64,000 nucleotides of DNA from a virus. Below the pieces are notes generated by a model. The model ran no database searches. It was given only the letters and a program-made list of their open reading frames with translations, and had not been told where the DNA came from. The DNA lies in IMG/VR virus record IMGVR_UViG_3300021335_000006, positions 1 through 64,000 of that record, one strand, 5' to 3'. The first letter of the stretch is position 1, and every line of letters starts with the position of its first letter. Both the position numbers and the translations under genes were made by a program. Positions 1 through 64,000 of the stretch are shown in pieces.

Positions 1-2793
1 GGTCAAGAAGTGGGTAAAGAGGTCAAGCTCATTTCAGATCGAGATGGCCTGGGTGCTACAGCTCTTGTTACAAAAGTTGCGGAAGACATTAGCGGACGTA
101 TTGAGTTTGAATTGGAGAACTCTGGATTCGGATTTATCTACGGAGAATGGTACAACCCGTTATCTCCGAATCTTGATCCTACAAATTCTGAGTATACAGG
201 ATTTTCGTATGATCCCGCTATCTATACACCACCGAATAATCTTGTCAATAATATTTTAATCAGCGATCAAGTTGTTGTACTAGAGCAAACTCAGTCTGTG
301 GACGTAAGACTCTACGACACGATTGAAGCGACTGATGTTGTGATCGAACCTATTGATCCCGACACAATTCCATTGACTGCGCCTGTCCTAACGTTTGTAG
401 CGGGAGACGTAGATACTGGAACAGACATTATTACAATTGAGTCTCATGGACTAACATCAGGCGCTCCTCTTCGATACGAAATTGGATCAGGTAATACCGG
501 CGTAACGGGACTCAATGAGAATGATATTTTCTATTTAATTCGAGTCAGTGATAACGAGATTAAACTCGCCACCAGTTTGGCGGACGCCCTAGCGGGCGTA
601 GCTATAGATCTCACGGATGCGGGATCAACAGTATTCCAAGATATCAACAATAACGGTATAGCTGATTCAGGTGAGCCGCTCGTAACAAGTAAACTGAAGT
701 GTATCATAGCGTACTACGCTGATACAGCATCTACGACTGTTACAATTAATGATATTGTGGGAGATCCTGCAACATTTGATACTCCGAGTCAAACGTTTTC
801 GGAAGTTACGATTACGACAAACTCGCCTCATAATCTCCAAGTTGGAGACTCCGTTGATATTACGAATGTGTCTCCTTCTGACTTTGATGCGTTCAATGCG
901 CTTGTAGTAGATGTTGCAAGTGCAAATGTCTTTAATATTGAGAAAACAATTAGCGTGTTGACAACGTATCTCGGAGATGGTACTGTCGCTAAGACAGATA
1001 AGTTTCTATCTCGAATTACTGGATCAGGAACTATTATTGATACGAATGATGAAGAAAAGTTAATCTTCTTTCAAGCGGGAACTGAGTTTCCAGAGCTTCC
1101 CGATAACGGAAAGGTTAAAGTCCAGTTTACGAATATAGCAAAAGATCCAGCGGATAACGTAGTAATCCCCGATATTGAAGTTACTCGTATCGCCGCTAAG
1201 AATGCATCAGCGCAGTTTGATGTATCAGTTAGCGAAATTGAAGAAGTCACTTTGATCACAGATATTATCGACGATTATGTTAATACGACTTTATCAAGCT
1301 TTGTGGATACGAATGATCTATCTTTTTCTGGATCAGTAATTACTTCTGGTTCGACAGATCTATCAGCATTTACTGCAGGCTCCACAATTGAGATTACGGG
1401 ATCAGCGTCCAATGACGGTACGTTTACAATAGCCGCTGGTGGAGGCGGACAAGCAAATACAATTACGATTACTGGAACATTCACAAACGAATCTGCTGGT
1501 GCTCAAATACTAATCGTCTCTGATGGTGGAGTGGATTACGGAATGTCCGGCCCAGGACAAGAAAACATTAATACTACGCTTGCGGATGCATTTGAAGTTG
1601 TTGATCTTAAGATTGGTGAAGTTGAACAAATTTTTGTTCGTAGTAATGGATTCGATTATCAAAACGATGTCAAGGGTGTTGTTCGTCAAAATGAACTCTT
1701 TAACTTTGATAAGAAAGATTTAATTATTGAGTTTGATATCATCGACTTCTTATTGAATGTGGGCGATGAAATTACTCAAGAGAGAACAATTGAAGATTTA
1801 AAATATGATGCGGCGTTGACATTGACCTCATCGAATCTTGCTTTCTCCGGTAGTACGATTACAGCATCGACCGGAAACCTTGGAACTTTTGCAAATTTGA
1901 TCACGATTTCTGGATCTGGATTGAATGACGGACAGTACACTGTTGTGTCTAATACGGGAACAGTGATTACTGTCGAAGAAGCCTTTGCTGAAGAAGCAGA
2001 AGGCGCAAGCGTTACAATTGCAACTCCTCAGTTGATTCCGTACACAGCAAGAGCAAAGTATATTCGTCGAGAAGAGAATCGCTTCTACTTTAAGCAAACA
2101 AGTTTCTTTGACTTTGATCCAACACTTCAGATTCAAATTTTTAATCGCACCTATGATGTTCTGACACTACAGCGAGATTTGGAATCAAATGCACTCGGGG
2201 GTAACGCATTTATAGAAGGCCAAGCAAGATTCGAGCAGGGACAGATTGAAGAGATCTCCATTACAAACACGGGCTTCCGCTACGAAGACAATGAAGTCGT
2301 TACATTGTATGGTGTCAAAGATACTAATAACTCTAACCCGCTTGCGCTTTCAAGTCTCAGAGTGAATCAAAATGGAAAGGGCGCAGGCTCTTGGAAGACA
2401 AAGAGTTCTTTTCTTAGTGAAAGCACGAGAGCGATTCATGATAACTTTTACTATCAGGAATACTCTTACGACATTTCGAGTCGGGTGCCACCGGGTTCCT
2501 TTGAAAAGTTAATTAAGGACACAGTTGGAGTTGCTGGAACAAAGCAGTTCTCTTCTCCTTTGATAAATAGTAGCAATAGTACACCAACCGATTTGGATGT
2601 CGAGATGCAAGTGTTTGATATTAGTAACGCTGACTATATTACTGATCCAAGCACTCAAAGTCCTAACGAAAATGGTACATATATCGTAGACCCATCGACT
2701 GTACTAATCAGTACTGCTACTACAGCACCTGCGGGAAGTAACTTAGTCGCTACAATATTGACACTAGATTCTGAAATTACGATAGAAGAGTAA
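1..2793 (+). CDS. Large baseplate/virion structural protein, gp7-position, 5' partial
   Basis: This is the C-terminal part of a long structural protein; the reading frame is open to the window edge, and the GTG at base 10 is unlikely to be the true start. It lies directly upstream of gp8, the position of T4 gp7, a baseplate wedge protein, and is probably its counterpart by place and size. The visible part is a chain of small beta-rich modules: a HGL...FYLI...KLAT type at about 430-630, a PHNLQVGD type at about 793-995, and two copies of a DLSxF...GSxxNDGxYT type at about 1312-1510 and 1830-2030. The last about 200 residues carry GKGAGSW, then FYYQEYSYDI near 2450-2480, which I recall as a conserved C-terminal feature of such phage baseplate proteins. 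The stop is five bases before gp8. Function is inferred from position and motif, not from clear homology to T4 gp7. Confidence 0.65.
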   Translation, partial: GQEVGKEVKLISDRDGLGATALVTKVAEDISGRIEFELENSGFGFIYGEWYNPLSPNLDPTNSEYTGFSYDPAIYTPPNNLVNNILISDQVVVLEQTQSVDVRLYDTIEATDVVIEPIDPDTIPLTAPVLTFVAGDVDTGTDIITIESHGLTSGAPLRYEIGSGNTGVTGLNENDIFYLIRVSDNEIKLATSLADALAGVAIDLTDAGSTVFQDINNNGIADSGEPLVTSKLKCIIAYYADTASTTVTINDIVGDPATFDTPSQTFSEVTITTNSPHNLQVGDSVDITNVSPSDFDAFNALVVDVASANVFNIEKTISVLTTYLGDGTVAKTDKFLSRITGSGTIIDTNDEEKLIFFQAGTEFPELPDNGKVKVQFTNIAKDPADNVVIPDIEVTRIAAKNASAQFDVSVSEIEEVTLITDIIDDYVNTTLSSFVDTNDLSFSGSVITSGSTDLSAFTAGSTIEITGSASNDGTFTIAAGGGGQANTITITGTFTNESAGAQILIVSDGGVDYGMSGPGQENINTTLADAFEVVDLKIGEVEQIFVRSNGFDYQNDVKGVVRQNELFNFDKKDLIIEFDIIDFLLNVGDEITQERTIEDLKYDAALTLTSSNLAFSGSTITASTGNLGTFANLITISGSGLNDGQYTVVSNTGTVITVEEAFAEEAEGASVTIATPQLIPYTARAKYIRREENRFYFKQTSFFDFDPTLQIQIFNRTYDVLTLQRDLESNALGGNAFIEGQARFEQGQIEEISITNTGFRYEDNEVVTLYGVKDTNNSNPLALSSLRVNQNGKGAGSWKTKSSFLSESTRAIHDNFYYQEYSYDISSRVPPGSFEKLIKDTVGVAGTKQFSSPLINSSNSTPTDLDVEMQVFDISNADYITDPSTQSPNENGTYIVDPSTVLISTATTAPAGSNLVATILTLDSEITIEE

Positions 2794-2797
2794 ACAA

Positions 2798-4879
2798 ATG
2801 GCAAAGATTATAACAGAAAATTTCAAAGCTGAGACAACAAAGGAGCTATTCGATTCCTTTGACTCTGGTGTCATTTCTAGAAAAACTTCTCAGCTTTTTG
2901 ATGCCGATGCTGTGACTGATACATCAGATCCGTCATATGGACAGATTCAGCTTACTAATGCGACAGGTCTAGCGAAGGGAGACTTCGTAAACTTTGGCGC
3001 ATCAATTCCCCTATCTTCTGATATTAAAATTTTAGAATTCGTAGACGCTACAACGATTCGTTTGACTGCTGACAATCTAACTGTGTTCAATCCTCTCTTT
3101 GATATTCCTCAAGGTGCTGAATTAAACTTTGTTAAAGCTGATACTGATCGACCTAGCACGTATTATGTTTTTGGTTCAGTAATCAACGGTGAAACAGAAA
3201 TTACGAATACTCAGTTTTCAAGTCGTAACTTTAAGCGAAAGGTTATCTTCGGAAACAAAGTCTCTGAAACTGAAGTGAGATACATGTTTAAGAACTCTTT
3301 GTGGGAGCAAGGAAAAGTTTACGATCAGTTTGATGACACGCAAGATGTAGCAACACTTGATATGTTTGCAACCGTACTGGGCGATGGATCTTCGACAGCA
3401 GAATTGAATCAGTCTTCTTATAAAGTATATAAGTGCATTCGAAACAATCTAGGTGCTACTTCTCAAAGTGTTCCGTCCGTTTCAAACGTTGACGATAACA
3501 CTCTTCGAACAAATGATTTTCAGATTACTCTAGATGACGGCTACGTCTGGAAATTTATGTTTGAAGTATCACCAGCGGAATACATTATTTACGGAACTTC
3601 TGATCTTCTTCCCTTTAACTTCCCAGGCGATCTCGATGTAATCGATGCTGCCAGAGAAAGTATTTCCGATATTAAAGTTGTGACAACTGAGCAAAACGTA
3701 TTTACAAAATTTGCTCCATTCACCCATGTTGACGAAGACGGAGCAACAGGTGTTCGTATTACTGAAATTATCGATACCAGCTTACCCACTAAAAAATTAA
3801 GAGTAAGCTATCCGACATCTGCTGGGGATCGATTCGTTGCTGATGATGCATACAAAGATATGTATTTTTATACTCCGCTTGATGGAATTCTATATGATAT
3901 CACTAGCAGTACGGCCTATGATGCAGGCGGCACCGCAACATTAGAGTTGGAACTTCAAAATGAAAGTCTATCCGCAATTAGCGATTTATCGACACTCGAT
4001 TTTGACTTGAGTTCAACTAAGAATTATTCTATTGTTCCCAAAGTGGAAGTGAGTCGTAGTACCGGAAATCGTTGTCGTGCATTCGCAGTTTTAGACTCTT
4101 TTGGAAATATCGATGATGTTACAATCGTAGATGGTGGATCTGATTATAAATTTGCAACAGCGAAAGTTTTGTTTCCGGCACCAATTGCACCAAATGAAAA
4201 TAATCCTCCAGCAGGTTATACACAAACAACGTTACGCTGCATCGTCTCTCCAACTGGCGGACATGGTAGTGATCCTGTAAAAGAACTCGCTATGAGTCAG
4301 TTGAGCGTTGCAACAACGTTCAGTGGTGCGTCTCCTTTCATACCCGGTACGAACTCTTATAGTCAAGTTGGTCTTGTTAAGAATCCTGCTTTTCTTAGCG
4401 AAACTTTTCCAGAGCAATTTGACAATCGCACAAAGATTACATTTGCTGGCCAGGCACTTTCGAATAAAGTATTTGAGGATTACTATATCAAGCAAGATGT
4501 ATATGATGGATCAGAAATTGTCGAGACAGTCTTAGGTCAGGTGCATGAGATATATTACGATACTCAGGAATTTATTATAGATAGTACAGGTGCTACTGTA
4601 CAAAATCCGGATTACGAAAAAACAGTTATGTTCATTACGAATAATGTTGGAGACTTCTCGGCTAAGTTTTCGACTGATCCAGCGACAACAAACAACGGAA
4701 CTATTCGATATATTGAAGATATTGGTCAGTCTGGTGATGGTATTGACTATGCCATAAATAGTATTACTGATTCTGATTACGTTCCATATAGCGGAGACTT
4801 GTTGCATTTTATCGACTTTTCTCCTATAGACAGATCAGAAGATCGATTGGAAAAAATTAAATTTGTATTCGACTTTTAA
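2798..4879 (+). CDS. gp8: Baseplate wedge protein gp8
   Basis: Probable baseplate wedge subunit of the T4 gp8 family, which joins gp7, gp6 and gp53 in each wedge of the baseplate. The diagnostic stretch is DDGYVWKFMFEVSP at about residues 245-260, followed by a long beta-rich region with a GGSDYKFATAKV segment. It begins with ATG four bases after the preceding stop. At 693 residues it is about twice the length of T4 gp8 (334 residues), though marine T4-like phages often have longer versions. Part of the extra length is a module at residues about 49-114 (TGLAKGDFVNFG...DIPQGAELNF) that recurs in the reverse-strand structural gene at 26,944-29,448. Family call is fairly secure; subunit role is taken from T4. 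Confidence 0.8.
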   Translation: MAKIITENFKAETTKELFDSFDSGVISRKTSQLFDADAVTDTSDPSYGQIQLTNATGLAKGDFVNFGASIPLSSDIKILEFVDATTIRLTADNLTVFNPLFDIPQGAELNFVKADTDRPSTYYVFGSVINGETEITNTQFSSRNFKRKVIFGNKVSETEVRYMFKNSLWEQGKVYDQFDDTQDVATLDMFATVLGDGSSTAELNQSSYKVYKCIRNNLGATSQSVPSVSNVDDNTLRTNDFQITLDDGYVWKFMFEVSPAEYIIYGTSDLLPFNFPGDLDVIDAARESISDIKVVTTEQNVFTKFAPFTHVDEDGATGVRITEIIDTSLPTKKLRVSYPTSAGDRFVADDAYKDMYFYTPLDGILYDITSSTAYDAGGTATLELELQNESLSAISDLSTLDFDLSSTKNYSIVPKVEVSRSTGNRCRAFAVLDSFGNIDDVTIVDGGSDYKFATAKVLFPAPIAPNENNPPAGYTQTTLRCIVSPTGGHGSDPVKELAMSQLSVATTFSGASPFIPGTNSYSQVGLVKNPAFLSETFPEQFDNRTKITFAGQALSNKVFEDYYIKQDVYDGSEIVETVLGQVHEIYYDTQEFIIDSTGATVQNPDYEKTVMFITNNVGDFSAKFSTDPATTNNGTIRYIEDIGQSGDGIDYAINSITDSDYVPYSGDLLHFIDFSPIDRSEDRLEKIKFVFDF

Positions 4880-4893
4880 AGGCAGTGGATTAA

Positions 4894-7800
4894 ATGGGAA
4901 TTAATACCGACTTAAACGTAGATCCATACTACGACGATTACGACGAGGATAAGCAGTTTAATAGAATTCTGTTCCGTCCTGCACGTGCAGTGCAAGCTAG
5001 AGAACTGACTCAACTGCAATCAATCCTTCAGAATCAGGTTGAGCGATTTGGATCAAACATCTATAAAGAAGGTACTATCATTACCGGTGTTAACTTAACC
5101 GCTCGTGATGATATTAAGTATGTCAAGTTGTCGGATAACAGAACATTTACTGATCCTTCTATTTTTAATCCCAGCGATACTACAACATATATTATCGAAG
5201 GAAGTAGTTCAGGTCTTAGAGCAGAAATTGTATCTACGGCAAATGGTTTTGAAACGCAAGCCCCAGATCTTAAAACTTTCTTTATCAAATATCTTAACAC
5301 TGGCACAAATCCAGAAGACAAAGAATTCCAACAAGGCGAAGCCCTCCAGATTATTAATGCAACAACTCAGGTTCCTGTAAGCAATGTTAGTGTTACAGTT
5401 GCTAATGTTGCGGATCACGCTGGAAGTTCGTTTGGTGTGTCTTGCGAAGAAGGTGTGATCTATCAGCGTGGTCACTTCATATTCGTAGATGCTCAGTTTG
5501 TAGTCGTATCTAAGTACTTACCAGATCCCAACAACGGCACAGTTGTAGTCGATGGATCTCCTTTGGCGATTCAGCCCAACAATGTTTCAGTTGGATTTGT
5601 TGTTAAGGAAAATCTTGTTAACTCGAATCAAGACGCATCTCTCTTAGACAATGCGAGTGGATTTAACAACGAAAATGCGCCGGGCGCAGATCGTCTTCAG
5701 TTAGTACCACAGCTTACTGCGATTGCTAGTGACGAAGAGCCTGATGATTTCTTTGCTCTTATTCGATACAAGAATGGAGAAGCTGTTCGAATTCGTGACT
5801 TGACAGAATTCAATAGTATTGGTACAGAACTCGCTCGACGAACATATGAAGAATCTGGTAACTACGTAGTCAGTGGTCTTAAGGTAAGAGTTGAAGAAAA
5901 CGATGCGGGTGATGTATCTGCTGTTGTAGAGCCTGGTAAAGCGTATGTATTCGGTCGTGAGATTCGTAACATCGCAGCAAAAAGACTTCCGATTGAGGGC
6001 ACAACATCCACCCAGATTAAAGATGCTCAATCTACTGGTCTTTCCTATGGTCAATATTTTACATATGCATATCAAGACACTGCTGATGTTATCGATCAAT
6101 TTGAGCTAGACGGCACAGAATACAGTCTCACAATTAATGCTCCTGTTAGCGATACTGGTAATACTACGATTATTGGTTCAGCGTCAGTTGCTTCTCTTTC
6201 ACCAGGTAGACTGTATGTCTATAACGTACAAAAGTTAGCTGGCTATGAAAATACATCACCAACTTTCTTTCAGAATACTCCACTTACATCTATCGGAGCA
6301 GATCCAGCGGGAACACTTTATGGATTGAACGAAGGTGGACGAATCTTTGATCTAGGTAAGGACAGTCTTAAGAGTGTTCAAGAGGCGTCCTTTGTGGTTC
6401 GCAGAAGACTTCGTGTTGATACAACTGCAACGCAAATTCTAATTAATCCAGATGCGGTTCAGGGTAGATTTCCTCTTGCATCTAACATTGTTGCTGTTGC
6501 AAACAACTCAACCATCGCTCCTATTTCTTCAGTAGAAACAAACGTAGTTCCAGACGGTACTCAAATTGAAGTTAACTTAACTGAGCCTGTTGGATCGCCT
6601 GGATCGCCTGGGTATGTTTATTATGATGAGAGAATCAATGGCGTATCTCAAGATACCCTTACTGAGCTAGATGTATTTGTTCGTTCCACATATGAAGAAA
6701 CTGGAAACATTGCAAAGATTGGCTTACCGAATGCTATCAAGTTACTTGAAGTTTTCGAAATTCCGACATCAGGCCCAGAAGTAGATATCACGGGTAAGTT
6801 TGTTCTTGTAAATAATCAGAAAGATCATTTTTATGATTTATCTTTCCTTAGACTGAAGATTGGCGAAACGCTTACTGACGGTACAAGTATTCGAATTAAA
6901 GTCAAGGTCTTGAGTCGAAGCTCAGTAAGCGGAAGTGGATATCTAAGCGTTAATAGTTATAGCGGAACTAGCACGAACCTTTTGAGAGTATTTGAATCGA
7001 GAGATGGTACGTTATATGATCTCAGAAACTGTTTAGACTTCCGACCCTACGCTGCACCTACTGTTGCATATTCTATTTCTTCCACAGGTGCTCAGGTTGT
7101 GAGTTTGAACCCTCCGGTGTCTGTTGAAAGAACAAATATCCCCATTGCTACTGATCATCAAATTATCAGTAAGCAAGAATACTATCTTTCTAGGATCGAT
7201 AACGTAGTTATTGACGAATATGGAGACATCAGTATCTTTAAAGGCGCTGAGTCTGAAACACCTTCAAGACCATTGCTGAAAAACCTGTATCCAATTAGTC
7301 GTATTTCAGTACCCGGTAATGCCTTGAGTGTCAAAGGCGTGAATCCTATTAAGATTTTCGACGTATCTAATAAGACATATACGATGAAAGATATTGATGC
7401 TATCAATAAGAAAATTGATCGTCTTGTCACAACTGTCTCTCTCAGTCTTTTAGAGCTAAAGTCGAAAGACGTTTTCATTCCGGATGCTCAGGGTCTTGAT
7501 CGATTTAAGACAGGTATTCTAGTAGACGCATGTCGAGATCTCACAGTAGCTAACATTATCGATCCGGAGTTCCGTTGTGCTGTAGATAAAACTAGAACTG
7601 TCATTACTCCGTCAGTAATCCAGTATCCCATTGATATGATTGTTTCTTCGGACGAAGCTGGAGTCGGATTCCAATCTTATGATGATATTGCTTCCATTTC
7701 AAATACTGGAACACAGGTTGTTCTATTTGATCAGCAATATGCAACCCAATTTAGAAACTGTGTAACTAACTTCTACAACTATCAGGGCAAAACAAGTTTG

Positions 7801-10302
7801 TTCCCAGCATTTGATGTGGGTTATGATGTCACTCAAGCGCCTGCGGTAAACATTGAAATTGATCTAGATTCAGTTATCACAGATCTTGTAGATAATATCC
7901 AAGAATTTATTCCTCTGACACGTGAACGACTGATTGACACAGAAACAACATTTAGTGGCGTTAGACGTAATCGAACAGTAACTCAAACTTCTACATTTGA
8001 GGTACTTGGTCTTACAGCGGAATCTGTTATAGACACTCAGTCTGTTGGTAACTTCATTACTGACTTTACGATGACCCCATTCGTCGCTTCACGTGAAGTT
8101 GGTATTGCAATCACCGGGCTACGACCAGGCGCTAGACACTATTTCTTCTTTGAGGGACAAGATGTAAATCAATACATCTATCCTGGCGCATTGATTGATA
8201 CTGGTATCGACGATCAAGATTCTACAGTTGAAGGCCGTAATGTAGTCAAGGGTACGACCACATATCTGAATAACGGAGTCGAAACGACAAGTGGACTCGC
8301 AGGAACTCCAGTATTTGCTGATAGCACTGGAACACTACTTGCTGTTTTTGAGATTCCAGCAGAAACCTTCTATGTTGGAGAAAACACACTTGAAATTGCT
8401 GATGTAGATTCATACGATAGTTTACAAGCAGCCAAGACATCTTCCTCTAGAGCGACATATCGTGCTTATAACTTTGACGTAGAAAAAACTGAATTGAATG
8501 CCACAACTCGCACAGTTGACTTTGACGTTGACAGAGAGATTATCGAGCGTTCGATTCAACGGCCCGCCCCAACAGATCCTATTGCACAAACATTTGCGAT
8601 TCGTGCTTCACAAGCAAATGGCGCAACGACTGTGTACGTCAGTGAGTTAGACTTATTCTTCAAGAGTAAGTCAGCAACAACAGGTATTACTGTTGAAATC
8701 AGAGAAGTAGTCAATGGATATCCTTCGCAAAAAGTACTTCCATTTGGTAGAAAGTATCTGAAGGCTGCTGATGTCAATGTATCGGATGACTCTGCTACTG
8801 CAACTACTATTAGATTTAGTAATCCAATCAAAATGAATGTTGAGAAAGAATACTGTTTTGTCGTAATCCCAGACGGTAACTCTCCAGACTATTTGATTTG
8901 GACTGCTAAGGTTGGTGGAACTGATGAGATTCAAAAAGCGCCTATCACTAACGATTGGGGTGACGGCGTACTCTTCACATCAACGAATGATAGTGCTTGG
9001 AAGTCCTATCAAGATGAAGACATTAAGTTCCAACTGAGAAGATATGATTTCCAGTCTACTGGTTCATCGTATATCAATCTCGTTCCGAATAACCCTGAGT
9101 TTTTGACACTGACAACTCCCATTGGAGCTTTCCAAGCGGACGAACTTGTTTATGTGGTTAAGACTAATCAATACTCGGCAACTGTAACTCAAGGTAGTCA
9201 ATCAATTACAATTGGACAATCAACAGAATTTATTGCTAAAGGTTACGTGAGTATTACGGATGGTACTAATACTCACATTGCAAGAATCGTTCGAGTATTT
9301 GAAGAGACTGTTGGTCTTAATACAAATACCACACTGACAATCGATAAGCCATGGCCATATTCTGGAACTACGGGCGCAACTGCTAAAGTTGCTGTAGGTG
9401 GAAGAGTTTCTTACTACAATAGTACAAGACCAAATCGATTACACTTAAAAGATAGTTCTGCAATTCAAGATGCACGATTTGAAGCTACGGACGTTATTAC
9501 TGGACTTGTATCTGGCGCAACAGCGACGATTGGTACAATTGACAATCGTGATATTTCCTACATTCAGCCACAGATTCTGATTGATAACACTATTAAGTCT
9601 TCTTCGAATCTTGTGCTTTATGATATCATTACGGAAAATAATGTTGATAGTATAGTAATTGATAGGGATATCGATGATGCATCTAATACGTATCTACTTA
9701 ACAATCTTCGTACTATTAATAGTAAGTCCAACATCGCAGAAGGATCAGTAAAAGACGACTTCATTATTCGTGCGGAATTAACAAACAACGGATTCTCGGC
9801 CACGACTCCGCTTGTTGATACTGATCTTTCTATGATAAACGCATATGAGTATTTCATATCACCCGCAGAAGAGAATACATCTAAATATATTTCAAGAGAA
9901 GTAATTCTTGAAGAAGGATTTGAAGCGGAAGGATTGAAAGTGTTGCTGAGTGCGTATCGTCCAGCAGGCACATTCGTAGATGTTTATGCAAGATTTGTTT
10001 ATCCTACGAATGCGGATCAGCAGAGCGAATGGTATCAGCTAGAGAATCAAACACCAGGCTTGTTTTCTAACTCATCAAACACTAAAGACTATCGTGATTT
10101 TGAATATCTCCTAAACGAGACTACAAATCCGAATGATGCAGGCGATGCAAACTGGCCTTATGCTTACTCTTCATTCCAGATCAAGCTTGTTATGCGTCAA
10201 ATGACAGATCAGGAACTTGAAGATAATGAACAATCGACTGTAGTGCGTGGAGCCGCTTTGTTCCCACACATTTATGACTATAGGGCTATAGCAGTAGTAT
10301 GA
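4894..10302 (+). CDS. Giant DUF4815-family baseplate/tail structural protein
   Basis: An 1802-residue virion protein. The N-terminus (about residues 12-66) has the DUF4815 signature, including RPARAVQARELTQLQSILQN and FGSNIYKEG, typical of a large protein next to gp8 in marine T4-like phages. The middle is long and beta-rich, and the C-terminus holds a FQIKLVMRQM segment and ends in RAIAVV, a conserved end of this family as I know it. Its place after gp8 corresponds to T4 gp9/gp10, baseplate proteins that hold the fibres, so a fibre-attachment role at the baseplate rim is likely but inferred. The ATG lies 14 bases after gp8, and the stop overlaps the next start as ATGA. No signal peptide or membrane segment is evident. 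Confidence 0.8.
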   Translation: MGINTDLNVDPYYDDYDEDKQFNRILFRPARAVQARELTQLQSILQNQVERFGSNIYKEGTIITGVNLTARDDIKYVKLSDNRTFTDPSIFNPSDTTTYIIEGSSSGLRAEIVSTANGFETQAPDLKTFFIKYLNTGTNPEDKEFQQGEALQIINATTQVPVSNVSVTVANVADHAGSSFGVSCEEGVIYQRGHFIFVDAQFVVVSKYLPDPNNGTVVVDGSPLAIQPNNVSVGFVVKENLVNSNQDASLLDNASGFNNENAPGADRLQLVPQLTAIASDEEPDDFFALIRYKNGEAVRIRDLTEFNSIGTELARRTYEESGNYVVSGLKVRVEENDAGDVSAVVEPGKAYVFGREIRNIAAKRLPIEGTTSTQIKDAQSTGLSYGQYFTYAYQDTADVIDQFELDGTEYSLTINAPVSDTGNTTIIGSASVASLSPGRLYVYNVQKLAGYENTSPTFFQNTPLTSIGADPAGTLYGLNEGGRIFDLGKDSLKSVQEASFVVRRRLRVDTTATQILINPDAVQGRFPLASNIVAVANNSTIAPISSVETNVVPDGTQIEVNLTEPVGSPGSPGYVYYDERINGVSQDTLTELDVFVRSTYEETGNIAKIGLPNAIKLLEVFEIPTSGPEVDITGKFVLVNNQKDHFYDLSFLRLKIGETLTDGTSIRIKVKVLSRSSVSGSGYLSVNSYSGTSTNLLRVFESRDGTLYDLRNCLDFRPYAAPTVAYSISSTGAQVVSLNPPVSVERTNIPIATDHQIISKQEYYLSRIDNVVIDEYGDISIFKGAESETPSRPLLKNLYPISRISVPGNALSVKGVNPIKIFDVSNKTYTMKDIDAINKKIDRLVTTVSLSLLELKSKDVFIPDAQGLDRFKTGILVDACRDLTVANIIDPEFRCAVDKTRTVITPSVIQYPIDMIVSSDEAGVGFQSYDDIASISNTGTQVVLFDQQYATQFRNCVTNFYNYQGKTSLFPAFDVGYDVTQAPAVNIEIDLDSVITDLVDNIQEFIPLTRERLIDTETTFSGVRRNRTVTQTSTFEVLGLTAESVIDTQSVGNFITDFTMTPFVASREVGIAITGLRPGARHYFFFEGQDVNQYIYPGALIDTGIDDQDSTVEGRNVVKGTTTYLNNGVETTSGLAGTPVFADSTGTLLAVFEIPAETFYVGENTLEIADVDSYDSLQAAKTSSSRATYRAYNFDVEKTELNATTRTVDFDVDREIIERSIQRPAPTDPIAQTFAIRASQANGATTVYVSELDLFFKSKSATTGITVEIREVVNGYPSQKVLPFGRKYLKAADVNVSDDSATATTIRFSNPIKMNVEKEYCFVVIPDGNSPDYLIWTAKVGGTDEIQKAPITNDWGDGVLFTSTNDSAWKSYQDEDIKFQLRRYDFQSTGSSYINLVPNNPEFLTLTTPIGAFQADELVYVVKTNQYSATVTQGSQSITIGQSTEFIAKGYVSITDGTNTHIARIVRVFEETVGLNTNTTLTIDKPWPYSGTTGATAKVAVGGRVSYYNSTRPNRLHLKDSSAIQDARFEATDVITGLVSGATATIGTIDNRDISYIQPQILIDNTIKSSSNLVLYDIITENNVDSIVIDRDIDDASNTYLLNNLRTINSKSNIAEGSVKDDFIIRAELTNNGFSATTPLVDTDLSMINAYEYFISPAEENTSKYISREVILEEGFEAEGLKVLLSAYRPAGTFVDVYARFVYPTNADQQSEWYQLENQTPGLFSNSSNTKDYRDFEYLLNETTNPNDAGDANWPYAYSSFQIKLVMRQMTDQELEDNEQSTVVRGAALFPHIYDYRAIAVV

Positions 10303-10487
10303 ACAACGAAACATTTGTGAGAAAAAACGCCGGGCTTGTAAATACAGATTTACAGGCTCTTCGTGCTGCGAAAGCAAGAAAGCTTAGTGTGAATAAAATG
10401 TTCATGTTAGAGGCTCGTCTTGAAGCTATAGAGGAAAAGATCGACGATTTAATCAAAGGATTAGAGAGACTAAACAGAGATGAGTAA
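10299..10487 (+). CDS. Small coiled-coil protein, virion-associated candidate
   Basis: A 62-residue protein that I do not recognise. Its start ATG overlaps the stop of the DUF4815 gene (ATGA) and its end overlaps the start of the next fibre gene by eight bases. It is therefore embedded in a tightly coupled late gene string, which supports it being real. The first half is basic and alanine-rich; residues about 37-59 form an amphipathic helix with heptad-like spacing (LEARLEAIEEKIDDLIKGL) suited to a short coiled coil. It might be a small trimeric connector or assembly factor for neighbouring fibres, but nothing in the sequence proves that. Confidence 0.7.
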   Translation: MNNETFVRKNAGLVNTDLQALRAAKARKLSVNKMFMLEARLEAIEEKIDDLIKGLERLNRDE

Positions 10488-11733
10488 GAATCTTCAAGAC
10501 ATTGTAAACACAGATACCTTCGGCGTTTGGAAGAATCGTACAAACGAAATTCTGTTAGAACTCAGAACTTCAATTGTAACGTTGAATGATGGTATTGGAA
10601 CGGGTGAAGAGAATAGCGGATTTTTAGAAATTGATGGTTATATCGAAGCGTCAGGTTTAATTGAAACAACTAGCACTGACGGCATCAAGACAGATAAGAT
10701 TCAACCTTCTACTGCTCTTGCTCCAATTGAGTTTGCTGGTGACTTAGAAACAACGGGTGAACTTACTTTAATTAGTACAGCAACCACACCCGCTGGCGCA
10801 TCTAATATCCTCAAGTTTTATTTGGATGATGGAATTGTTGACGGAGAAACTTGGAGTATTGGTCCGAATGACACTCACACTCGATTTGAAATCAAGGGTA
10901 CAGATCTTAATACTGGAGACTCCACTGCTTCTCTTCTTTACATTGATGACGTAACTCAAACGCTAGATGGTAATATTACAATTGCTTCTAATCTTTTAGG
11001 AACTGGCGCATACGGTATCACAGTCGCTTCTTGGACAAACGAAATCACTATAGATTTTGCGGGCGATGCGTCTGGTAGTGTATCTTTTGATGGATCAACG
11101 AGTCCCGTTGAAGCAAGCTTAACTGTAACAGCATCAAGCGCCGCACAATGGACAGACGCAAGAACCGTAACCTTTGGTGGAGGAGATGTCACCGGTAATT
11201 TCACAATTGACGGAAGTGCAGATGTTTCTGACATTAATTTACAAGTTGGAGATAACTCACACAATCATACAATTGCTAACGTTACTGGTCTTCAGACTGC
11301 ATTAGATGGCAAGGTAGACGACACCGGTGATACAATAACTGGAGATGTGACAGTAACAGCAGATAGCGGAACTAGCGGAGTTAAGTTAGTTGCTGCCCCA
11401 AGCACTGGTGATGGTATTATCACAACTGGAGATATTACGGCGTTTGGTACACTTTCAGATATTCGTCGCAAGAAGAACATTGAAAGAATCGAAAACGCTC
11501 TTGACAAAGTATCCGAGTTGAATGGATACACATTCCAATACATAGATAGAGAAGATCGGATGACCGGTCTTATTGCACAAGAAGTCGAAAAGGTCTTACC
11601 AGAAGCTGTTTACAGCACAGAAACATTTGACGGAGAACAAACTAAAGCACTTCGTTATGGTAACATGGTGGGCTTACTTGTAGAAGCAATTAACGAACTT
11701 CGTGAAGAAGTCGAAAAACTTAAGAACTCATGA
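10480..11733 (+). CDS. Tail fibre protein with S74 intramolecular chaperone
   Basis: A 417-residue fibre. The N-terminus has a DTFGVWKNRTNEILLELR segment (residues 11-28) that resembles the anchor region of many phage fibres. It is followed by threonine- and serine-rich beta repeats with a VTFGGGDVTGNFTIDGSAD element. The C-terminus from about residue 320 is a peptidase S74 chaperone of endosialidase: LSDIRRKKNIERI, then GLIAQEVEKVLPEAV, then a terminal coiled coil. In this family the domain trimerises the fibre and is usually released by self-cleavage before the serine of the SDxR motif, here Ser326, which would release about 92 residues. The presence of Ser and Lys in SDIRRKK suggests cleavage is possible. 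It is one of four S74 proteins in the window. Confidence 0.87.
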   Translation: MSKNLQDIVNTDTFGVWKNRTNEILLELRTSIVTLNDGIGTGEENSGFLEIDGYIEASGLIETTSTDGIKTDKIQPSTALAPIEFAGDLETTGELTLISTATTPAGASNILKFYLDDGIVDGETWSIGPNDTHTRFEIKGTDLNTGDSTASLLYIDDVTQTLDGNITIASNLLGTGAYGITVASWTNEITIDFAGDASGSVSFDGSTSPVEASLTVTASSAAQWTDARTVTFGGGDVTGNFTIDGSADVSDINLQVGDNSHNHTIANVTGLQTALDGKVDDTGDTITGDVTVTADSGTSGVKLVAAPSTGDGIITTGDITAFGTLSDIRRKKNIERIENALDKVSELNGYTFQYIDREDRMTGLIAQEVEKVLPEAVYSTETFDGEQTKALRYGNMVGLLVEAINELREEVEKLKNS

Positions 11734-11739
11734 TAAATA
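11732..11739 (+). promoter_or_regulatory. Candidate T4-type late promoter box (GATAAATA)
   Basis: GATAAATA differs at one base from the T4 late octamer TATAAATA. It sits at the stop of the preceding gene, 45 bases upstream of the beta-helix fibre start, in one of the few intergenic gaps. Spacing matches the stronger boxes elsewhere in the window. Confidence 0.5.
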
Positions 11740-11776
11740 GACATATAACTCTATTGTATAAAACAAGGTCGAACAC

Positions 11777-14700
11777 ATGGCAGAAGTAAGATTTAGTGAT
11801 CTACTACCACTCGATAGCACTACTATTACAGACAGTGATCTATTTGCTGTTTCTGATAATAGTGAAACTGCGTCGAAGAAGATCGAGTTTGGTGAACTAA
11901 AAGAAGCCATTGTATCTACAGACTTCTTTACATCGAACGCAGGATTAATCGTTGATGCATTAAACGCTCATGATGACAATCCAAGCCTTGTGGGCACAAT
12001 CAATGATTTAAATGCGACTCGACTGTATCACGATACTGGCCTTGTGTCAACTTCTGGATATAAGACTGGCGACTATTTCTTAAACTACGATAATTTTACT
12101 AATACTCCAGATATTCCCGTAAATTTAACTCAGTTATCGAATGACAACAATTACATTCAATTCGACGAACCAAACTCTAGACTGATACGTCAATTCAGTA
12201 TAGAAGATTCTAATGGTAATGTAACGACTCAAACAGCGACAGAAATATCGACTCGATATGTAACGGAAAATACAAATCTTTACTATACCGATGAAAGAGT
12301 GGACGATTTCTTTGTTGAAAACTTTGGTCGATTCTACAATCAATTTACAGCGGCATTCGACAACGGACTTATTCGTGACAGTCTTTTAGATACTGCGGCA
12401 GAGTTTCAGAGTGTAACAGCAAGTCAATCTAGCATAGTAGAAATCCCTTCCGCAGACGTGTTTGAAAACTATCAGAAGGGACAGACTCTTCGAATCTTCG
12501 GCGCATCGCTTGATGATTCAATCGAGGACATGGATGCGTATGAGCAGTCTGGATTTAGTTTATCAGCTAATCGTGCTGGATTTGTAGAAGCTGTAGGTGC
12601 AAAACCCGGAACAGTCGCAGTAGACTTTTCGTATAGAGCCGCACTATTTGATTTACAAGACGGTAAAATCAGTAAGGTTGCGTCAACAACTGCTTCTGTT
12701 GAAATCGCAGTGCCAACAGAGTCTAGCGCCAGTGATGTATATGAGCAATTTAACTCAGATTATTTTATTCGTGTACAGTTTTCGAACATTCCAGCAGGCA
12801 AAGGAATTGCGTTATATCGTCAGCAAGGAGGCGATACCACATATAAATTGACAGCAGTTTTAGGGCCGAAGGAAACTGTAAACAATCAGTGGATTGACTA
12901 TTTCACGTTTGACTATACAACTTGGTCGGGAAAAGATGGTGAGTTTTCTTACGTCAAGCAAGGCGAGATCGAAGCGACAGTCGCTATTGATAATACTTAC
13001 GCTACTGTAATTCACTTCCCAGTAGCAGCCCCAACTCAACCTCAAAGAGGATGGGCTGATGTTCAGATCGAAACTTCAACACAAAATACAGTTGCAGATA
13101 CAACGACATTGACGCTTAGCTCTGCTCTCTACGTAAATACAAATAGAGATTGCACACTTTGTCACAATGATACTTCTATTATACAATCTGCGATTAATGC
13201 TAACGCTGCAATTGGTCGAAAGAATATTCTTCTCAATGCTAAAACTTATATTTCTGATGGACTTGAAGTTCCTAGCAAGTTTGGTTTAGAAGGAACTACA
13301 GCCGTTACTAAAATAATTAGACTTCCTTGGTCTGGAGGTCAAACGGGTGTTTTGAATAATAAGATGATCAAATCACTATCAGATCAGGGTGCGGAAACGA
13401 TTACACTTGTTGGATTCGATCTCGATGGAAACGTGAAGAACTCTTTCCTTTACAACGATGTAGCTGATGGGGATAAGAATTATGCGATTGATCTTGGTAT
13501 TAATCCTATTGACGTAACTATCGATAGAGTTAGAGTCTTCGATGTGGCTGGAGGCGGAGTCTATTCACCTGGTATTACAAACTTAAAGATTACAACTTGC
13601 GATTTCTTAAATAGTGGATTATCAGATAGATATGAATATAATCCAATCGTTGCTGACGCCGCATTCACAACATTGATTACGTCATGCCGCTTTGAGAATT
13701 ATACTGGTAATGTCAATGTTTCTCTGACAGATAAGGGCGTAGTAGCGAACAATATTATTAACAACTGCGGAAGCGGGTTGTTTATTTACGGATCACGATT
13801 CTTTGTATCGTCTCCAAACGTTCTGATTGGACCTGCTAACGAGTTCTTACCAACTCCAGATAGCCTGAACTCTGAATACGATGTTATCAACGTAGATTTG
13901 ACAGAAGCATATCTATCTTCAGATCTATTTTCGAGTGATCAGTTTGTATATCAAGAAAATGGTAGTGCGTTTAATCTACTTCAAACAGCTAGTACCAACT
14001 ACAACTCACTTAATCCTACTGCGTCAACAGTAGTTGGTACTTTGAGCTTTGAATCATTTGCTCTTAAGAAGTCTGGGACAACTGGAGTTGAGGAAATTTA
14101 CTCTCCACAAAACGTGACTTCTATTCCACTTATCTCAAATACGACTTACGAAACTAGAGCGGAAGGTATCTTCGGATTCCAGATTCCACAAGCCGATGTA
14201 GCGTCTGTTAAGAAGGCACCGTTTATCGTTGATGCAAATCCAAATGAAGACTTAAACTTTTCCGGTAGCACTATTACGTCCACGACTACAGATTTGTCTG
14301 GATTCTTAGATGGAGATTCGATTGAGATCGTCGATAGTGATCAAAATAATGGACTCTATACAATCAATGGAGATTCTACAAGCACAACTTTAACTGTTGA
14401 TCAAACATTCAATGGCGTTACTAATAGCGGTGGTAAGATCTTCCAGACCTCAGTGGGTAATAGATCATTTACAGCAATGTATGCTAGAGATAATGATCAT
14501 ATTGGATGGGCATGGTCAGCATCATACGAACAGCAAGTTAAGGCAGCAGATATAACGGGTGTAACTGGATGGTTGCCACAAGGAACTAACGCAGGCGAAT
14601 TTGACTACGCAGGAACTGGTGTGCCAGAAACTGATGCTATATATCAAATACTTGTAACTGATGTCTTGAGCGGATACTTAGCTCCTAGCATTGTTCTTGA

Positions 14701-14968
14701 TCAAGGAACTCCAGTGGCATTTAACGGATTCCATGCAGGATGGAGCAATCAACCTGCTGGCAATAGTGCTAATCAGGTGAATACTGGAGAAGTTTATTCA
14801 ATTGTTCAAAATGGATCGTCGTTTGTAGTGCAAATTAGATTCAATGGTTCCGTATCGGGTCAGACTGTCGCAGAGGCCATTACTGCAAGCAACTTAACTA
14901 ATGGCCAAAACATAGGTCAGATAAATATCACAGATAAGTTTGTCTTAGCGCAAGGAAGGATACTTTAA
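11777..14968 (+). CDS. Tail fibre/tailspike with central beta-helix
   Basis: A 1063-residue appendage protein. The N-terminus (about 1-45) has a short LPLDSTTITDSDLFAVSD anchor-like motif, and LYYTDERVDDFFVENF at about 175 is a common phage-fibre element. Residues about 460-705 look like a right-handed parallel beta-helix of the pectate-lyase type, with short rungs such as ITSCRFENYTGNVNVSL and VVANNIINNCGSGLFIYG. Such folds in tailspikes bind or cut surface polysaccharide; no catalytic residues can be assigned here. A small beta module with NFSGSTITSTTTDLSGF occurs at about 823-888 and is shared with other virion proteins in the window. Expression is probably from the box at 11,732. The stop overlaps the next start as TAATG. 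Confidence 0.8.
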   Translation: MAEVRFSDLLPLDSTTITDSDLFAVSDNSETASKKIEFGELKEAIVSTDFFTSNAGLIVDALNAHDDNPSLVGTINDLNATRLYHDTGLVSTSGYKTGDYFLNYDNFTNTPDIPVNLTQLSNDNNYIQFDEPNSRLIRQFSIEDSNGNVTTQTATEISTRYVTENTNLYYTDERVDDFFVENFGRFYNQFTAAFDNGLIRDSLLDTAAEFQSVTASQSSIVEIPSADVFENYQKGQTLRIFGASLDDSIEDMDAYEQSGFSLSANRAGFVEAVGAKPGTVAVDFSYRAALFDLQDGKISKVASTTASVEIAVPTESSASDVYEQFNSDYFIRVQFSNIPAGKGIALYRQQGGDTTYKLTAVLGPKETVNNQWIDYFTFDYTTWSGKDGEFSYVKQGEIEATVAIDNTYATVIHFPVAAPTQPQRGWADVQIETSTQNTVADTTTLTLSSALYVNTNRDCTLCHNDTSIIQSAINANAAIGRKNILLNAKTYISDGLEVPSKFGLEGTTAVTKIIRLPWSGGQTGVLNNKMIKSLSDQGAETITLVGFDLDGNVKNSFLYNDVADGDKNYAIDLGINPIDVTIDRVRVFDVAGGGVYSPGITNLKITTCDFLNSGLSDRYEYNPIVADAAFTTLITSCRFENYTGNVNVSLTDKGVVANNIINNCGSGLFIYGSRFFVSSPNVLIGPANEFLPTPDSLNSEYDVINVDLTEAYLSSDLFSSDQFVYQENGSAFNLLQTASTNYNSLNPTASTVVGTLSFESFALKKSGTTGVEEIYSPQNVTSIPLISNTTYETRAEGIFGFQIPQADVASVKKAPFIVDANPNEDLNFSGSTITSTTTDLSGFLDGDSIEIVDSDQNNGLYTINGDSTSTTLTVDQTFNGVTNSGGKIFQTSVGNRSFTAMYARDNDHIGWAWSASYEQQVKAADITGVTGWLPQGTNAGEFDYAGTGVPETDAIYQILVTDVLSGYLAPSIVLDQGTPVAFNGFHAGWSNQPAGNSANQVNTGEVYSIVQNGSSFVVQIRFNGSVSGQTVAEAITASNLTNGQNIGQINITDKFVLAQGRIL
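14920..14927 (+). promoter_or_regulatory. Weak candidate late promoter box (GATAAATA)
   Basis: GATAAATA inside the end of the beta-helix fibre gene, 48 bases before the next start. This is the same box and nearly the same spacing as at 11,732. It may be chance in AT-rich coding sequence. Confidence 0.25.
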
Positions 14969-17900
14969 TGTCTAGCATTACTAATGTAAATAATAATTCC
15001 AGTATTGTAACCGTAGGACGGACTACACCAGTCTCGCCCGGTCAACAGCCTGCTGAGAAGTCGATTCCTGTTGTCCTTGCTTCAGATCAAACTGCGATTC
15101 CCGTAGAAGAGCAAAACAAAGTACAGTCAGAAGTTGCACTTTCGCTTCTTGGTATTCCCCGAGCGGAAGTAGCGCTTGGTATCTTCGCTGATGTAAACAC
15201 ATATGACGTTAACCCATCAGAATGGTCAAACGCTCCCGAATTTTATCTCGCCGGACACGGTATTAAGCACCTTCCTAACGAAGCGGGTGCTCTGGTTGAA
15301 GCGCCTAGAAATAAGACTGCTGTACTGACATCAAAGCGTTTCTTCCGCTATCAGCCAGGTCGAGTATCAGCGGCTACATTCGGTATTAAGTCTACTATTT
15401 CTGCTGCCGGATACGCTCGAAATCCTGTGATCCGTAAGTATGGTATTTTCGATAACTTCGACGGATACTATTGGGAAACTAAAAACAGTGGCGTAGGAGA
15501 TAACTTCTCATGTGTTCGTAGAACTCAGTCTGTATCTAGATCGCCCTCTACGCAGTATGGTGTTGCGGGACAAACTCCAAAGAGAGGTCCACAAGAAACT
15601 GGCTCAAATGTATCGGTAACTCAGGTCGACGATTATCGCTTCTGTGGTCAAGGTGAAAAAGAGATTGCCTCTTCTCCAAATCTTTTAGTAAGGGATAGAG
15701 AAATTCTTACCGGTAAGAGATTCGATCTTGTCGAAGCGACTTATGCTACTATTGTTGTAGCCTACGACCAAAGCTCTAATACTCTCAATATTGAGGGCGG
15801 CGGTACATTTACTGGATCTGGACCAGACGCTACTGACACAAATACAGTTGAAGGTGAAGTAGTCAACAACTATTATTACGATCTTGCACGAGGTATTTAC
15901 GGAACTGGGGCAGTAGGATCAGCAGAAGACGGCGGTGTAGATGACGGTCTTGAACTGATTCGACTTGTAGAAGAAAAGTGTAAGAGAGACGCCGACTATT
16001 GGATAGACTTTTTCCTTCAAGATATGGAGTGGGGTGGAACAGCGCACACAATTTGGAATCTGACTAATTTCACGACAGCACTGATCCCAAACTTCTCAGC
16101 GTTTGAGGGAGCATTTTATACTCAGCTAAGCACAGACATTGGAGCAGATCCAGACTTGAGTGCTGCAGCTATCACAAAGCTTCAGAGCCTTGTCGGAACA
16201 GTAAATTCTAACTTGGAAGCATCTAGCAATCATTACACAACTCCCGTAAACTGGACAGGTATCGCTGGATTCTCGTATGGTAGCCGTGGACAAATTGACA
16301 CATTCTATGACGTTAAGAAAAACTATTGGGGATACTTTGTTTCTACTTTTAGTGATAGTGGTGCGGCTACATCAAATCCATACAACGATAGAGTAGTTTC
16401 AACTTACTTTGACGAATCTAATAATCCAATTACAGACGATACTGCTACTGCATACACAGGTAAGTACGGAAGAACATTTACGCTTGCTGAGGTCAAGTAT
16501 AAGTGTCAACGAGATATTGCGGACTTTGTTGTTGAAGGATTCAAGAACGATATTGCTGGCGGCGGTATCGCAGAAACAAAATATAATATGTCGATGTACT
16601 ATCAAGATGCTGGACTTTCAGTATCATCTCAGAATGTTACGGAAAAGCCTAGGCATCAATATCTTAAGAGACTCATCACTTTTGATTTGACAGATAAGCT
16701 GGGCTACGCTACTAATAATACTAACTACGTAAAGCAGGAAGATCTTAGTGATAAAGTTATTGCTAACTTTGATTTTGAAAACGTAGAAACAACAGTAACT
16801 GGTGAGCGAGGATTTGCAGGTAACTTGGTTGCTCTTCGTGACGGCCTGATTATGGTTCACGCTGGTGTCTACGATCCAAACTTACTCAAAGAAAAGAAGA
16901 AGATTCGAGTTGTATGTGATACTGATAATCAGTTGAAGTTAACTGAAGGTAAAGTAACATTTGGACAACACGTTCGATTCGCTCAAGCCGGAGATACAGT
17001 TGCGACTATTGGAGGCTTAGAGCCTGGTGCAATTTATCAAGTAGATTCTGTAGTTGGCCCGAAGGGTAATGAGTTTACTTTGAAGTCTACGGATGGAGTA
17101 ACAGCAATTAACTTTACTCAAGCTCAGTTTGCAACAGCGGAAGCGAATGGTGGCAATCCCGCAAATGTCTTCTTCGAGACAGTTGTTCCTTTCTTAATGC
17201 CCGATAAGGCTGTAACAACAGGTAACGTTACATACAATGGATATGATCCAGATATCTATCGTCCGGTTGGGCTTGGAGGCTCTGGTAACCCAATCCAAGA
17301 ATCAGCGGATCCATTCCCAGAAGGAATGATGTTCCCTTATCAATACTCAAGTGATGGCTATATGCCCACAAGCACTGCGGATGCACAAGCGGTCGCTGAA
17401 AGTGGACTTCTCGTTGGGTTTATTAACACAGCATGGGCGATTACAAATCAGCAGGAGGCGCTTGAGCTACGAAAGCAAATTGATGCTGTTAACTTTATTC
17501 CCGAGTATATTAACTGGGTTAAAAATAACGTCAAGCCAGAATTCTGGGGCGTATATGAATATCGAGTTCCAAGAAGTCGATATAGTTTCGACAAACTTGA
17601 CGGAAAGTCAAACTCATCGGCCAAGCATGGATATCGAGTATACAGTGACGTAGCAACTGGTGATACTGGTATCGTTCGACCCGGACAAGCATATGCACCG
17701 GGCGGACAGATTGCTACAGCCGATAGTTTGTATAGCTTTGACTTCACGAAAGTGACGATGCTTAAGATTGAATTCTCATGGTACGGTGCGGTAGGTGCAT
17801 TGTTCTTAGCATACGTTCCCGTAGACAACGGAGAAGCACGTTGGGTTCGAGTCCATCACTTGAGAGCGTCGAATCAGTTGAAGATTGCTTCGCTTGGTAA

Positions 17901-19137
17901 CGCTACACTTCCAATCACGTATAATGTATACGGCGGTGGTGATACGCTTGCACTCGGCGATGAAGAAGAGTCTTTGACACCAGCCGGAGCAAACTACGAA
18001 ACAAACTCTCACAACATTGTAAAGTATGGTGCTTCTTACTATATCGATGGTGGAGATAGAGGAACAGTAAGACTTTACTCTCACAACAATGAAAGTCTCG
18101 TTCCAGCCGCAGGCAAGAACTGGGCATTGTCTAATGGTACAAGCACATACAATGCGGCTGATCCAGATGGTCCTGCTATTACACTTAATCTCAGCGGAAC
18201 GTCAAACGATACTATTAACTCGACGTATTTCATGGGAGCATTGCTAAAGACAACCAATGCGGCTGATCAAAACATTCGAGTAATTTATGCAAATGGATTA
18301 GACTCAGGATCGACTGGTAAGCTTATTCTGTCTTCCGCTCCGCAGGACACAACTGTTAGCAACTTTACCTTGATCGCTGATCGTGCAACCAATGTTTACG
18401 GTCTTGAAACAAAGCGAGTTATTTTAAGTACGGAAGAAGGTAACGCTGTTCGTAACAGAGTTCAGGTTTATCCCACTAAGATGTCTACTTCAAACATCGG
18501 TAACAACCCTGTTCGTTTGAGAATGAGAAAGACTCCAATTTTCCAGACTGAAGTACAGCCCAATGGTACGCTGACAATTGCATCTTTGTATGATATCACT
18601 TCAGCTAATCTTCCGCTCGACGTTACTGAGTCTGGTGGCGCTGGAACATACATGGCAAACGGAGAAGAAATTTACGGCTGGTTCAGAGCGCTGATTGATT
18701 CGACTTCTTCTGTCACAGTATTCGGTCGGTTGTACAAAGAAGCGGATGAATATTATTTCGATGCTAAAACAACATTTAGCGGTGTAATTACATTAACGCT
18801 TGATGCATTCCTACCTGATAAGCGATTTGATGTCGGAGGTGTTGAGTACACCACAACGACTAAAGTCACTGAAGAGAAGGAAGGACTGAGTTCTATCTTG
18901 ATTGCAACTGATCCCGTTGTTCCTATACCCGGTACTGGAATTAACGTAGCGACAGTTTATCTACAGCAAGGAACTGAGCAATTTGATTTGGCGTCATACT
19001 TCGATTATAACAAAGAATATTTGTCATTCCCACTTACTGATACTACGGAATCTTTGTATCTTGCTGTTGACTCTGATACAGCGGAAAACGATCTAGATGA
19101 CAATATAAGTATAGGAATAACGTGGGAAGAGCAGTGA
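14968..19137 (+). CDS. Giant virion structural protein, paralogue A
   Basis: A 1389-residue protein starting at an overlapping TAATG. It is a paralogue of the next gene. Both share an N-terminal block (SLLGIPRAEVALGIFADV here, about residues 55-72), a FRYQPGRVSAATFGI block near residue 125, and a block containing KIEFSWYGAVGALFLAYVPV near residue 930. These blocks also occur in marine T4-like phage structural proteins, as I recall. Between the second and third block it carries about 680 extra residues that hold two cysteine-RD helical modules (Cys338 in KCKRD and Cys513 in KCQRD). A 33-base stretch at 17,815-17,847 is identical in the paralogue. It is probably an appendage or baseplate-attached protein; I do not know its exact role. 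Start is fixed by the overlap with the previous stop. Confidence 0.75.
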   Translation: MSSITNVNNNSSIVTVGRTTPVSPGQQPAEKSIPVVLASDQTAIPVEEQNKVQSEVALSLLGIPRAEVALGIFADVNTYDVNPSEWSNAPEFYLAGHGIKHLPNEAGALVEAPRNKTAVLTSKRFFRYQPGRVSAATFGIKSTISAAGYARNPVIRKYGIFDNFDGYYWETKNSGVGDNFSCVRRTQSVSRSPSTQYGVAGQTPKRGPQETGSNVSVTQVDDYRFCGQGEKEIASSPNLLVRDREILTGKRFDLVEATYATIVVAYDQSSNTLNIEGGGTFTGSGPDATDTNTVEGEVVNNYYYDLARGIYGTGAVGSAEDGGVDDGLELIRLVEEKCKRDADYWIDFFLQDMEWGGTAHTIWNLTNFTTALIPNFSAFEGAFYTQLSTDIGADPDLSAAAITKLQSLVGTVNSNLEASSNHYTTPVNWTGIAGFSYGSRGQIDTFYDVKKNYWGYFVSTFSDSGAATSNPYNDRVVSTYFDESNNPITDDTATAYTGKYGRTFTLAEVKYKCQRDIADFVVEGFKNDIAGGGIAETKYNMSMYYQDAGLSVSSQNVTEKPRHQYLKRLITFDLTDKLGYATNNTNYVKQEDLSDKVIANFDFENVETTVTGERGFAGNLVALRDGLIMVHAGVYDPNLLKEKKKIRVVCDTDNQLKLTEGKVTFGQHVRFAQAGDTVATIGGLEPGAIYQVDSVVGPKGNEFTLKSTDGVTAINFTQAQFATAEANGGNPANVFFETVVPFLMPDKAVTTGNVTYNGYDPDIYRPVGLGGSGNPIQESADPFPEGMMFPYQYSSDGYMPTSTADAQAVAESGLLVGFINTAWAITNQQEALELRKQIDAVNFIPEYINWVKNNVKPEFWGVYEYRVPRSRYSFDKLDGKSNSSAKHGYRVYSDVATGDTGIVRPGQAYAPGGQIATADSLYSFDFTKVTMLKIEFSWYGAVGALFLAYVPVDNGEARWVRVHHLRASNQLKIASLGNATLPITYNVYGGGDTLALGDEEESLTPAGANYETNSHNIVKYGASYYIDGGDRGTVRLYSHNNESLVPAAGKNWALSNGTSTYNAADPDGPAITLNLSGTSNDTINSTYFMGALLKTTNAADQNIRVIYANGLDSGSTGKLILSSAPQDTTVSNFTLIADRATNVYGLETKRVILSTEEGNAVRNRVQVYPTKMSTSNIGNNPVRLRMRKTPIFQTEVQPNGTLTIASLYDITSANLPLDVTESGGAGTYMANGEEIYGWFRALIDSTSSVTVFGRLYKEADEYYFDAKTTFSGVITLTLDAFLPDKRFDVGGVEYTTTTKVTEEKEGLSSILIATDPVVPIPGTGINVATVYLQQGTEQFDLASYFDYNKEYLSFPLTDTTESLYLAVDSDTAENDLDDNISIGITWEEQ

Positions 19138-19140
19138 TCT

Positions 19141-22100
19141 ATGCCAAAGCAAATACAGATTGGTTATGACAAGGTACCAGCCCCTGTAACCAAACAGTTT
19201 CCTCAACTCGTCGATATCGAGGGTATTCCCCTTACTGATTCAGCGGGGAACCCTCTGCTTACAGAAGAGGATGCTATTCTTGGGTCTTTCGCTCGGGCTG
19301 AAGCCGCACTATCAACTGTCGCAAATAATACAGGAAAAGAGCAATCCATTCCTGTCGTTGAGCAGTTTCCATTAGAGTCTGAGGTTAGTAGCTCACTACT
19401 AGGCGTTCCTCGTGGTGAAGAACAATTGAGTCTTTTTTCTGATGTATCTACATATGGTCTAGATGAAGATAATTGGAACTACTACACATTCAGCTCACCA
19501 ACAAAGTATCCTATTGAATGGTTCACTAAAGAGAACACTAAATTTGGTCGAAGACGATATCCTGATTTCTACGAGGGCACTGAAGAGCAAGCGCTTTATT
19601 TAGAATCTTTTCCTACACAGTACACATTTCCACGTGGTCCTATTGAAAGCAGAGAAGATGAGCCAGGCTCTCAGTTTAGAAACTATATGAACTTTATCGC
19701 TCTCGGTAAAGTTTTATATAAAAGATTCTCCGGATCGTCTGCGGGCGCTTTTGCTGAGTTATACTTCTTAGATGACGATATTCAAATTGTAGCAAATACC
19801 AATGGTGATGTTATCAATATTGATGCTGGTGAATTTCAGTATACTATAGGAGATAGAACAAGCGGATTTCTCCTAAATGCTCAAGATTATTTTGACGTAG
19901 ACTACGGTCCAAATTTACAATCATCGTTTGATCAGATTGAAAAGTGGACAGAGCTTTTCATTGAAATTCAAGACGGAACTGCTCAATTGCCAGATGGATT
20001 CACTGGCGGATCTTCGGGAAACTTCGTAGATACAGAGGACTTTGATGCGATTCAAACATTCGCTGTTCAAAACTGTCGGCCTGGTGCGAGTTCTACAGCG
20101 GAATCGTTTGCAATTCTTGAAAGTAAAAACACATATCGATATCAACCCGGACGTATTTCTGGATTCACATTTGGTATTCGTTTGCAGGCTGATCCTCAGT
20201 CTTCAGCGAACTATATCGAATGGGGATGCTCTAACTCAACTGATGAATATATGTTTCAGTTGGTTGGTTCAAGATTAAACATTGTACGTCGAAGTGTTGT
20301 CCCATTTCCTCAAGAGTTACTTGAAGATAGATTTGGTAAAAATTTCGATGATCAGATTCTAAAGTATCCTGTAGGACTTGGAAATGAAAATCCATTATGG
20401 GAGACTGTGTTTGAGAGACGTGATTGGAATGGAGATAAGCTAGATGGTTCCGGCCCATCTGGTTATATTCTTTCGTTCGAAGACGTTACCATGTACAAAA
20501 TTGAGTTTTCGTGGTATGGCGCTATTGGTGCAAAGTTTTATGCATATGTTCCCGTAGACAACGGAGAAGCACGTTGGGTTCTCATGCACACTCTCGTTAT
20601 TGAGAATGGTATGGATGGTCCGATCATGCAGAATCCAGATATGAAGTTCAAGTATCTTCTGTACGCTACAGATACTTCTAGAATCTTTCAGCCTCTATAT
20701 GTTTTCAAGTATGGATCTTCTTACTACATCGATGGCGGCGATGAAGGAACAATTAGGCTTTCGACATTTACGACTGATTCAAAAGAGTTCTTGAATCGGA
20801 AACCAATTATTGGTATACTACCTAAAGAGTCTATTTTAAATCAAGATGGATTTGAAATCGATAACTTTAAGAAAGGGTACCCAGATACAATTTCTGTCGC
20901 TTCCGATACAAATGTAAGAATCGATATTGAAGAAGTGGTAGGTGCTCCATCTGGGCAGCACTTTACATTTCAGCCAAGTTTAATTAATGCGGAGAGTCCA
21001 TTTTCAAGAGAACTTCCATTTATTTTTGGTACAGAAGGAGCGGGTGGAAATCAAGCAGAGGATCAGCCTGCAATAGATTCCATTTCGCTGAGAGAAAGCG
21101 AGCTACCTTCTATTAGCAACGTCACCGGATTTACTTTTGATGCTAGTTATATAGAACATCCGACTGAAGATCTTTCTATTTTCCAGCCCGGTGATGAAAT
21201 CCTTGTAAGTGGATCTACATCGCAAGATGGAAGATATCTTGTGCTTTCTTACGATCAACCAAATAATGAATTGTCAATTCGATACCTCCCCGATGCTCAA
21301 CCAGACATTACAGTAAACGGATTCCCAGGTGGAGACGACAGTAATGCTGATTCTGCTGCAGTGTCAATCAAAACAACTGGAATTAAAGAAACCGAAGACG
21401 AAGCAAAACTAATCGGGAATGGTATATACAACGTATATTTGCAGTATGAAGCAAATGCAATTTTAAATGATCAATTACTCTCTTCAGCAATACTAAGAAG
21501 AAGACAGTATTTACTCGGTGTAGACACAATTAGCAAATTTGTTAAAACTGATGGCCAAACACTTGTTGAAGCTGGTGATCGATTTGATGCAAGAGTGAGT
21601 GCATATAATACAATAACTGCGTCTACTGTACCAATTTATGCCAATGAATTTATTGTTCACTTTATGGTTCCAAATCCGAGAGATCCAGAATACGCAAGCT
21701 ATCACTATGCAGACTTCGGATTTACCTTTACATCTTCCGTTCCTCAAACTGCTTTCTGTGACAATGGAGAGCAGAGATTAGCGTTTGTAGATCCACTAGA
21801 TCCAGGTTTAGTACCAAAAGAAATTGATCTTAAATTAAATCCATTTGTCGAATACCATCATTACGATTCTCAATTTGACTTTATTAACAAAGCGGAGTAT
21901 CGAGAATGGGATCCTGCGTTTGGTGAGCGGTTTATGATCGATTCTCGTCAACCAGCCCCCGATGGCGGCAATGACGGATATATCGCAGCGTTCAAAGGAT
22001 CTGTAACGTTTAGCGACTATGATATTCAAAGTGATTTAGCTCAAGCACAATCAGAGCTACAATCAACCGGACTCTATCGACTTTACTTTTCAAGTATATC

Positions 22101-22881
22101 AAGTTTTCCGCCGAATTCATTGCTTGATGAAGATCCGACATCTCTTACGTCAGAAGTCGGAATTAACACCGAAGGCACTGGCTGGTTCTACGTTGGTCAA
22201 TCGGAGCTTGACGGAACAGATCGATTTATTAGAATTAGGCAAGTAGATACTGGACCCGGCATTACTATTCAGAACATTTTAGATGCAGGAAGCGTTCAAA
22301 CTAAGCAGTTAATACTAGAAGATCAGTGGGAGCTATCGTCTTTCCCATCAGGTGTGGAAGTTGATCCAGCTAATCCTCCCGAGAGAAGATTTACTCAGCA
22401 AGAATTTACTGTAGGAAAGGCTTTGCGATTTAATAGTCAGCCTTTCTATCTTGTCATGGCGCTCCGAGACTATGCTGCAGTAAACAATATTTCAGTGGAA
22501 GAGATTACGCCTGAAGCTAGATTTACTCATACACCACAGTTTATTACAGGAACAACTGAATCTCAGTCATTAACATATGATCGATTTGGCAACTCTAGTG
22601 AAAACAATCCCCCATCAAACTTCAAAGATATTGAAAGGCTGTCTGGGTTAAGATACGATTCGCAGACTGAAAATCCACTTCGACCCGGTAATGTGATATA
22701 CTCGTTTTACGTTGAAGAGAATAAACCGGAAACATTTAGACTTGACAATATTTTTAACTACGATAGAAAGTCTTTGTCAAGAGGTCAGCTAAATAATAAA
22801 GCAATCTTCTTTACCGCTACGTCTACAGATGGCGTTACGTCAGGTAATATAGAAATGAGCTTGACTTCGAAGGAACAATAA
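19141..22881 (+). CDS. Giant virion structural protein, paralogue B
   Basis: A 1246-residue protein three bases after paralogue A. It shares SSLLGVPRGEEQLSLFSDV near the N-terminus, YRYQPGRISGFTFGIR at about residue 331, and KIEFSWYGAIGAKFYAYVPV at about 452, but lacks the cysteine-RD insertion. At about residues 668-735 it contains the DLSIFQPGDEILVSGSTSQDG version of the small beta module seen in other virion proteins here. The C-terminal half is beta-rich with no recognised catalytic motif. Tandem paralogues of this kind suggest duplication followed by divergence, perhaps giving alternative or hetero-oligomeric tail appendages. The stop overlaps the next start as TAATG. Confidence 0.75.
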   Translation: MPKQIQIGYDKVPAPVTKQFPQLVDIEGIPLTDSAGNPLLTEEDAILGSFARAEAALSTVANNTGKEQSIPVVEQFPLESEVSSSLLGVPRGEEQLSLFSDVSTYGLDEDNWNYYTFSSPTKYPIEWFTKENTKFGRRRYPDFYEGTEEQALYLESFPTQYTFPRGPIESREDEPGSQFRNYMNFIALGKVLYKRFSGSSAGAFAELYFLDDDIQIVANTNGDVINIDAGEFQYTIGDRTSGFLLNAQDYFDVDYGPNLQSSFDQIEKWTELFIEIQDGTAQLPDGFTGGSSGNFVDTEDFDAIQTFAVQNCRPGASSTAESFAILESKNTYRYQPGRISGFTFGIRLQADPQSSANYIEWGCSNSTDEYMFQLVGSRLNIVRRSVVPFPQELLEDRFGKNFDDQILKYPVGLGNENPLWETVFERRDWNGDKLDGSGPSGYILSFEDVTMYKIEFSWYGAIGAKFYAYVPVDNGEARWVLMHTLVIENGMDGPIMQNPDMKFKYLLYATDTSRIFQPLYVFKYGSSYYIDGGDEGTIRLSTFTTDSKEFLNRKPIIGILPKESILNQDGFEIDNFKKGYPDTISVASDTNVRIDIEEVVGAPSGQHFTFQPSLINAESPFSRELPFIFGTEGAGGNQAEDQPAIDSISLRESELPSISNVTGFTFDASYIEHPTEDLSIFQPGDEILVSGSTSQDGRYLVLSYDQPNNELSIRYLPDAQPDITVNGFPGGDDSNADSAAVSIKTTGIKETEDEAKLIGNGIYNVYLQYEANAILNDQLLSSAILRRRQYLLGVDTISKFVKTDGQTLVEAGDRFDARVSAYNTITASTVPIYANEFIVHFMVPNPRDPEYASYHYADFGFTFTSSVPQTAFCDNGEQRLAFVDPLDPGLVPKEIDLKLNPFVEYHHYDSQFDFINKAEYREWDPAFGERFMIDSRQPAPDGGNDGYIAAFKGSVTFSDYDIQSDLAQAQSELQSTGLYRLYFSSISSFPPNSLLDEDPTSLTSEVGINTEGTGWFYVGQSELDGTDRFIRIRQVDTGPGITIQNILDAGSVQTKQLILEDQWELSSFPSGVEVDPANPPERRFTQQEFTVGKALRFNSQPFYLVMALRDYAAVNNISVEEITPEARFTHTPQFITGTTESQSLTYDRFGNSSENNPPSNFKDIERLSGLRYDSQTENPLRPGNVIYSFYVEENKPETFRLDNIFNYDRKSLSRGQLNNKAIFFTATSTDGVTSGNIEMSLTSKEQ

Positions 22882-25589
22882 TGGCTACAATTTTTCGTGG
22901 ACTAAATGTTAATCGATTCCTCAATGATGTCGATGATAAAGACGAGGCTTTACAAAATTTGGGAATCAATATCCAAGATCTCGATGCTATTCGAGGGATT
23001 AGCGATGTTGTAAGTGGCGTGGAGCTTCGTCTTCTAGCGGGTCTACAGGACGATCAGCGTAAAGAATTTGTGTCTCTCGCCGAATCAGCAAAAGAGGTGG
23101 GTGGACGATTAGAGTCTCTGCAAGATTTCAGAAACCCGTTCGACTTTAACTTGACAATCGACAACAAGTTGTCTGGGTCTGCGATTAAGTATAACTATCT
23201 TGATCTTTCCGATATTTTAAATCCCGTACAAAAGTCTGCTGACATTTCCACATCGAGAATTTCTTCTTGGTCATCAACTGAGCCCGGTAAGATATTCTAC
23301 GGTGGCGAGCTACTAGTTACTGGAGACAAGATAGAACTAGGTAGCTTTAGGCTTACACAAGCGCCCATTCAAAAAACTTTCAGAGCGGAAGTTGCTACAC
23401 ATGAAATTGCTTTGAAGTTTACAGCGGCCGGAGGGGGCACTGTACAAAGAACTGCATATGCCATGAAGGGAATTCCACTTCAATTTGATGCGTTTTTTAA
23501 AGATGCTGATTTCCGTAGCGCTGTGAATAGCGGAGGTCTTACTGATGGATTGGGAACGATTCCCGCCACTTGGAGAATTGTCAACGAAGATAACGGATTT
23601 AGCTACGACTCTGGTGATGGTACGATCAAAGCCCCAATCGGAACAGGAACTGTAGCGTCACCAGGCGTATATACATTTCGAGATCCGGGCGCAAAAGCAA
23701 GAAAGATTGAGTTCTTTTATCCGCCGGATAGAATTTTACGTCTTGACATTACAGGTGTAAATTTGAGCGACTGGCCTAGTGTAAGTATCAGTAACTTAGA
23801 ATACTTAGATATCAGACTAAACGATTTTTTTGAGATGCCTAAGTTCGGTCAGGGTACAGGCGCTTACGGATCTATTACAACTAACGTTGCTCTTGCGCCA
23901 AATCTTCAAACGCTTATACTCACAGGCAATAATATGAGTAGAGCGCTAGATTCTAACGGCGATCAAGTTACAGCAAATGTGCAACTACAATATCTTCCTA
24001 CTACTCTTACGTCATTAACGATGAATGGTACGTTTTCAGATAGTGAAGTAATTGATCTCCGTTATCTGACCAATTTAACAACGATATCAATGGATACTTT
24101 TTATACTCGTGATGCCGCTCGTGCGATGACTGGCTCGACGGATACCGATCTCGCTAACGCTGCGGAGCCTAAAAACGGCACTTCGCCAAGAGTTCACCCA
24201 GGAATCGTAAGCTATAATGTTACAAGACAGCCTTATTCTAGACTTGCAGACGGAGTATGCGATTCTACTACATTGAGTAGACTTGATATTACTTTATGCG
24301 ATATTGTAAGAAGAGAAACTGCGAGAGACAACAACAACGCAGACGTTCCTAATGCGTCAGCTTCGCCTATACAAAAAGCGTTGACAATTGCATCTCCAAC
24401 TATTGATTATTTCTACTCATATAGTAATAGTCATAACATTGTTAACTTCAATAGCAATACCTCTATTTTTTATTATTGGCACAGATACTCCAGAGGTTTG
24501 CCCACTTTTAGTGATTCGGAATCAGTAGCTACTGTTGGGCTGGGTCAGCAACCAGCGGGAGAAGCACAAGGCGCTGGACGCACATTGAATACTAAAATTC
24601 AAGGTTGCACTAACTTATACTATATGAATTTCTATGCAACAGACTGCGAAGACGATATAGAAAATACATTCTCTAATCTACCTAGACTTTATCGATTTGA
24701 TACTAGATGGTCTAGAATGTATGGTAGATTTAGCTCCGACTCTTTCGTGGGTACTCCTAACATGGGAGTATTCTTAGTCTCAGGAAGTCTACACGGAAAC
24801 CCAAGCTATCCGAATCCAGATCTTGCAAGAGATGATTTTTTCAGTGTAAATACTGGCGCACCTGATGCCGGAACTATTTTTGAAAAAACACCCAACTTCG
24901 GATATCTTTACTGCTATAATAACATTAACATTGGTGGCGATCTTCCAGACTTAAGCACTAACACTAATCTGAGAGTTATCTATATTCGTAACACATCGTT
25001 TGGTACTAGGTTGAATGATGTTCCTAGTGCACCGCTGCCTTCTTTTGCCGCAAACTTTAGACTGTACTATCTAAGAGCGGATTACAACAAGTTTACTGGG
25101 GCGTGTCCAGCCTTTGATTCGAACGGATTATACTATCTATTCTTGGCTGGAAATAGATTCACATCACTTCCAGCATTTAGTGGAACTAATATTCGATATG
25201 TTTACTTACAGCAAAACGATATTGGTGGGAACGGATCGAAAACTGGTGTTACTACAGGCGCTATTATTCCTACATACGATCAGTGTCCTAGACTATTACG
25301 TCTTTATCTAAACCAAAATGAATTTACTGGATATACTGCAGGAGCAATTGCATCTAACTTGATTATCCAAACAATCGACTTCAGTAACAATAACTTGACT
25401 GCATCTGACGGTGTAAACATTATCAATGATCTTGCGGCTAATTATAATGCGAACCCGAGAGGGGGAGTTTCAGTTAATCTGATTAACCAAAATGGTCTGA
25501 CGGAATCAGCGATTCTTGGTGATCAGTCTGCTGGACCCAATCTAAGTTTCTTAAGATCAGTCGGCTGGTCTATTCAGTTATCACCGTAA
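22881..25589 (+). CDS. Leucine-rich-repeat tail appendage protein
   Basis: A 902-residue protein. Residues about 1-50 carry an anchor-like motif (LNDVDDKDEALQNLG, then LDAIRGI) shared with two downstream genes. A beta-sandwich-like region follows (about 170-285), containing MKGIPLQFDAFFKDADF and KIEFFYPPDRI. Leucine-rich repeats then occupy about 286-420 (LEYLDIRLNDFFEMP, LQTLILTGNNMS) and about 570-890 (LRVIYIRNTSF, LYYLFLAGNRFTSLPAF, IRYVYLQQNDIG, LLRLYLNQNEFTGY, IQTIDFSNNNLT). LRR folds are binding surfaces, so a receptor- or polysaccharide-recognising role at the tail is a reasonable inference. The repeats are irregular and separated by a 150-residue non-LRR segment. No signal peptide is present, as expected for a virion protein. 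The start overlaps the previous stop. Confidence 0.8.
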   Translation: MATIFRGLNVNRFLNDVDDKDEALQNLGINIQDLDAIRGISDVVSGVELRLLAGLQDDQRKEFVSLAESAKEVGGRLESLQDFRNPFDFNLTIDNKLSGSAIKYNYLDLSDILNPVQKSADISTSRISSWSSTEPGKIFYGGELLVTGDKIELGSFRLTQAPIQKTFRAEVATHEIALKFTAAGGGTVQRTAYAMKGIPLQFDAFFKDADFRSAVNSGGLTDGLGTIPATWRIVNEDNGFSYDSGDGTIKAPIGTGTVASPGVYTFRDPGAKARKIEFFYPPDRILRLDITGVNLSDWPSVSISNLEYLDIRLNDFFEMPKFGQGTGAYGSITTNVALAPNLQTLILTGNNMSRALDSNGDQVTANVQLQYLPTTLTSLTMNGTFSDSEVIDLRYLTNLTTISMDTFYTRDAARAMTGSTDTDLANAAEPKNGTSPRVHPGIVSYNVTRQPYSRLADGVCDSTTLSRLDITLCDIVRRETARDNNNADVPNASASPIQKALTIASPTIDYFYSYSNSHNIVNFNSNTSIFYYWHRYSRGLPTFSDSESVATVGLGQQPAGEAQGAGRTLNTKIQGCTNLYYMNFYATDCEDDIENTFSNLPRLYRFDTRWSRMYGRFSSDSFVGTPNMGVFLVSGSLHGNPSYPNPDLARDDFFSVNTGAPDAGTIFEKTPNFGYLYCYNNINIGGDLPDLSTNTNLRVIYIRNTSFGTRLNDVPSAPLPSFAANFRLYYLRADYNKFTGACPAFDSNGLYYLFLAGNRFTSLPAFSGTNIRYVYLQQNDIGGNGSKTGVTTGAIIPTYDQCPRLLRLYLNQNEFTGYTAGAIASNLIIQTIDFSNNNLTASDGVNIINDLAANYNANPRGGVSVNLINQNGLTESAILGDQSAGPNLSFLRSVGWSIQLSP

Positions 25590-25602
25590 GCGGAATACGA
25601 AA

Positions 25603-26943
25603 ATGGCTCAAGGATTTGTAATACAAAATAACTTCTTTGAAAGTGACACGGGCGCTTCGGACAGAGGCATCCTTGATAACTTAGGAGGAAGCGGTATCAC
25701 GAATGATATCCTTTTGTTCGATGGAAATCTTCGTGCTGTTAGTTCAATCAAAGCAGTAGAGAGTCCTACGATTGCAGTAACTGATTTTGTTTTTACCGCA
25801 CCCAATACAATCGTATCAAATACAGCAAACTTCCTCGTACTCAATGATGGCGACACAATAGTCATATCTGAAACAGTAGACGGTCTGAATGATGGGACGT
25901 TTACTGTCAGTGGACAGCCGCAACAAACTACTTTGACTGTTGCGGGAACTTCTGGTGGTGACGCTCAAGATATTGTAACGTCTTCTGGAGAAGGAACAAT
26001 CGTTGGGCCTAATGCACCCAACTATGAAGTCGTAGATGGTGAGATTGTAATCATAGGAGAAGGTATTGTTCCATACGCTGAAGGAACTTTGGTGTCCTAT
26101 GCGAATGAGGGTGAGGCAGATGAATTTACTTACAAATATCGAGCAACTGACTCTGATACGCTTACTCGATTTTCTCTGATCGATACAACAACAGATCTTC
26201 CCTTTGTTCCGACTGCGCCGTTTAAAAACATTAATCGATCAGACTCTATTACGCAAAGCGATCTGTTTAACTTAAACACGCCCCGACCGGATACTGGAGT
26301 AGCATTTCTCGAAGGTAATAGTCAAGACGATGAAGAAGGCGCACCGGGCGCTGACGGTGAAAATGAAGCAACTGGGTCTACATCGCTGTTTGATCAGTTT
26401 AGTCTAGGGGAGCAGATTGCCTATATTCAAGAAAGAATTTCTCTGTTTGCATATAAGAGAGGTCGAGTTCCTATTACAAATAAGGATACTCTTTTAAACG
26501 CAAACGTCACTTTTGATGGTAGTATCTCTCTCGCAAACTTTAGTGGAATAAACTTAGAAATATCGAACCCAAGTCCACCTCCAGCCAACATAGTGAATCC
26601 CGCAGCACCTGGTTTGTTCATTCGAGGAATTGATGGCACTGCAATTAAAGCGTTTACAGATTTGTCAAATCCTTGGGGAGCGGATAACCCAAGTCCGACA
26701 CCTGGTCCTAATGTTGCTACTGATAGGCTCTTTACGGAACAAGATGCTGATGGTATTAATATTGTTGACGTTCAGATTAACAAGCTTAGCTTTAAACCTA
26801 CTACGGGAAATCAGCCAGAGTTTATTTTCAACAGTGGAGTTGGCGTAGTGTCTGTGTCTACAATTAATATCAACGATTACACGCACAAGCTCCCCGCTAC
26901 GATTAACGGGGAACTTTACTACTTGCTATTACAATCTGCTTAA
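25603..26943 (+). CDS. Tail appendage protein with small beta module
   Basis: A 446-residue structural protein. The N-terminus (about 1-50, GASDRGILDNLGGSGITNDI) resembles the anchor of the LRR protein and of the reverse-strand gene. Residues about 67-130 are another copy of the shared small beta module (FLVLNDGDTIVISETV, GLNDGTFTV). A short collagen-like or acidic linker (EEGAPGADGENEATG) lies near residue 250. The C-terminal part ends in NGELYYLLLQ, a short strand also seen in the last residues of the opposite-strand neighbour (EYEGATFNLLIQ), hinting at a common terminal fold. The ATG follows a weak GGA-containing ribosome site. The stop directly abuts the stop of the convergent gene. Confidence 0.7.
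   Translation: MAQGFVIQNNFFESDTGASDRGILDNLGGSGITNDILLFDGNLRAVSSIKAVESPTIAVTDFVFTAPNTIVSNTANFLVLNDGDTIVISETVDGLNDGTFTVSGQPQQTTLTVAGTSGGDAQDIVTSSGEGTIVGPNAPNYEVVDGEIVIIGEGIVPYAEGTLVSYANEGEADEFTYKYRATDSDTLTRFSLIDTTTDLPFVPTAPFKNINRSDSITQSDLFNLNTPRPDTGVAFLEGNSQDDEEGAPGADGENEATGSTSLFDQFSLGEQIAYIQERISLFAYKRGRVPITNKDTLLNANVTFDGSISLANFSGINLEISNPSPPPANIVNPAAPGLFIRGIDGTAIKAFTDLSNPWGADNPSPTPGPNVATDRLFTEQDADGINIVDVQINKLSFKPTTGNQPEFIFNSGVGVVSVSTININDYTHKLPATINGELYYLLLQSA
26887..26916. terminator. Weak candidate hairpin before the convergent gene junction
   Basis: TCCCCG (26,891-26,896) pairs with CGGGGA (26,907-26,912). Three further outer pairs follow one mismatch, and the loop is 10 bases. It lies in the last 60 bases of the plus-strand gene, close to where two convergent genes meet. 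No T-run follows it in the plus direction, so a terminator role is only a possibility. Confidence 0.2.
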
Positions 26944-29448
26944 TTACTGTATTAGTAGATTAAAAGTTGCGCCTTCATATTCGATAGGAACAACATTATT
27001 CGCTGTTGTTGTTCCTCCCAGAAGTGTTACAGTTGAACCAGATGGATCATCAATTTCTAATTCACTAAATGCTAGTTTACACGCAACGTTTGCGGGGGTG
27101 TCTGTACTATTTGTTCCCACTTTTAAATTTGGATTAGATGCTGTGGTGCTGAGTCCAGTATTTGTTCCAGCGAAAGGAGGTGCTGTGTTTAGTGGAATAA
27201 CACAAAACTCTTTTGATTGTCCGCCTGGGTTGAATGATTGACTAATAAATACGATAGTCACGTTCGTTGGAATATCTTCCGAAGTGGGCGAGCTTAACGT
27301 AATATCAGTACCATTGACAACAGTAAGTGTAACATTACTTGCTGCTGGAATTGCATCTCCAAATTGAACGTAATCACCATTGGTTAAGCCAGCAGTATCT
27401 GTCAATGTTAAAGTTGACGATCCCGAAGGTAAGAATGTAGCTGGCGAGGCTACAACCAACTCTTTTCCTAATACACCTTCGCATGGAATGATAGCAGTTT
27501 GATCTTTTAATCCCGCATTGGAGTAAACTGCAACCACGTATGTTGATGTTCCGAAAGAAGACACACCTGGTAGATTTGTGTCTACGGGAGTTGTCATCGT
27601 AACAGCACCTGCGACATCACTCGGATCTGGCGTAGCATTAGGTCCAAGTGGAGATCCCGCAACAATACTTCCTGCTGATGCCGTCTGAGCATATCCGATA
27701 ACAAGCATGTTTCTTTCAATCGGAGTATAAGTTCCAGTAATATCTCCAGAAACGCTAATCGAAGGAGTCGGGCCTCCAGTAATTTGAGTGACACTACCCG
27801 TTGATCCATTGTAATTGTATAGACCAATCAATCCTGCATTGTCGAAAAACACAACATCATAGACCCCATCTAACGCAAACGGGCCGAACGTAGGATTTGT
27901 ATCGTCTGTATCGACGTAAACGATGTCAAGCCCAGTAATCGGATCTTCTTGCACACTGAACACCTGGTAAACATAACTAGATCCTTGACCAAGATCAATT
28001 AGCATCCAAGTGCCTTCTTTAATATCGCTGTTGATAGCGGTCGCACATTCAAGTCGCCCAAATCCTCTGTGCGTGACTGAAACTCCACCCAGTGTTTTTT
28101 CCGCCGCTGTTTGGGGTGGAGTGTAGTCTAGTAGTAAAACTCCGTTTACATCGAGTTGCTCAGACATGTCTTGATTGATGGGCCGGGCTCTTACGTCTTC
28201 GAATACTTTGTAGCTGTACTGACTAAAAGTTTGATTACCCGCAGGTATAGAGTATACGTCAGTAAAGGGAAATCTATCATCGTTTCCTTGATCTTCAAGT
28301 AAAACCTTTGAGCGATACACTTTGTTGTCGGTTGCCGGAGTCTCGCCGGGTCGAATTGACAATTCAGATGGACGTGGGAACCAGTAAGTCAATCTTATCT
28401 TGGTTCTTTGTCCAAGCCTCGGACGAGTGATATAAATTATTCCTGTCCTAACTTCTTGAATACCAACTTCGAAGTAATGATAAAGAATTGTCTGTCCTCC
28501 ACCCCCTCCAACAAAATCAAGATCCCCTTCGACGGTGATTGTTTGAGCGACTTCATCAATTGCAGTTACAGTATATTCTGTGTTTGGATCATATGTACCG
28601 CCTGGGTTTGTGGTGATAACATCTCCGCTAGCTACGTATCGAATATCATCTCCGTAGTTTAAGACAGTAGATGATCCATCATAAGCAGTTTGGACAGTGA
28701 CATTACCTATTGGTATTTCTCGTGTTTGATCGTAAATGTTCTTCTTTGTTATCCAGTTACCGTCATTCAAGGTATCTTCTTCTACTAAAAACATACCTGT
28801 TGTTTCAAAAACGAAACTGAAGTCACTGGACATATATCCCGTCCATTGTATTAGACCATATGCATCCGGAAATGTTGGGTGCAACTTTCCATCAAAAGAA
28901 AAAATACCTCTATCCCAAAAGAATTCTGGCCCAATAATATCTCGTCTTAAAAATGGATGACCTGGCTCTACAGCGGGATCTGGTACATAAGTCGAGAATA
29001 GATTTCCTGTTCCGACTAAATCGTCTTTATCCGTTACAGCGACTGCTTGACTATTTCCAGTTGTTGTTGCAGATGCTGTTGGAGTTACCCGAGTAGAAGG
29101 AACAAAGTTTGCTAAAAATCCGTCACCTCCACCAATAAATGGTGGATCACCAAAGATTGTTTGGAAGTTACTAATGAAATCTTGGATTCTTAGAAGCGGT
29201 GTTACTGGAAGATTAGCACCATCTGAAAGTCGAGTAAATGTTACGACTCTACCATCTAGCTCTCGAAAGTCATCTGGACTAATCGCAGTGTTTCTCAGTC
29301 CGTCGATGATTAGCAAATCGTCTGGAATAAATCCATCTCCGGACACTGAGATATTATCTAGCAGATTCGTGAGAGCCGATATTGGATTCGAGAGATCAGC
29401 TAAATTTTTATCTGCTCTCAATCCAAACTTTTGATATTTTCTAGACAT
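26944..29448 (-). CDS. Virion structural protein encoded on the opposite strand
   Basis: An 834-residue protein and the only clear gene on the minus strand. The N-terminus (FGLRADKNLADLSNP, then ALTNLLDNI and IIDGLRN) resembles the anchor of the LRR protein and of the 446-residue neighbour, marking it as a tail-associated structural protein. The middle contains many short beta segments. Residues about 673-737 (TAGLTNGDYVQFGDAIP, then EDIPTNVTIVFIS) are a second copy of the module found near the gp8 N-terminus. The start lies next to a GGATTCCT leader and about 34 bases downstream of a perfect TATAAATA box on its own strand, part of a palindrome shared with the divergent gene. Its stop abuts the neighbour's stop with no spacer. 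It is probably late-expressed; receptor or baseplate function is not provable. Confidence 0.8.
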   Translation of the reverse strand: MSRKYQKFGLRADKNLADLSNPISALTNLLDNISVSGDGFIPDDLLIIDGLRNTAISPDDFRELDGRVVTFTRLSDGANLPVTPLLRIQDFISNFQTIFGDPPFIGGGDGFLANFVPSTRVTPTASATTTGNSQAVAVTDKDDLVGTGNLFSTYVPDPAVEPGHPFLRRDIIGPEFFWDRGIFSFDGKLHPTFPDAYGLIQWTGYMSSDFSFVFETTGMFLVEEDTLNDGNWITKKNIYDQTREIPIGNVTVQTAYDGSSTVLNYGDDIRYVASGDVITTNPGGTYDPNTEYTVTAIDEVAQTITVEGDLDFVGGGGGQTILYHYFEVGIQEVRTGIIYITRPRLGQRTKIRLTYWFPRPSELSIRPGETPATDNKVYRSKVLLEDQGNDDRFPFTDVYSIPAGNQTFSQYSYKVFEDVRARPINQDMSEQLDVNGVLLLDYTPPQTAAEKTLGGVSVTHRGFGRLECATAINSDIKEGTWMLIDLGQGSSYVYQVFSVQEDPITGLDIVYVDTDDTNPTFGPFALDGVYDVVFFDNAGLIGLYNYNGSTGSVTQITGGPTPSISVSGDITGTYTPIERNMLVIGYAQTASAGSIVAGSPLGPNATPDPSDVAGAVTMTTPVDTNLPGVSSFGTSTYVVAVYSNAGLKDQTAIIPCEGVLGKELVVASPATFLPSGSSTLTLTDTAGLTNGDYVQFGDAIPAASNVTLTVVNGTDITLSSPTSEDIPTNVTIVFISQSFNPGGQSKEFCVIPLNTAPPFAGTNTGLSTTASNPNLKVGTNSTDTPANVACKLAFSELEIDDPSGSTVTLLGGTTTANNVVPIEYEGATFNLLIQ

Positions 29449-29481
29449 AGGAATCCATTTTGTTAAATGAAAGGTTTATTG

Positions 29482-29489
29482 TATTTATA
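29482..29489 (-). promoter_or_regulatory. T4-type late promoter box, minus strand
   Basis: Perfect TATAAATA on the minus strand, about 34 bases upstream of the start of the reverse-strand structural gene. It overlaps the plus-strand box at 29,486-29,493; together they form a 12-base perfect palindrome (TATTTATAAATA). Confidence 0.75.
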
Positions 29490-29493
29490 AATA
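29486..29493 (+). promoter_or_regulatory. T4-type late promoter box, plus strand
   Basis: Perfect TATAAATA, 34 bases upstream of the 110-residue Ig-like gene. An AGGAG ribosome site follows just before the ATG. In T4 this octamer is read by the phage late sigma factor gp55 with clamp-bound gp33; those partners are not in this window. Confidence 0.8.
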
Positions 29494-29519
29494 TAATCAT
29501 GATTACTTAGGAGATCCCA

Positions 29520-29852
29520 ATGGCTATCAAAGCAAATCTTGTCGTTGATCAAGGCACAGATTTTTCAGCAACTATTGACGTTACAGATATCGACGGCGAA
29601 GTTTTTGATTTGTCGGGATATACAGTTGCCGCACAAATGCGTAAAAACTATGCGTCAACAACAGCGATCACATTCAGCGCCGCCCAAACCGGAGCAACGG
29701 GTCAGATCACGCTGGCATTAAACTCTGCACAGACAGTAGATATCGTTCCGGGTCGTTACCTATATGATGTAGAGATGACTTCTTTGGGTGGAGACATCAC
29801 AAGAGTTGTAGAAGGAGTTGTGACAGTTACACCGGGTATCACTAGAATTTAA
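29520..29852 (+). CDS. Small Ig-like (BppU-N-like) structural protein
   Basis: A 110-residue all-beta protein. The pattern KANLVVDQGTDFSATIDV, then FDLSGYTVAAQMRK, then GRYLYDVEMTS and a final VTVTPGITR is that of a small immunoglobulin-like domain found in many marine phages. It resembles the N-terminal domain of baseplate upper proteins (BppU_N type). The start is supported by AGGAG eight bases upstream and by the late promoter box at 29,486. It probably caps or decorates a tail appendage; the exact location in the particle is unknown. Confidence 0.75.
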   Translation: MAIKANLVVDQGTDFSATIDVTDIDGEVFDLSGYTVAAQMRKNYASTTAITFSAAQTGATGQITLALNSAQTVDIVPGRYLYDVEMTSLGGDITRVVEGVVTVTPGITRI

Positions 29853-29863
29853 GGTAAGCTATA

Positions 29864-30271
29864 ATGGGAAATATTAAAGCTACAGTAGCCCCAAGAAAGA
29901 ATATTGTCGTAACAAACTACACCGCTGGAGCAAGCGGTGGTGGACTTGGACTTAATAATGGTGGATTTACAACTGAAAATATTCTTCCTAATCAAGTGCT
30001 CGATTCCTTTGATCTTAATACAGTTAGATTTGCTAAGTATGCGATTCAAGGAACATACAACAACGAAATTCATGTGCTGGAGTTGAATCTTACACATGAC
30101 GGAACTGAAACTTTTATTAGTGTCTACGGTGAGATATTGAGTGATCCTGTACAACCATTGTTCACCTTTGACGCAGATATTGACACAAACTCAAATGAAG
30201 TAAGGCTTCTTGTTAGCCCGCTTTTTGTAGGAACTTCAATTAAATTTAGTCGAATAGAAGTTTTAGTATAA
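29864..30271 (+). CDS. Small beta-rich structural protein
   Basis: A 135-residue protein. Residues about 40-135 (DSFDLNTVRFAKYAIQGTY, LELNLTHDGTETFISVYGEI, FSRIEVLV) form a beta sandwich-like unit. The same type of unit closes the 1209-residue fibre at 33,588-37,217 (LVIRAKDATGEVQASEVLLV, YTVVETLIV), so here it seems to stand alone as a small protein. The first about 30 residues are glycine-rich. The stop codon lies inside the late promoter box of the next gene. Function is unknown beyond a likely role as a fibre cap or head domain. Confidence 0.65.
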   Translation: MGNIKATVAPRKNIVVTNYTAGASGGGLGLNNGGFTTENILPNQVLDSFDLNTVRFAKYAIQGTYNNEIHVLELNLTHDGTETFISVYGEILSDPVQPLFTFDADIDTNSNEVRLLVSPLFVGTSIKFSRIEVLV

Positions 30272-30274
30272 ATA
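30267..30274 (+). promoter_or_regulatory. T4-type late promoter box
   Basis: Perfect TATAAATA overlapping the stop codon of the preceding gene, 37 bases upstream of the TTG start of the 233-residue fibre protein. Confidence 0.75.
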
Positions 30275-30289
30275 ATTCATAAGGTCAAC

Positions 30290-30303
30290 GGGGAGAGGGA
30301 ACC
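30290..30303 (+). promoter_or_regulatory. Purine-rich leader and ribosome site before a TTG start
   Basis: GGGGAGAGGGAACC lies immediately before the TTG start at 30,304. A very similar leader, GGGGAGTGTGGAACC, precedes the GTG start at 37,256. The strong purine tract probably supports initiation at these non-ATG codons. Confidence 0.5.
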
Positions 30304-31005
30304 TTGGCTACGTTTCAAGATTTTATTGTAAAAAATGGTCTTGTTGTCAATAATGGCGCAACGATCAGTCAGGCTGTTACTATCGGACAGGATGCGACAA
30401 TCAACGGTATTACTGTTGGTGAAGGTCCAGTTGCGAACAATCTTGTATACGGCGTATCTCCTCTAGCAAATAATGTCTCTGGACAAAATAACATTGCTAT
30501 TGGAAATAACGCTGGGCAAGCGGTCACTGGATCAAACAACGTCATTATTGGTAATTTCAACGGAAACTCTAATGGGCTTGACATTTCATCGTCAAGTGGG
30601 AATGTTGTTTTAGCGGATGGATTAGGTGTTCCAAGACTCCTCGTAGACTCTCAAGGTCGTGTCGGGATTAATAATCTCAGCCCAACTGTTGAACTCGAAG
30701 TTGGTGGAGACGTAAAAGCAACAAACATTGAAGCATCTACGCTAAACTTAACAGGAGATATCACTGTTGGTGGAACAATCAACGCTGATGACTTCTTATT
30801 TACTGGGCCTTTCTTCACTCTGAATGAAGATCTTTCTAATCAAGTTGTTCCCTTCGAAGACGCTGGCTTGATTGTAAATCGTGGTGCTGAGCCTGATGTC
30901 TCGTTCTTTTGGGATGAAGACAATGATTACTGGACTACAGGGACTGATCCCAACACTGCTCAATTAGCTGAACTTGAAGCATATATTGACGGTGGAATCT
31001 ATTAA
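30304..31005 (+). CDS. Short tail fibre protein with YadA-like and WDE-type modules
   Basis: A 233-residue fibre-like protein. The start is TTG: it follows a strong purine tract, and MATFQDFIVKNGLVVNNGA is a typical fibre N-terminus that aligns with the GTG-started fibre at 37,256 (FKVRNGLFSQNVTF). Residues about 63-85 hold two YadA-head-like repeats (NIAIGNNAGQAVTGSN, NVIIGNF). A VGINNLSPTVELEVGG stalk element is followed by the module FFTLNEDLSN, then DAGLIVNRGAEPDVSFFWDE, which also occurs in the fibres at 33,588 and 37,256. It is short and may be a partial or capping version of the larger fibres. A perfect late promoter box precedes it. Confidence 0.75.
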   Translation: MATFQDFIVKNGLVVNNGATISQAVTIGQDATINGITVGEGPVANNLVYGVSPLANNVSGQNNIAIGNNAGQAVTGSNNVIIGNFNGNSNGLDISSSSGNVVLADGLGVPRLLVDSQGRVGINNLSPTVELEVGGDVKATNIEASTLNLTGDITVGGTINADDFLFTGPFFTLNEDLSNQVVPFEDAGLIVNRGAEPDVSFFWDEDNDYWTTGTDPNTAQLAELEAYIDGGIY

Positions 31006-31050
31006 TACATTTTTTAGCGCCTAAAGCAATTATACAGGTAAAGAGACATT

Positions 31051-33252
31051 ATGTCAATAATAAGACACAAAAGAAGCGACATTGCTGGAAGGGTTCCAAC
31101 AACAACACAGATTGATACTGGTGAAATTGCTATCAACACTCATGATGGCAAGATGTACTTTACTCGTGATAAAGATGGAACTATTAGCGTCAGAGAAGTA
31201 GGCTTAGCGGAGAGAACTGATAATGTCTTATACGTCTCGAAAACTGGAAGCGATACGGATAACAATGGAACGACTCTTGCAGAAGCTTTCGCAACAATTA
31301 ACCAAGCACTCTCAGTTGCCCAACCAGGCACAACTATTTTTCTAAAGAGCGGAGATCATGTTCTAGACAATAGCGCAGGTGGTGTAAACATCCCAGAAAG
31401 AGTTGCGATTGTCGGAGACAATCTTCGCACAACAAATATTCGTCCTTCAGTGTCAACGAACGATCTCTTTTATGTAAATAACGGATCTCACTTCACCGGT
31501 GTAACGTTTAGAGACTATGTGTCTCCTTCAGCGGCTGTATCGTTTAATCCAGACGGATCAGCAGGCGAGATTCGAACATCTCCTTATGTTCAAAACTGTA
31601 GTTCAATTACAACTACCGGAACAGGAATGAGAATCGACGGCAATCACTGTTCCGGTCTTCGTTCAATGGTTGCTGATGCATACACTAATATCAACTTTGG
31701 CGGAATTGGCGTTCATCTTCTGAATCGTGGATATGCTCAGCTTGTATCTCAGTTTACGATTTCGTGCGAAGATGGGATTCTAGCGGAAAACGGTGGATTC
31801 TGCTCTCTAACAAACTCAAACTGCTCATTCGGTACTTACGGGTTGAGAGCAACAGGTACGAGTGGTGTCATATATACAGCCACTTCGTCTGGACTGGCTA
31901 GAGCAACAACGAGTGTGATTGAGTTAAAAGATGTTACAGAGCGACCCAAATACGGAGATGCTATTAAGTTTGCGGGGATTGACAAGTATCACACAGTAGA
32001 AAACACATCGGGTCTTTTTGTTACAGAAGAAATTGAAAACATTGTATATCCTGCGGCACCAGGTTCTACTGTAAATGAATTAAATGCGTCTCAGCAACTT
32101 CAAAACAATAGAACATTTGCGTCAGAAAAGACTGTCAGATACATTGAAGAAAACTATCCGGAAATCGAGTATAACATCGGTAAGTGTAAGAGAGATATTC
32201 ATTACATCGTTGATGCACTTACTCATGATATTTTGTATGGCGGTAATACAGCAACCCTTTCTGTTGCTCAGGCATACTTTGTTGGAGCGGTTAGTCAGTT
32301 ACCCGCAGATCAAGTTACTGCAACAATTAACTCATATGAATATTTGAAAACTTTGCTTGGACAAATCGTTCAAGAACTAGCAATGGGTCAGAACACAGAT
32401 GCTGCAGCCGCTAGTCAGACAGAGACTAATCGTGTTGAAGCCTTAGTTGATATTATTATCGATGTAATTACAGCAGGCAATCTTGACAATCTTCCTGCCG
32501 TTGTCGATCCAGACTTTACTGGTGTAGATTTGACAGATTATAACACAATCTTAGCGGCAAAAGCAACACTTCAAGCGGACGTGATTACATATATTAACAC
32601 AACATATCCAGCACTTGATTACGATGAAGCAAAGTGTAGTCGAGACGTTGGTTTGATTGTTGATGCGGTAATACGAGATCTTGCGCTTGGTACAGATTAT
32701 AACTCTACGCTTGCTGGTGCATCGTATCAGAGAGCAAACGCATCGGTTGTAGTAAATGAGCAAGAAGCTGAAACTGTTGACGCTATTAACTATCTTCGAG
32801 ATCAAATCAATGCATTAGCGATTGATCCCGCAACACAATCTATTGTGACAACGAGCATTTCGACAATTACAACAATTATAGTAGATGGTGATACAGCAAC
32901 ACTCACGCTTCTTGAGTCTTTGGATCAGGATATTGTTGATTCGACTACAATGGAGTTTTTCCAAAGAAGTCTGATTGTTGCTAGCTCGATTACATTTGAA
33001 TATATAGGAACAGGCACTGAAGTATTCTATAATACTCCGAGAACAGGTGCGATTCCAATTCAAGCGAACGAAATTGTATTTGACGATAACAATGCTGGAC
33101 AAGTGTACTTTACAAGTACGGATCACAAAGGTGATTTCAGAATTGGATCAGAACTTTTAATTAACAGGGACGCAGGTATTATTGAGGGTGTGACCTTCGA
33201 TAGATCACTTTTTGCTGTGTTGACGCCCTACATATTAGCGATAGAAGGATAA
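31051..33252 (+). CDS. Beta-helix tail fibre with cysteine-RD helical repeats
   Basis: A 733-residue protein. The N-terminus (about 5-45, KRSDIAGRVPTTTQIDTGEI, then KMYFTRD) is the short trimerising, shaft-attaching motif found at the start of many phage fibres, including Mtd-like ones. Residues about 60-290 form a pectate-lyase-like beta-helix with DUF1565-like features (VSKTGSDTDNNGTTLAEAFA, VNIPERVAIVGDNLRTTNI). Then follow two helical cysteine-RD repeats around Cys379 (KCKRDIHYIVDALTHDI) and Cys529 (KCSRDVGLIVDAVIRDL), the same unit as in the 1389-residue protein at 14,968. The last 90 residues are beta-rich. A role in surface binding is likely; enzymatic action cannot be shown. An AAAGAGA ribosome site precedes the ATG. 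Confidence 0.8.
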   Translation: MSIIRHKRSDIAGRVPTTTQIDTGEIAINTHDGKMYFTRDKDGTISVREVGLAERTDNVLYVSKTGSDTDNNGTTLAEAFATINQALSVAQPGTTIFLKSGDHVLDNSAGGVNIPERVAIVGDNLRTTNIRPSVSTNDLFYVNNGSHFTGVTFRDYVSPSAAVSFNPDGSAGEIRTSPYVQNCSSITTTGTGMRIDGNHCSGLRSMVADAYTNINFGGIGVHLLNRGYAQLVSQFTISCEDGILAENGGFCSLTNSNCSFGTYGLRATGTSGVIYTATSSGLARATTSVIELKDVTERPKYGDAIKFAGIDKYHTVENTSGLFVTEEIENIVYPAAPGSTVNELNASQQLQNNRTFASEKTVRYIEENYPEIEYNIGKCKRDIHYIVDALTHDILYGGNTATLSVAQAYFVGAVSQLPADQVTATINSYEYLKTLLGQIVQELAMGQNTDAAAASQTETNRVEALVDIIIDVITAGNLDNLPAVVDPDFTGVDLTDYNTILAAKATLQADVITYINTTYPALDYDEAKCSRDVGLIVDAVIRDLALGTDYNSTLAGASYQRANASVVVNEQEAETVDAINYLRDQINALAIDPATQSIVTTSISTITTIIVDGDTATLTLLESLDQDIVDSTTMEFFQRSLIVASSITFEYIGTGTEVFYNTPRTGAIPIQANEIVFDDNNAGQVYFTSTDHKGDFRIGSELLINRDAGIIEGVTFDRSLFAVLTPYILAIEG

Positions 33253-33256
33253 GAAA

Positions 33257-33595
33257 ATGGCCACGCCACTTAATGTATTCAGAACAGTCACGGCTGAGTT
33301 GACAACGAGCAACGATGTATTGTATACTGCTCCAGTAGGATTCACTGGTATTATCCTAATGGCGCAGATAACTAACATTACTGCGAATCCGGTCAGCACG
33401 ACTTTTTCTCATTTCAAAACAACAGGCGCTATCGAAACAGAGCTTGTGAAAGATTTTGATGTTGCACCTAACGATGCTGTAAATGCGATTACCGGAAAAC
33501 TTATTTTAGAAGACGGAGACTCAGTAAAGGGTAGTGCATCAGTCAATAGCACTTTGAAGATTACTCTTAGTGTACTGGAGTCTCTAAATGCGTAG
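33257..33595 (+). CDS. Small beta-rich structural protein
   Basis: A 112-residue protein with alternating hydrophobic strands (LYTAPVGFTGIILMAQITNI, GKLILEDGDSVKGSA, LKITLSVLESL). It is the type of small all-beta protein that follows fibre genes in marine T4-like phages and may cap or decorate a fibre, but I cannot assign a precise function. The ATG is four bases after the preceding stop, and the stop overlaps the next start by eight bases, so it belongs to the same coupled string. Confidence 0.6.
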   Translation: MATPLNVFRTVTAELTTSNDVLYTAPVGFTGIILMAQITNITANPVSTTFSHFKTTGAIETELVKDFDVAPNDAVNAITGKLILEDGDSVKGSASVNSTLKITLSVLESLNA

Positions 33596-36500
33596 TATAG
33601 GTCTGCTCAGTAATCGAGCAAAGAAAAATGTTGGAAGCGATTTAGCACCCGAACGATATGAATACCTTAGTCTTGAAAATGCGGAGCCTGACTTTGGGTT
33701 CCCTGCTGCTGACGATTCTCTCATTGGCTCCAACGCCGATGGCTCAAGACGTTTTTTCACGACCGATACGGGGTTATCGATTGATCCTTCCGGAGTTATC
33801 ACTGGTGATGAAACCACTTTCGTAATTAATCCTCTTGCGTACAAGTACACAAACGCAACGACTCTCCGTGGTGTTCTAACGGATATTAATGCAAACTCCA
33901 CACATACAAATGTAGGAAGCACTTTCGTATTTCGTGATGCTCTAGGTAGCTTCTCTGGTCAAACAGTCACTGCTGAAACTCTAGTCACGAATGGAGATCT
34001 TCGTGGCCCAGCGGTCTTTGATATCGATCCTGCTCCTTATATTGGAAACACTGATGGTGACGATCCTCTTGATGGTCTTGTACAGATTCATGGTAGTCTC
34101 GATGTACTAGGCGACTTTGTTACTGTTAACACACTGAATATTAATGTTAGTTCAATCACACTTGTAAACGATCTTACTGCTAATCAAATCATTTCAACAG
34201 TCGATAATGGAATTGATCCACCTTTAGTTGTAGCATCAGACATTAAGGTTATAAATCTAAACGCTGATCTATTAGACGGTCTTGATGAAAGCGATTTCTT
34301 ACGAAGCAATGCAAGCGATAACTACACTAACGGTGCATTTACATTTGATAACGGAACAACGCTAACTGCGGCAGAGGGAGCTACAGTTAACTTTAATAAT
34401 GCAATAGGAGTCGCCCCCTTTATTGTTGTATCAACAACTAAAGTCGATAATCTTAATGCTGACTTATTTGACGATTTAACAAGCACTGACTTCACGCTTG
34501 ATCGTGTCACTGGATACGGAAATACAACAACTAATTCTATTACTGTGGCGTCCGTTACTGCGGAAGACCTTATTGGAACAAATGTAGTCGCTAGCACGAT
34601 TACGCAATATGATACTATTGTAGGAACAGGAACTGCTACTAGTCAAATCTCAGCTTATGAATTAATTACCGGAACTGGAACTGGAAATAGCCAAATTAGT
34701 GGATATGAGCTTATCACCGGAACAGGTAATCTTCCTAGCACCATTTCTTCATTTGAAACTATTTCTGGAACAAATACCGCTACCAGTTTGATTGAAAACT
34801 ATCATTTTATTACTGGAACAAGCGCTACAGGAAGTGCAATCACTGGATATCAGTTAGTTACTGGAACTGGGAATGCGGCAAGCGAAATTTCTGCATTTGA
34901 GACAATCACCGGAACAGGTACTATTACTAGTTCGATTAGTGGCTATCATGACATAACAGCTAATAATGATTTGTTTGCTCAGAATGTTGTAACTCCACAA
35001 ATTACAGCGACGACGACATTAGGTGTAGGTGCTGGAGATGACATTACTGTTTCGACTACTGCTAATCTTACATTCAATGCTACTGCTGGTGGGATTTACA
35101 CGAATTCTCCAATTGTTGATGTGTCGGCAACAGGATCAACATTTACTGCTGACGTTATTAATGCGAATAATACAACTGTAGCAAATCTTACTGCTGACAA
35201 CATTGAGACGCTTGGCTATCTAAGAGGACCTGCTTCATTTACTATTGATCCTGCTGTTCATGGAGATGACACTGGCACTGTTGTTATTGCTGGATCGATT
35301 CAAGTTAACTCTAATACAAGTATATCCGGTAACTTGATTCTTGATGGTGATCTGACGGTATCAGGTACTACAACAACAGTAAGTGCTACGAATCTAACAC
35401 TCTCTGATAACATGATCATGCTCAACGAGCCTGAAGAGCGATCTATTGCAAACGCAGTTGGAGATGGAGTAAACGTAGTTTACACTACAACCGAAGATCA
35501 CAACTACTTCGTCGGTGAACTCGTAGAAGTTACTGGAGTTACTCCGCCAAGCTTTAATATTGCTAGTACGTCTATCACAGCGGTTACGAGCAATACGTTT
35601 ACGATTGCAAGCACAGTTACTGACACGTATTCAAGCGGTGGTACTTCTAAAGCAAAGATCTCAGCAAATCCAGATTTAGGCATTACTGGTGAGTATGACG
35701 CTGGATCTGGTGTTGTTCATGCAGGTATCTTTAGAGATGCAACGGATGAGAGATTCAAGTTATTCCACGAGTATACGCCTGAGCCTGATGCTTCTGTCTT
35801 TATTGACACAGGAGATCCGTCCTTTGCTTTAGCGAATCTTCAGATAGATACTCTTTATAGTGACGATGTTGAACTTACTGGTCAGATTAGAGGTCCAGCA
35901 ACATTCGTCATCGATCCTGCTACACACGGAGATAATAGCGGAACTGTTGAAGTCGCTGGTGATTTAACAGTTAATAGCAATCTCAGTGTACTTGGATCTG
36001 GCCCGCCCCTTATAGTTACTTCTAGTGATCTTGTTACAAATCTAAACGCTGACTTGCTTGATAGCTTAGATTCTACTGATTTCTTGAGAAGCAATGTAAG
36101 CAATAATTACACAAACGGTACGTTTACATACGACTCTGGTACAACGTTAACTGTGGCCGACGGTGCTACTGTTAACTTTAATAATGCTATTGGAACAGCA
36201 CCATTTACAGTTGTCTCTACAACAAAAGTCACAAATCTAAATGCTGACTTGCTCGATGATCTTGATCAGTCTAACTTCTTACGAAGCAACGTAAATGACA
36301 ACTATACGAATGGAACACTTACCTTCGATTCGGGTACAACGTTAACTGCGGCCGACGGTACTACAGTTAATTTTAATAACGCAATAGGAACTGCTCCATT
36401 TACTGTTGTATCGACAGATCTTGTCACAAATTTGAATGCGGATTTGTTTGATGGATTGCAATCGACTGAGTTTAATTTAGATAGGGTTACTGATAACGGC

Positions 36501-37217
36501 AACACTACGACAAATGCTATTACTGTTGGTAATATTACAGTAGATTCTAGCAGTGTTGGATTTGGCGACTCTGCAATAGATATTGTTTCTGCTGCCGACG
36601 GCTTCTCTACAATCTTTTTCTCTGACAACAATAGTCAAATTGGTAGACTGGCGTATAACCATACTGATAATAATATACAAATATCAGCAGGTGGTGCTAG
36701 CTTTGCTAACTCTTTGATTGTTGCAAATGGTCTAGTGACTGTTCCTAGTCTGAATATTATAGATACCACAACTTCCACTTCAAGCACAACGGGAGCGCTC
36801 ACAGTAGCAGGTGGTGTTGGTATTGCTGAGAACTTGAATGTTAGGAATAATATCACTTCTAGAGATAGTTTCATATTCAGATCTGACCTGGATGTTGATG
36901 TTGTAGAGCAACTTGCTGAAGAATATACAGCAACGACAACAGGCGCTGAAATTATTGCATCGTTTGATGCGGCTAACTTCACAGCGGCTAAACTTGTCAT
37001 TCGGGCAAAGGACGCTACGGGCGAAGTTCAGGCAAGTGAAGTGCTTCTTGTTCACGATGGAGTTACAGCACAAATCACTGAGTACGCTATCGTTCATACG
37101 ACAGCAAATCCGATTGCTACTTACATCGCAAATATCAATGCTGGGACAGTTAGAATTCTTTCAACCGCAGTTGCCGCTAACACGGAGTACACCGTAGTAG
37201 AAACACTAATCGTATAA
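33588..37217 (+). CDS. Long repeat-built tail fibre protein
   Basis: A 1209-residue fibre made of repeats. There are eight contiguous 16-residue units (pattern SxIxxYxxIxGTGxxx) at residues 336-463. About five copies of a unit beginning NLNADLLD occur, three of 65 residues and two shortened. Three copies of a RGPAxFxIDPAxHG element follow the same style. Near residue 600 the LTLSDNMIMLNEPEE half of a WDE-type fibre module is separated from its partner by an inserted HNYFVGELVEVTGV domain that is also present in the gp7-like protein. A TGALTVAGGVG stalk element lies near residue 1065. The last about 105 residues resemble the 135-residue protein at 29,864. Such repeats fit a thin fibrous shaft with a C-terminal knob. 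The start overlaps the preceding gene by eight bases. Confidence 0.8.
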   Translation: MRSIGLLSNRAKKNVGSDLAPERYEYLSLENAEPDFGFPAADDSLIGSNADGSRRFFTTDTGLSIDPSGVITGDETTFVINPLAYKYTNATTLRGVLTDINANSTHTNVGSTFVFRDALGSFSGQTVTAETLVTNGDLRGPAVFDIDPAPYIGNTDGDDPLDGLVQIHGSLDVLGDFVTVNTLNINVSSITLVNDLTANQIISTVDNGIDPPLVVASDIKVINLNADLLDGLDESDFLRSNASDNYTNGAFTFDNGTTLTAAEGATVNFNNAIGVAPFIVVSTTKVDNLNADLFDDLTSTDFTLDRVTGYGNTTTNSITVASVTAEDLIGTNVVASTITQYDTIVGTGTATSQISAYELITGTGTGNSQISGYELITGTGNLPSTISSFETISGTNTATSLIENYHFITGTSATGSAITGYQLVTGTGNAASEISAFETITGTGTITSSISGYHDITANNDLFAQNVVTPQITATTTLGVGAGDDITVSTTANLTFNATAGGIYTNSPIVDVSATGSTFTADVINANNTTVANLTADNIETLGYLRGPASFTIDPAVHGDDTGTVVIAGSIQVNSNTSISGNLILDGDLTVSGTTTTVSATNLTLSDNMIMLNEPEERSIANAVGDGVNVVYTTTEDHNYFVGELVEVTGVTPPSFNIASTSITAVTSNTFTIASTVTDTYSSGGTSKAKISANPDLGITGEYDAGSGVVHAGIFRDATDERFKLFHEYTPEPDASVFIDTGDPSFALANLQIDTLYSDDVELTGQIRGPATFVIDPATHGDNSGTVEVAGDLTVNSNLSVLGSGPPLIVTSSDLVTNLNADLLDSLDSTDFLRSNVSNNYTNGTFTYDSGTTLTVADGATVNFNNAIGTAPFTVVSTTKVTNLNADLLDDLDQSNFLRSNVNDNYTNGTLTFDSGTTLTAADGTTVNFNNAIGTAPFTVVSTDLVTNLNADLFDGLQSTEFNLDRVTDNGNTTTNAITVGNITVDSSSVGFGDSAIDIVSAADGFSTIFFSDNNSQIGRLAYNHTDNNIQISAGGASFANSLIVANGLVTVPSLNIIDTTTSTSSTTGALTVAGGVGIAENLNVRNNITSRDSFIFRSDLDVDVVEQLAEEYTATTTGAEIIASFDAANFTAAKLVIRAKDATGEVQASEVLLVHDGVTAQITEYAIVHTTANPIATYIANINAGTVRILSTAVAANTEYTVVETLIV
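34254..34547 (+). repeat. NLNADL repeat, first cluster (units 1 and 2)
   Basis: Unit 1 (34,254-34,448) is a full 65-residue copy. Unit 2 (34,449-34,547) is cut short and ends in LDRVTGYGNTTTNSITV. The same arrangement recurs about 1.8 kb downstream. Confidence 0.85.
34593..34976 (+). repeat. Eight tandem 16-codon repeats in a fibre gene
   Basis: Eight consecutive 48-base units encode SxIxxYxxIxGTGxxx with no length change. Examples are STITQYDTIVGTGTAT, SQISAYELITGTGTGN and SEISAFETITGTGTIT. The strict period with hydrophobic residues at fixed places suggests one turn of a regular beta solenoid per unit. Confidence 0.9.
36039..36527 (+). repeat. NLNADL repeat, second cluster (units 3 to 5)
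   Basis: Two full 65-residue copies (36,039-36,233 and 36,234-36,428) and one shortened copy (36,429-36,527) that ends like unit 2. Shared segments include TVNFNNAIG and NYTNG. The copies are also close at the base level, so they are possible sites for internal recombination. Confidence 0.85.
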
Positions 37218-37240
37218 TTACAATAACAATTAAAGCCTAA

Positions 37241-37255
37241 GGGGAGTGTGGAACC
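37241..37255 (+). promoter_or_regulatory. Purine-rich leader and ribosome site before a GTG start
   Basis: GGGGAGTGTGGAACC stands directly before the GTG start at 37,256. It matches the leader of the TTG-started fibre at 30,304, except that three bases differ or are inserted. Confidence 0.5.
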
Positions 37256-40200
37256 GTGGCGAATAATCAATTTAAAGTCAGAAATGGCTTGTTTTCTCAG
37301 AATGTTACGTTTACAGATAACATAGAGAATTCAACAAACGAAATTACAGTAGAGATGATTGCGAATGATGTCTTGGACATCAATGGTGACTCAGGCTCTA
37401 TTATATCATTTGATGATGCAAATCGTCGGGTTGGTATTGCTACAACCGCTCCTGCTACAGCGCTAGAAGTCGTGGGCACAATCACGTCAGATGGACTTGA
37501 AGTTGTTGGTGTTGTAAACTTCTATGACACTACTGGTACGCTTGCTGATTTTACGTGGACTCCTAGTACATCAACACTTGAAGTTAAAAATATTACTGTT
37601 GATGGGGATCTAACAGTAACAGGTAATACAACCACTGTTAGCACAACAAACTTAGATATTACTGACGCCGTATTAACACTGAACAAAAATCAGGTCACTC
37701 CTTTGAATGACGTTGGTCTACTTTTCCAAAGATATGAAACTGCGGATGCTACAAACTATAACGTTGGTTTTTCTTGGGATGAAAGTGCGGATTCTTTGAT
37801 CATAGGTAAAACGGCAGAAGACGGATCTGACAACAACCTAACATATACAGATACTTGGCTCACGATAACAGATGCTGGACATCTTGGTGTAAATGGCGCT
37901 GCCCCAGGCTCAAGTGCATTTAGAGTTTCTGGTACATCTACTTTTGACGGTGTTGTAAATGTTTTGACATCTACCACACAAATCAATCATCAATTTGAAG
38001 TTTCGGAAGCAATAGCCACCTATCGAAGTGACGCCGCTACTTGGAGACTATATCAACCTACGACAAACGCCGCACAGATTACTGCTGTTGATGGAGGCGC
38101 AGTTAGTCTGAGTCATGACGGTACAGTCATGCTAGCGACAACAGCAGATGGTGTTACGATTAATCAAGACTTAACTGTCACGCTCGATGCTAGTGTTCTT
38201 GCTACAACGACATCTACATCTTCAGCTACGGGCGCACTCACAGTAGCGGGCGGTGTCGGAGTTGCGGAAAACGTATACGCTGGTGGAGACATCGAAGTTA
38301 CTGGAGAAGTTCGAGCGCTTTCTCGATTGGAAGTTGGTACTTCATCCGCAACGAATCTTGCTAATTTCCATAATGGCACTGACGCAAATGTCATCTTGCG
38401 AGTTACAGGCGCAGACGAATCTTCGGAGTACATCGGTTTAGGTGTCAACGGATCAGATGCTGTTCTTACAGCGGGACATGCAACGGGAGCAACAGTAACA
38501 AATCTTCTGATTCGCACAGCAAACGCAAGTGGTGTAGAGACAAATGCAATCACAGTTGCTGGCTCAGATCAATCAGTCGATGTTCTATCAACTACTGGAT
38601 CTACAAGCACCTCGACAGGAGCATTGACAGTTGCTGGCGGTGCGGGTGTTGCTGAAAACTTGTATGTCGGTGGGAATCTTGAAGTCGGAACAGACATTAC
38701 TGTTACTGGAAATCTTACCGTCAATGGAGATACGATCACTCTCAATACGTCAAATCTTGATGTCGAAGATTCCATAATCACTCTGAACAAAGGTCAAGCA
38801 ACTGCGGCAAGTGACACAGGTATTCTTCTTCAGAGATATTCTACAGCAACTGCGGCAAACTATAATGTTGGAATGTTCTGGGACGAAAGTGTCGATAAAC
38901 TTATCTTCGGATCGACAACAGAAGATGGTGGAGGTACTACGCCAAAGACAGTTGCTTTCGAAACAGAATGGTTAAGACTTAATAATAACGGAACAGCGGA
39001 AGTTACTGGATCGATAAATGTTGGTGGAAATATACAGTCTCTCGCTGACACTGATTCTATAACAATTTTGGGTGGTCTAGGAACTGGTTCTAACATTGAA
39101 CTTTATGGTGGAACGCATCCAACGCAAGCAAACAACATGTTCTTTGATGCTGATTTGCATACGTTTAGAAATGCAGATTCGACAAGCGGCACAGTCGTCG
39201 ATATCAATGGAGTAGTCACTCCAAACTCAATCGCTATTACAGATGGTGGAGCAGAAGCAACCCCAACACTGTATTGGACAGGCGATACTAATACTGGTAT
39301 TTTCCATCCGGCCGCTGACACTGTTTCAATATCTACTGGTGGATTATCGCAACTGAAAGTGACTAGCGCCGCAGTAGTTTTTGGTAATCAGCAAAGAACT
39401 TACATTGCTGGAAACGATGATGTATTAGTTTTAAGTCCGAGCAACAATTATTGGGTAAGAGTCTGTCAAATTAAAGAAGGTATTCATGACATTCGTATTG
39501 CCGCAAGAGGAAACTCTTCGTATCACGGAGCTAGAATTACAGCGATTCTTAATTTTGAAAGTACGCCCACTGGAAACAATCACGACGGTGTACATATTTC
39601 TAGATTTGAACGTGATTCTGGTTTCTCAGAACTTACCGGAGAAGTCTTTGCTGAATATGTCGGTAGTGAAACAGCAAATATTTGGGTTAAGATTGAAATT
39701 GGTGCTGTAGGATCAGATCAGACTTATGTCTTTGATGTTAGTGGTTTAACAGCAGCCTCAACCACTGGATTCTTAAATGTAAGCGCAACGACAACAGATC
39801 CTGTACTCACAGCGATTCCTCTTTGTGACTTTATGATTGCTGGACTCGGTACAACACAAACTGGAGCGATTCGAAAGTTCAGCGGGCGCTTAAACATCGG
39901 CGAGAATTTAGATAATGCTCCTTCGGTGCAAGGTGGCTTATTGAAACTAGCTAATGGAGGAAGTCAGACAGTACCAGCCGCATACGGCGGCATAGAATTC
40001 GTTACAGCGACAGCGGGAAATGGATACGGACATAGGATTGTTTCGTTTGATAATTTGAATGGAGATATTCCTCTTGTTATTCAGCGCAGGCTGGACTCTG
40101 CAGCCTGGACAAATCAAGTTACGTTTGAGGGACAAAATAATAATGTAGACTTTGCTGGTGGACTTAGTATCGGGGGCGATGTCTCGATTAGTAGCACTAC

Positions 40201-40804
40201 AGCATCTACATCAAGCACTACTGGCGCACTTACTGTCGCTGGCGGTCTTGGAATGAGTGGAGATATTGTCTTTGCGAATGTCAATAACCGAGGAATTTAT
40301 TTCGGAAACGAGGTTACCGGAACTAGCTATGGATATGTAAGACAAATTGCTGATGGTCAGCTTGGACTGGGAAGTGACGATCTTGTAGATTTTGTTGAAA
40401 CTGACACTGGTACAACAATGGTTTCTTGGAGTCTCAATAACGGTACATATGATTTCCAAGGCACGATTTCAGCAACGACAAAATCTTTCGATATTGAGCA
40501 TCCAACAAAAGAAGGAATGCGTCTACGATACGGCTCACTCGAAGGGCCCGAAAACGGAGTTTATGTTAGGGGTAGACTCAAGGGAAGTCGTGTTATCGAA
40601 CTACCTGACTATTGGACAGGGCTTGTCCATGAGGACACTATCACGGTCAACTTAACTGCATGTGGACGATACAATGAAATGTGGGTAGATCGAATAGAAG
40701 ATAATAAAGTCTACATTGAATCAACATACGAACTCGATTGTTTCTACACCATCTTTGGGGAGAGAAAAGATACAGAAAGATTTGATGTAGAATACGAGGG
40801 CTAA
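37256..40804 (+). CDS. Long tail fibre protein with SLEGPE-type C-terminal domain
   Basis: An 1182-residue fibre starting at GTG after a strong purine tract; FKVRNGLFSQNVTF is a fibre-type N-terminus. It has two copies of a WDE-type module (LDITDAVLTLNKNQ...NYNVGFSWDESADSL and LDVEDSIITLNKGQ...NYNVGMFWDESVDKL). It also has three TGALTVAGG stalk elements, near 38,220, 38,610 and 40,215. Residues about 735-840 form a beta sandwich-like region (VRVCQIKEGIHDIRIAARGN). The C-terminus, from about residue 1080, has FDIEHPTKEGMRLRYGSLEG then PENGVYVRG and ends in a tryptophan- and cysteine-containing domain. This is a recurring C-terminal module of phage fibres, used here where its neighbours have S74. 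Its role, perhaps chaperone or tip, is not certain. Confidence 0.82.
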   Translation: MANNQFKVRNGLFSQNVTFTDNIENSTNEITVEMIANDVLDINGDSGSIISFDDANRRVGIATTAPATALEVVGTITSDGLEVVGVVNFYDTTGTLADFTWTPSTSTLEVKNITVDGDLTVTGNTTTVSTTNLDITDAVLTLNKNQVTPLNDVGLLFQRYETADATNYNVGFSWDESADSLIIGKTAEDGSDNNLTYTDTWLTITDAGHLGVNGAAPGSSAFRVSGTSTFDGVVNVLTSTTQINHQFEVSEAIATYRSDAATWRLYQPTTNAAQITAVDGGAVSLSHDGTVMLATTADGVTINQDLTVTLDASVLATTTSTSSATGALTVAGGVGVAENVYAGGDIEVTGEVRALSRLEVGTSSATNLANFHNGTDANVILRVTGADESSEYIGLGVNGSDAVLTAGHATGATVTNLLIRTANASGVETNAITVAGSDQSVDVLSTTGSTSTSTGALTVAGGAGVAENLYVGGNLEVGTDITVTGNLTVNGDTITLNTSNLDVEDSIITLNKGQATAASDTGILLQRYSTATAANYNVGMFWDESVDKLIFGSTTEDGGGTTPKTVAFETEWLRLNNNGTAEVTGSINVGGNIQSLADTDSITILGGLGTGSNIELYGGTHPTQANNMFFDADLHTFRNADSTSGTVVDINGVVTPNSIAITDGGAEATPTLYWTGDTNTGIFHPAADTVSISTGGLSQLKVTSAAVVFGNQQRTYIAGNDDVLVLSPSNNYWVRVCQIKEGIHDIRIAARGNSSYHGARITAILNFESTPTGNNHDGVHISRFERDSGFSELTGEVFAEYVGSETANIWVKIEIGAVGSDQTYVFDVSGLTAASTTGFLNVSATTTDPVLTAIPLCDFMIAGLGTTQTGAIRKFSGRLNIGENLDNAPSVQGGLLKLANGGSQTVPAAYGGIEFVTATAGNGYGHRIVSFDNLNGDIPLVIQRRLDSAAWTNQVTFEGQNNNVDFAGGLSIGGDVSISSTTASTSSTTGALTVAGGLGMSGDIVFANVNNRGIYFGNEVTGTSYGYVRQIADGQLGLGSDDLVDFVETDTGTTMVSWSLNNGTYDFQGTISATTKSFDIEHPTKEGMRLRYGSLEGPENGVYVRGRLKGSRVIELPDYWTGLVHEDTITVNLTACGRYNEMWVDRIEDNKVYIESTYELDCFYTIFGERKDTERFDVEYEG

Positions 40805-40809
40805 GTCAA

Positions 40810-43800
40810 ATGGCTTTGACAGATAAGAACATTTTAATTACGCCCAATATAGGGTCGTCTTCGGACGATCCCAAAATTGAGTTTACCTCTGCGACTAGTA
40901 CAGAGCTAAATACGGCCACGCTGTCCGTTGATCATATCAGTGCGACCAAGTCTCAACTCACGTTAGCTGCCGCTGATTTTTTACTCAACGGAAACAATTT
41001 AAAGTTGACGGGAACTGGCACTAACGGGCGAGTCGATTTCAACAACACTCTCGCAAGCTTCGATTGGCTTTTCTATCAGAATGATGACGGAAAACTGATC
41101 GCTACTGTATCGGGTACAGGTGGAGCGGAATTACAACTTACTAGCGATGGTGCTGATCACACAAACGCACAATTGGACGTTGGTGGAAACAGAGTACTTA
41201 CAACAGCAGACGAAGGAACTCTTGATGCGGGTACATTAGACTCCTTAAACTCAACACAGTTTGTCCGAAGCGATGCTGACGATACTATGACAGGTATCCT
41301 AACGCTTACTAATTCCTCTGACAGACAGCTAATTCTAAACGGAAATGGAACTACTTACGCTGGTATACAATTTACTGATGTTGATGCTACAGATTATCTC
41401 TGGTACAGAGGATTAACCGGAACGTTTGCCATTGGTGGGGGCGGATCAAGCATAGTCGGTAAAAAGCTTCATATTGACGGCGGTACAACGATTGGTGCCG
41501 CTTCAGATGGAACTACACCTCCGACTGATGGATTATATATTCAAGGCGGATTGACTATCGCAGGTCTTGGTGCTGATGCTCAGACAACCGCTTTAATGAT
41601 CAATGGATCAGATCAAGTAAGCACAAGAGCGCTAGGCACAAACGCATTTAGCTCAGATGACTACGTAGACTTTTATGATACTTATCTCGCCGCAGATGCA
41701 TCATATCTCACTGGCTATGAAAACGACACAAGAGAATTCGTCATCTCAGGTGACGTGAACACTACAGGTAGCACAAACTTTCCAAGTCAGTTTGGTGTAA
41801 CTTGGGGATTCAGGCCGATTAGTGGAGCAAATGGTAGTAACTGGGGCAGACACTTTGATCTATTTAAAACTAGCACGTCTTCTGTTCCTCTTTACGTAAG
41901 AGGTAGAAATAATTCTACTGGAGCACCTGGTGCTTGGCAAAGAATCTTCATGGATGACTATCATCCAAACGCAGATCAGTGGACAACATCAAGAACTCTT
42001 ACTATAGGAAATACTGGAAAAGCAGTCAACGGTGGAGCAAATGTATCTTGGAGTTTAGCTGAAATCGGAGCGCTTCCGTTGTCGGGGGGATCTCTCAGCG
42101 GAAACTTAGAGATAGCTACTGGCTCTCCCGTACTGGAAGTGAATGACACCAATGCTACTACCCAGACAAATCAAATAGGTTATGTCAGTTTTCAGCGACA
42201 AGGCACAGAAACAGCTTGGGTTGGCCTTGGAAGCATTGGTAATGACATATTGACTCTAAGAAACACGGAAGGCGAGGTTAGATTATCTCCGACTGGAGGC
42301 ATTGCCACAGTCGATGGAAATGAGATTCTAACGACAGCAAATTATAATACAACTACCGACACCCGTTACTATACTCAAGCTCAAGTTGACGAATTCCTTG
42401 ACGATAGTTATGTCGATAACGTTACAGCAACTAATTTAGCTGTTGGGTGGTACACAATTGCAACTGTCAGCTCTGGTAGAGCGGGCGCTCGATTTGCTAT
42501 TTGGGATATCAATAGTAGTGACCATCAGATGGTTGTGTTTTACGCCGCTCATCATTATGGTACCGATGCGTCTAACACTTTAACGTGCTTAATGAATTCC
42601 TACTTTGCGGGAAATCCATTTAGATATATTCGCATTAAAGAACTTGGTACATATGATGGAGCCGCAGTTCAAATTTATATTGATGATGGTTCTAATCAAG
42701 TTAGAGCCGCTATTGTTGGAGATAACGTCCAAACTCCTAGTTGGGTATTAAAAGACTGGATACCAGATGCTACGGACCCGGGTAATGTCTCAACCGCAAG
42801 TAATTCGACAAACGGAACAACATCCGCATGGGCGTCCTTCACTGAAGCGTCTAGATTGGACTTAAATCAAATAGCACAGGGCGGCATTTCAACAACTGGT
42901 CCGATATACGCTGATGGTGATACTGTACAGTATAGAGTTATTCATGAAGGTGCAAATTCTGTAAGTCCAACACTAACTGGAGATAATACACTAACGTTTG
43001 GCCCGAATAGTAATCCAGCGGCAAACACTTTAAGAATAGGGGGTAATAATGCGGGGCCGGCCGCAGACAGAGCATCGATAGCAATTTCCAGCGGAAACTT
43101 ACACGTAGATTGTGTTGAGGGTGGATATGGAATTTATTTAAACTGGTATGCTAACACTACAAACGGAACATATTTTGGAGATGGTGCGGGTTCTGAAAAA
43201 GCTAGATTTGATGGTAATGGACAACTTTTTTTAACAGGAAACCAAAATAATGGAACTGGACACCGTATTACTTTTCAAGATGATGGTAGCCCCGGTTTAA
43301 GCGGAGGAATTGGCTTTACCGGATCTCTGGGTAATGGAGGAGGATATAACGCTTCCTTGCAATCAGCAGGAGAACTCCAATATTCTGCAGCGGGACATTT
43401 CTTTGCTGATACTTCTGTGGTTAATACCGGAGTACCTAATGCTTGGCATAGAATGAATGGGGACTTTACATGGGGAACAAATAGTGGTTCTAATGTCTTA
43501 ACCCAAATGACTTTTGATACAAGTGCTGGAGACCTTACCGTTGCTGGTGACATGTATACCAGTGGATATAAAGTAGTCACCTCTCCAAATGGTCCTACTG
43601 GAGATTTTAATACACAAACAGTTACAACTTATGTTGGAGCGCTTAACGCAAATGCAAATACTCCGTTTGGAAATGCTTGGTATAATTTAGTAAATGTTCG
43701 TCATCGAGGCGGAGAGAGTGACGGAAATCAATACGGTGGACAATTAGCATGGGGAATGACGGGTTTTGATGGTAGACTTGCATTTCGTAGACACAATGCA

Positions 43801-44934
43801 AATACTTGGGGAAATTGGTACGAAGTTTATCACACAGGTAATTCAGGAATCTTTTTAAGATCGGATACTGACGATACTGCCGCAGGACAGATCACATTCC
43901 CGACTGCGATTGCAAATCGACCCGTACTAGGACAAGGATTTATATCAAGAGGCGATCAAGGTGATGGTGATCACGATATTCATGGCTTGAGCGAAAGATA
44001 TTATCCTAGCAATGCTACAGCGGCTGATGCTTGGGGACTACAATGGTATGGAACTGGAAATCAGTATCGATTCAAAGGGGCCGGAAGCAATAAAGTCATC
44101 ATCGACTTAAATGCTGAAACTACAACAAACTCTGCTACGGGTGGAATACTTGTTAGTGATTCTTATCGTCGAATTAGCGCTGGTCGTGGATTTTTAAACG
44201 GCAATTATCCTGATATAGAAAATGCAGGAACGACAAATACTACAGGTCCTATCTATTGCATTGGTAATAGTTGGTATCCCGGCACCACAACTCTTGGTAA
44301 TTTTTATGGAGTTGGATATACGTATTCAAGCGCAACATTTTTACCATATGACACCGCTAGATGGGGCATGTATGTAGCGGCAGATGGTGATGCAAGAATA
44401 TGGTTGCAGGCAACAAATGGAAACATTTTTGCAACAGGAAATATCACTGCATACGCATCAGACGGTCGCTTAAAAACTAATGTCAAAAAGATTGAAAACG
44501 CACTTGATAAAGTTTGTAAAATTCGTGGTGTAGAATATGATTGGGTAGATAATATCGAAACAGAATATGAATTCTCACCGACTGCGATGCATGAGGTTGG
44601 TGTTATCGCTCAAGAAGTACAAGAAGTTCTTCCCGAGGTTGTGACTACTGCTCCATTCAATGGCATCTACTCTCAGAAAACTGGATGGTCTAAGATTCAG
44701 CGACAAATGGAAGAAGAGCTTGGCCGTGAAGTTACAAAAGAAGAAGCAAAGAATAAGTTTGAAGAATTACCTATTGAAGAACGAGAAGCAATGCAAGAAG
44801 ATTATAACTTCTTGACTGTTGACTATGAGAGAATTACTCCGCTTCTTATCGAGGCTATAAAAGAGCAACAAGAGCTAATAAATAATATGCAACAACGTAT
44901 TGATGCTCTCGAAAAAGATCGCAAGGAATCCTAA
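40810..44934 (+). CDS. S74 tail fibre 1 of a three-gene paralogous cluster
   Basis: A 1374-residue fibre and the first of three in a row with the same N-terminal anchor (DKNILITPNIGSSSDDPKIE here). It contains RSDADDTMTGILTLTN stalk elements and a WTTSRTLTIGNTGKAVNGGA element common in T4-like fibres. It also has pyocin-knob-like segments (WGRHFDLFKTS, WQRIFMDDYH; later NTWGNWYEVYHTGNSG) and a domain with VGWYTIATVSSGRAGARFAI near residue 545. The C-terminal S74 chaperone begins near residue 1214: ASDGRLKTNVKKIENALDKV, then GVIAQEVQEVLPEVV, then an extended coiled coil. Self-cleavage before Ser1217 would release about 158 residues. The stop overlaps the next start as TAATG. Confidence 0.88.
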   Translation: MALTDKNILITPNIGSSSDDPKIEFTSATSTELNTATLSVDHISATKSQLTLAAADFLLNGNNLKLTGTGTNGRVDFNNTLASFDWLFYQNDDGKLIATVSGTGGAELQLTSDGADHTNAQLDVGGNRVLTTADEGTLDAGTLDSLNSTQFVRSDADDTMTGILTLTNSSDRQLILNGNGTTYAGIQFTDVDATDYLWYRGLTGTFAIGGGGSSIVGKKLHIDGGTTIGAASDGTTPPTDGLYIQGGLTIAGLGADAQTTALMINGSDQVSTRALGTNAFSSDDYVDFYDTYLAADASYLTGYENDTREFVISGDVNTTGSTNFPSQFGVTWGFRPISGANGSNWGRHFDLFKTSTSSVPLYVRGRNNSTGAPGAWQRIFMDDYHPNADQWTTSRTLTIGNTGKAVNGGANVSWSLAEIGALPLSGGSLSGNLEIATGSPVLEVNDTNATTQTNQIGYVSFQRQGTETAWVGLGSIGNDILTLRNTEGEVRLSPTGGIATVDGNEILTTANYNTTTDTRYYTQAQVDEFLDDSYVDNVTATNLAVGWYTIATVSSGRAGARFAIWDINSSDHQMVVFYAAHHYGTDASNTLTCLMNSYFAGNPFRYIRIKELGTYDGAAVQIYIDDGSNQVRAAIVGDNVQTPSWVLKDWIPDATDPGNVSTASNSTNGTTSAWASFTEASRLDLNQIAQGGISTTGPIYADGDTVQYRVIHEGANSVSPTLTGDNTLTFGPNSNPAANTLRIGGNNAGPAADRASIAISSGNLHVDCVEGGYGIYLNWYANTTNGTYFGDGAGSEKARFDGNGQLFLTGNQNNGTGHRITFQDDGSPGLSGGIGFTGSLGNGGGYNASLQSAGELQYSAAGHFFADTSVVNTGVPNAWHRMNGDFTWGTNSGSNVLTQMTFDTSAGDLTVAGDMYTSGYKVVTSPNGPTGDFNTQTVTTYVGALNANANTPFGNAWYNLVNVRHRGGESDGNQYGGQLAWGMTGFDGRLAFRRHNANTWGNWYEVYHTGNSGIFLRSDTDDTAAGQITFPTAIANRPVLGQGFISRGDQGDGDHDIHGLSERYYPSNATAADAWGLQWYGTGNQYRFKGAGSNKVIIDLNAETTTNSATGGILVSDSYRRISAGRGFLNGNYPDIENAGTTNTTGPIYCIGNSWYPGTTTLGNFYGVGYTYSSATFLPYDTARWGMYVAADGDARIWLQATNGNIFATGNITAYASDGRLKTNVKKIENALDKVCKIRGVEYDWVDNIETEYEFSPTAMHEVGVIAQEVQEVLPEVVTTAPFNGIYSQKTGWSKIQRQMEEELGREVTKEEAKNKFEELPIEEREAMQEDYNFLTVDYERITPLLIEAIKEQQELINNMQQRIDALEKDRKES

Positions 44935-47900
44935 TGGCCTGGGAAGATAAAAACATACTGATTACTCCCAATGTAGGATCAAATTCTAACGATCCTAAGA
45001 TTGAATTTACGGGCGCTAACGCAACAGCAAACAGTGTTGTTACTCTCACAACTAGTTTTGATGGAACTAATACGTCTCTAGCAATAACGGGCGGTCAGCT
45101 TACAACTGACACTTATATGTCAGTTGATGGACTCATATTAGGTCGTGGTGGCCCGAGTACCACATCATCCACAAACACTGCATTTGGACTGAATGCAAAT
45201 GCTGTTAGTACGTCTTCAAATAACACTGCGATAGGTCGTAATGCAAATACTGCGAACGTACAAGGATTTGAAAATACAGTTGTTGGTGCTCAGGCATTAT
45301 CTACTGCGACTAATGTAGATCGAAACACAGCGATTGGATATCTTACGCTAAACGCTGTGACCACCGATGCTAATACAGCGCTTGGCTGGTCTGCATCAAG
45401 ATATCAAACGACAGGCGCTCAAAACACCGCAATAGGATACTCTGCGCTCGAACTGAACGAGACGGGTAACTATAACGTCATGGTCGGCTATCGTGCAATG
45501 GATCAAAACGTTGATGGAGATGAAAACGTTGGTGTTGGACACAGTGCTTTCGGATTTTTAGCATCAGGAGACAAAAACACTGCGCTAGGTCACGGCACTG
45601 GATCTACACTTACATCAGGATCAAACAACTTATTATTGGGATGGAATGCTGAGCCTACTTCTGCGACATCATCAAATGAAATTGTAATTGGAAATACTCA
45701 ACATACAAGTTTCGATATACCCGGCGTTGGATTCAGTATTTCTTCAACCGAAGATGTAACAGTGGGTGGTGCGCTTGTTACAGGCGGCGCAGTTGGCGTA
45801 GGCACCTCAAATCCTAGTACACAGCTACAAGTTATTGATGATAGCACTAGAGTTCTTGGAGATGAACATCAACTAACACATTCCGCATTGGATTTATTTG
45901 TCAACTGGGAATCTGATACAGTAGGAAAGGGGCCTTTGCTGACATTCAGCGATAACTACTTTGACGGTAACGGTGCGCAAAGAACTACAAGAGCAGGCAT
46001 TAAAGGCGTTACTGAAGCTACAGGTAATACTGCTGTAGGATCTTTAGTTTTTTACACTAACGATAGTCCTGCTGATAGTCTTTTTGAGAGAATGATTATC
46101 ACCTCTACGGGAAAAGTTGGCATAGGTACTAACAATCCGGACGGGTTGTTGCATATATCTGGAGGCACTGGAAGCTCACTTCTTATTATTGAAGCAGACA
46201 CGGATGATGTAGGCGAAGCTGATCACCCAGGCATTTGGTTTAAGCAAGATGGAGACATTACAGAATCAGCGATTCGCTTAGGAGATAATCAACTTCAAAT
46301 TATAAGCAATGTCGGCACTGGCGGGGGGATTGAGTTTTACACAGGAACGACAAGTAACTCTGGAACTACAGATCCTGTTACTGGCGCAACAAAAAGACTT
46401 GAAATTTCTTCGGGGGGTGACATATTTCACTATTCAGGCGAAAGTGATGCTATTCTTAGGACGGGTAGAGATGCGGGACAGCACTTCGAACTTTATACTA
46501 CAGATAATACCGGATATATTAGATATCGTCAAGACGAAGTTTCGCCAGGTACGAACGACCATACAGTGCGCTTCGAGATTCTATCATCTAGCGACGGTGC
46601 AAACGAATTTACGTTCAATCGCCCAGTTAGAGTTACAGGCACTGTTTTCGCAGATCAATTTGAAGATAACGGATTTCCGCTATCTCGTGAATCGCAGAAA
46701 ACATATACTACTGCAACATTTGGAGTATCGGGTAGTTGGTATACATTATTTGAAGTTACTGAAAGCAATGCCCCCGTTTATGTTAGACTGAAAAACGCCG
46801 CTCACTCTACATCTACGTTTGTTGTAACTGTGGGATATGGACCATCAAACACCGCATATATTCACAATCTTGCAAGCACATGGACGCAAAACGGTGCCTG
46901 GCCAGGTGCAGCTGCAGCACGAGTAGTTCGAGACGATACTAGCGGACTCATGTATGTTCAGATTAAATTAACTTATAGTTCTATATCAGCATTTACTTTA
47001 TACTGTAGTGCTTGGGGAGCTGCATCGAATCAACAGCCGCCTACATTTGAATCTGCTTTAGCACCCTATACTGCTTCCAACACACTTCTTGCTGAAGTAC
47101 AATTGGACAACAGTGTTGCAACCTCGTCCGCAAGCACAAGTGGCAGCTATCGAGTTGGCGGAAAACTGGAAGTAAATAGTGGTCAGATATCTCAGTTTGG
47201 ATCCTTCACAATACCGAACGGACAAGCATACTTATCAACAGATGATTATGGAACAAATCAGGGAGATAATCGCACACACTTCGGATATTATGACAGCACT
47301 GCTGGAACGTATCTAAACTATATTCGGGGTGATGCTACTCTTTTTAGTACGCAAGCTGTCACAGTTCAAGGTCTAATTGACGCTGGAGATGAAGATACTG
47401 TAACAGGATCTAGGATTCTTGCTGGACGATATAATTCAGACACTATCGCTACTTGGGGAGGACAAAGATCGTCCGGTGGTCCCGTTATGGGATATGGAGT
47501 CTGGCCTGCTACAACAGGTGGGGGAGGAGACTGGGTTAGTTCTAGCGGAGTAGCACTCGAAAGAAGTGCTTTTGTGCTTAATGGCGACATTTTCCAATGG
47601 TATCAGGGAACTGGTAATCCTGTAATTGCAGAATCTGATCCAGTAAGTATGAGTGTCAAAATGTCACTAAGTTCTACGGATCTTACGCTGACAGACGCTG
47701 GGATAACAGCGACCGGTGGATCACATACATTTGGTGGAAACGTCACAGGTGCAGTACTAAGACTTAAAGCAACAGATACGGCAGGTGCACCAGCGTCTAC
47801 AACAATCTTTGAAATGACTGGATATGAAGGACGTGGAATAGGGACGAAATATCTTGATACTTTATTTCCTGGCGAAGAGTGGTTCTCTGGAATTATCTAC

Positions 47901-49769
47901 AATAACAACTTCAATGGTTGGGCTGTTGGATATGATGAAGTTGGGGGCCAATCTGAATATATAGCAAACTCAAAGTTATTTGTTAGCGACACTGGATTTG
48001 TAAGTGTTCCAGAAGTATTAGCGATTGGTACAACGGGAACAGTTGTCAGTGATTCTTCTCAGCTTTATATTAAGAAAAGAGATGAAAATACAAATCTTCA
48101 GCGCTGGGGTGAAGGTGATGTAAACGATCAAAATAGCTATCGCTTCCGAGTCGATCAAGACTTTAAGTTTATTGCAAATAGTGGTAGTGGTGATAATGTT
48201 ATTATTGACTCTTCCGATGGTGAAGTTACAGCAAGTAGATTAGTGCTAACAAGCACTGCTGATGCGGCTTTGGCCAGCACTACTCACGCTTTGCAGATTG
48301 GTCCAAGCAATAGCGCTAACATTATCATGGACTCTAATGAAATCATGGCTAGAACTAATGGCGCTAACGCATCGCTAAATTTCCAAGCAGACGGGGGTGA
48401 TGTATACTTTAGAAATAATCAGACAGGTACAACTGGTCTGTACATGAGTGCAAGTCTGTTTTTGGATCAGAGCAGAAATGCATACCTTAATACAGTAGAT
48501 TGTACGTCATTGAGAATCGGAGGAGTGGATGCTCCTCAGAGAACTCGACAAAATATTAATCTAGCGGGACTTAGCCAATCTAATTTTTATCCTGTTGTGA
48601 TATCTCAGTCCACAGGTGGTGCTTACGACAACACATATGAATTTACTATGTCTCAAAGCTCTCAGTCTGGCAGTGATCCTTATAACAACAATATGGTTGT
48701 AGGATGGGCACGTCCACAGGGATATTCAGACATGCAGTTTGGATATCGTTTTGAATATAATGTGTATGATTCTACCGAGAAAACGATTCTCGGAATATAC
48801 AGAACAACAGGAAACCAAAGATTTATAATCGTTTATTTGCGTGGTGGAGAAAACTATTTCTTCCATACAGAGTCAGTAGTCACAGCATATACTACTGGAT
48901 TTAATCCTTCTCCAATTTCCGATCAATCTTCGGCAATGATCAAAAATTCTAGCGGAGCAGATATAGGTGGTCAGACTGGCACCTCAACCAGAATTTCATT
49001 ACTTGCGGATTTATTTAATGATGGTGTTGGGTTGTATACTAATTTCAGTACACATCAACAAGACATAAATTTAGCTTCGGGTCATGTGTTAACTAGAGGC
49101 TCGCATGACTCTGGACATCTTGAAGGATCATATAATAATATTGGGGAAAACTCCGCACGTTCAAATCCAATTTATACAATTGGTAGCAATTATAATCCAT
49201 CTTCAGACACACTAACTTTATCTAACATGTATGGGATCGGATATACGAATACAAATGCTTCATTCATAGGCTTTGCGGACGCTGATGGCTGGGGTCTATA
49301 TGCAGCGGCTGATGGCAATGCAAGGATATTCCTCAATGCTACTACGGGTAGTGTATGTGCAACGGGAAATGTTTTAGCGTATGCGTCTGATGCAAGACTC
49401 AAAACAAATATCCAAAATATACTTAATCCAATTGATAAAGTCAAGAAGATTCGTGGTGTTGAATATGATTGGATAGATGATATCACTTCTGAGTACGACT
49501 TCCATCCTACAAAGCCTCATGAAGTGGGTGTTCTCGCACAAGAGATTCAAGAAGTCTTACCTGAGGCTGTATCGATTGCTCCGTTTAACGGAAACTATAC
49601 GCAAAAGTCTGGAACTGATCACGAGTTTCTTACTGTTGACTATGAGCGAATTGTTCCTTTGCTAATCGAAGCAATCAAAGAGCAACAGCAGGTTATAGAA
49701 GATCAGCAAGAGACAATAAATAATATAAATGATAAACTCGATTTTTTAATGTCTGCGATTTACAAGTAA
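44934..49769 (+). CDS. S74 tail fibre 2, with YadA-head-like repeats
   Basis: A 1611-residue fibre. The anchor DKNILITPNVGSNSNDPKIE is almost the same as in both neighbours. Residues 81-264 are eleven repeats of 16-17 residues in the style NTAIGYSALELNETG, the pattern of the trimeric YadA or Hep_Hag head. Further domains include SGSWYTLFEVTES near 600 and a SSQLYIKKRDENTNLQRW segment near 1040. The S74 chaperone starts near residue 1482 (ASDARLKTNIQNILNPIDKV, then GVLAQEIQEVLPEAV), with the predicted cut before Ser1485 releasing about 127 residues. The C-terminus ends in a coiled coil. The combination suggests a trimeric fibre with an adhesin-like proximal part. The start overlaps the previous stop. 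Confidence 0.88.
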   Translation: MAWEDKNILITPNVGSNSNDPKIEFTGANATANSVVTLTTSFDGTNTSLAITGGQLTTDTYMSVDGLILGRGGPSTTSSTNTAFGLNANAVSTSSNNTAIGRNANTANVQGFENTVVGAQALSTATNVDRNTAIGYLTLNAVTTDANTALGWSASRYQTTGAQNTAIGYSALELNETGNYNVMVGYRAMDQNVDGDENVGVGHSAFGFLASGDKNTALGHGTGSTLTSGSNNLLLGWNAEPTSATSSNEIVIGNTQHTSFDIPGVGFSISSTEDVTVGGALVTGGAVGVGTSNPSTQLQVIDDSTRVLGDEHQLTHSALDLFVNWESDTVGKGPLLTFSDNYFDGNGAQRTTRAGIKGVTEATGNTAVGSLVFYTNDSPADSLFERMIITSTGKVGIGTNNPDGLLHISGGTGSSLLIIEADTDDVGEADHPGIWFKQDGDITESAIRLGDNQLQIISNVGTGGGIEFYTGTTSNSGTTDPVTGATKRLEISSGGDIFHYSGESDAILRTGRDAGQHFELYTTDNTGYIRYRQDEVSPGTNDHTVRFEILSSSDGANEFTFNRPVRVTGTVFADQFEDNGFPLSRESQKTYTTATFGVSGSWYTLFEVTESNAPVYVRLKNAAHSTSTFVVTVGYGPSNTAYIHNLASTWTQNGAWPGAAAARVVRDDTSGLMYVQIKLTYSSISAFTLYCSAWGAASNQQPPTFESALAPYTASNTLLAEVQLDNSVATSSASTSGSYRVGGKLEVNSGQISQFGSFTIPNGQAYLSTDDYGTNQGDNRTHFGYYDSTAGTYLNYIRGDATLFSTQAVTVQGLIDAGDEDTVTGSRILAGRYNSDTIATWGGQRSSGGPVMGYGVWPATTGGGGDWVSSSGVALERSAFVLNGDIFQWYQGTGNPVIAESDPVSMSVKMSLSSTDLTLTDAGITATGGSHTFGGNVTGAVLRLKATDTAGAPASTTIFEMTGYEGRGIGTKYLDTLFPGEEWFSGIIYNNNFNGWAVGYDEVGGQSEYIANSKLFVSDTGFVSVPEVLAIGTTGTVVSDSSQLYIKKRDENTNLQRWGEGDVNDQNSYRFRVDQDFKFIANSGSGDNVIIDSSDGEVTASRLVLTSTADAALASTTHALQIGPSNSANIIMDSNEIMARTNGANASLNFQADGGDVYFRNNQTGTTGLYMSASLFLDQSRNAYLNTVDCTSLRIGGVDAPQRTRQNINLAGLSQSNFYPVVISQSTGGAYDNTYEFTMSQSSQSGSDPYNNNMVVGWARPQGYSDMQFGYRFEYNVYDSTEKTILGIYRTTGNQRFIIVYLRGGENYFFHTESVVTAYTTGFNPSPISDQSSAMIKNSSGADIGGQTGTSTRISLLADLFNDGVGLYTNFSTHQQDINLASGHVLTRGSHDSGHLEGSYNNIGENSARSNPIYTIGSNYNPSSDTLTLSNMYGIGYTNTNASFIGFADADGWGLYAAADGNARIFLNATTGSVCATGNVLAYASDARLKTNIQNILNPIDKVKKIRGVEYDWIDDITSEYDFHPTKPHEVGVLAQEIQEVLPEAVSIAPFNGNYTQKSGTDHEFLTVDYERIVPLLIEAIKEQQQVIEDQQETINNINDKLDFLMSAIYK
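45174..45725 (+). repeat. Eleven YadA/Hep_Hag-like head repeats in a phage fibre
   Basis: Eleven contiguous units such as NTAIGRNANTANVQG, NTALGWSASRYQTTG, NVGVGHSAFGFLASG and NLLLGWNAEPTSATS, each with N-x-x-x-G at the start. In bacterial trimeric adhesins this pattern builds a left-handed beta roll. Confidence 0.85.
49724..49731 (+). promoter_or_regulatory. Weak candidate late promoter box (TATAAATG)
   Basis: One mismatch from TATAAATA, 55 bases upstream of the third S74 fibre start, inside the end of the preceding gene. Spacing is plausible; chance is also plausible. Confidence 0.2.
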
Positions 49770-49778
49770 AGGACTCAC

Positions 49779-52700
49779 ATGGCCTGGGAAGATAAAAACA
49801 TTTTAATTACGCCCAATGTGGGATCTACAAGTAATGTTCCTAAAATTGAGTTTACTGGAGCAACTAGTACTGAAGCGGACACGATTACACTCAATACTAA
49901 TATTGTAGCTGGAGTTGCGAATCTAACGATCTCCGGTTCAAACGGTGATATCATTCGACTTGACAACAATGCTAATCGAGTGACAATTGATGAACTTAGA
50001 GTAGGTAACTTCAGCGGAACATTTCCTTCGACCTCTACAGGAACTGTGTTGAGAGGTGTAGTTGCTGAACATGCAATGGAAAATCAGGGATTTATCGATC
50101 CCGCTAGTTACAACGTCTTAGCAGGCGCTGATAAAAAATATACAGTTACGACTACAATCAATGGGCTAACTGTTTCTAATTCTGGCAGTCAATTCCTTGG
50201 TGATTCTAATCCTTCTCAATATACGCTTGCGACATCTACAACTCCACTTGTTATAGAAATCACTGATGTTAACGCTACAACATATTCCGCTATTGTAGGA
50301 ATTACTTTTGGATCAGGATCATTTCGTGCTAGAGACGTAAAAATAGAAACGTTTCGAAACGGCGCATGGCAAACTGAGTGTGACATTACAAACGGAACTG
50401 AAAACACCATTGTACGTCCAGTTGCGGGAAACAATGCGAATGGTGTTACAGCGGTTCGATACACACTTAAAAATCCGAACAACGTCAGTGGCGCTGTAAG
50501 AATCAATAATCTTTTCTTAGTCGCATATAATACAAATCGACTAAACTATGGATATGATTGGAATAGGTTTGGCCCAACGACAGCATACAGCACTGTCAAT
50601 ATGACAGATACGACAGCATCAACAAGTACAACAACTGGATCAATGACTCTCGCTGGAGGACTTGGTGTCGCTGGAGCGATTCACTCTGGTAGTCTCACTG
50701 CATCATCCATCGACTCTCCAGATATTAATTCTAGCAGTACAATTTCTGTGGTAACTGTTTCGCCAGATACAACAAATTCGTTATTTGTAGGAAACGCCAA
50801 TGATCAGTTTGCAGATCTTCTATTAACTGATGACGGAGGCTCAATTGTTGTCAGAAACAATCGTGGGGATTTTCAGTTATACGTTGATGGAGATGCAAAT
50901 AGCACCTCAACAGCAAATTCGGCATTAGCTCTAACTATAAGTGGCACATCTTTAGCCGCAACTTTTGAGGGAACTGTTTCCACACAACTAGTTTCAAATG
51001 GCACATATGATTTCTTAGAGTTTGATGACGATACAACAAACTATATCGACGGATCAAATAAGACAGTACTTTCTAGTATCTCTGATATTGTTTTACACTC
51101 AAATGCAAATGCTGGAGGTGGGGGAAAATTCAAGTTTGCAACTGGAGAGATTGGTGCATTAACATATCCAATGATAATTCAGCCATCAGGTGCTATGTCG
51201 CTACTTGGTACAGCAACTGTTGAAGGACTTCAGGCGAACGGAATAAGCACCTTTAGTCCAGATAGCACTTATGTATTATTCGAAAAGCCAACTGGAGCAG
51301 GCTTTCAAACTGTTGCAGGATTCGGGTCGGGAAGTACGGGCACGCTTTTCTTAACTACTCAAAATGCTCATATTTCTTCCAATGTCTATTATAATAATGG
51401 TTGGACTAGTACAGCAACATATGGATCTGCAATTGATCTTGAGTATAGTAATGGAGGAATGCGTCTTTTTGGATTTACGGGACAATCTGCTAATACGGAT
51501 GTATCTGGTGCGTTTACAAGCTTTATAACATGTGAAAATAATGGTGATGTTGCAATTGCTAGAAAACTATCCTCAAAAAATGCTACTGTTATTACTCTCG
51601 CTGATGGAGATGCTGGTCTAGCGATTGATCGAGCATCCGCTACAGGTCGATCTCAAATTGCATTTAGAGATGAAGGATCAATTAACCTTTGGAGATTTGG
51701 ATTAACTGGGCCGGGCAGTACTTCGTTTGCTTTCTTCGATGGTGTCCAGAATGCCTTGGAGCTTTCTTATCAAACGAATGCTGCCACATTTTCTGGACGA
51801 GTAAATGCGGAAAGCTTAGAACTAGAATCTTCAGCAGCTCCTTATATTTACTTTGGAGAGCTTGATCAAGATCCGGATGTTTGGTGGAGACAAGTTCTCG
51901 ATGCTGGAAACTTACGATTTGATATTTCTACAAGTGGATTAAATTCATTTACAACATATCAAGAAGTTCTTCGAATGAAGAGCAACGGGAACGTCGGCAT
52001 TGGAGAAGTCGATCCTGCATTTAAACTTCATGTGCGCAATAATGGCGCTGGTGACGGTACTTTCACGGGTGGCGTTTTGATAGAAAATGATAATGCGACA
52101 GCAGGAGAACCTGCTCTTGCCATTAGAAATACAAGCCTCGGATCTGAGTATTGGTTTGTTGGATTAAATCAAGACGATGAATTATCCTTTAGCTACGGTG
52201 AAACATTTGTTGACGATAATAGTCGAATGAATCTATTACCAACAGGAAATGTGGGTATAGGCGAGAGAGTACCATTAGCTAAACTTCATGTGAAAGATGA
52301 AACTGATCTCAGCATGAACGTCAATGGTACTGGACAAGCTACAATACAAGGCAATGGATATAGATTAGGATTTGCTCTAGATGCTGAAGCGGCTCATATC
52401 TATCATAACAGCAATGTTAGGGATCTAATTTTAGGTACTAACGAATTAGGCCACATAAGAATTAAGGGAAGTAATGGTAATACTGGAATAGGTCGTGGAA
52501 ACATCTTAGTTGAACCTGATTCGCAATTTCATGTATTTGACATTGGGAACTCTGGTGTTTCTGACGTACTGACGATAGAGACATATAGGGGTGATGTTGG
52601 CGCATCGGTTGCTGGTAGTGCAATTGTATTTAAGAATAGTGACACTAACTCAGCGGGTCAATCTAGAATTAAAGTGGGAAGTGAAAACTCTACTAATACA

Positions 52701-54728
52701 TTGGGATTAAATGAGGAATGTTCACAAAGCTTTATCTTTGAAGTGGGTAGACAAACTTCTGCAGCAAACACAACGTCTATATCAGTAGATAGTGATAACA
52801 TTGTTACTGTTAGTCATGGGACTGCATCGTTTACAGTTGGACAAAAGATTGCTATAATCGGTGGTGCGTTCGCTAGTAGCTACACTGTCATTTCTGTTCC
52901 ATCAAATACGCAGTTTTTAGCTAGACCAACGAACACAAATGTAGTAGGAACTACAACTGATACAACAGCAAGGCTCATACAAACTACAGTCCAATCGGAT
53001 GCTATGACGATTCGGGCTGATGGAAATGTTGGCATTGGAACCACGAGTCCCGATCACCTATTGCATCTGTATAAAACCAACACTTCTAATACGAATCCCC
53101 ATATTTTAATTGACGGGCCAAGCAACACTGAGAGAGCAATTATCTTTGCTGATGACGCTTCAGATAAGTGGTGGATGGGCCGAGATAATACGGGAACAGT
53201 CGCTAGTGGATTTGGCTGGTATAATCATACGCTCGGTAAATTCGCCGCATACTTTGAGGATGCTGGTGATTTTACAGTTGACGAAAACATCCGGATTACT
53301 TCAGGTCATGATATAATATATGCTGACAATAGTACTCCTGCACTAAGAACAAGGGCAACTGCTGTTGGTGTAAATGATACTACCTATACGACAGTGTTTA
53401 CATGTGACGGAAATGGATATGGTTCAGCATTGCAAGTTAATTTTTCCGGAACGTCTAATAATGTTGTGGTAGCAGTTACTGCTTACATTATAGTAAATCA
53501 TTCGCAAGATATTTTTATTCGAACTGATTCTGGATTCTATACTCCACTTGCTATTAGAATTACTAGCGATAATAATGACAATTTTGCACTAGAGATTAAG
53601 CACGGTCAAGCTACATCATCTAGTACTAATATCGCCGTTGAAGTCCATCCGCAAGGAAATGAAGCAATTACGTTTACAGGATCACATAGCTTCGTTGGAA
53701 ACTCTTTAGAGCATATTACAGAATACGGTACAAAGCAATCTGGAAGCGGAGGCGGAAACGCCACTTTCAAGACTGATGGACAGCTAATTTCGGGAACTTC
53801 GATAGTCAGCGGAACTACGGTCAGCGCTACAAAAAATTACACTTATGGTGGAGCAAACTATCATTATATTTTGGAAGAAAACAGCGGAAACTCTTTTATA
53901 GGAAATGTAAATGGCTCTTTAGTTGCTAGCTCTGGCGGATACTACTATGGCGCAGAGTTAAGACAAATGAATCCGAGCGCCACGGCCTATAGCGCAATGA
54001 ATCTAAGAGAAACTGGTGAAATTAGATTTGAGCAGATCACTGGCGCTACTGGTGGTACTCAGGTCACCACAGCAGTTCCCTTTCGAATTGATGCTACTGG
54101 AAATGCAATTTTCACAGGAACAATATCAGCGAACAGTTTGTCTCTACCCTCCAATGGTAGGGTCACCGCTGAAGTCTACGATAACTCGACTGGACAGGAA
54201 GTAATAATAACTGGCGGTGAATCATACACCGCTATTACAAACGGCTCTGGTGGTTCCTTGACTGGTGAGATTGTTTACGTTGTAGCGGAAGGTGGATTGC
54301 AAGTAATTAGTCATCCTAATAACTGGAATGACGGTGCTAGTAATTTTTACACTGCTACCGCTTGGTCTCAAAGAAACACGGCAACTATTAACGATGCGGC
54401 AGGAAACTCTTCTTTCCCAGGCAGTATCACGGCTAGTGGCAACGTAAGCGCATTCTCAGATGTTCGTTTGAAAACGGACATTGAAACACTTGACGGATCG
54501 AAAGTTTATGATATGCGTGGTGTATCATTCATCAAAGATGGACAATCCGGCTCTGGTGTTATCGCACAAGAACTTGAAGAAGTTGCTCCAGAGTTAGTAC
54601 AAGATGGAGAATATAAAAGTGTATCATATGGTAACTTAGTTGGATATTTGATTGAAGCAGTGAAGGATCAAAAGAAAGAAATTGACGAACTGAAAGCAAT
54701 GGTTAAGCACCTATTGGAGAAACAGTAA
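49779..54728 (+). CDS. S74 tail fibre 3 of the cluster
   Basis: A 1649-residue fibre with the shared anchor DKNILITPNVGSTSNVPKIE and an AAAGGA ribosome site. The region near residue 130-250 is a beta domain (VLAGADKKYTVTTTINGL, RARDVKIETFRNGAWQTE). A TTGSMTLAGGLGVAG stalk element follows near 290, then several GNVGIG elements with hydrophobic beta strands (GNVGIGEVDPAFKLHVRNNG, GNVGIGERVPLAKLHVKDE, GNVGIGTTSPDHLLHLYK). The C-terminal S74 chaperone starts near 1557 (FSDVRLKTDIETLDGSKVYD, then SGVIAQELEEVAPELV), with the predicted cut before Ser1560 releasing about 90 residues. This S74 copy is shorter than those of its two neighbours and closer in length to that at 10,480. The stop overlaps the next start as TAATG. 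Confidence 0.88.
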   Translation: MAWEDKNILITPNVGSTSNVPKIEFTGATSTEADTITLNTNIVAGVANLTISGSNGDIIRLDNNANRVTIDELRVGNFSGTFPSTSTGTVLRGVVAEHAMENQGFIDPASYNVLAGADKKYTVTTTINGLTVSNSGSQFLGDSNPSQYTLATSTTPLVIEITDVNATTYSAIVGITFGSGSFRARDVKIETFRNGAWQTECDITNGTENTIVRPVAGNNANGVTAVRYTLKNPNNVSGAVRINNLFLVAYNTNRLNYGYDWNRFGPTTAYSTVNMTDTTASTSTTTGSMTLAGGLGVAGAIHSGSLTASSIDSPDINSSSTISVVTVSPDTTNSLFVGNANDQFADLLLTDDGGSIVVRNNRGDFQLYVDGDANSTSTANSALALTISGTSLAATFEGTVSTQLVSNGTYDFLEFDDDTTNYIDGSNKTVLSSISDIVLHSNANAGGGGKFKFATGEIGALTYPMIIQPSGAMSLLGTATVEGLQANGISTFSPDSTYVLFEKPTGAGFQTVAGFGSGSTGTLFLTTQNAHISSNVYYNNGWTSTATYGSAIDLEYSNGGMRLFGFTGQSANTDVSGAFTSFITCENNGDVAIARKLSSKNATVITLADGDAGLAIDRASATGRSQIAFRDEGSINLWRFGLTGPGSTSFAFFDGVQNALELSYQTNAATFSGRVNAESLELESSAAPYIYFGELDQDPDVWWRQVLDAGNLRFDISTSGLNSFTTYQEVLRMKSNGNVGIGEVDPAFKLHVRNNGAGDGTFTGGVLIENDNATAGEPALAIRNTSLGSEYWFVGLNQDDELSFSYGETFVDDNSRMNLLPTGNVGIGERVPLAKLHVKDETDLSMNVNGTGQATIQGNGYRLGFALDAEAAHIYHNSNVRDLILGTNELGHIRIKGSNGNTGIGRGNILVEPDSQFHVFDIGNSGVSDVLTIETYRGDVGASVAGSAIVFKNSDTNSAGQSRIKVGSENSTNTLGLNEECSQSFIFEVGRQTSAANTTSISVDSDNIVTVSHGTASFTVGQKIAIIGGAFASSYTVISVPSNTQFLARPTNTNVVGTTTDTTARLIQTTVQSDAMTIRADGNVGIGTTSPDHLLHLYKTNTSNTNPHILIDGPSNTERAIIFADDASDKWWMGRDNTGTVASGFGWYNHTLGKFAAYFEDAGDFTVDENIRITSGHDIIYADNSTPALRTRATAVGVNDTTYTTVFTCDGNGYGSALQVNFSGTSNNVVVAVTAYIIVNHSQDIFIRTDSGFYTPLAIRITSDNNDNFALEIKHGQATSSSTNIAVEVHPQGNEAITFTGSHSFVGNSLEHITEYGTKQSGSGGGNATFKTDGQLISGTSIVSGTTVSATKNYTYGGANYHYILEENSGNSFIGNVNGSLVASSGGYYYGAELRQMNPSATAYSAMNLRETGEIRFEQITGATGGTQVTTAVPFRIDATGNAIFTGTISANSLSLPSNGRVTAEVYDNSTGQEVIITGGESYTAITNGSGGSLTGEIVYVVAEGGLQVISHPNNWNDGASNFYTATAWSQRNTATINDAAGNSSFPGSITASGNVSAFSDVRLKTDIETLDGSKVYDMRGVSFIKDGQSGSGVIAQELEEVAPELVQDGEYKSVSYGNLVGYLIEAVKDQKKEIDELKAMVKHLLEKQ

Positions 54729-55447
54729 TGGGACTTGCTACAAGCGGCACAATCACTTTGGATCAAATTGCAAGTGAGCATGATCCGTCTTATCCATCCA
54801 GACCAGATAGTGTTGATGAGTTTAGATATGCTATAGGATATGGCGATGACTCTCCTCAGATCGGAAACGGTGTACCCGGGTTTGATAACTTTTACGGCTC
54901 ATGCCGTAGGTATATGACGTATCAAAATGGATTGACTGACACCACAAATCCAAAAGTGATAGTGAGAACTACTGGTACTCAAGCTTCGATGCGATTTAGG
55001 ATTAGTGGCTCATTCGTAGGAGGTGATAATAGTGCATGGAGAATGCGAATGGAGTATCAAAGAGGATCAACTACTGCGTCAATTATAGAAAGTACGTTAG
55101 GAAATACTACTCTTTCTACAACTTGGCTGCAGGCGGGGCAATGCGATATTCGAAATGCATTTCCTTTTCCACAAGTTCCATTTAGTCTAAGTACACTACG
55201 AGCAAACTGGACTACGATTAGCTCCTCTGGCGTGCAGACGTTTTTTGAACAAAACAATGGGACGTGGACATATAGTGCTTCAAGCGGAGTATCCCAAGCG
55301 GTCGCTCAGAATGAAACTTTAGGTAAAACTTTTACAATTGCAAACTCCGGCCAGGGGGCGGGCACTAGACTTATTGGTCTTAAATTGTTCGTCAATGATG
55401 TTACTATGATAGGACAGGCAAACATTCAATTAGAAATAGGACAGTAA
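54728..55447 (+). CDS. Small tail-tip protein with FYG-type N-terminal motif
   Basis: A 239-residue protein that I do not recognise fully. Residues about 6-57 (SGTITLDQIASEH ... GFDNFYGSC) have the same plan as the N-terminus of the next gene (TGSIDLNEIHVEAG ... SFDDFYGAS), a short motif frequent in phage tail-tip and adhesin proteins. The remaining about 180 residues are a beta sandwich-like domain (ASMRFRISGSFVGGDNSAWR, RLIGLKLFVND). It may be an alternative tip or adhesin partner. The start overlaps the stop of the third S74 fibre, so it may be translated with it. Confidence 0.7.
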   Translation: MGLATSGTITLDQIASEHDPSYPSRPDSVDEFRYAIGYGDDSPQIGNGVPGFDNFYGSCRRYMTYQNGLTDTTNPKVIVRTTGTQASMRFRISGSFVGGDNSAWRMRMEYQRGSTTASIIESTLGNTTLSTTWLQAGQCDIRNAFPFPQVPFSLSTLRANWTTISSSGVQTFFEQNNGTWTYSASSGVSQAVAQNETLGKTFTIANSGQGAGTRLIGLKLFVNDVTMIGQANIQLEIGQ

Positions 55448-55450
55448 ACT

Positions 55451-55534
55451 ATGGGATATCAAGAAACAATAATTACATCAAGCAGTTCTAGTGCATTCAA
55501 CCATAATAAGATTATCAAAATATGTTACCCTTAA
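55451..55534 (+). CDS. Tiny ORF (27 codons) upstream of and overlapping the adhesin gene
   Basis: ATG at 55,451, three bases after the previous stop, encodes MGYQETIITSSSSSAFNHNK and seven more residues. It ends 13 bases inside the adhesin gene in another frame. The adhesin ATG lacks a visible ribosome site, so this ORF might couple its translation, or be a small protein, or be chance. No homology can be judged. Confidence 0.3.
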   Translation: MGYQETIITSSSSSAFNHNKIIKICYP

Positions 55535-56628
55535 CTGGATCAATTGACTTAAATGAAATACACGTTGAAGCAGGCGGGGTAACCGGAACGACTGCAAGTT
55601 TAAATGATGCTGACATTCGAGCGTTGATTACTTCTACTGCGAACACAGAAGTTTCATTTGATGACTTTTATGGTGCTAGCTTTTCTAAGTCTGTCCAATT
55701 TGATATAGAGGGAGCTAGAGGCGGAGCAGGAGATTTAAATACTCAGTGGGGAAACGGGGGCAAAACATTATTAACATACGATCTTTCTGCATCAGGCTCT
55801 TTTAATTTGTATGCAGGAGGACGTGGAGAAGACGGAAATGCAGCAGCCGAAGCAGGCGGTGGCGGAGCAGGATCATACGTTACTATGCTCGGAAGTAGTT
55901 TTGCTGTTACTATAGGTGTCGCAGGGGGCGGAGGCGGTGCTGGCTATGCTGATCTTGGTACAGCAAATAGAGGAAGAGGTGGATTTGGTGCTGGATACAG
56001 TGGAATCTGGACTGCATATACTTCATATCCTTACTACTTGAGTCCCGGCTTAAATGGATTTTCGGATGACGGCACACCGGATAATTTCGGACCTCTGGGT
56101 GGCACTACAGCGGAGGCTAAAGGTGGCGAAGGAGGAGGACAGCAATCTACTAGAACGGATGGAGGACGTGGAGGAACTGGTCGATATGCTGGAAACGCTG
56201 GCACAAGTGCTGTATCTTCTCAAGGAGGACTTGTTTCTAACGCTGGCGGAAGAGGTGGAGAAAGCTCTGCTGGCAATACTAACACATTTGGCGGATCATC
56301 GGGCGGTACTCAATATAACGGCGGGATTGGAGGAAATGCTATTGACGCTAGCGACTCCGGAGGCGGTGGAGGCGGTGGAGGAGCCCCATCCGGCGGAGGC
56401 GGAGCGGGTGGAGCATACGGCGCTGGCGGTGGCGGTGGCGGTTCTGCCAGATACGATGGAACAGGATTGAACTCAATTCCACAAATAACCCCGACTGCAT
56501 TCACTGGAACAAATGGTGCAAGAGGTGCCGCAGGAAGAATTAGAGTATATGTAGACGGTGTTTTAGATACTACATTGAGCGCCAGTGGAATTACCGGGGC
56601 AAGTCAGGCGTTAACGATAACGGTTTAG
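55522..56628 (+). CDS. Glycine-rich tail-fibre adhesin (gp38-like architecture)
   Basis: A 368-residue protein. The N-terminal about 50 residues (TGSIDLNEIHVEAG ... SFDDFYGAS) are the FYG-type tail-tip motif. Residues about 65-345 are strongly glycine-rich, with runs such as GGGGAGSYV, GGGGGAGYADLG, GGRGGTGRYAGNAG and GGGGGGGGAPSGGGGAGGAY broken by short variable segments. The final about 25 residues (GRIRVYVDGVLDTTLSASGI) are a beta strand cap. Adhesins of the T-even gp38 type, such as that of phage S16, use polyglycine helices with variable loops for receptor binding; the plan here is similar, but direct homology is not shown. The ATG has no clear ribosome site. A tail assembly chaperone follows, which fits a role at a fibre tip. 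Confidence 0.75.
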   Translation: MLPLTGSIDLNEIHVEAGGVTGTTASLNDADIRALITSTANTEVSFDDFYGASFSKSVQFDIEGARGGAGDLNTQWGNGGKTLLTYDLSASGSFNLYAGGRGEDGNAAAEAGGGGAGSYVTMLGSSFAVTIGVAGGGGGAGYADLGTANRGRGGFGAGYSGIWTAYTSYPYYLSPGLNGFSDDGTPDNFGPLGGTTAEAKGGEGGGQQSTRTDGGRGGTGRYAGNAGTSAVSSQGGLVSNAGGRGGESSAGNTNTFGGSSGGTQYNGGIGGNAIDASDSGGGGGGGGAPSGGGGAGGAYGAGGGGGGSARYDGTGLNSIPQITPTAFTGTNGARGAAGRIRVYVDGVLDTTLSASGITGASQALTITV

Positions 56629-56647
56629 TACAAAGGATATTACAATA

Positions 56648-57223
56648 ATGGAGTACACATACAAATTTGAAAAAATTCGCCCTAAAGATCTTTTTGTTCA
56701 GATAAGATATTCTGCTGAAGGGCATCCCGATCAATTAAAAAACTTTGTTGCAAGTTCAATGGAAAAAGAAGCGCTAAAAGAAATGGCGGAACGATATGCG
56801 ACAAAGATTGTGGCCAACTGGAATGATATAAGTGCGGCTCCCGATGCGGTTGATTTTGAAGGAGAAGAAATAACAACTACGCACACACATGCGCTTCCAC
56901 AAAGCATTGTATCTGATGATTATCCTTCTTACGATATTTTTACAGAAAGAGTCGAGGAAAGTATTGTAGAAACACCTACAGAAATCAGAACAACTTATAG
57001 TGTAGTTCCCTTAACCGAAGAAGAAATACCCGTTGTAGAAGAAAGATTAACGTATCTTATACGTAGGGATAGAAATAATAGACTGACTGAAACTGATTAT
57101 ATGATGCTTTCAGATACCCCGTCTCCAACTCAGGCCTGGCTAGACTATCGTCAAGCTCTTAGAGATATCACAGAACAGGCAGGATTTCCTCAAAATTTTA
57201 CTTGGCCTGAAAAACCTGAATAG
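56648..57223 (+). CDS. Phage tail-fibre assembly chaperone (APC-like)
   Basis: A 191-residue protein. The C-terminal about 65 residues hold the pattern of the phage tail assembly chaperone family (APC, PF16778): IRRDRNNRLTETDYMMLSDT, then W..YRQALRDITEQAG and the final WPEKP. The N-terminal about 110 residues are an acidic helix-rich region (KEALKEMAERYATKIVANWN). Such proteins assist folding or assembly of fibres and often sit next to the fibre gene they serve, here the glycine-rich adhesin. It has an AAAGGA ribosome site. It is probably not part of the mature particle, by analogy. Confidence 0.8.
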   Translation: MEYTYKFEKIRPKDLFVQIRYSAEGHPDQLKNFVASSMEKEALKEMAERYATKIVANWNDISAAPDAVDFEGEEITTTHTHALPQSIVSDDYPSYDIFTERVEESIVETPTEIRTTYSVVPLTEEEIPVVEERLTYLIRRDRNNRLTETDYMMLSDTPSPTQAWLDYRQALRDITEQAGFPQNFTWPEKPE

Positions 57224-57236
57224 TAATATAGGTACT

Positions 57237-57244
57237 TATAAATA
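57237..57244 (+). promoter_or_regulatory. T4-type late promoter box before gp13
   Basis: Perfect TATAAATA, 40 bases upstream of the gp13 ATG. A near match, TATAAATT, lies at 57,251-57,258. It would drive the neck, completion and terminase genes. Confidence 0.8.
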
Positions 57245-57276
57245 ACAATATATAAATTTAGTCTTTAGAGGCGAAA

Positions 57277-58020
57277 ATGGCGCAACCAACTACAAGAGAA
57301 GATTTTAAAGAATGGTGTCTCAGAAAGCTGGGAAAGCCTGTTATTGAGGTCAATGTTGATCAAGATCAAGTCGATGATCGTGTGGACGAAGCAATCGCAT
57401 ACTGGAATGACTATCATTTCGATGGTGTAGAAAAGACGTATCTCAAGCATCAGATTACTCAAACAGATATTGATAACGAGTATATTACGATTCCAGAAGA
57501 AGTAATCGGCGTTGTCAACATCTTTCCGCTTAGCACTAGCTTGACAGCAAGTACTGGCATGTTCAACGTTCAGTATCAGTTTGTGCTGAACAACATTCAC
57601 GATATCGTCAACTACAATCTGACAAACTATTATATGACGATGCATCACTTGCAGTTCATGGAAGAGCTATTAGTGGGCGCACAACCAATTCGCTATAATC
57701 GTCATGTAAATAAGCTGTACATTGATGCTAATTGGGAAAAACTTAATATTGATGAGTATGTAATTGTTGAAGCATATAAAGTATTAGATCCTTTAGTGTA
57801 TGCTGATATGTGGAAAGATCGTTGGCTTCAAAACTATGCAACAGCAAAGATCAAATATCAGTGGGGGACCAATCTAACTAAGTTTACCGGAATGCAACTA
57901 CCTGGCGGGGTTCAATTCAACGGAGAGCAAATACTTAACGATGCACGAGAAGAGCTACAGAGACTTGAAGAAGAAATGATAGTCTCTTACTCTATTCCTG
58001 TGCATGATCTTATTGGATAA
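57277..58020 (+). CDS. gp13: Neck protein gp13
   Basis: A 247-residue head-completion/neck protein of the T4 gp13 family, which with gp14 seals the filled head and joins it to the tail. Diagnostic features are the N-terminal FKEWCLRKLGKPVIEVNVD, then DRVDEAIAYWNDYHFDGVEK, and a central NVQYQFVLNNIHDI. The C-terminal helical region ends in LEEEMIVSYSIPVHDLIG. T4 gp13 is longer (309 residues). The start follows an AGAGGCG ribosome site and a perfect late promoter. It is followed five bases later by gp14, as in T4. Confidence 0.95.
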   Translation: MAQPTTREDFKEWCLRKLGKPVIEVNVDQDQVDDRVDEAIAYWNDYHFDGVEKTYLKHQITQTDIDNEYITIPEEVIGVVNIFPLSTSLTASTGMFNVQYQFVLNNIHDIVNYNLTNYYMTMHHLQFMEELLVGAQPIRYNRHVNKLYIDANWEKLNIDEYVIVEAYKVLDPLVYADMWKDRWLQNYATAKIKYQWGTNLTKFTGMQLPGGVQFNGEQILNDAREELQRLEEEMIVSYSIPVHDLIG

Positions 58021-58025
58021 GAGTC

Positions 58026-58685
58026 GTGGCAAAGAACTTTTACTTTGAAAACTATTCGAATTCTGGAGAGCAAGCCTTAATTGAGGACTTGGTAATCGAG
58101 TCTATTCGTATATATGGAATCGACACATGGTACATTAGTCGCTCCAGCACGAACCGTGACCCAATACTTAACGAAGATGACTTGCCAATCTACGATGAAG
58201 CGTATTCAGTGGAAATGTATGTCAAGAACATTGACGGATTCGAAGGAGAAGGAGACTTCCTGTCTAAGTTTGGACTTCAAATTCGAGATTCGATGACAAT
58301 GACTGTATCGATTCGACAGTACGAGCAAGAAGTCGCTCGATACAATAATACGGCTCGACCAAGAGAAGGAGATTTGCTTTACTTTCCTCTGAATAACAAG
58401 ATCTTCAAGATTATGCATGTTGAACACGAATCAATCTTTTATCAGCTTGGCGATCTTCAGACATATGATCTACGTTGTGAGCTATTTGAATACTCGAATG
58501 AAAGATTTGACACTGGAATTGAAGAGGTTGATACTAAGTTCGATGCATACGATACCACATCCGCAACAACATTGCAAGAGTTGGAAGAAATCGATCCTAT
58601 TGCAGACAATCAGTCTATCGAAACAATTGGCGACAATATTGTTGACTTTACAGCAACAAATCCATTTGGTGAGGATGACTTCTAA
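58026..58685 (+). CDS. gp14: Neck protein gp14
   Basis: A 219-residue protein of the T4 gp14 family (256 residues in T4), a neck component that acts with gp13 after DNA packaging. The family signature is seen in LIEDLVIESIRIYGIDTWYI, followed by a block with EMYVKNIDGFEGEGDFLSKF and SMTMTVSIRQYEQEV. The start is GTG, chosen because the product then begins with MAKNFYFENY, conserved at the family N-terminus. The stop overlaps the gp15 start as TAATG. Order gp13-gp14-gp15 is the T4 order. Confidence 0.94.
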   Translation: MAKNFYFENYSNSGEQALIEDLVIESIRIYGIDTWYISRSSTNRDPILNEDDLPIYDEAYSVEMYVKNIDGFEGEGDFLSKFGLQIRDSMTMTVSIRQYEQEVARYNNTARPREGDLLYFPLNNKIFKIMHVEHESIFYQLGDLQTYDLRCELFEYSNERFDTGIEEVDTKFDAYDTTSATTLQELEEIDPIADNQSIETIGDNIVDFTATNPFGEDDF

Positions 58686-59476
58686 TGTTTGGTAATAGAT
58701 TTTACAACGAAACAACTCGAAGATACGTTGCTGTATTTGGTACTCTTTTCAATGATATGCAAATCACACGTAAAAATACGTCCAATGATACTGTACAGTC
58801 GATGCTGATTCCTATCAATTATGCACCTATTCAAAAGATTTTGTCGAGACTTGATCAAGATCCTACGTTTGATGCGCCTGCTATGACGCTTCCTCGTATG
58901 TCTTTTGAAATTACTGGAATGACATATAATCCAGAAAGAAAGTTGACAAGTCTTACTCGACAAACAAAAGTAGATGTCGATCCTAATTTTTTAAACAAAC
59001 TTTATGCTCCAGCACCATACGATATTGAGTTTCAGCTAAATATCATGGCTAAGTATAATGAAGACGGAACGAAGATTCTGGAGCAGATTCTTCCTTTCTT
59101 TAAACCCGATGTTACAGTGTCCGTGAGGCTAATTGATAACTTTGACTTTTATCTTGATATACCTGTTATTTTAAACAGTGTGAGTTTTGAAGATGCATAT
59201 GAAGCGGACTTCTTAACACGAAGAACTTTAATATGGACTCTTAATTTCACACTCAAAGGCTACTATTTTGGCCCCGTACAGAATAAGAAGATTATCAAAT
59301 TTGTTGAGTCAAATCTCTACGATGATCTTCAAGATACAGTACGAGATTCAGCGCTTACAACACAGCCCGGTTTGACAGCAGGCGGCGTTGGAACTACGGA
59401 CATCGCTGAAACTATTCCTTTCTCAGACATTAGTGTCGATGACGATTGGAAGTTTATTGTGCAGAGTGTGGAATGA
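58685..59476 (+). CDS. gp15: Tail sheath stabiliser/completion protein gp15
   Basis: A 263-residue member of the T4 gp15 family (272 residues in T4), which caps the head-proximal end of the tail and joins it to the neck. The start is MFGNRFYNETTRRYVAVFG; later features are IPINYAPIQKILSRLDQD, LPRMSFEITGMTY and a block with TLIWTLNFTLKGYYFGPVQ. Its ATG overlaps the gp14 stop. The next gene starts seven bases beyond its stop. The length and gene order make the assignment secure. Confidence 0.96.
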   Translation: MFGNRFYNETTRRYVAVFGTLFNDMQITRKNTSNDTVQSMLIPINYAPIQKILSRLDQDPTFDAPAMTLPRMSFEITGMTYNPERKLTSLTRQTKVDVDPNFLNKLYAPAPYDIEFQLNIMAKYNEDGTKILEQILPFFKPDVTVSVRLIDNFDFYLDIPVILNSVSFEDAYEADFLTRRTLIWTLNFTLKGYYFGPVQNKKIIKFVESNLYDDLQDTVRDSALTTQPGLTAGGVGTTDIAETIPFSDISVDDDWKFIVQSVE

Positions 59477-59482
59477 TGATTT

Positions 59483-59887
59483 ATGACTACAGACAAAATA
59501 AGTGAATCTCTAGGACTTGATCCAATCGAAGGTGAACTCATCGAATCTCCAACGAAGGATATCGTTAAGGCTCCTTCTGAAGCGGAGAAAGACTTCGAGT
59601 ATGCGAGAGATAACTTTTACAATATCATAGAAACTGGGACAGAAGCGCTTCAGCAAATGCTAGACGTAGCAAAAGCGTCTGAGCATCCTAGAGCATATGA
59701 AGTTGTCTCTACGCTAATGAAAACCCTTGTTGATGCAAACAAAGATCTTGTGTCGATGGGAGATAAGACTCGTAAAGAAGAAGCAAAACAAGAGAAGGCT
59801 GTGACAAACAACAATCTGTTTGTCGGAAGCACTGCTGATCTTCAAAAACTGATAAAGAACATGAAAGACGAAGATGCTGAAGACTGA
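59483..59887 (+). CDS. gp16: Small terminase subunit gp16
   Basis: A 134-residue protein in the gp16 position between gp15 and gp17. In T4 gp16 (164 residues) binds concatemeric DNA and stimulates the gp17 packaging ATPase. The centre (FEYARDNFYNIIETGTEALQ, then MLDVAKASEHPRAYEVVSTL) matches the helical oligomerisation region of marine T4-like small terminases. It is followed by a lysine- and glutamate-rich stretch and a FVGSTADLQKLIKNM tail. The 3' end overlaps the gp17 start by 14 bases. DNA-binding specificity cannot be read here. Confidence 0.93.
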   Translation: MTTDKISESLGLDPIEGELIESPTKDIVKAPSEAEKDFEYARDNFYNIIETGTEALQQMLDVAKASEHPRAYEVVSTLMKTLVDANKDLVSMGDKTRKEEAKQEKAVTNNNLFVGSTADLQKLIKNMKDEDAED

Positions 59888-61481
59888 TAAGGGTTACTTA
59901 GGTAATACAAATCTAAAGGGAAAGAATGCTAGTATAGAATTCTCCCAAGATATGATTTCAGAGTATGTTAAATGCTCCAGAGATCCTATCTATTTCGTCG
60001 AAAAATATATCCAGATTGTTCATGTAGATCATGGATTGATTCCAATTGTATTATATGACTATCAGAAAGAGATTATAACGTCTATCACTGAAAATCGCCG
60101 TGTGGCGGTTAACACGAGCCGTCAGGCGGGTAAAACGACTACTGCAGTCGCTATTATTCTTTGGTACATTCTTTTCAATGACTATAAAACTGTCGCACTT
60201 CTTGCAAACAAAGGAGATGCGGCTAGAGAGATCTTGGCTCGAATTAAGATTGCATATGAAGCACTTCCAAAGTGGCTTCAACAAGGTGTTATTGAATGGA
60301 ACAAAGGATCTGTAGAGTTTGAGAATGGATGCAAGATTCTTGCTGGATCAACATCATCGAGCGCAATTCGAGGTAAGTCAGTTTCTTTTTTGTACATTGA
60401 TGAGACAGCGTTTGTCGAAGGATGGGATGAATTCTTTAGTTCAGTTTATCCTACTATTTCGTCTGGTAACACGACAAAAATACTTCTTACTTCTACTCCC
60501 AATGGCCTGAATCATTTCTATAAAACTTGCAATGGTGCAATTGAAAACATTAACGGATATATATACGTAGAAGTCCCTTGGTATAATGTACCCGGTCGAG
60601 ATGAAGAGTGGAAGACAGAAACTCTTCAAGGAATGGATTTTGACAAAGAAAAGTTTGCGCAAGAATATGAGTGTCAATTCTTAGGGAGTTCTGGTACTCT
60701 GATTGAAGGATCAAAGCTCAAACAGCTTGTATATAAGAGTCCAATTATGGAGGGAAATGGACTTTCAATATACAAAGAAGCTATAGAAGATCATGTTTAT
60801 GTTTGCATCGCAGATGTTTCCAGAGGAAAAGGACTCGACTATTCCGCTTTCCAAGTAATTGATGTGACTTCTATGCCTTATGAGCAAGTTTGTACGTTTA
60901 GAGATAACACAGTCACTCCCATTAACTACGCTGAAATATTATATCGAGCATCAAGGCGATATCGAGATGCATATGTTTTAGTGGAAGTAAATGATATTGG
61001 TGGACAAGTAGCAGATCTATTACACTATGAGTTTGAAGTAGAATCCTTAATGTATACGGAAACTGCTGGAAGGGCAGGAAAGCGGATAAGCAGTGGATTT
61101 GGCGGGGCCGTTGAGCGGGGTATTCGTACTACAAAATCGGTGAAAACAATTGGATGTAATATGCTGAAACTTCTCATTGAGCAGGATCAGTTAGTAATAA
61201 ATGATTTTGAATCTATTAGGGAGCTTTCAACTTTTTCTAGACGCCGCTCTTCTTATGAGGCTGAAGCGGGATGTCATGACGACCTTGTAATGTGTTTGGT
61301 TTTGTTCGGTTGGTTGACTGATCAAATGTTCTTTAAAGAGATCACAAATATAAATACAATGAACATGCTCAAAGAAAGAAACGAAGAAGAGTTGATGGAA
61401 TCGTTATTGCCCATCGGCTTCAATTCCTACGATGACGACCATGACGACGATCAATCATTTAAGACATGGTTTAAGTACTAA
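59874..61481 (+). CDS. gp17: Large terminase subunit gp17
   Basis: A 535-residue packaging motor, with an N-terminal ATPase and a C-terminal RNase H-like nuclease. The Walker A-like motif is SRQAGKTT (residues 82-89, Lys87), close to SRQLGKTT of T4. Walker B is FLYIDE (Asp176, catalytic Glu177), followed by a LLTSTPNG motif. Nuclease acidic residues are in ADVSRGKGLDYSA (Asp314), VEVNDIGG (Glu371 and Asp374) and CHDDLV (Asp469/470). All key motifs look intact. It starts within the end of gp16, which supports coupled translation. T4 gp17 has 610 residues; shorter forms are usual in marine relatives. The C-terminus ends with an aspartate-rich DDDHDDDQ stretch. It acts at the prohead portal. Confidence 0.98.
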   Translation: MLKTDKGYLGNTNLKGKNASIEFSQDMISEYVKCSRDPIYFVEKYIQIVHVDHGLIPIVLYDYQKEIITSITENRRVAVNTSRQAGKTTTAVAIILWYILFNDYKTVALLANKGDAAREILARIKIAYEALPKWLQQGVIEWNKGSVEFENGCKILAGSTSSSAIRGKSVSFLYIDETAFVEGWDEFFSSVYPTISSGNTTKILLTSTPNGLNHFYKTCNGAIENINGYIYVEVPWYNVPGRDEEWKTETLQGMDFDKEKFAQEYECQFLGSSGTLIEGSKLKQLVYKSPIMEGNGLSIYKEAIEDHVYVCIADVSRGKGLDYSAFQVIDVTSMPYEQVCTFRDNTVTPINYAEILYRASRRYRDAYVLVEVNDIGGQVADLLHYEFEVESLMYTETAGRAGKRISSGFGGAVERGIRTTKSVKTIGCNMLKLLIEQDQLVINDFESIRELSTFSRRRSSYEAEAGCHDDLVMCLVLFGWLTDQMFFKEITNINTMNMLKERNEEELMESLLPIGFNSYDDDHDDDQSFKTWFKY

Positions 61482-61492
61482 GTAGCGAAAAT

Positions 61493-61500
61493 TATAAATA
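61493..61500 (+). promoter_or_regulatory. T4-type late promoter box before gp18
   Basis: Perfect TATAAATA, 50 bases upstream of the gp18 ATG, in a 61-base gap. gp18 is made in large amounts, so its own promoter is expected. Confidence 0.8.
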
Positions 61501-61527
61501 TATGATAAGGTAATTCGCAATTTCAAC

Positions 61528-61533
61528 AAGGAG
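61528..61533 (+). promoter_or_regulatory. Strong ribosome binding site for gp18
   Basis: AAGGAG nine bases before the ATG at 61,543. It is one of the most complete Shine-Dalgarno sequences in the window and decides the gp18 start. Confidence 0.75.
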
Positions 61534-61542
61534 AAATGAGAC

Positions 61543-64000
61543 ATGGCATTTCAAGTAAGTCCCGGTGTCAATGTTAGCGAAATCGACTTAACGTCCGTTG
61601 TCCCAGCGGTAGCGGTCTCTGTCGGTGCTATCGCTGGCGTTTTTCGATGGGGCCCTGTGAACGAAAGGGTTCTGATTTCAAATGAGAAGCAACTGGTTAG
61701 CACTTTTGGTGAACCCACTTCTTATTTCAAAGATTCACAATATACGAGTCAGTGGCGTAACTACGAAACGTTTTTCACTGCATCAAACTTCCTCAACTAC
61801 TCAAATGCTTTGTACGTAGTTCGTACAACTGGCGGTGATCGTGTTCAGGTTGCTACGATGGATTTTGCTGTTGCAGATTCATCTATTTCTGCAACAGGTG
61901 CCGATTTCGATACTAAGCTACAAGTAGGAGATGAGATTGAAGTATCTGGCTCTACTAGCAACGATGGTTACTACAGAGTAACTTCAATTCCTAGCTCAAC
62001 TAAAATCATCGTAGAAGGCGTAACTTCTAATTACGCAATTGCTCAAGATCTCGCAGACGCAGGTACATTTGCTGAAGGTCCTGTAGTTGACAGTGCCGCT
62101 CGTGCCGCATTTTCAACTAATTTCCAAGCAAAGTATCAAGGTCGTCTTGGTAATAGTCTTGCTGTTTCTTACTGCTCAACTCAAGCAAATGGCACAAGTG
62201 CATTTGAAGCTGTTGATGCAGGCTACACAATTGCTATCACTCCGTTTGATTCTGTAAATCCTTCAGTCGTTTCTGGTTTTACAACTGAGACGGAAGCCCA
62301 AAACTTTGCTGATGTAGGCGATAATGTAATTCTGGAAGACGGAACAAATCTTAAGATCGAAAGTATTGCCGCTGTTCAAGTAGAAGATAACATTGGTGCT
62401 ACTGCTCTGAACATCGTGAATAGCGATGCGAACGTGGTAGATTCTGTCACTGGCACTGGTTTTATTTTTACTACAGGTCCAGAAACAATTGCGTCTCCAA
62501 CTCAAGACTTTACAGTTTTCCAGCCCGGCGAAACAATTGTTATTAGTGGTGCAACAGAAGCTGGTAACAACGGTACATTTACAGTCGTAAGTGCTGTAGA
62601 TGATACTGGCGGATCAGGTAATTACATCTTGACTGTTTCTGGTGGAACGCTAACTGCTGATGCTGGTGACGCAAACGCAATCACAATTACTGGTGAGCCT
62701 AACGGATCTGTATACACGGCTACTGATACTTTCTTCATCAAGAATCACGGTCTGACAACAGGTGATGCTGTTCAGTATAACGTAGGTGGCGGTAATAACG
62801 ATGCTATCGACGGTCTTGAAGACGGAACTGTGTACTACGCAATTGTAGTTGATACAAATAACTTCAAGCTGGCTACAACATACGAAAATGCTGAAGCAGG
62901 AACTGCAATCAATATCACTTCATTCGGTGGAGTCGATGGCGGCGTTACTCAAACGTTTGGTATCTCTGATAGCTGGTCAGCGAACGTCACGTTCGAAAAT
63001 GTGTATACTGGAGCAACTACTTACGATTCTGGATTCAGCGTACAGTGGGCGGACGCAGGTCTTTTCCTCACTAAGCCAACTGCAAGCCACGTACACGTTG
63101 TTGTAAGAGATCTTGACGGATCAATTACTGGTGTAGTTAATCAGATCTTGGAAGTTTACGAAGACGTAAGCACTGTTCCAGGCGCTACAAAGTCAGATGG
63201 TTCAGTTAACTATCTTGCTGACGTACTTACTGATAAGTCAAACTACATTGCTTGCTCTAGCCCTTCAGCGCTTGTTGCAACTGCTACTTCTGAGCAACAA
63301 TCACTAACTCTCGGTTACGACGGTGATGATGAAGCTAATATCAGCATCGGTAAAGTTGCTGAAGGTTATGATCTGTACAAAGATGCTTCTACAGTTGACA
63401 TTGCACTTGTTATGCAAGGTAAAGCAAGAGGTACAACTCTGGGTAATTACATCACAAACAATATTGCAGAGTCTAGAAAAGACTGTGTTGCGTTTGTATC
63501 ACCCGAAGAGTCTGACACAACAGTCAGTGCTGTAATTGACTTTGCAGGCACATTGACAGGAAGCACATACATGATCGTCGATACTGGATACAAGTATCAA
63601 TACGATAAGTTCAACGATGTATATCGTTGGGTGCCTCTCAACGGCGATATCGCTGGTCTTTGTGCGAGAACAGACGAAGTTCGTGATCCTTGGTTCTCTC
63701 CTGCTGGATTGAATAGAGGTGTTATCAAGAATGTTGTGAAGCTGAGAATCAATCCTACTAAAGCAGAAAGAGACTTATTGTACGTAAATAATGTCAACCC
63801 TGTTGTCTCAGAGCCTGGCGCTGGAACAATTCTGTTTGGTGACAAGACGTTCGCTACGACTGCAAGCGCATTCGATAGAATCAATGTCCGAAGATTGTTC
63901 ATTGTTCTTGAGAAGGCTATCTCGATTGCTTCTAAGTCATTGTTGTTCGAATTCAACGATGAGTTCACGAGAGCGCAGTTTAAGAATCTCGTGGAGCCCT
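61543..64000 (+). CDS. gp18: Tail sheath protein gp18, 3' partial, with inserted domains
   Basis: The contractile sheath protein. The ATG follows AAGGAG and a late promoter, and the product begins MAFQVSPGVNVSEIDLTSVV, the classic sheath N-terminus. About 819 codons are visible and the frame is still open, so the protein exceeds T4 gp18 (659 residues). The excess lies in the middle. A small beta module sits at residues about 119-165 (VGDEIEVSGSTSNDGYYRV) and another at about 316-382 (FQPGETIVISGATEAGNNG). A HGLTTGDAVQYNVGG...NNFKLATTYENA module is at about 393-466. All three types also occur in other virion proteins here. The sheath core then resumes (VHVVVRDLDGSITG, SPAGLNRG, FDRINVRRLFIVLEKAI). 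The inserted domains probably decorate the outer sheath surface. Only the end is missing. Confidence 0.97.
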   Translation, partial: MAFQVSPGVNVSEIDLTSVVPAVAVSVGAIAGVFRWGPVNERVLISNEKQLVSTFGEPTSYFKDSQYTSQWRNYETFFTASNFLNYSNALYVVRTTGGDRVQVATMDFAVADSSISATGADFDTKLQVGDEIEVSGSTSNDGYYRVTSIPSSTKIIVEGVTSNYAIAQDLADAGTFAEGPVVDSAARAAFSTNFQAKYQGRLGNSLAVSYCSTQANGTSAFEAVDAGYTIAITPFDSVNPSVVSGFTTETEAQNFADVGDNVILEDGTNLKIESIAAVQVEDNIGATALNIVNSDANVVDSVTGTGFIFTTGPETIASPTQDFTVFQPGETIVISGATEAGNNGTFTVVSAVDDTGGSGNYILTVSGGTLTADAGDANAITITGEPNGSVYTATDTFFIKNHGLTTGDAVQYNVGGGNNDAIDGLEDGTVYYAIVVDTNNFKLATTYENAEAGTAINITSFGGVDGGVTQTFGISDSWSANVTFENVYTGATTYDSGFSVQWADAGLFLTKPTASHVHVVVRDLDGSITGVVNQILEVYEDVSTVPGATKSDGSVNYLADVLTDKSNYIACSSPSALVATATSEQQSLTLGYDGDDEANISIGKVAEGYDLYKDASTVDIALVMQGKARGTTLGNYITNNIAESRKDCVAFVSPEESDTTVSAVIDFAGTLTGSTYMIVDTGYKYQYDKFNDVYRWVPLNGDIAGLCARTDEVRDPWFSPAGLNRGVIKNVVKLRINPTKAERDLLYVNNVNPVVSEPGAGTILFGDKTFATTASAFDRINVRRLFIVLEKAISIASKSLLFEFNDEFTRAQFKNLVEP

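Follow-up and report, generated by a model that had tools for sequence, protein, structure and literature searches.

The window analysed here is the whole 64,000-nucleotide stretch, positions 1 to 64,000 of the virus record IMGVR_UViG_3300021335_000006. Nearly all genes of this phage are on the plus strand. An 834-aa gene in the window is inverted, and the 71-bp gap between it and a 110-aa plus-strand gene houses the sequence TATTTATAAATA. The features at this locus are as follows.

26944..29448, minus strand: 834-aa inverted gene; its homologue in the related genome L009 (29% identity, E 5e-78) is inverted too
29482..29493, both strands: palindrome TATTTATAAATA, two overlapping late-promoter boxes
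29482..29489, minus strand: TATAAATA late box, predicted +1 near 29476 by the T4 rule
29486..29493, plus strand: TATAAATA late box, predicted +1 near 29499 by the T4 rule
29509..29513, plus strand: AGGAG ribosome-binding site of the 110-aa gene, read directly from the sequence
29520..29852, plus strand: 110-aa gene, phrog_1084 / phrog_3304, L-shaped tail fibre assembly

TATTTATAAATA is a perfect 12-bp palindrome and its copy at 29482-29493 is the only exact one in the window, where dinucleotide shuffles lead to an expectation of 0.01 copies. The complete virus record of 130,810 bp likewise has this one copy only. As the initial annotation had described, it consists of two TATAAATA boxes, one per strand, with 4 bp in common and with divergent genes on the two sides. 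The plus box is separated by 26 bp from the ATG at 29520 and the minus box by 33 bp from the minus start codon at 29448; the initial annotation had put the starts about 27-34 bases away. In T4 the late box occupies positions -13 to -6 (PMC1524935). By this rule the starts predicted near 29499 (+) and 29476 (-) are both A and are 23 bp apart, and the leaders are ~21 nt (+) and ~28 nt (-) long. Each strand has the features of a T4-type late promoter, namely an exact box, no -35 element and a short leader.

The palindrome had also been proposed to set a ratio between two structural proteins. The structural assignment is supported for the plus-strand product, which matches tail-fibre-assembly families and has a weak LtfC-like beta-sandwich match in Pfam, slightly under the cut-off. 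By contrast, the minus-strand product matches nothing; no family was found in PHROG, Pfam or PDB, with a single chance match in the latter (E 0.27), and no matching protein was found in known phages. Structure prediction for this product was uninformative (pLDDT 30). The region around the palindrome had no DNA match in known phages, and 26500-32000 contained no Rfam family. Inspection of the minus leader of the 834-aa gene revealed no strong ribosome-binding site. Because the leader, the ribosome-binding site and the bases flanking the box differ between the two directions, there is no sign of a fixed protein ratio, and this part of the proposal is unsupported with one partner lacking a family and the leaders differing in ribosome-binding quality.

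At its distal end, the 834-aa minus gene converges with the plus gene 25603-26943 at 26943/26944. There is zero intergenic space at this point, so leftward late transcripts would go antisense into the 25603-26943 gene unless stopped.

Late promoters and late transcription proteins of this phage

The phage encodes both a gp55-like protein, the late sigma factor (E 9e-26, L058), and a gp45-like sliding clamp (E 6e-19, L059). Further T4 homologues encoded are gp44, gp43, gp41, uvsX, uvsW and gp24. No match to the gp33 co-activator was obtained when the Syn9 protein, which is short and divergent, served as the query.

TATAAATA occurs 6 times in the window compared with 4.0 expected occurrences, so the raw count is not enriched. 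The placement of the boxes is non-random; those on the plus strand are mostly intergenic and about 26-43 nt ahead of a plus start. The box-to-start spacings at the palindrome are typical for late promoters of this phage. There are four TATAAATA boxes on the minus strand of the record, and only the one at 29482 is well placed ahead of a substantial minus gene. The others are at 72660 (within a plus gene), at 104886 (with no minus gene) and at 130573 (62 nt from a 171-aa minus ORF).

The palindrome in T4-like reference phages

The initial annotation regarded a palindromic late promoter as unusual in T4-like late regions. A search for the 12-mer in 20 T4-like reference records did not bear this out. 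There is one copy each in T4, RB69 and JS98 and there are two in Acinetobacter phage 133 (Acj133), and all five copies are between divergent genes: 26 and 51 in the four phages, and inh and uvsW in Acj133. In T4 the identical TATTTATAAATA is at 116450-116461, is the sole copy of that genome and is flanked by divergent late genes that begin at 116428 (-) and 116479 (+). The gene pair is different, with baseplate hub genes in T4 compared with a tail-fibre-assembly-like gene and a gene of unknown function here, and the leaders are about 21 and 28 nt here whereas they are 12 and 16 nt in T4. The inh and uvsW copy in Acj133 represents the same 12-mer between another divergent gene pair. The arrangement is therefore already present in T4, and the site described here is a further example of it and not a new type of switch.

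Scarlato and colleagues are said to have described, in Virology in 1989, overlapping promoters that direct divergent transcription of the T4 base plate gene cluster, and we take the overlap between T4 genes 26 and 51 to be the arrangement that they reported. Our literature search on bidirectional or overlapping late promoters found no report in the collection searched, and promoters are not discussed in one T4 transcriptome paper.

A census of late promoters was carried out in seven genomes (this one, T4, Acj133, RB69, JS98, Syn9 and HTVC008M). The 12-mer was present at 12/31 divergent promoters counted strand-wise, which corresponds to 6/22 junctions after de-duplication by hand, and at 0/66 co-directional late promoters (Fisher p 1.4e-4), a value that overstates the evidence because the 26 and 51 junction is orthologous across four phages and the independent cases are nearer three. 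Of the genomes added to this census, RB49 had the 12-mer at 0/4 divergent sites, and Pelagibacter phage Mosig had two divergent junctions, one of them with a 14-mer that is considered below.

We also observed a second recurring geometry in which facing divergent late boxes are offset by 14-15 bp. Such sites are present in T4 at ~77349-77371 (L107:17349-17371), in JS98 at ~76239-76261 (L133:16239-16261) and at the inh junctions of T4, RB69 and JS98. At the T4 and RB69 junctions of inh with segE or uvsW the two boxes are offset by ~14 bp, unlike the palindrome in Acj133. Because offset boxes face each other at 14-15 bp, transcripts from them would overlap. Both the palindrome and the offset-box pairs occur in these phages, and close or overlapping divergent late promoters are therefore normal in T4-like late regions.

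The palindrome in relatives

The 110-aa gene has homologues at 32 IMG/VR loci, and in most relatives a plus late box is 29-41 nt ahead of them. L002 and L003 have identical sequence and represent nearly the same phage. Among more distant genomes, L009 alone has a homologue of the inverted gene, and a profile scan for further inverted homologues returned only the same phage and L009. The L009 junction contains TATTTATATAAATA, a 14-bp palindrome in which two bases have been added at the dyad and both boxes are intact, and the leader around it is otherwise changed. Thus, where the inverted gene is kept, which is where the initial annotation had suggested looking, the palindrome is kept as a 14-bp variant. 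L009 is the sole divergent relative found with both boxes and the same gene order. The same 14-bp variant is present in Mosig at 60971-60984 between divergent genes; these are metabolic (Asp/Arg hydroxylase-like and nitroreductase-like) and their late class is putative.

The symmetry of the site might instead, or in addition, reflect an operator for a dimeric DNA-binding protein. Perfect dyad symmetry is what such an operator would have, but the two overlapping late boxes fully account for it, the palindrome has no second copy in the genome and the dyad spacing in L009 differs by 2 bp, a change that an operator would tolerate poorly. We consider an operator very improbable.

The second alternative is that the plus box alone is a promoter and that the minus box arose by chance from an upstream TATT in an AT-rich leader. 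The inverted gene would then be transcribed from elsewhere, for instance by ~1.6 kb of read-through from a perfect minus-strand sigma70-like promoter (TTGACA-N17-TATAAT, 31057-31029). In line with this, two co-directional late promoters of relatives contain the 12-mer, one in L015 ahead of a 110-aa homologue with a co-directional neighbour and one in G026 (L062) ahead of a tail-sheath-like gene. These cases show that an AT-rich leader can give rise to the 12-mer even where no divergent gene is present, and because of them we regard the palindrome as suggestive and not diagnostic. The weak ribosome-binding context of the minus leader also counts against a two-way reading, as do L023 and L026, where the gene upstream is divergent but of another type and the plus box has no minus counterpart. 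However, co-directional late promoters seldom have the 12-mer (1/20 in the loci of relatives, in addition to the 0/66 of the seven genomes) and both boxes were retained in L009 despite the 2-bp change in length. Moreover, the promoter at 31057 is also found in relatives that lack the inverted gene and so is not there for that gene. On balance, transcription from the plus box alone seems unlikely, though less so than the operator.

In L015 the exact palindrome is in a 226-bp gap (L015:4775-5000) that has no divergent gene. This copy could be due to chance or could mark where an inverted gene has been lost.

A predicted two-way late promoter

We think it highly probable that the palindrome represents two T4-type late promoters that overlap and are placed back to back, and the site is predicted very probably to work in both directions. 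For initiation in both directions we rely on the sequence, the spacing, the gp55 and gp45 genes, the conservation and the likeness to known phages. Late holoenzyme recognises the 8-bp box alone, and the clamp is bound to the promoter complex at its upstream end (PMC2988020). The late RNA polymerase of this phage, comprising host core, the gp55-like sigma and the gp45-like clamp, would bind the same 12 bp either way round. Initiation near 29499 would lead rightward into the 110-aa tail-fibre-assembly-like gene and the genes beyond, and initiation near 29476 would lead leftward into the inverted 834-aa gene. Because the boxes share 4 bp and the predicted starts are 23 bp apart, one polymerase at a time would be accommodated on the palindrome, and it is plausible from this geometry, and likely, that the two directions exclude each other.

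In itself the palindrome is ordinary T4-type late regulation. These comparisons indicate that the device used between T4 genes 26 and 51, a 12-bp site between divergent late genes, is used again in other T4-like phages at gene pairs that are unrelated, and that a symmetric expansion by 2 bp is tolerated. Sites of this kind lend themselves to studying whether the orientation of the clamp sets the direction of transcription.

Antisense sigma70-like promoters

The minus-strand promoter at 31057-31029 overlaps the start codon of a tail-fibre gene at 31051. A perfect antisense promoter of this type, with an N16 or N17 spacer, is present at the homologous gene start at 12 loci from relatives (L003, L004, L006-L011 and L013-L016), including ones without the inverted gene. 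In most of these loci the -10 element is directly followed by a 12-bp dyad, NGCTATATAGCN, with GTCTATATAGAC in L007. The outer pair of the NGCTATATAGCN dyad covaries through all four combinations, a compensatory pattern. A possible role for the promoter and dyad is to produce an early antisense transcript or to form an R-loop origin comparable to T4 ori34. As a comparison, the primer RNA of the annotated T4 oriG (ori34) and the long tail fibre gene 34 point in opposite directions, which amounts to a resemblance and no more. The antisense promoter with its covarying dyad may be more novel than the palindrome, and the pair at 31051 deserves separate study. A second perfect minus-strand sigma70-like promoter is at record position 83084 (L058:19084), just left of the gp55-like gene, and is immediately followed by the inverted repeat CCTG-TTAACG-CAGG.
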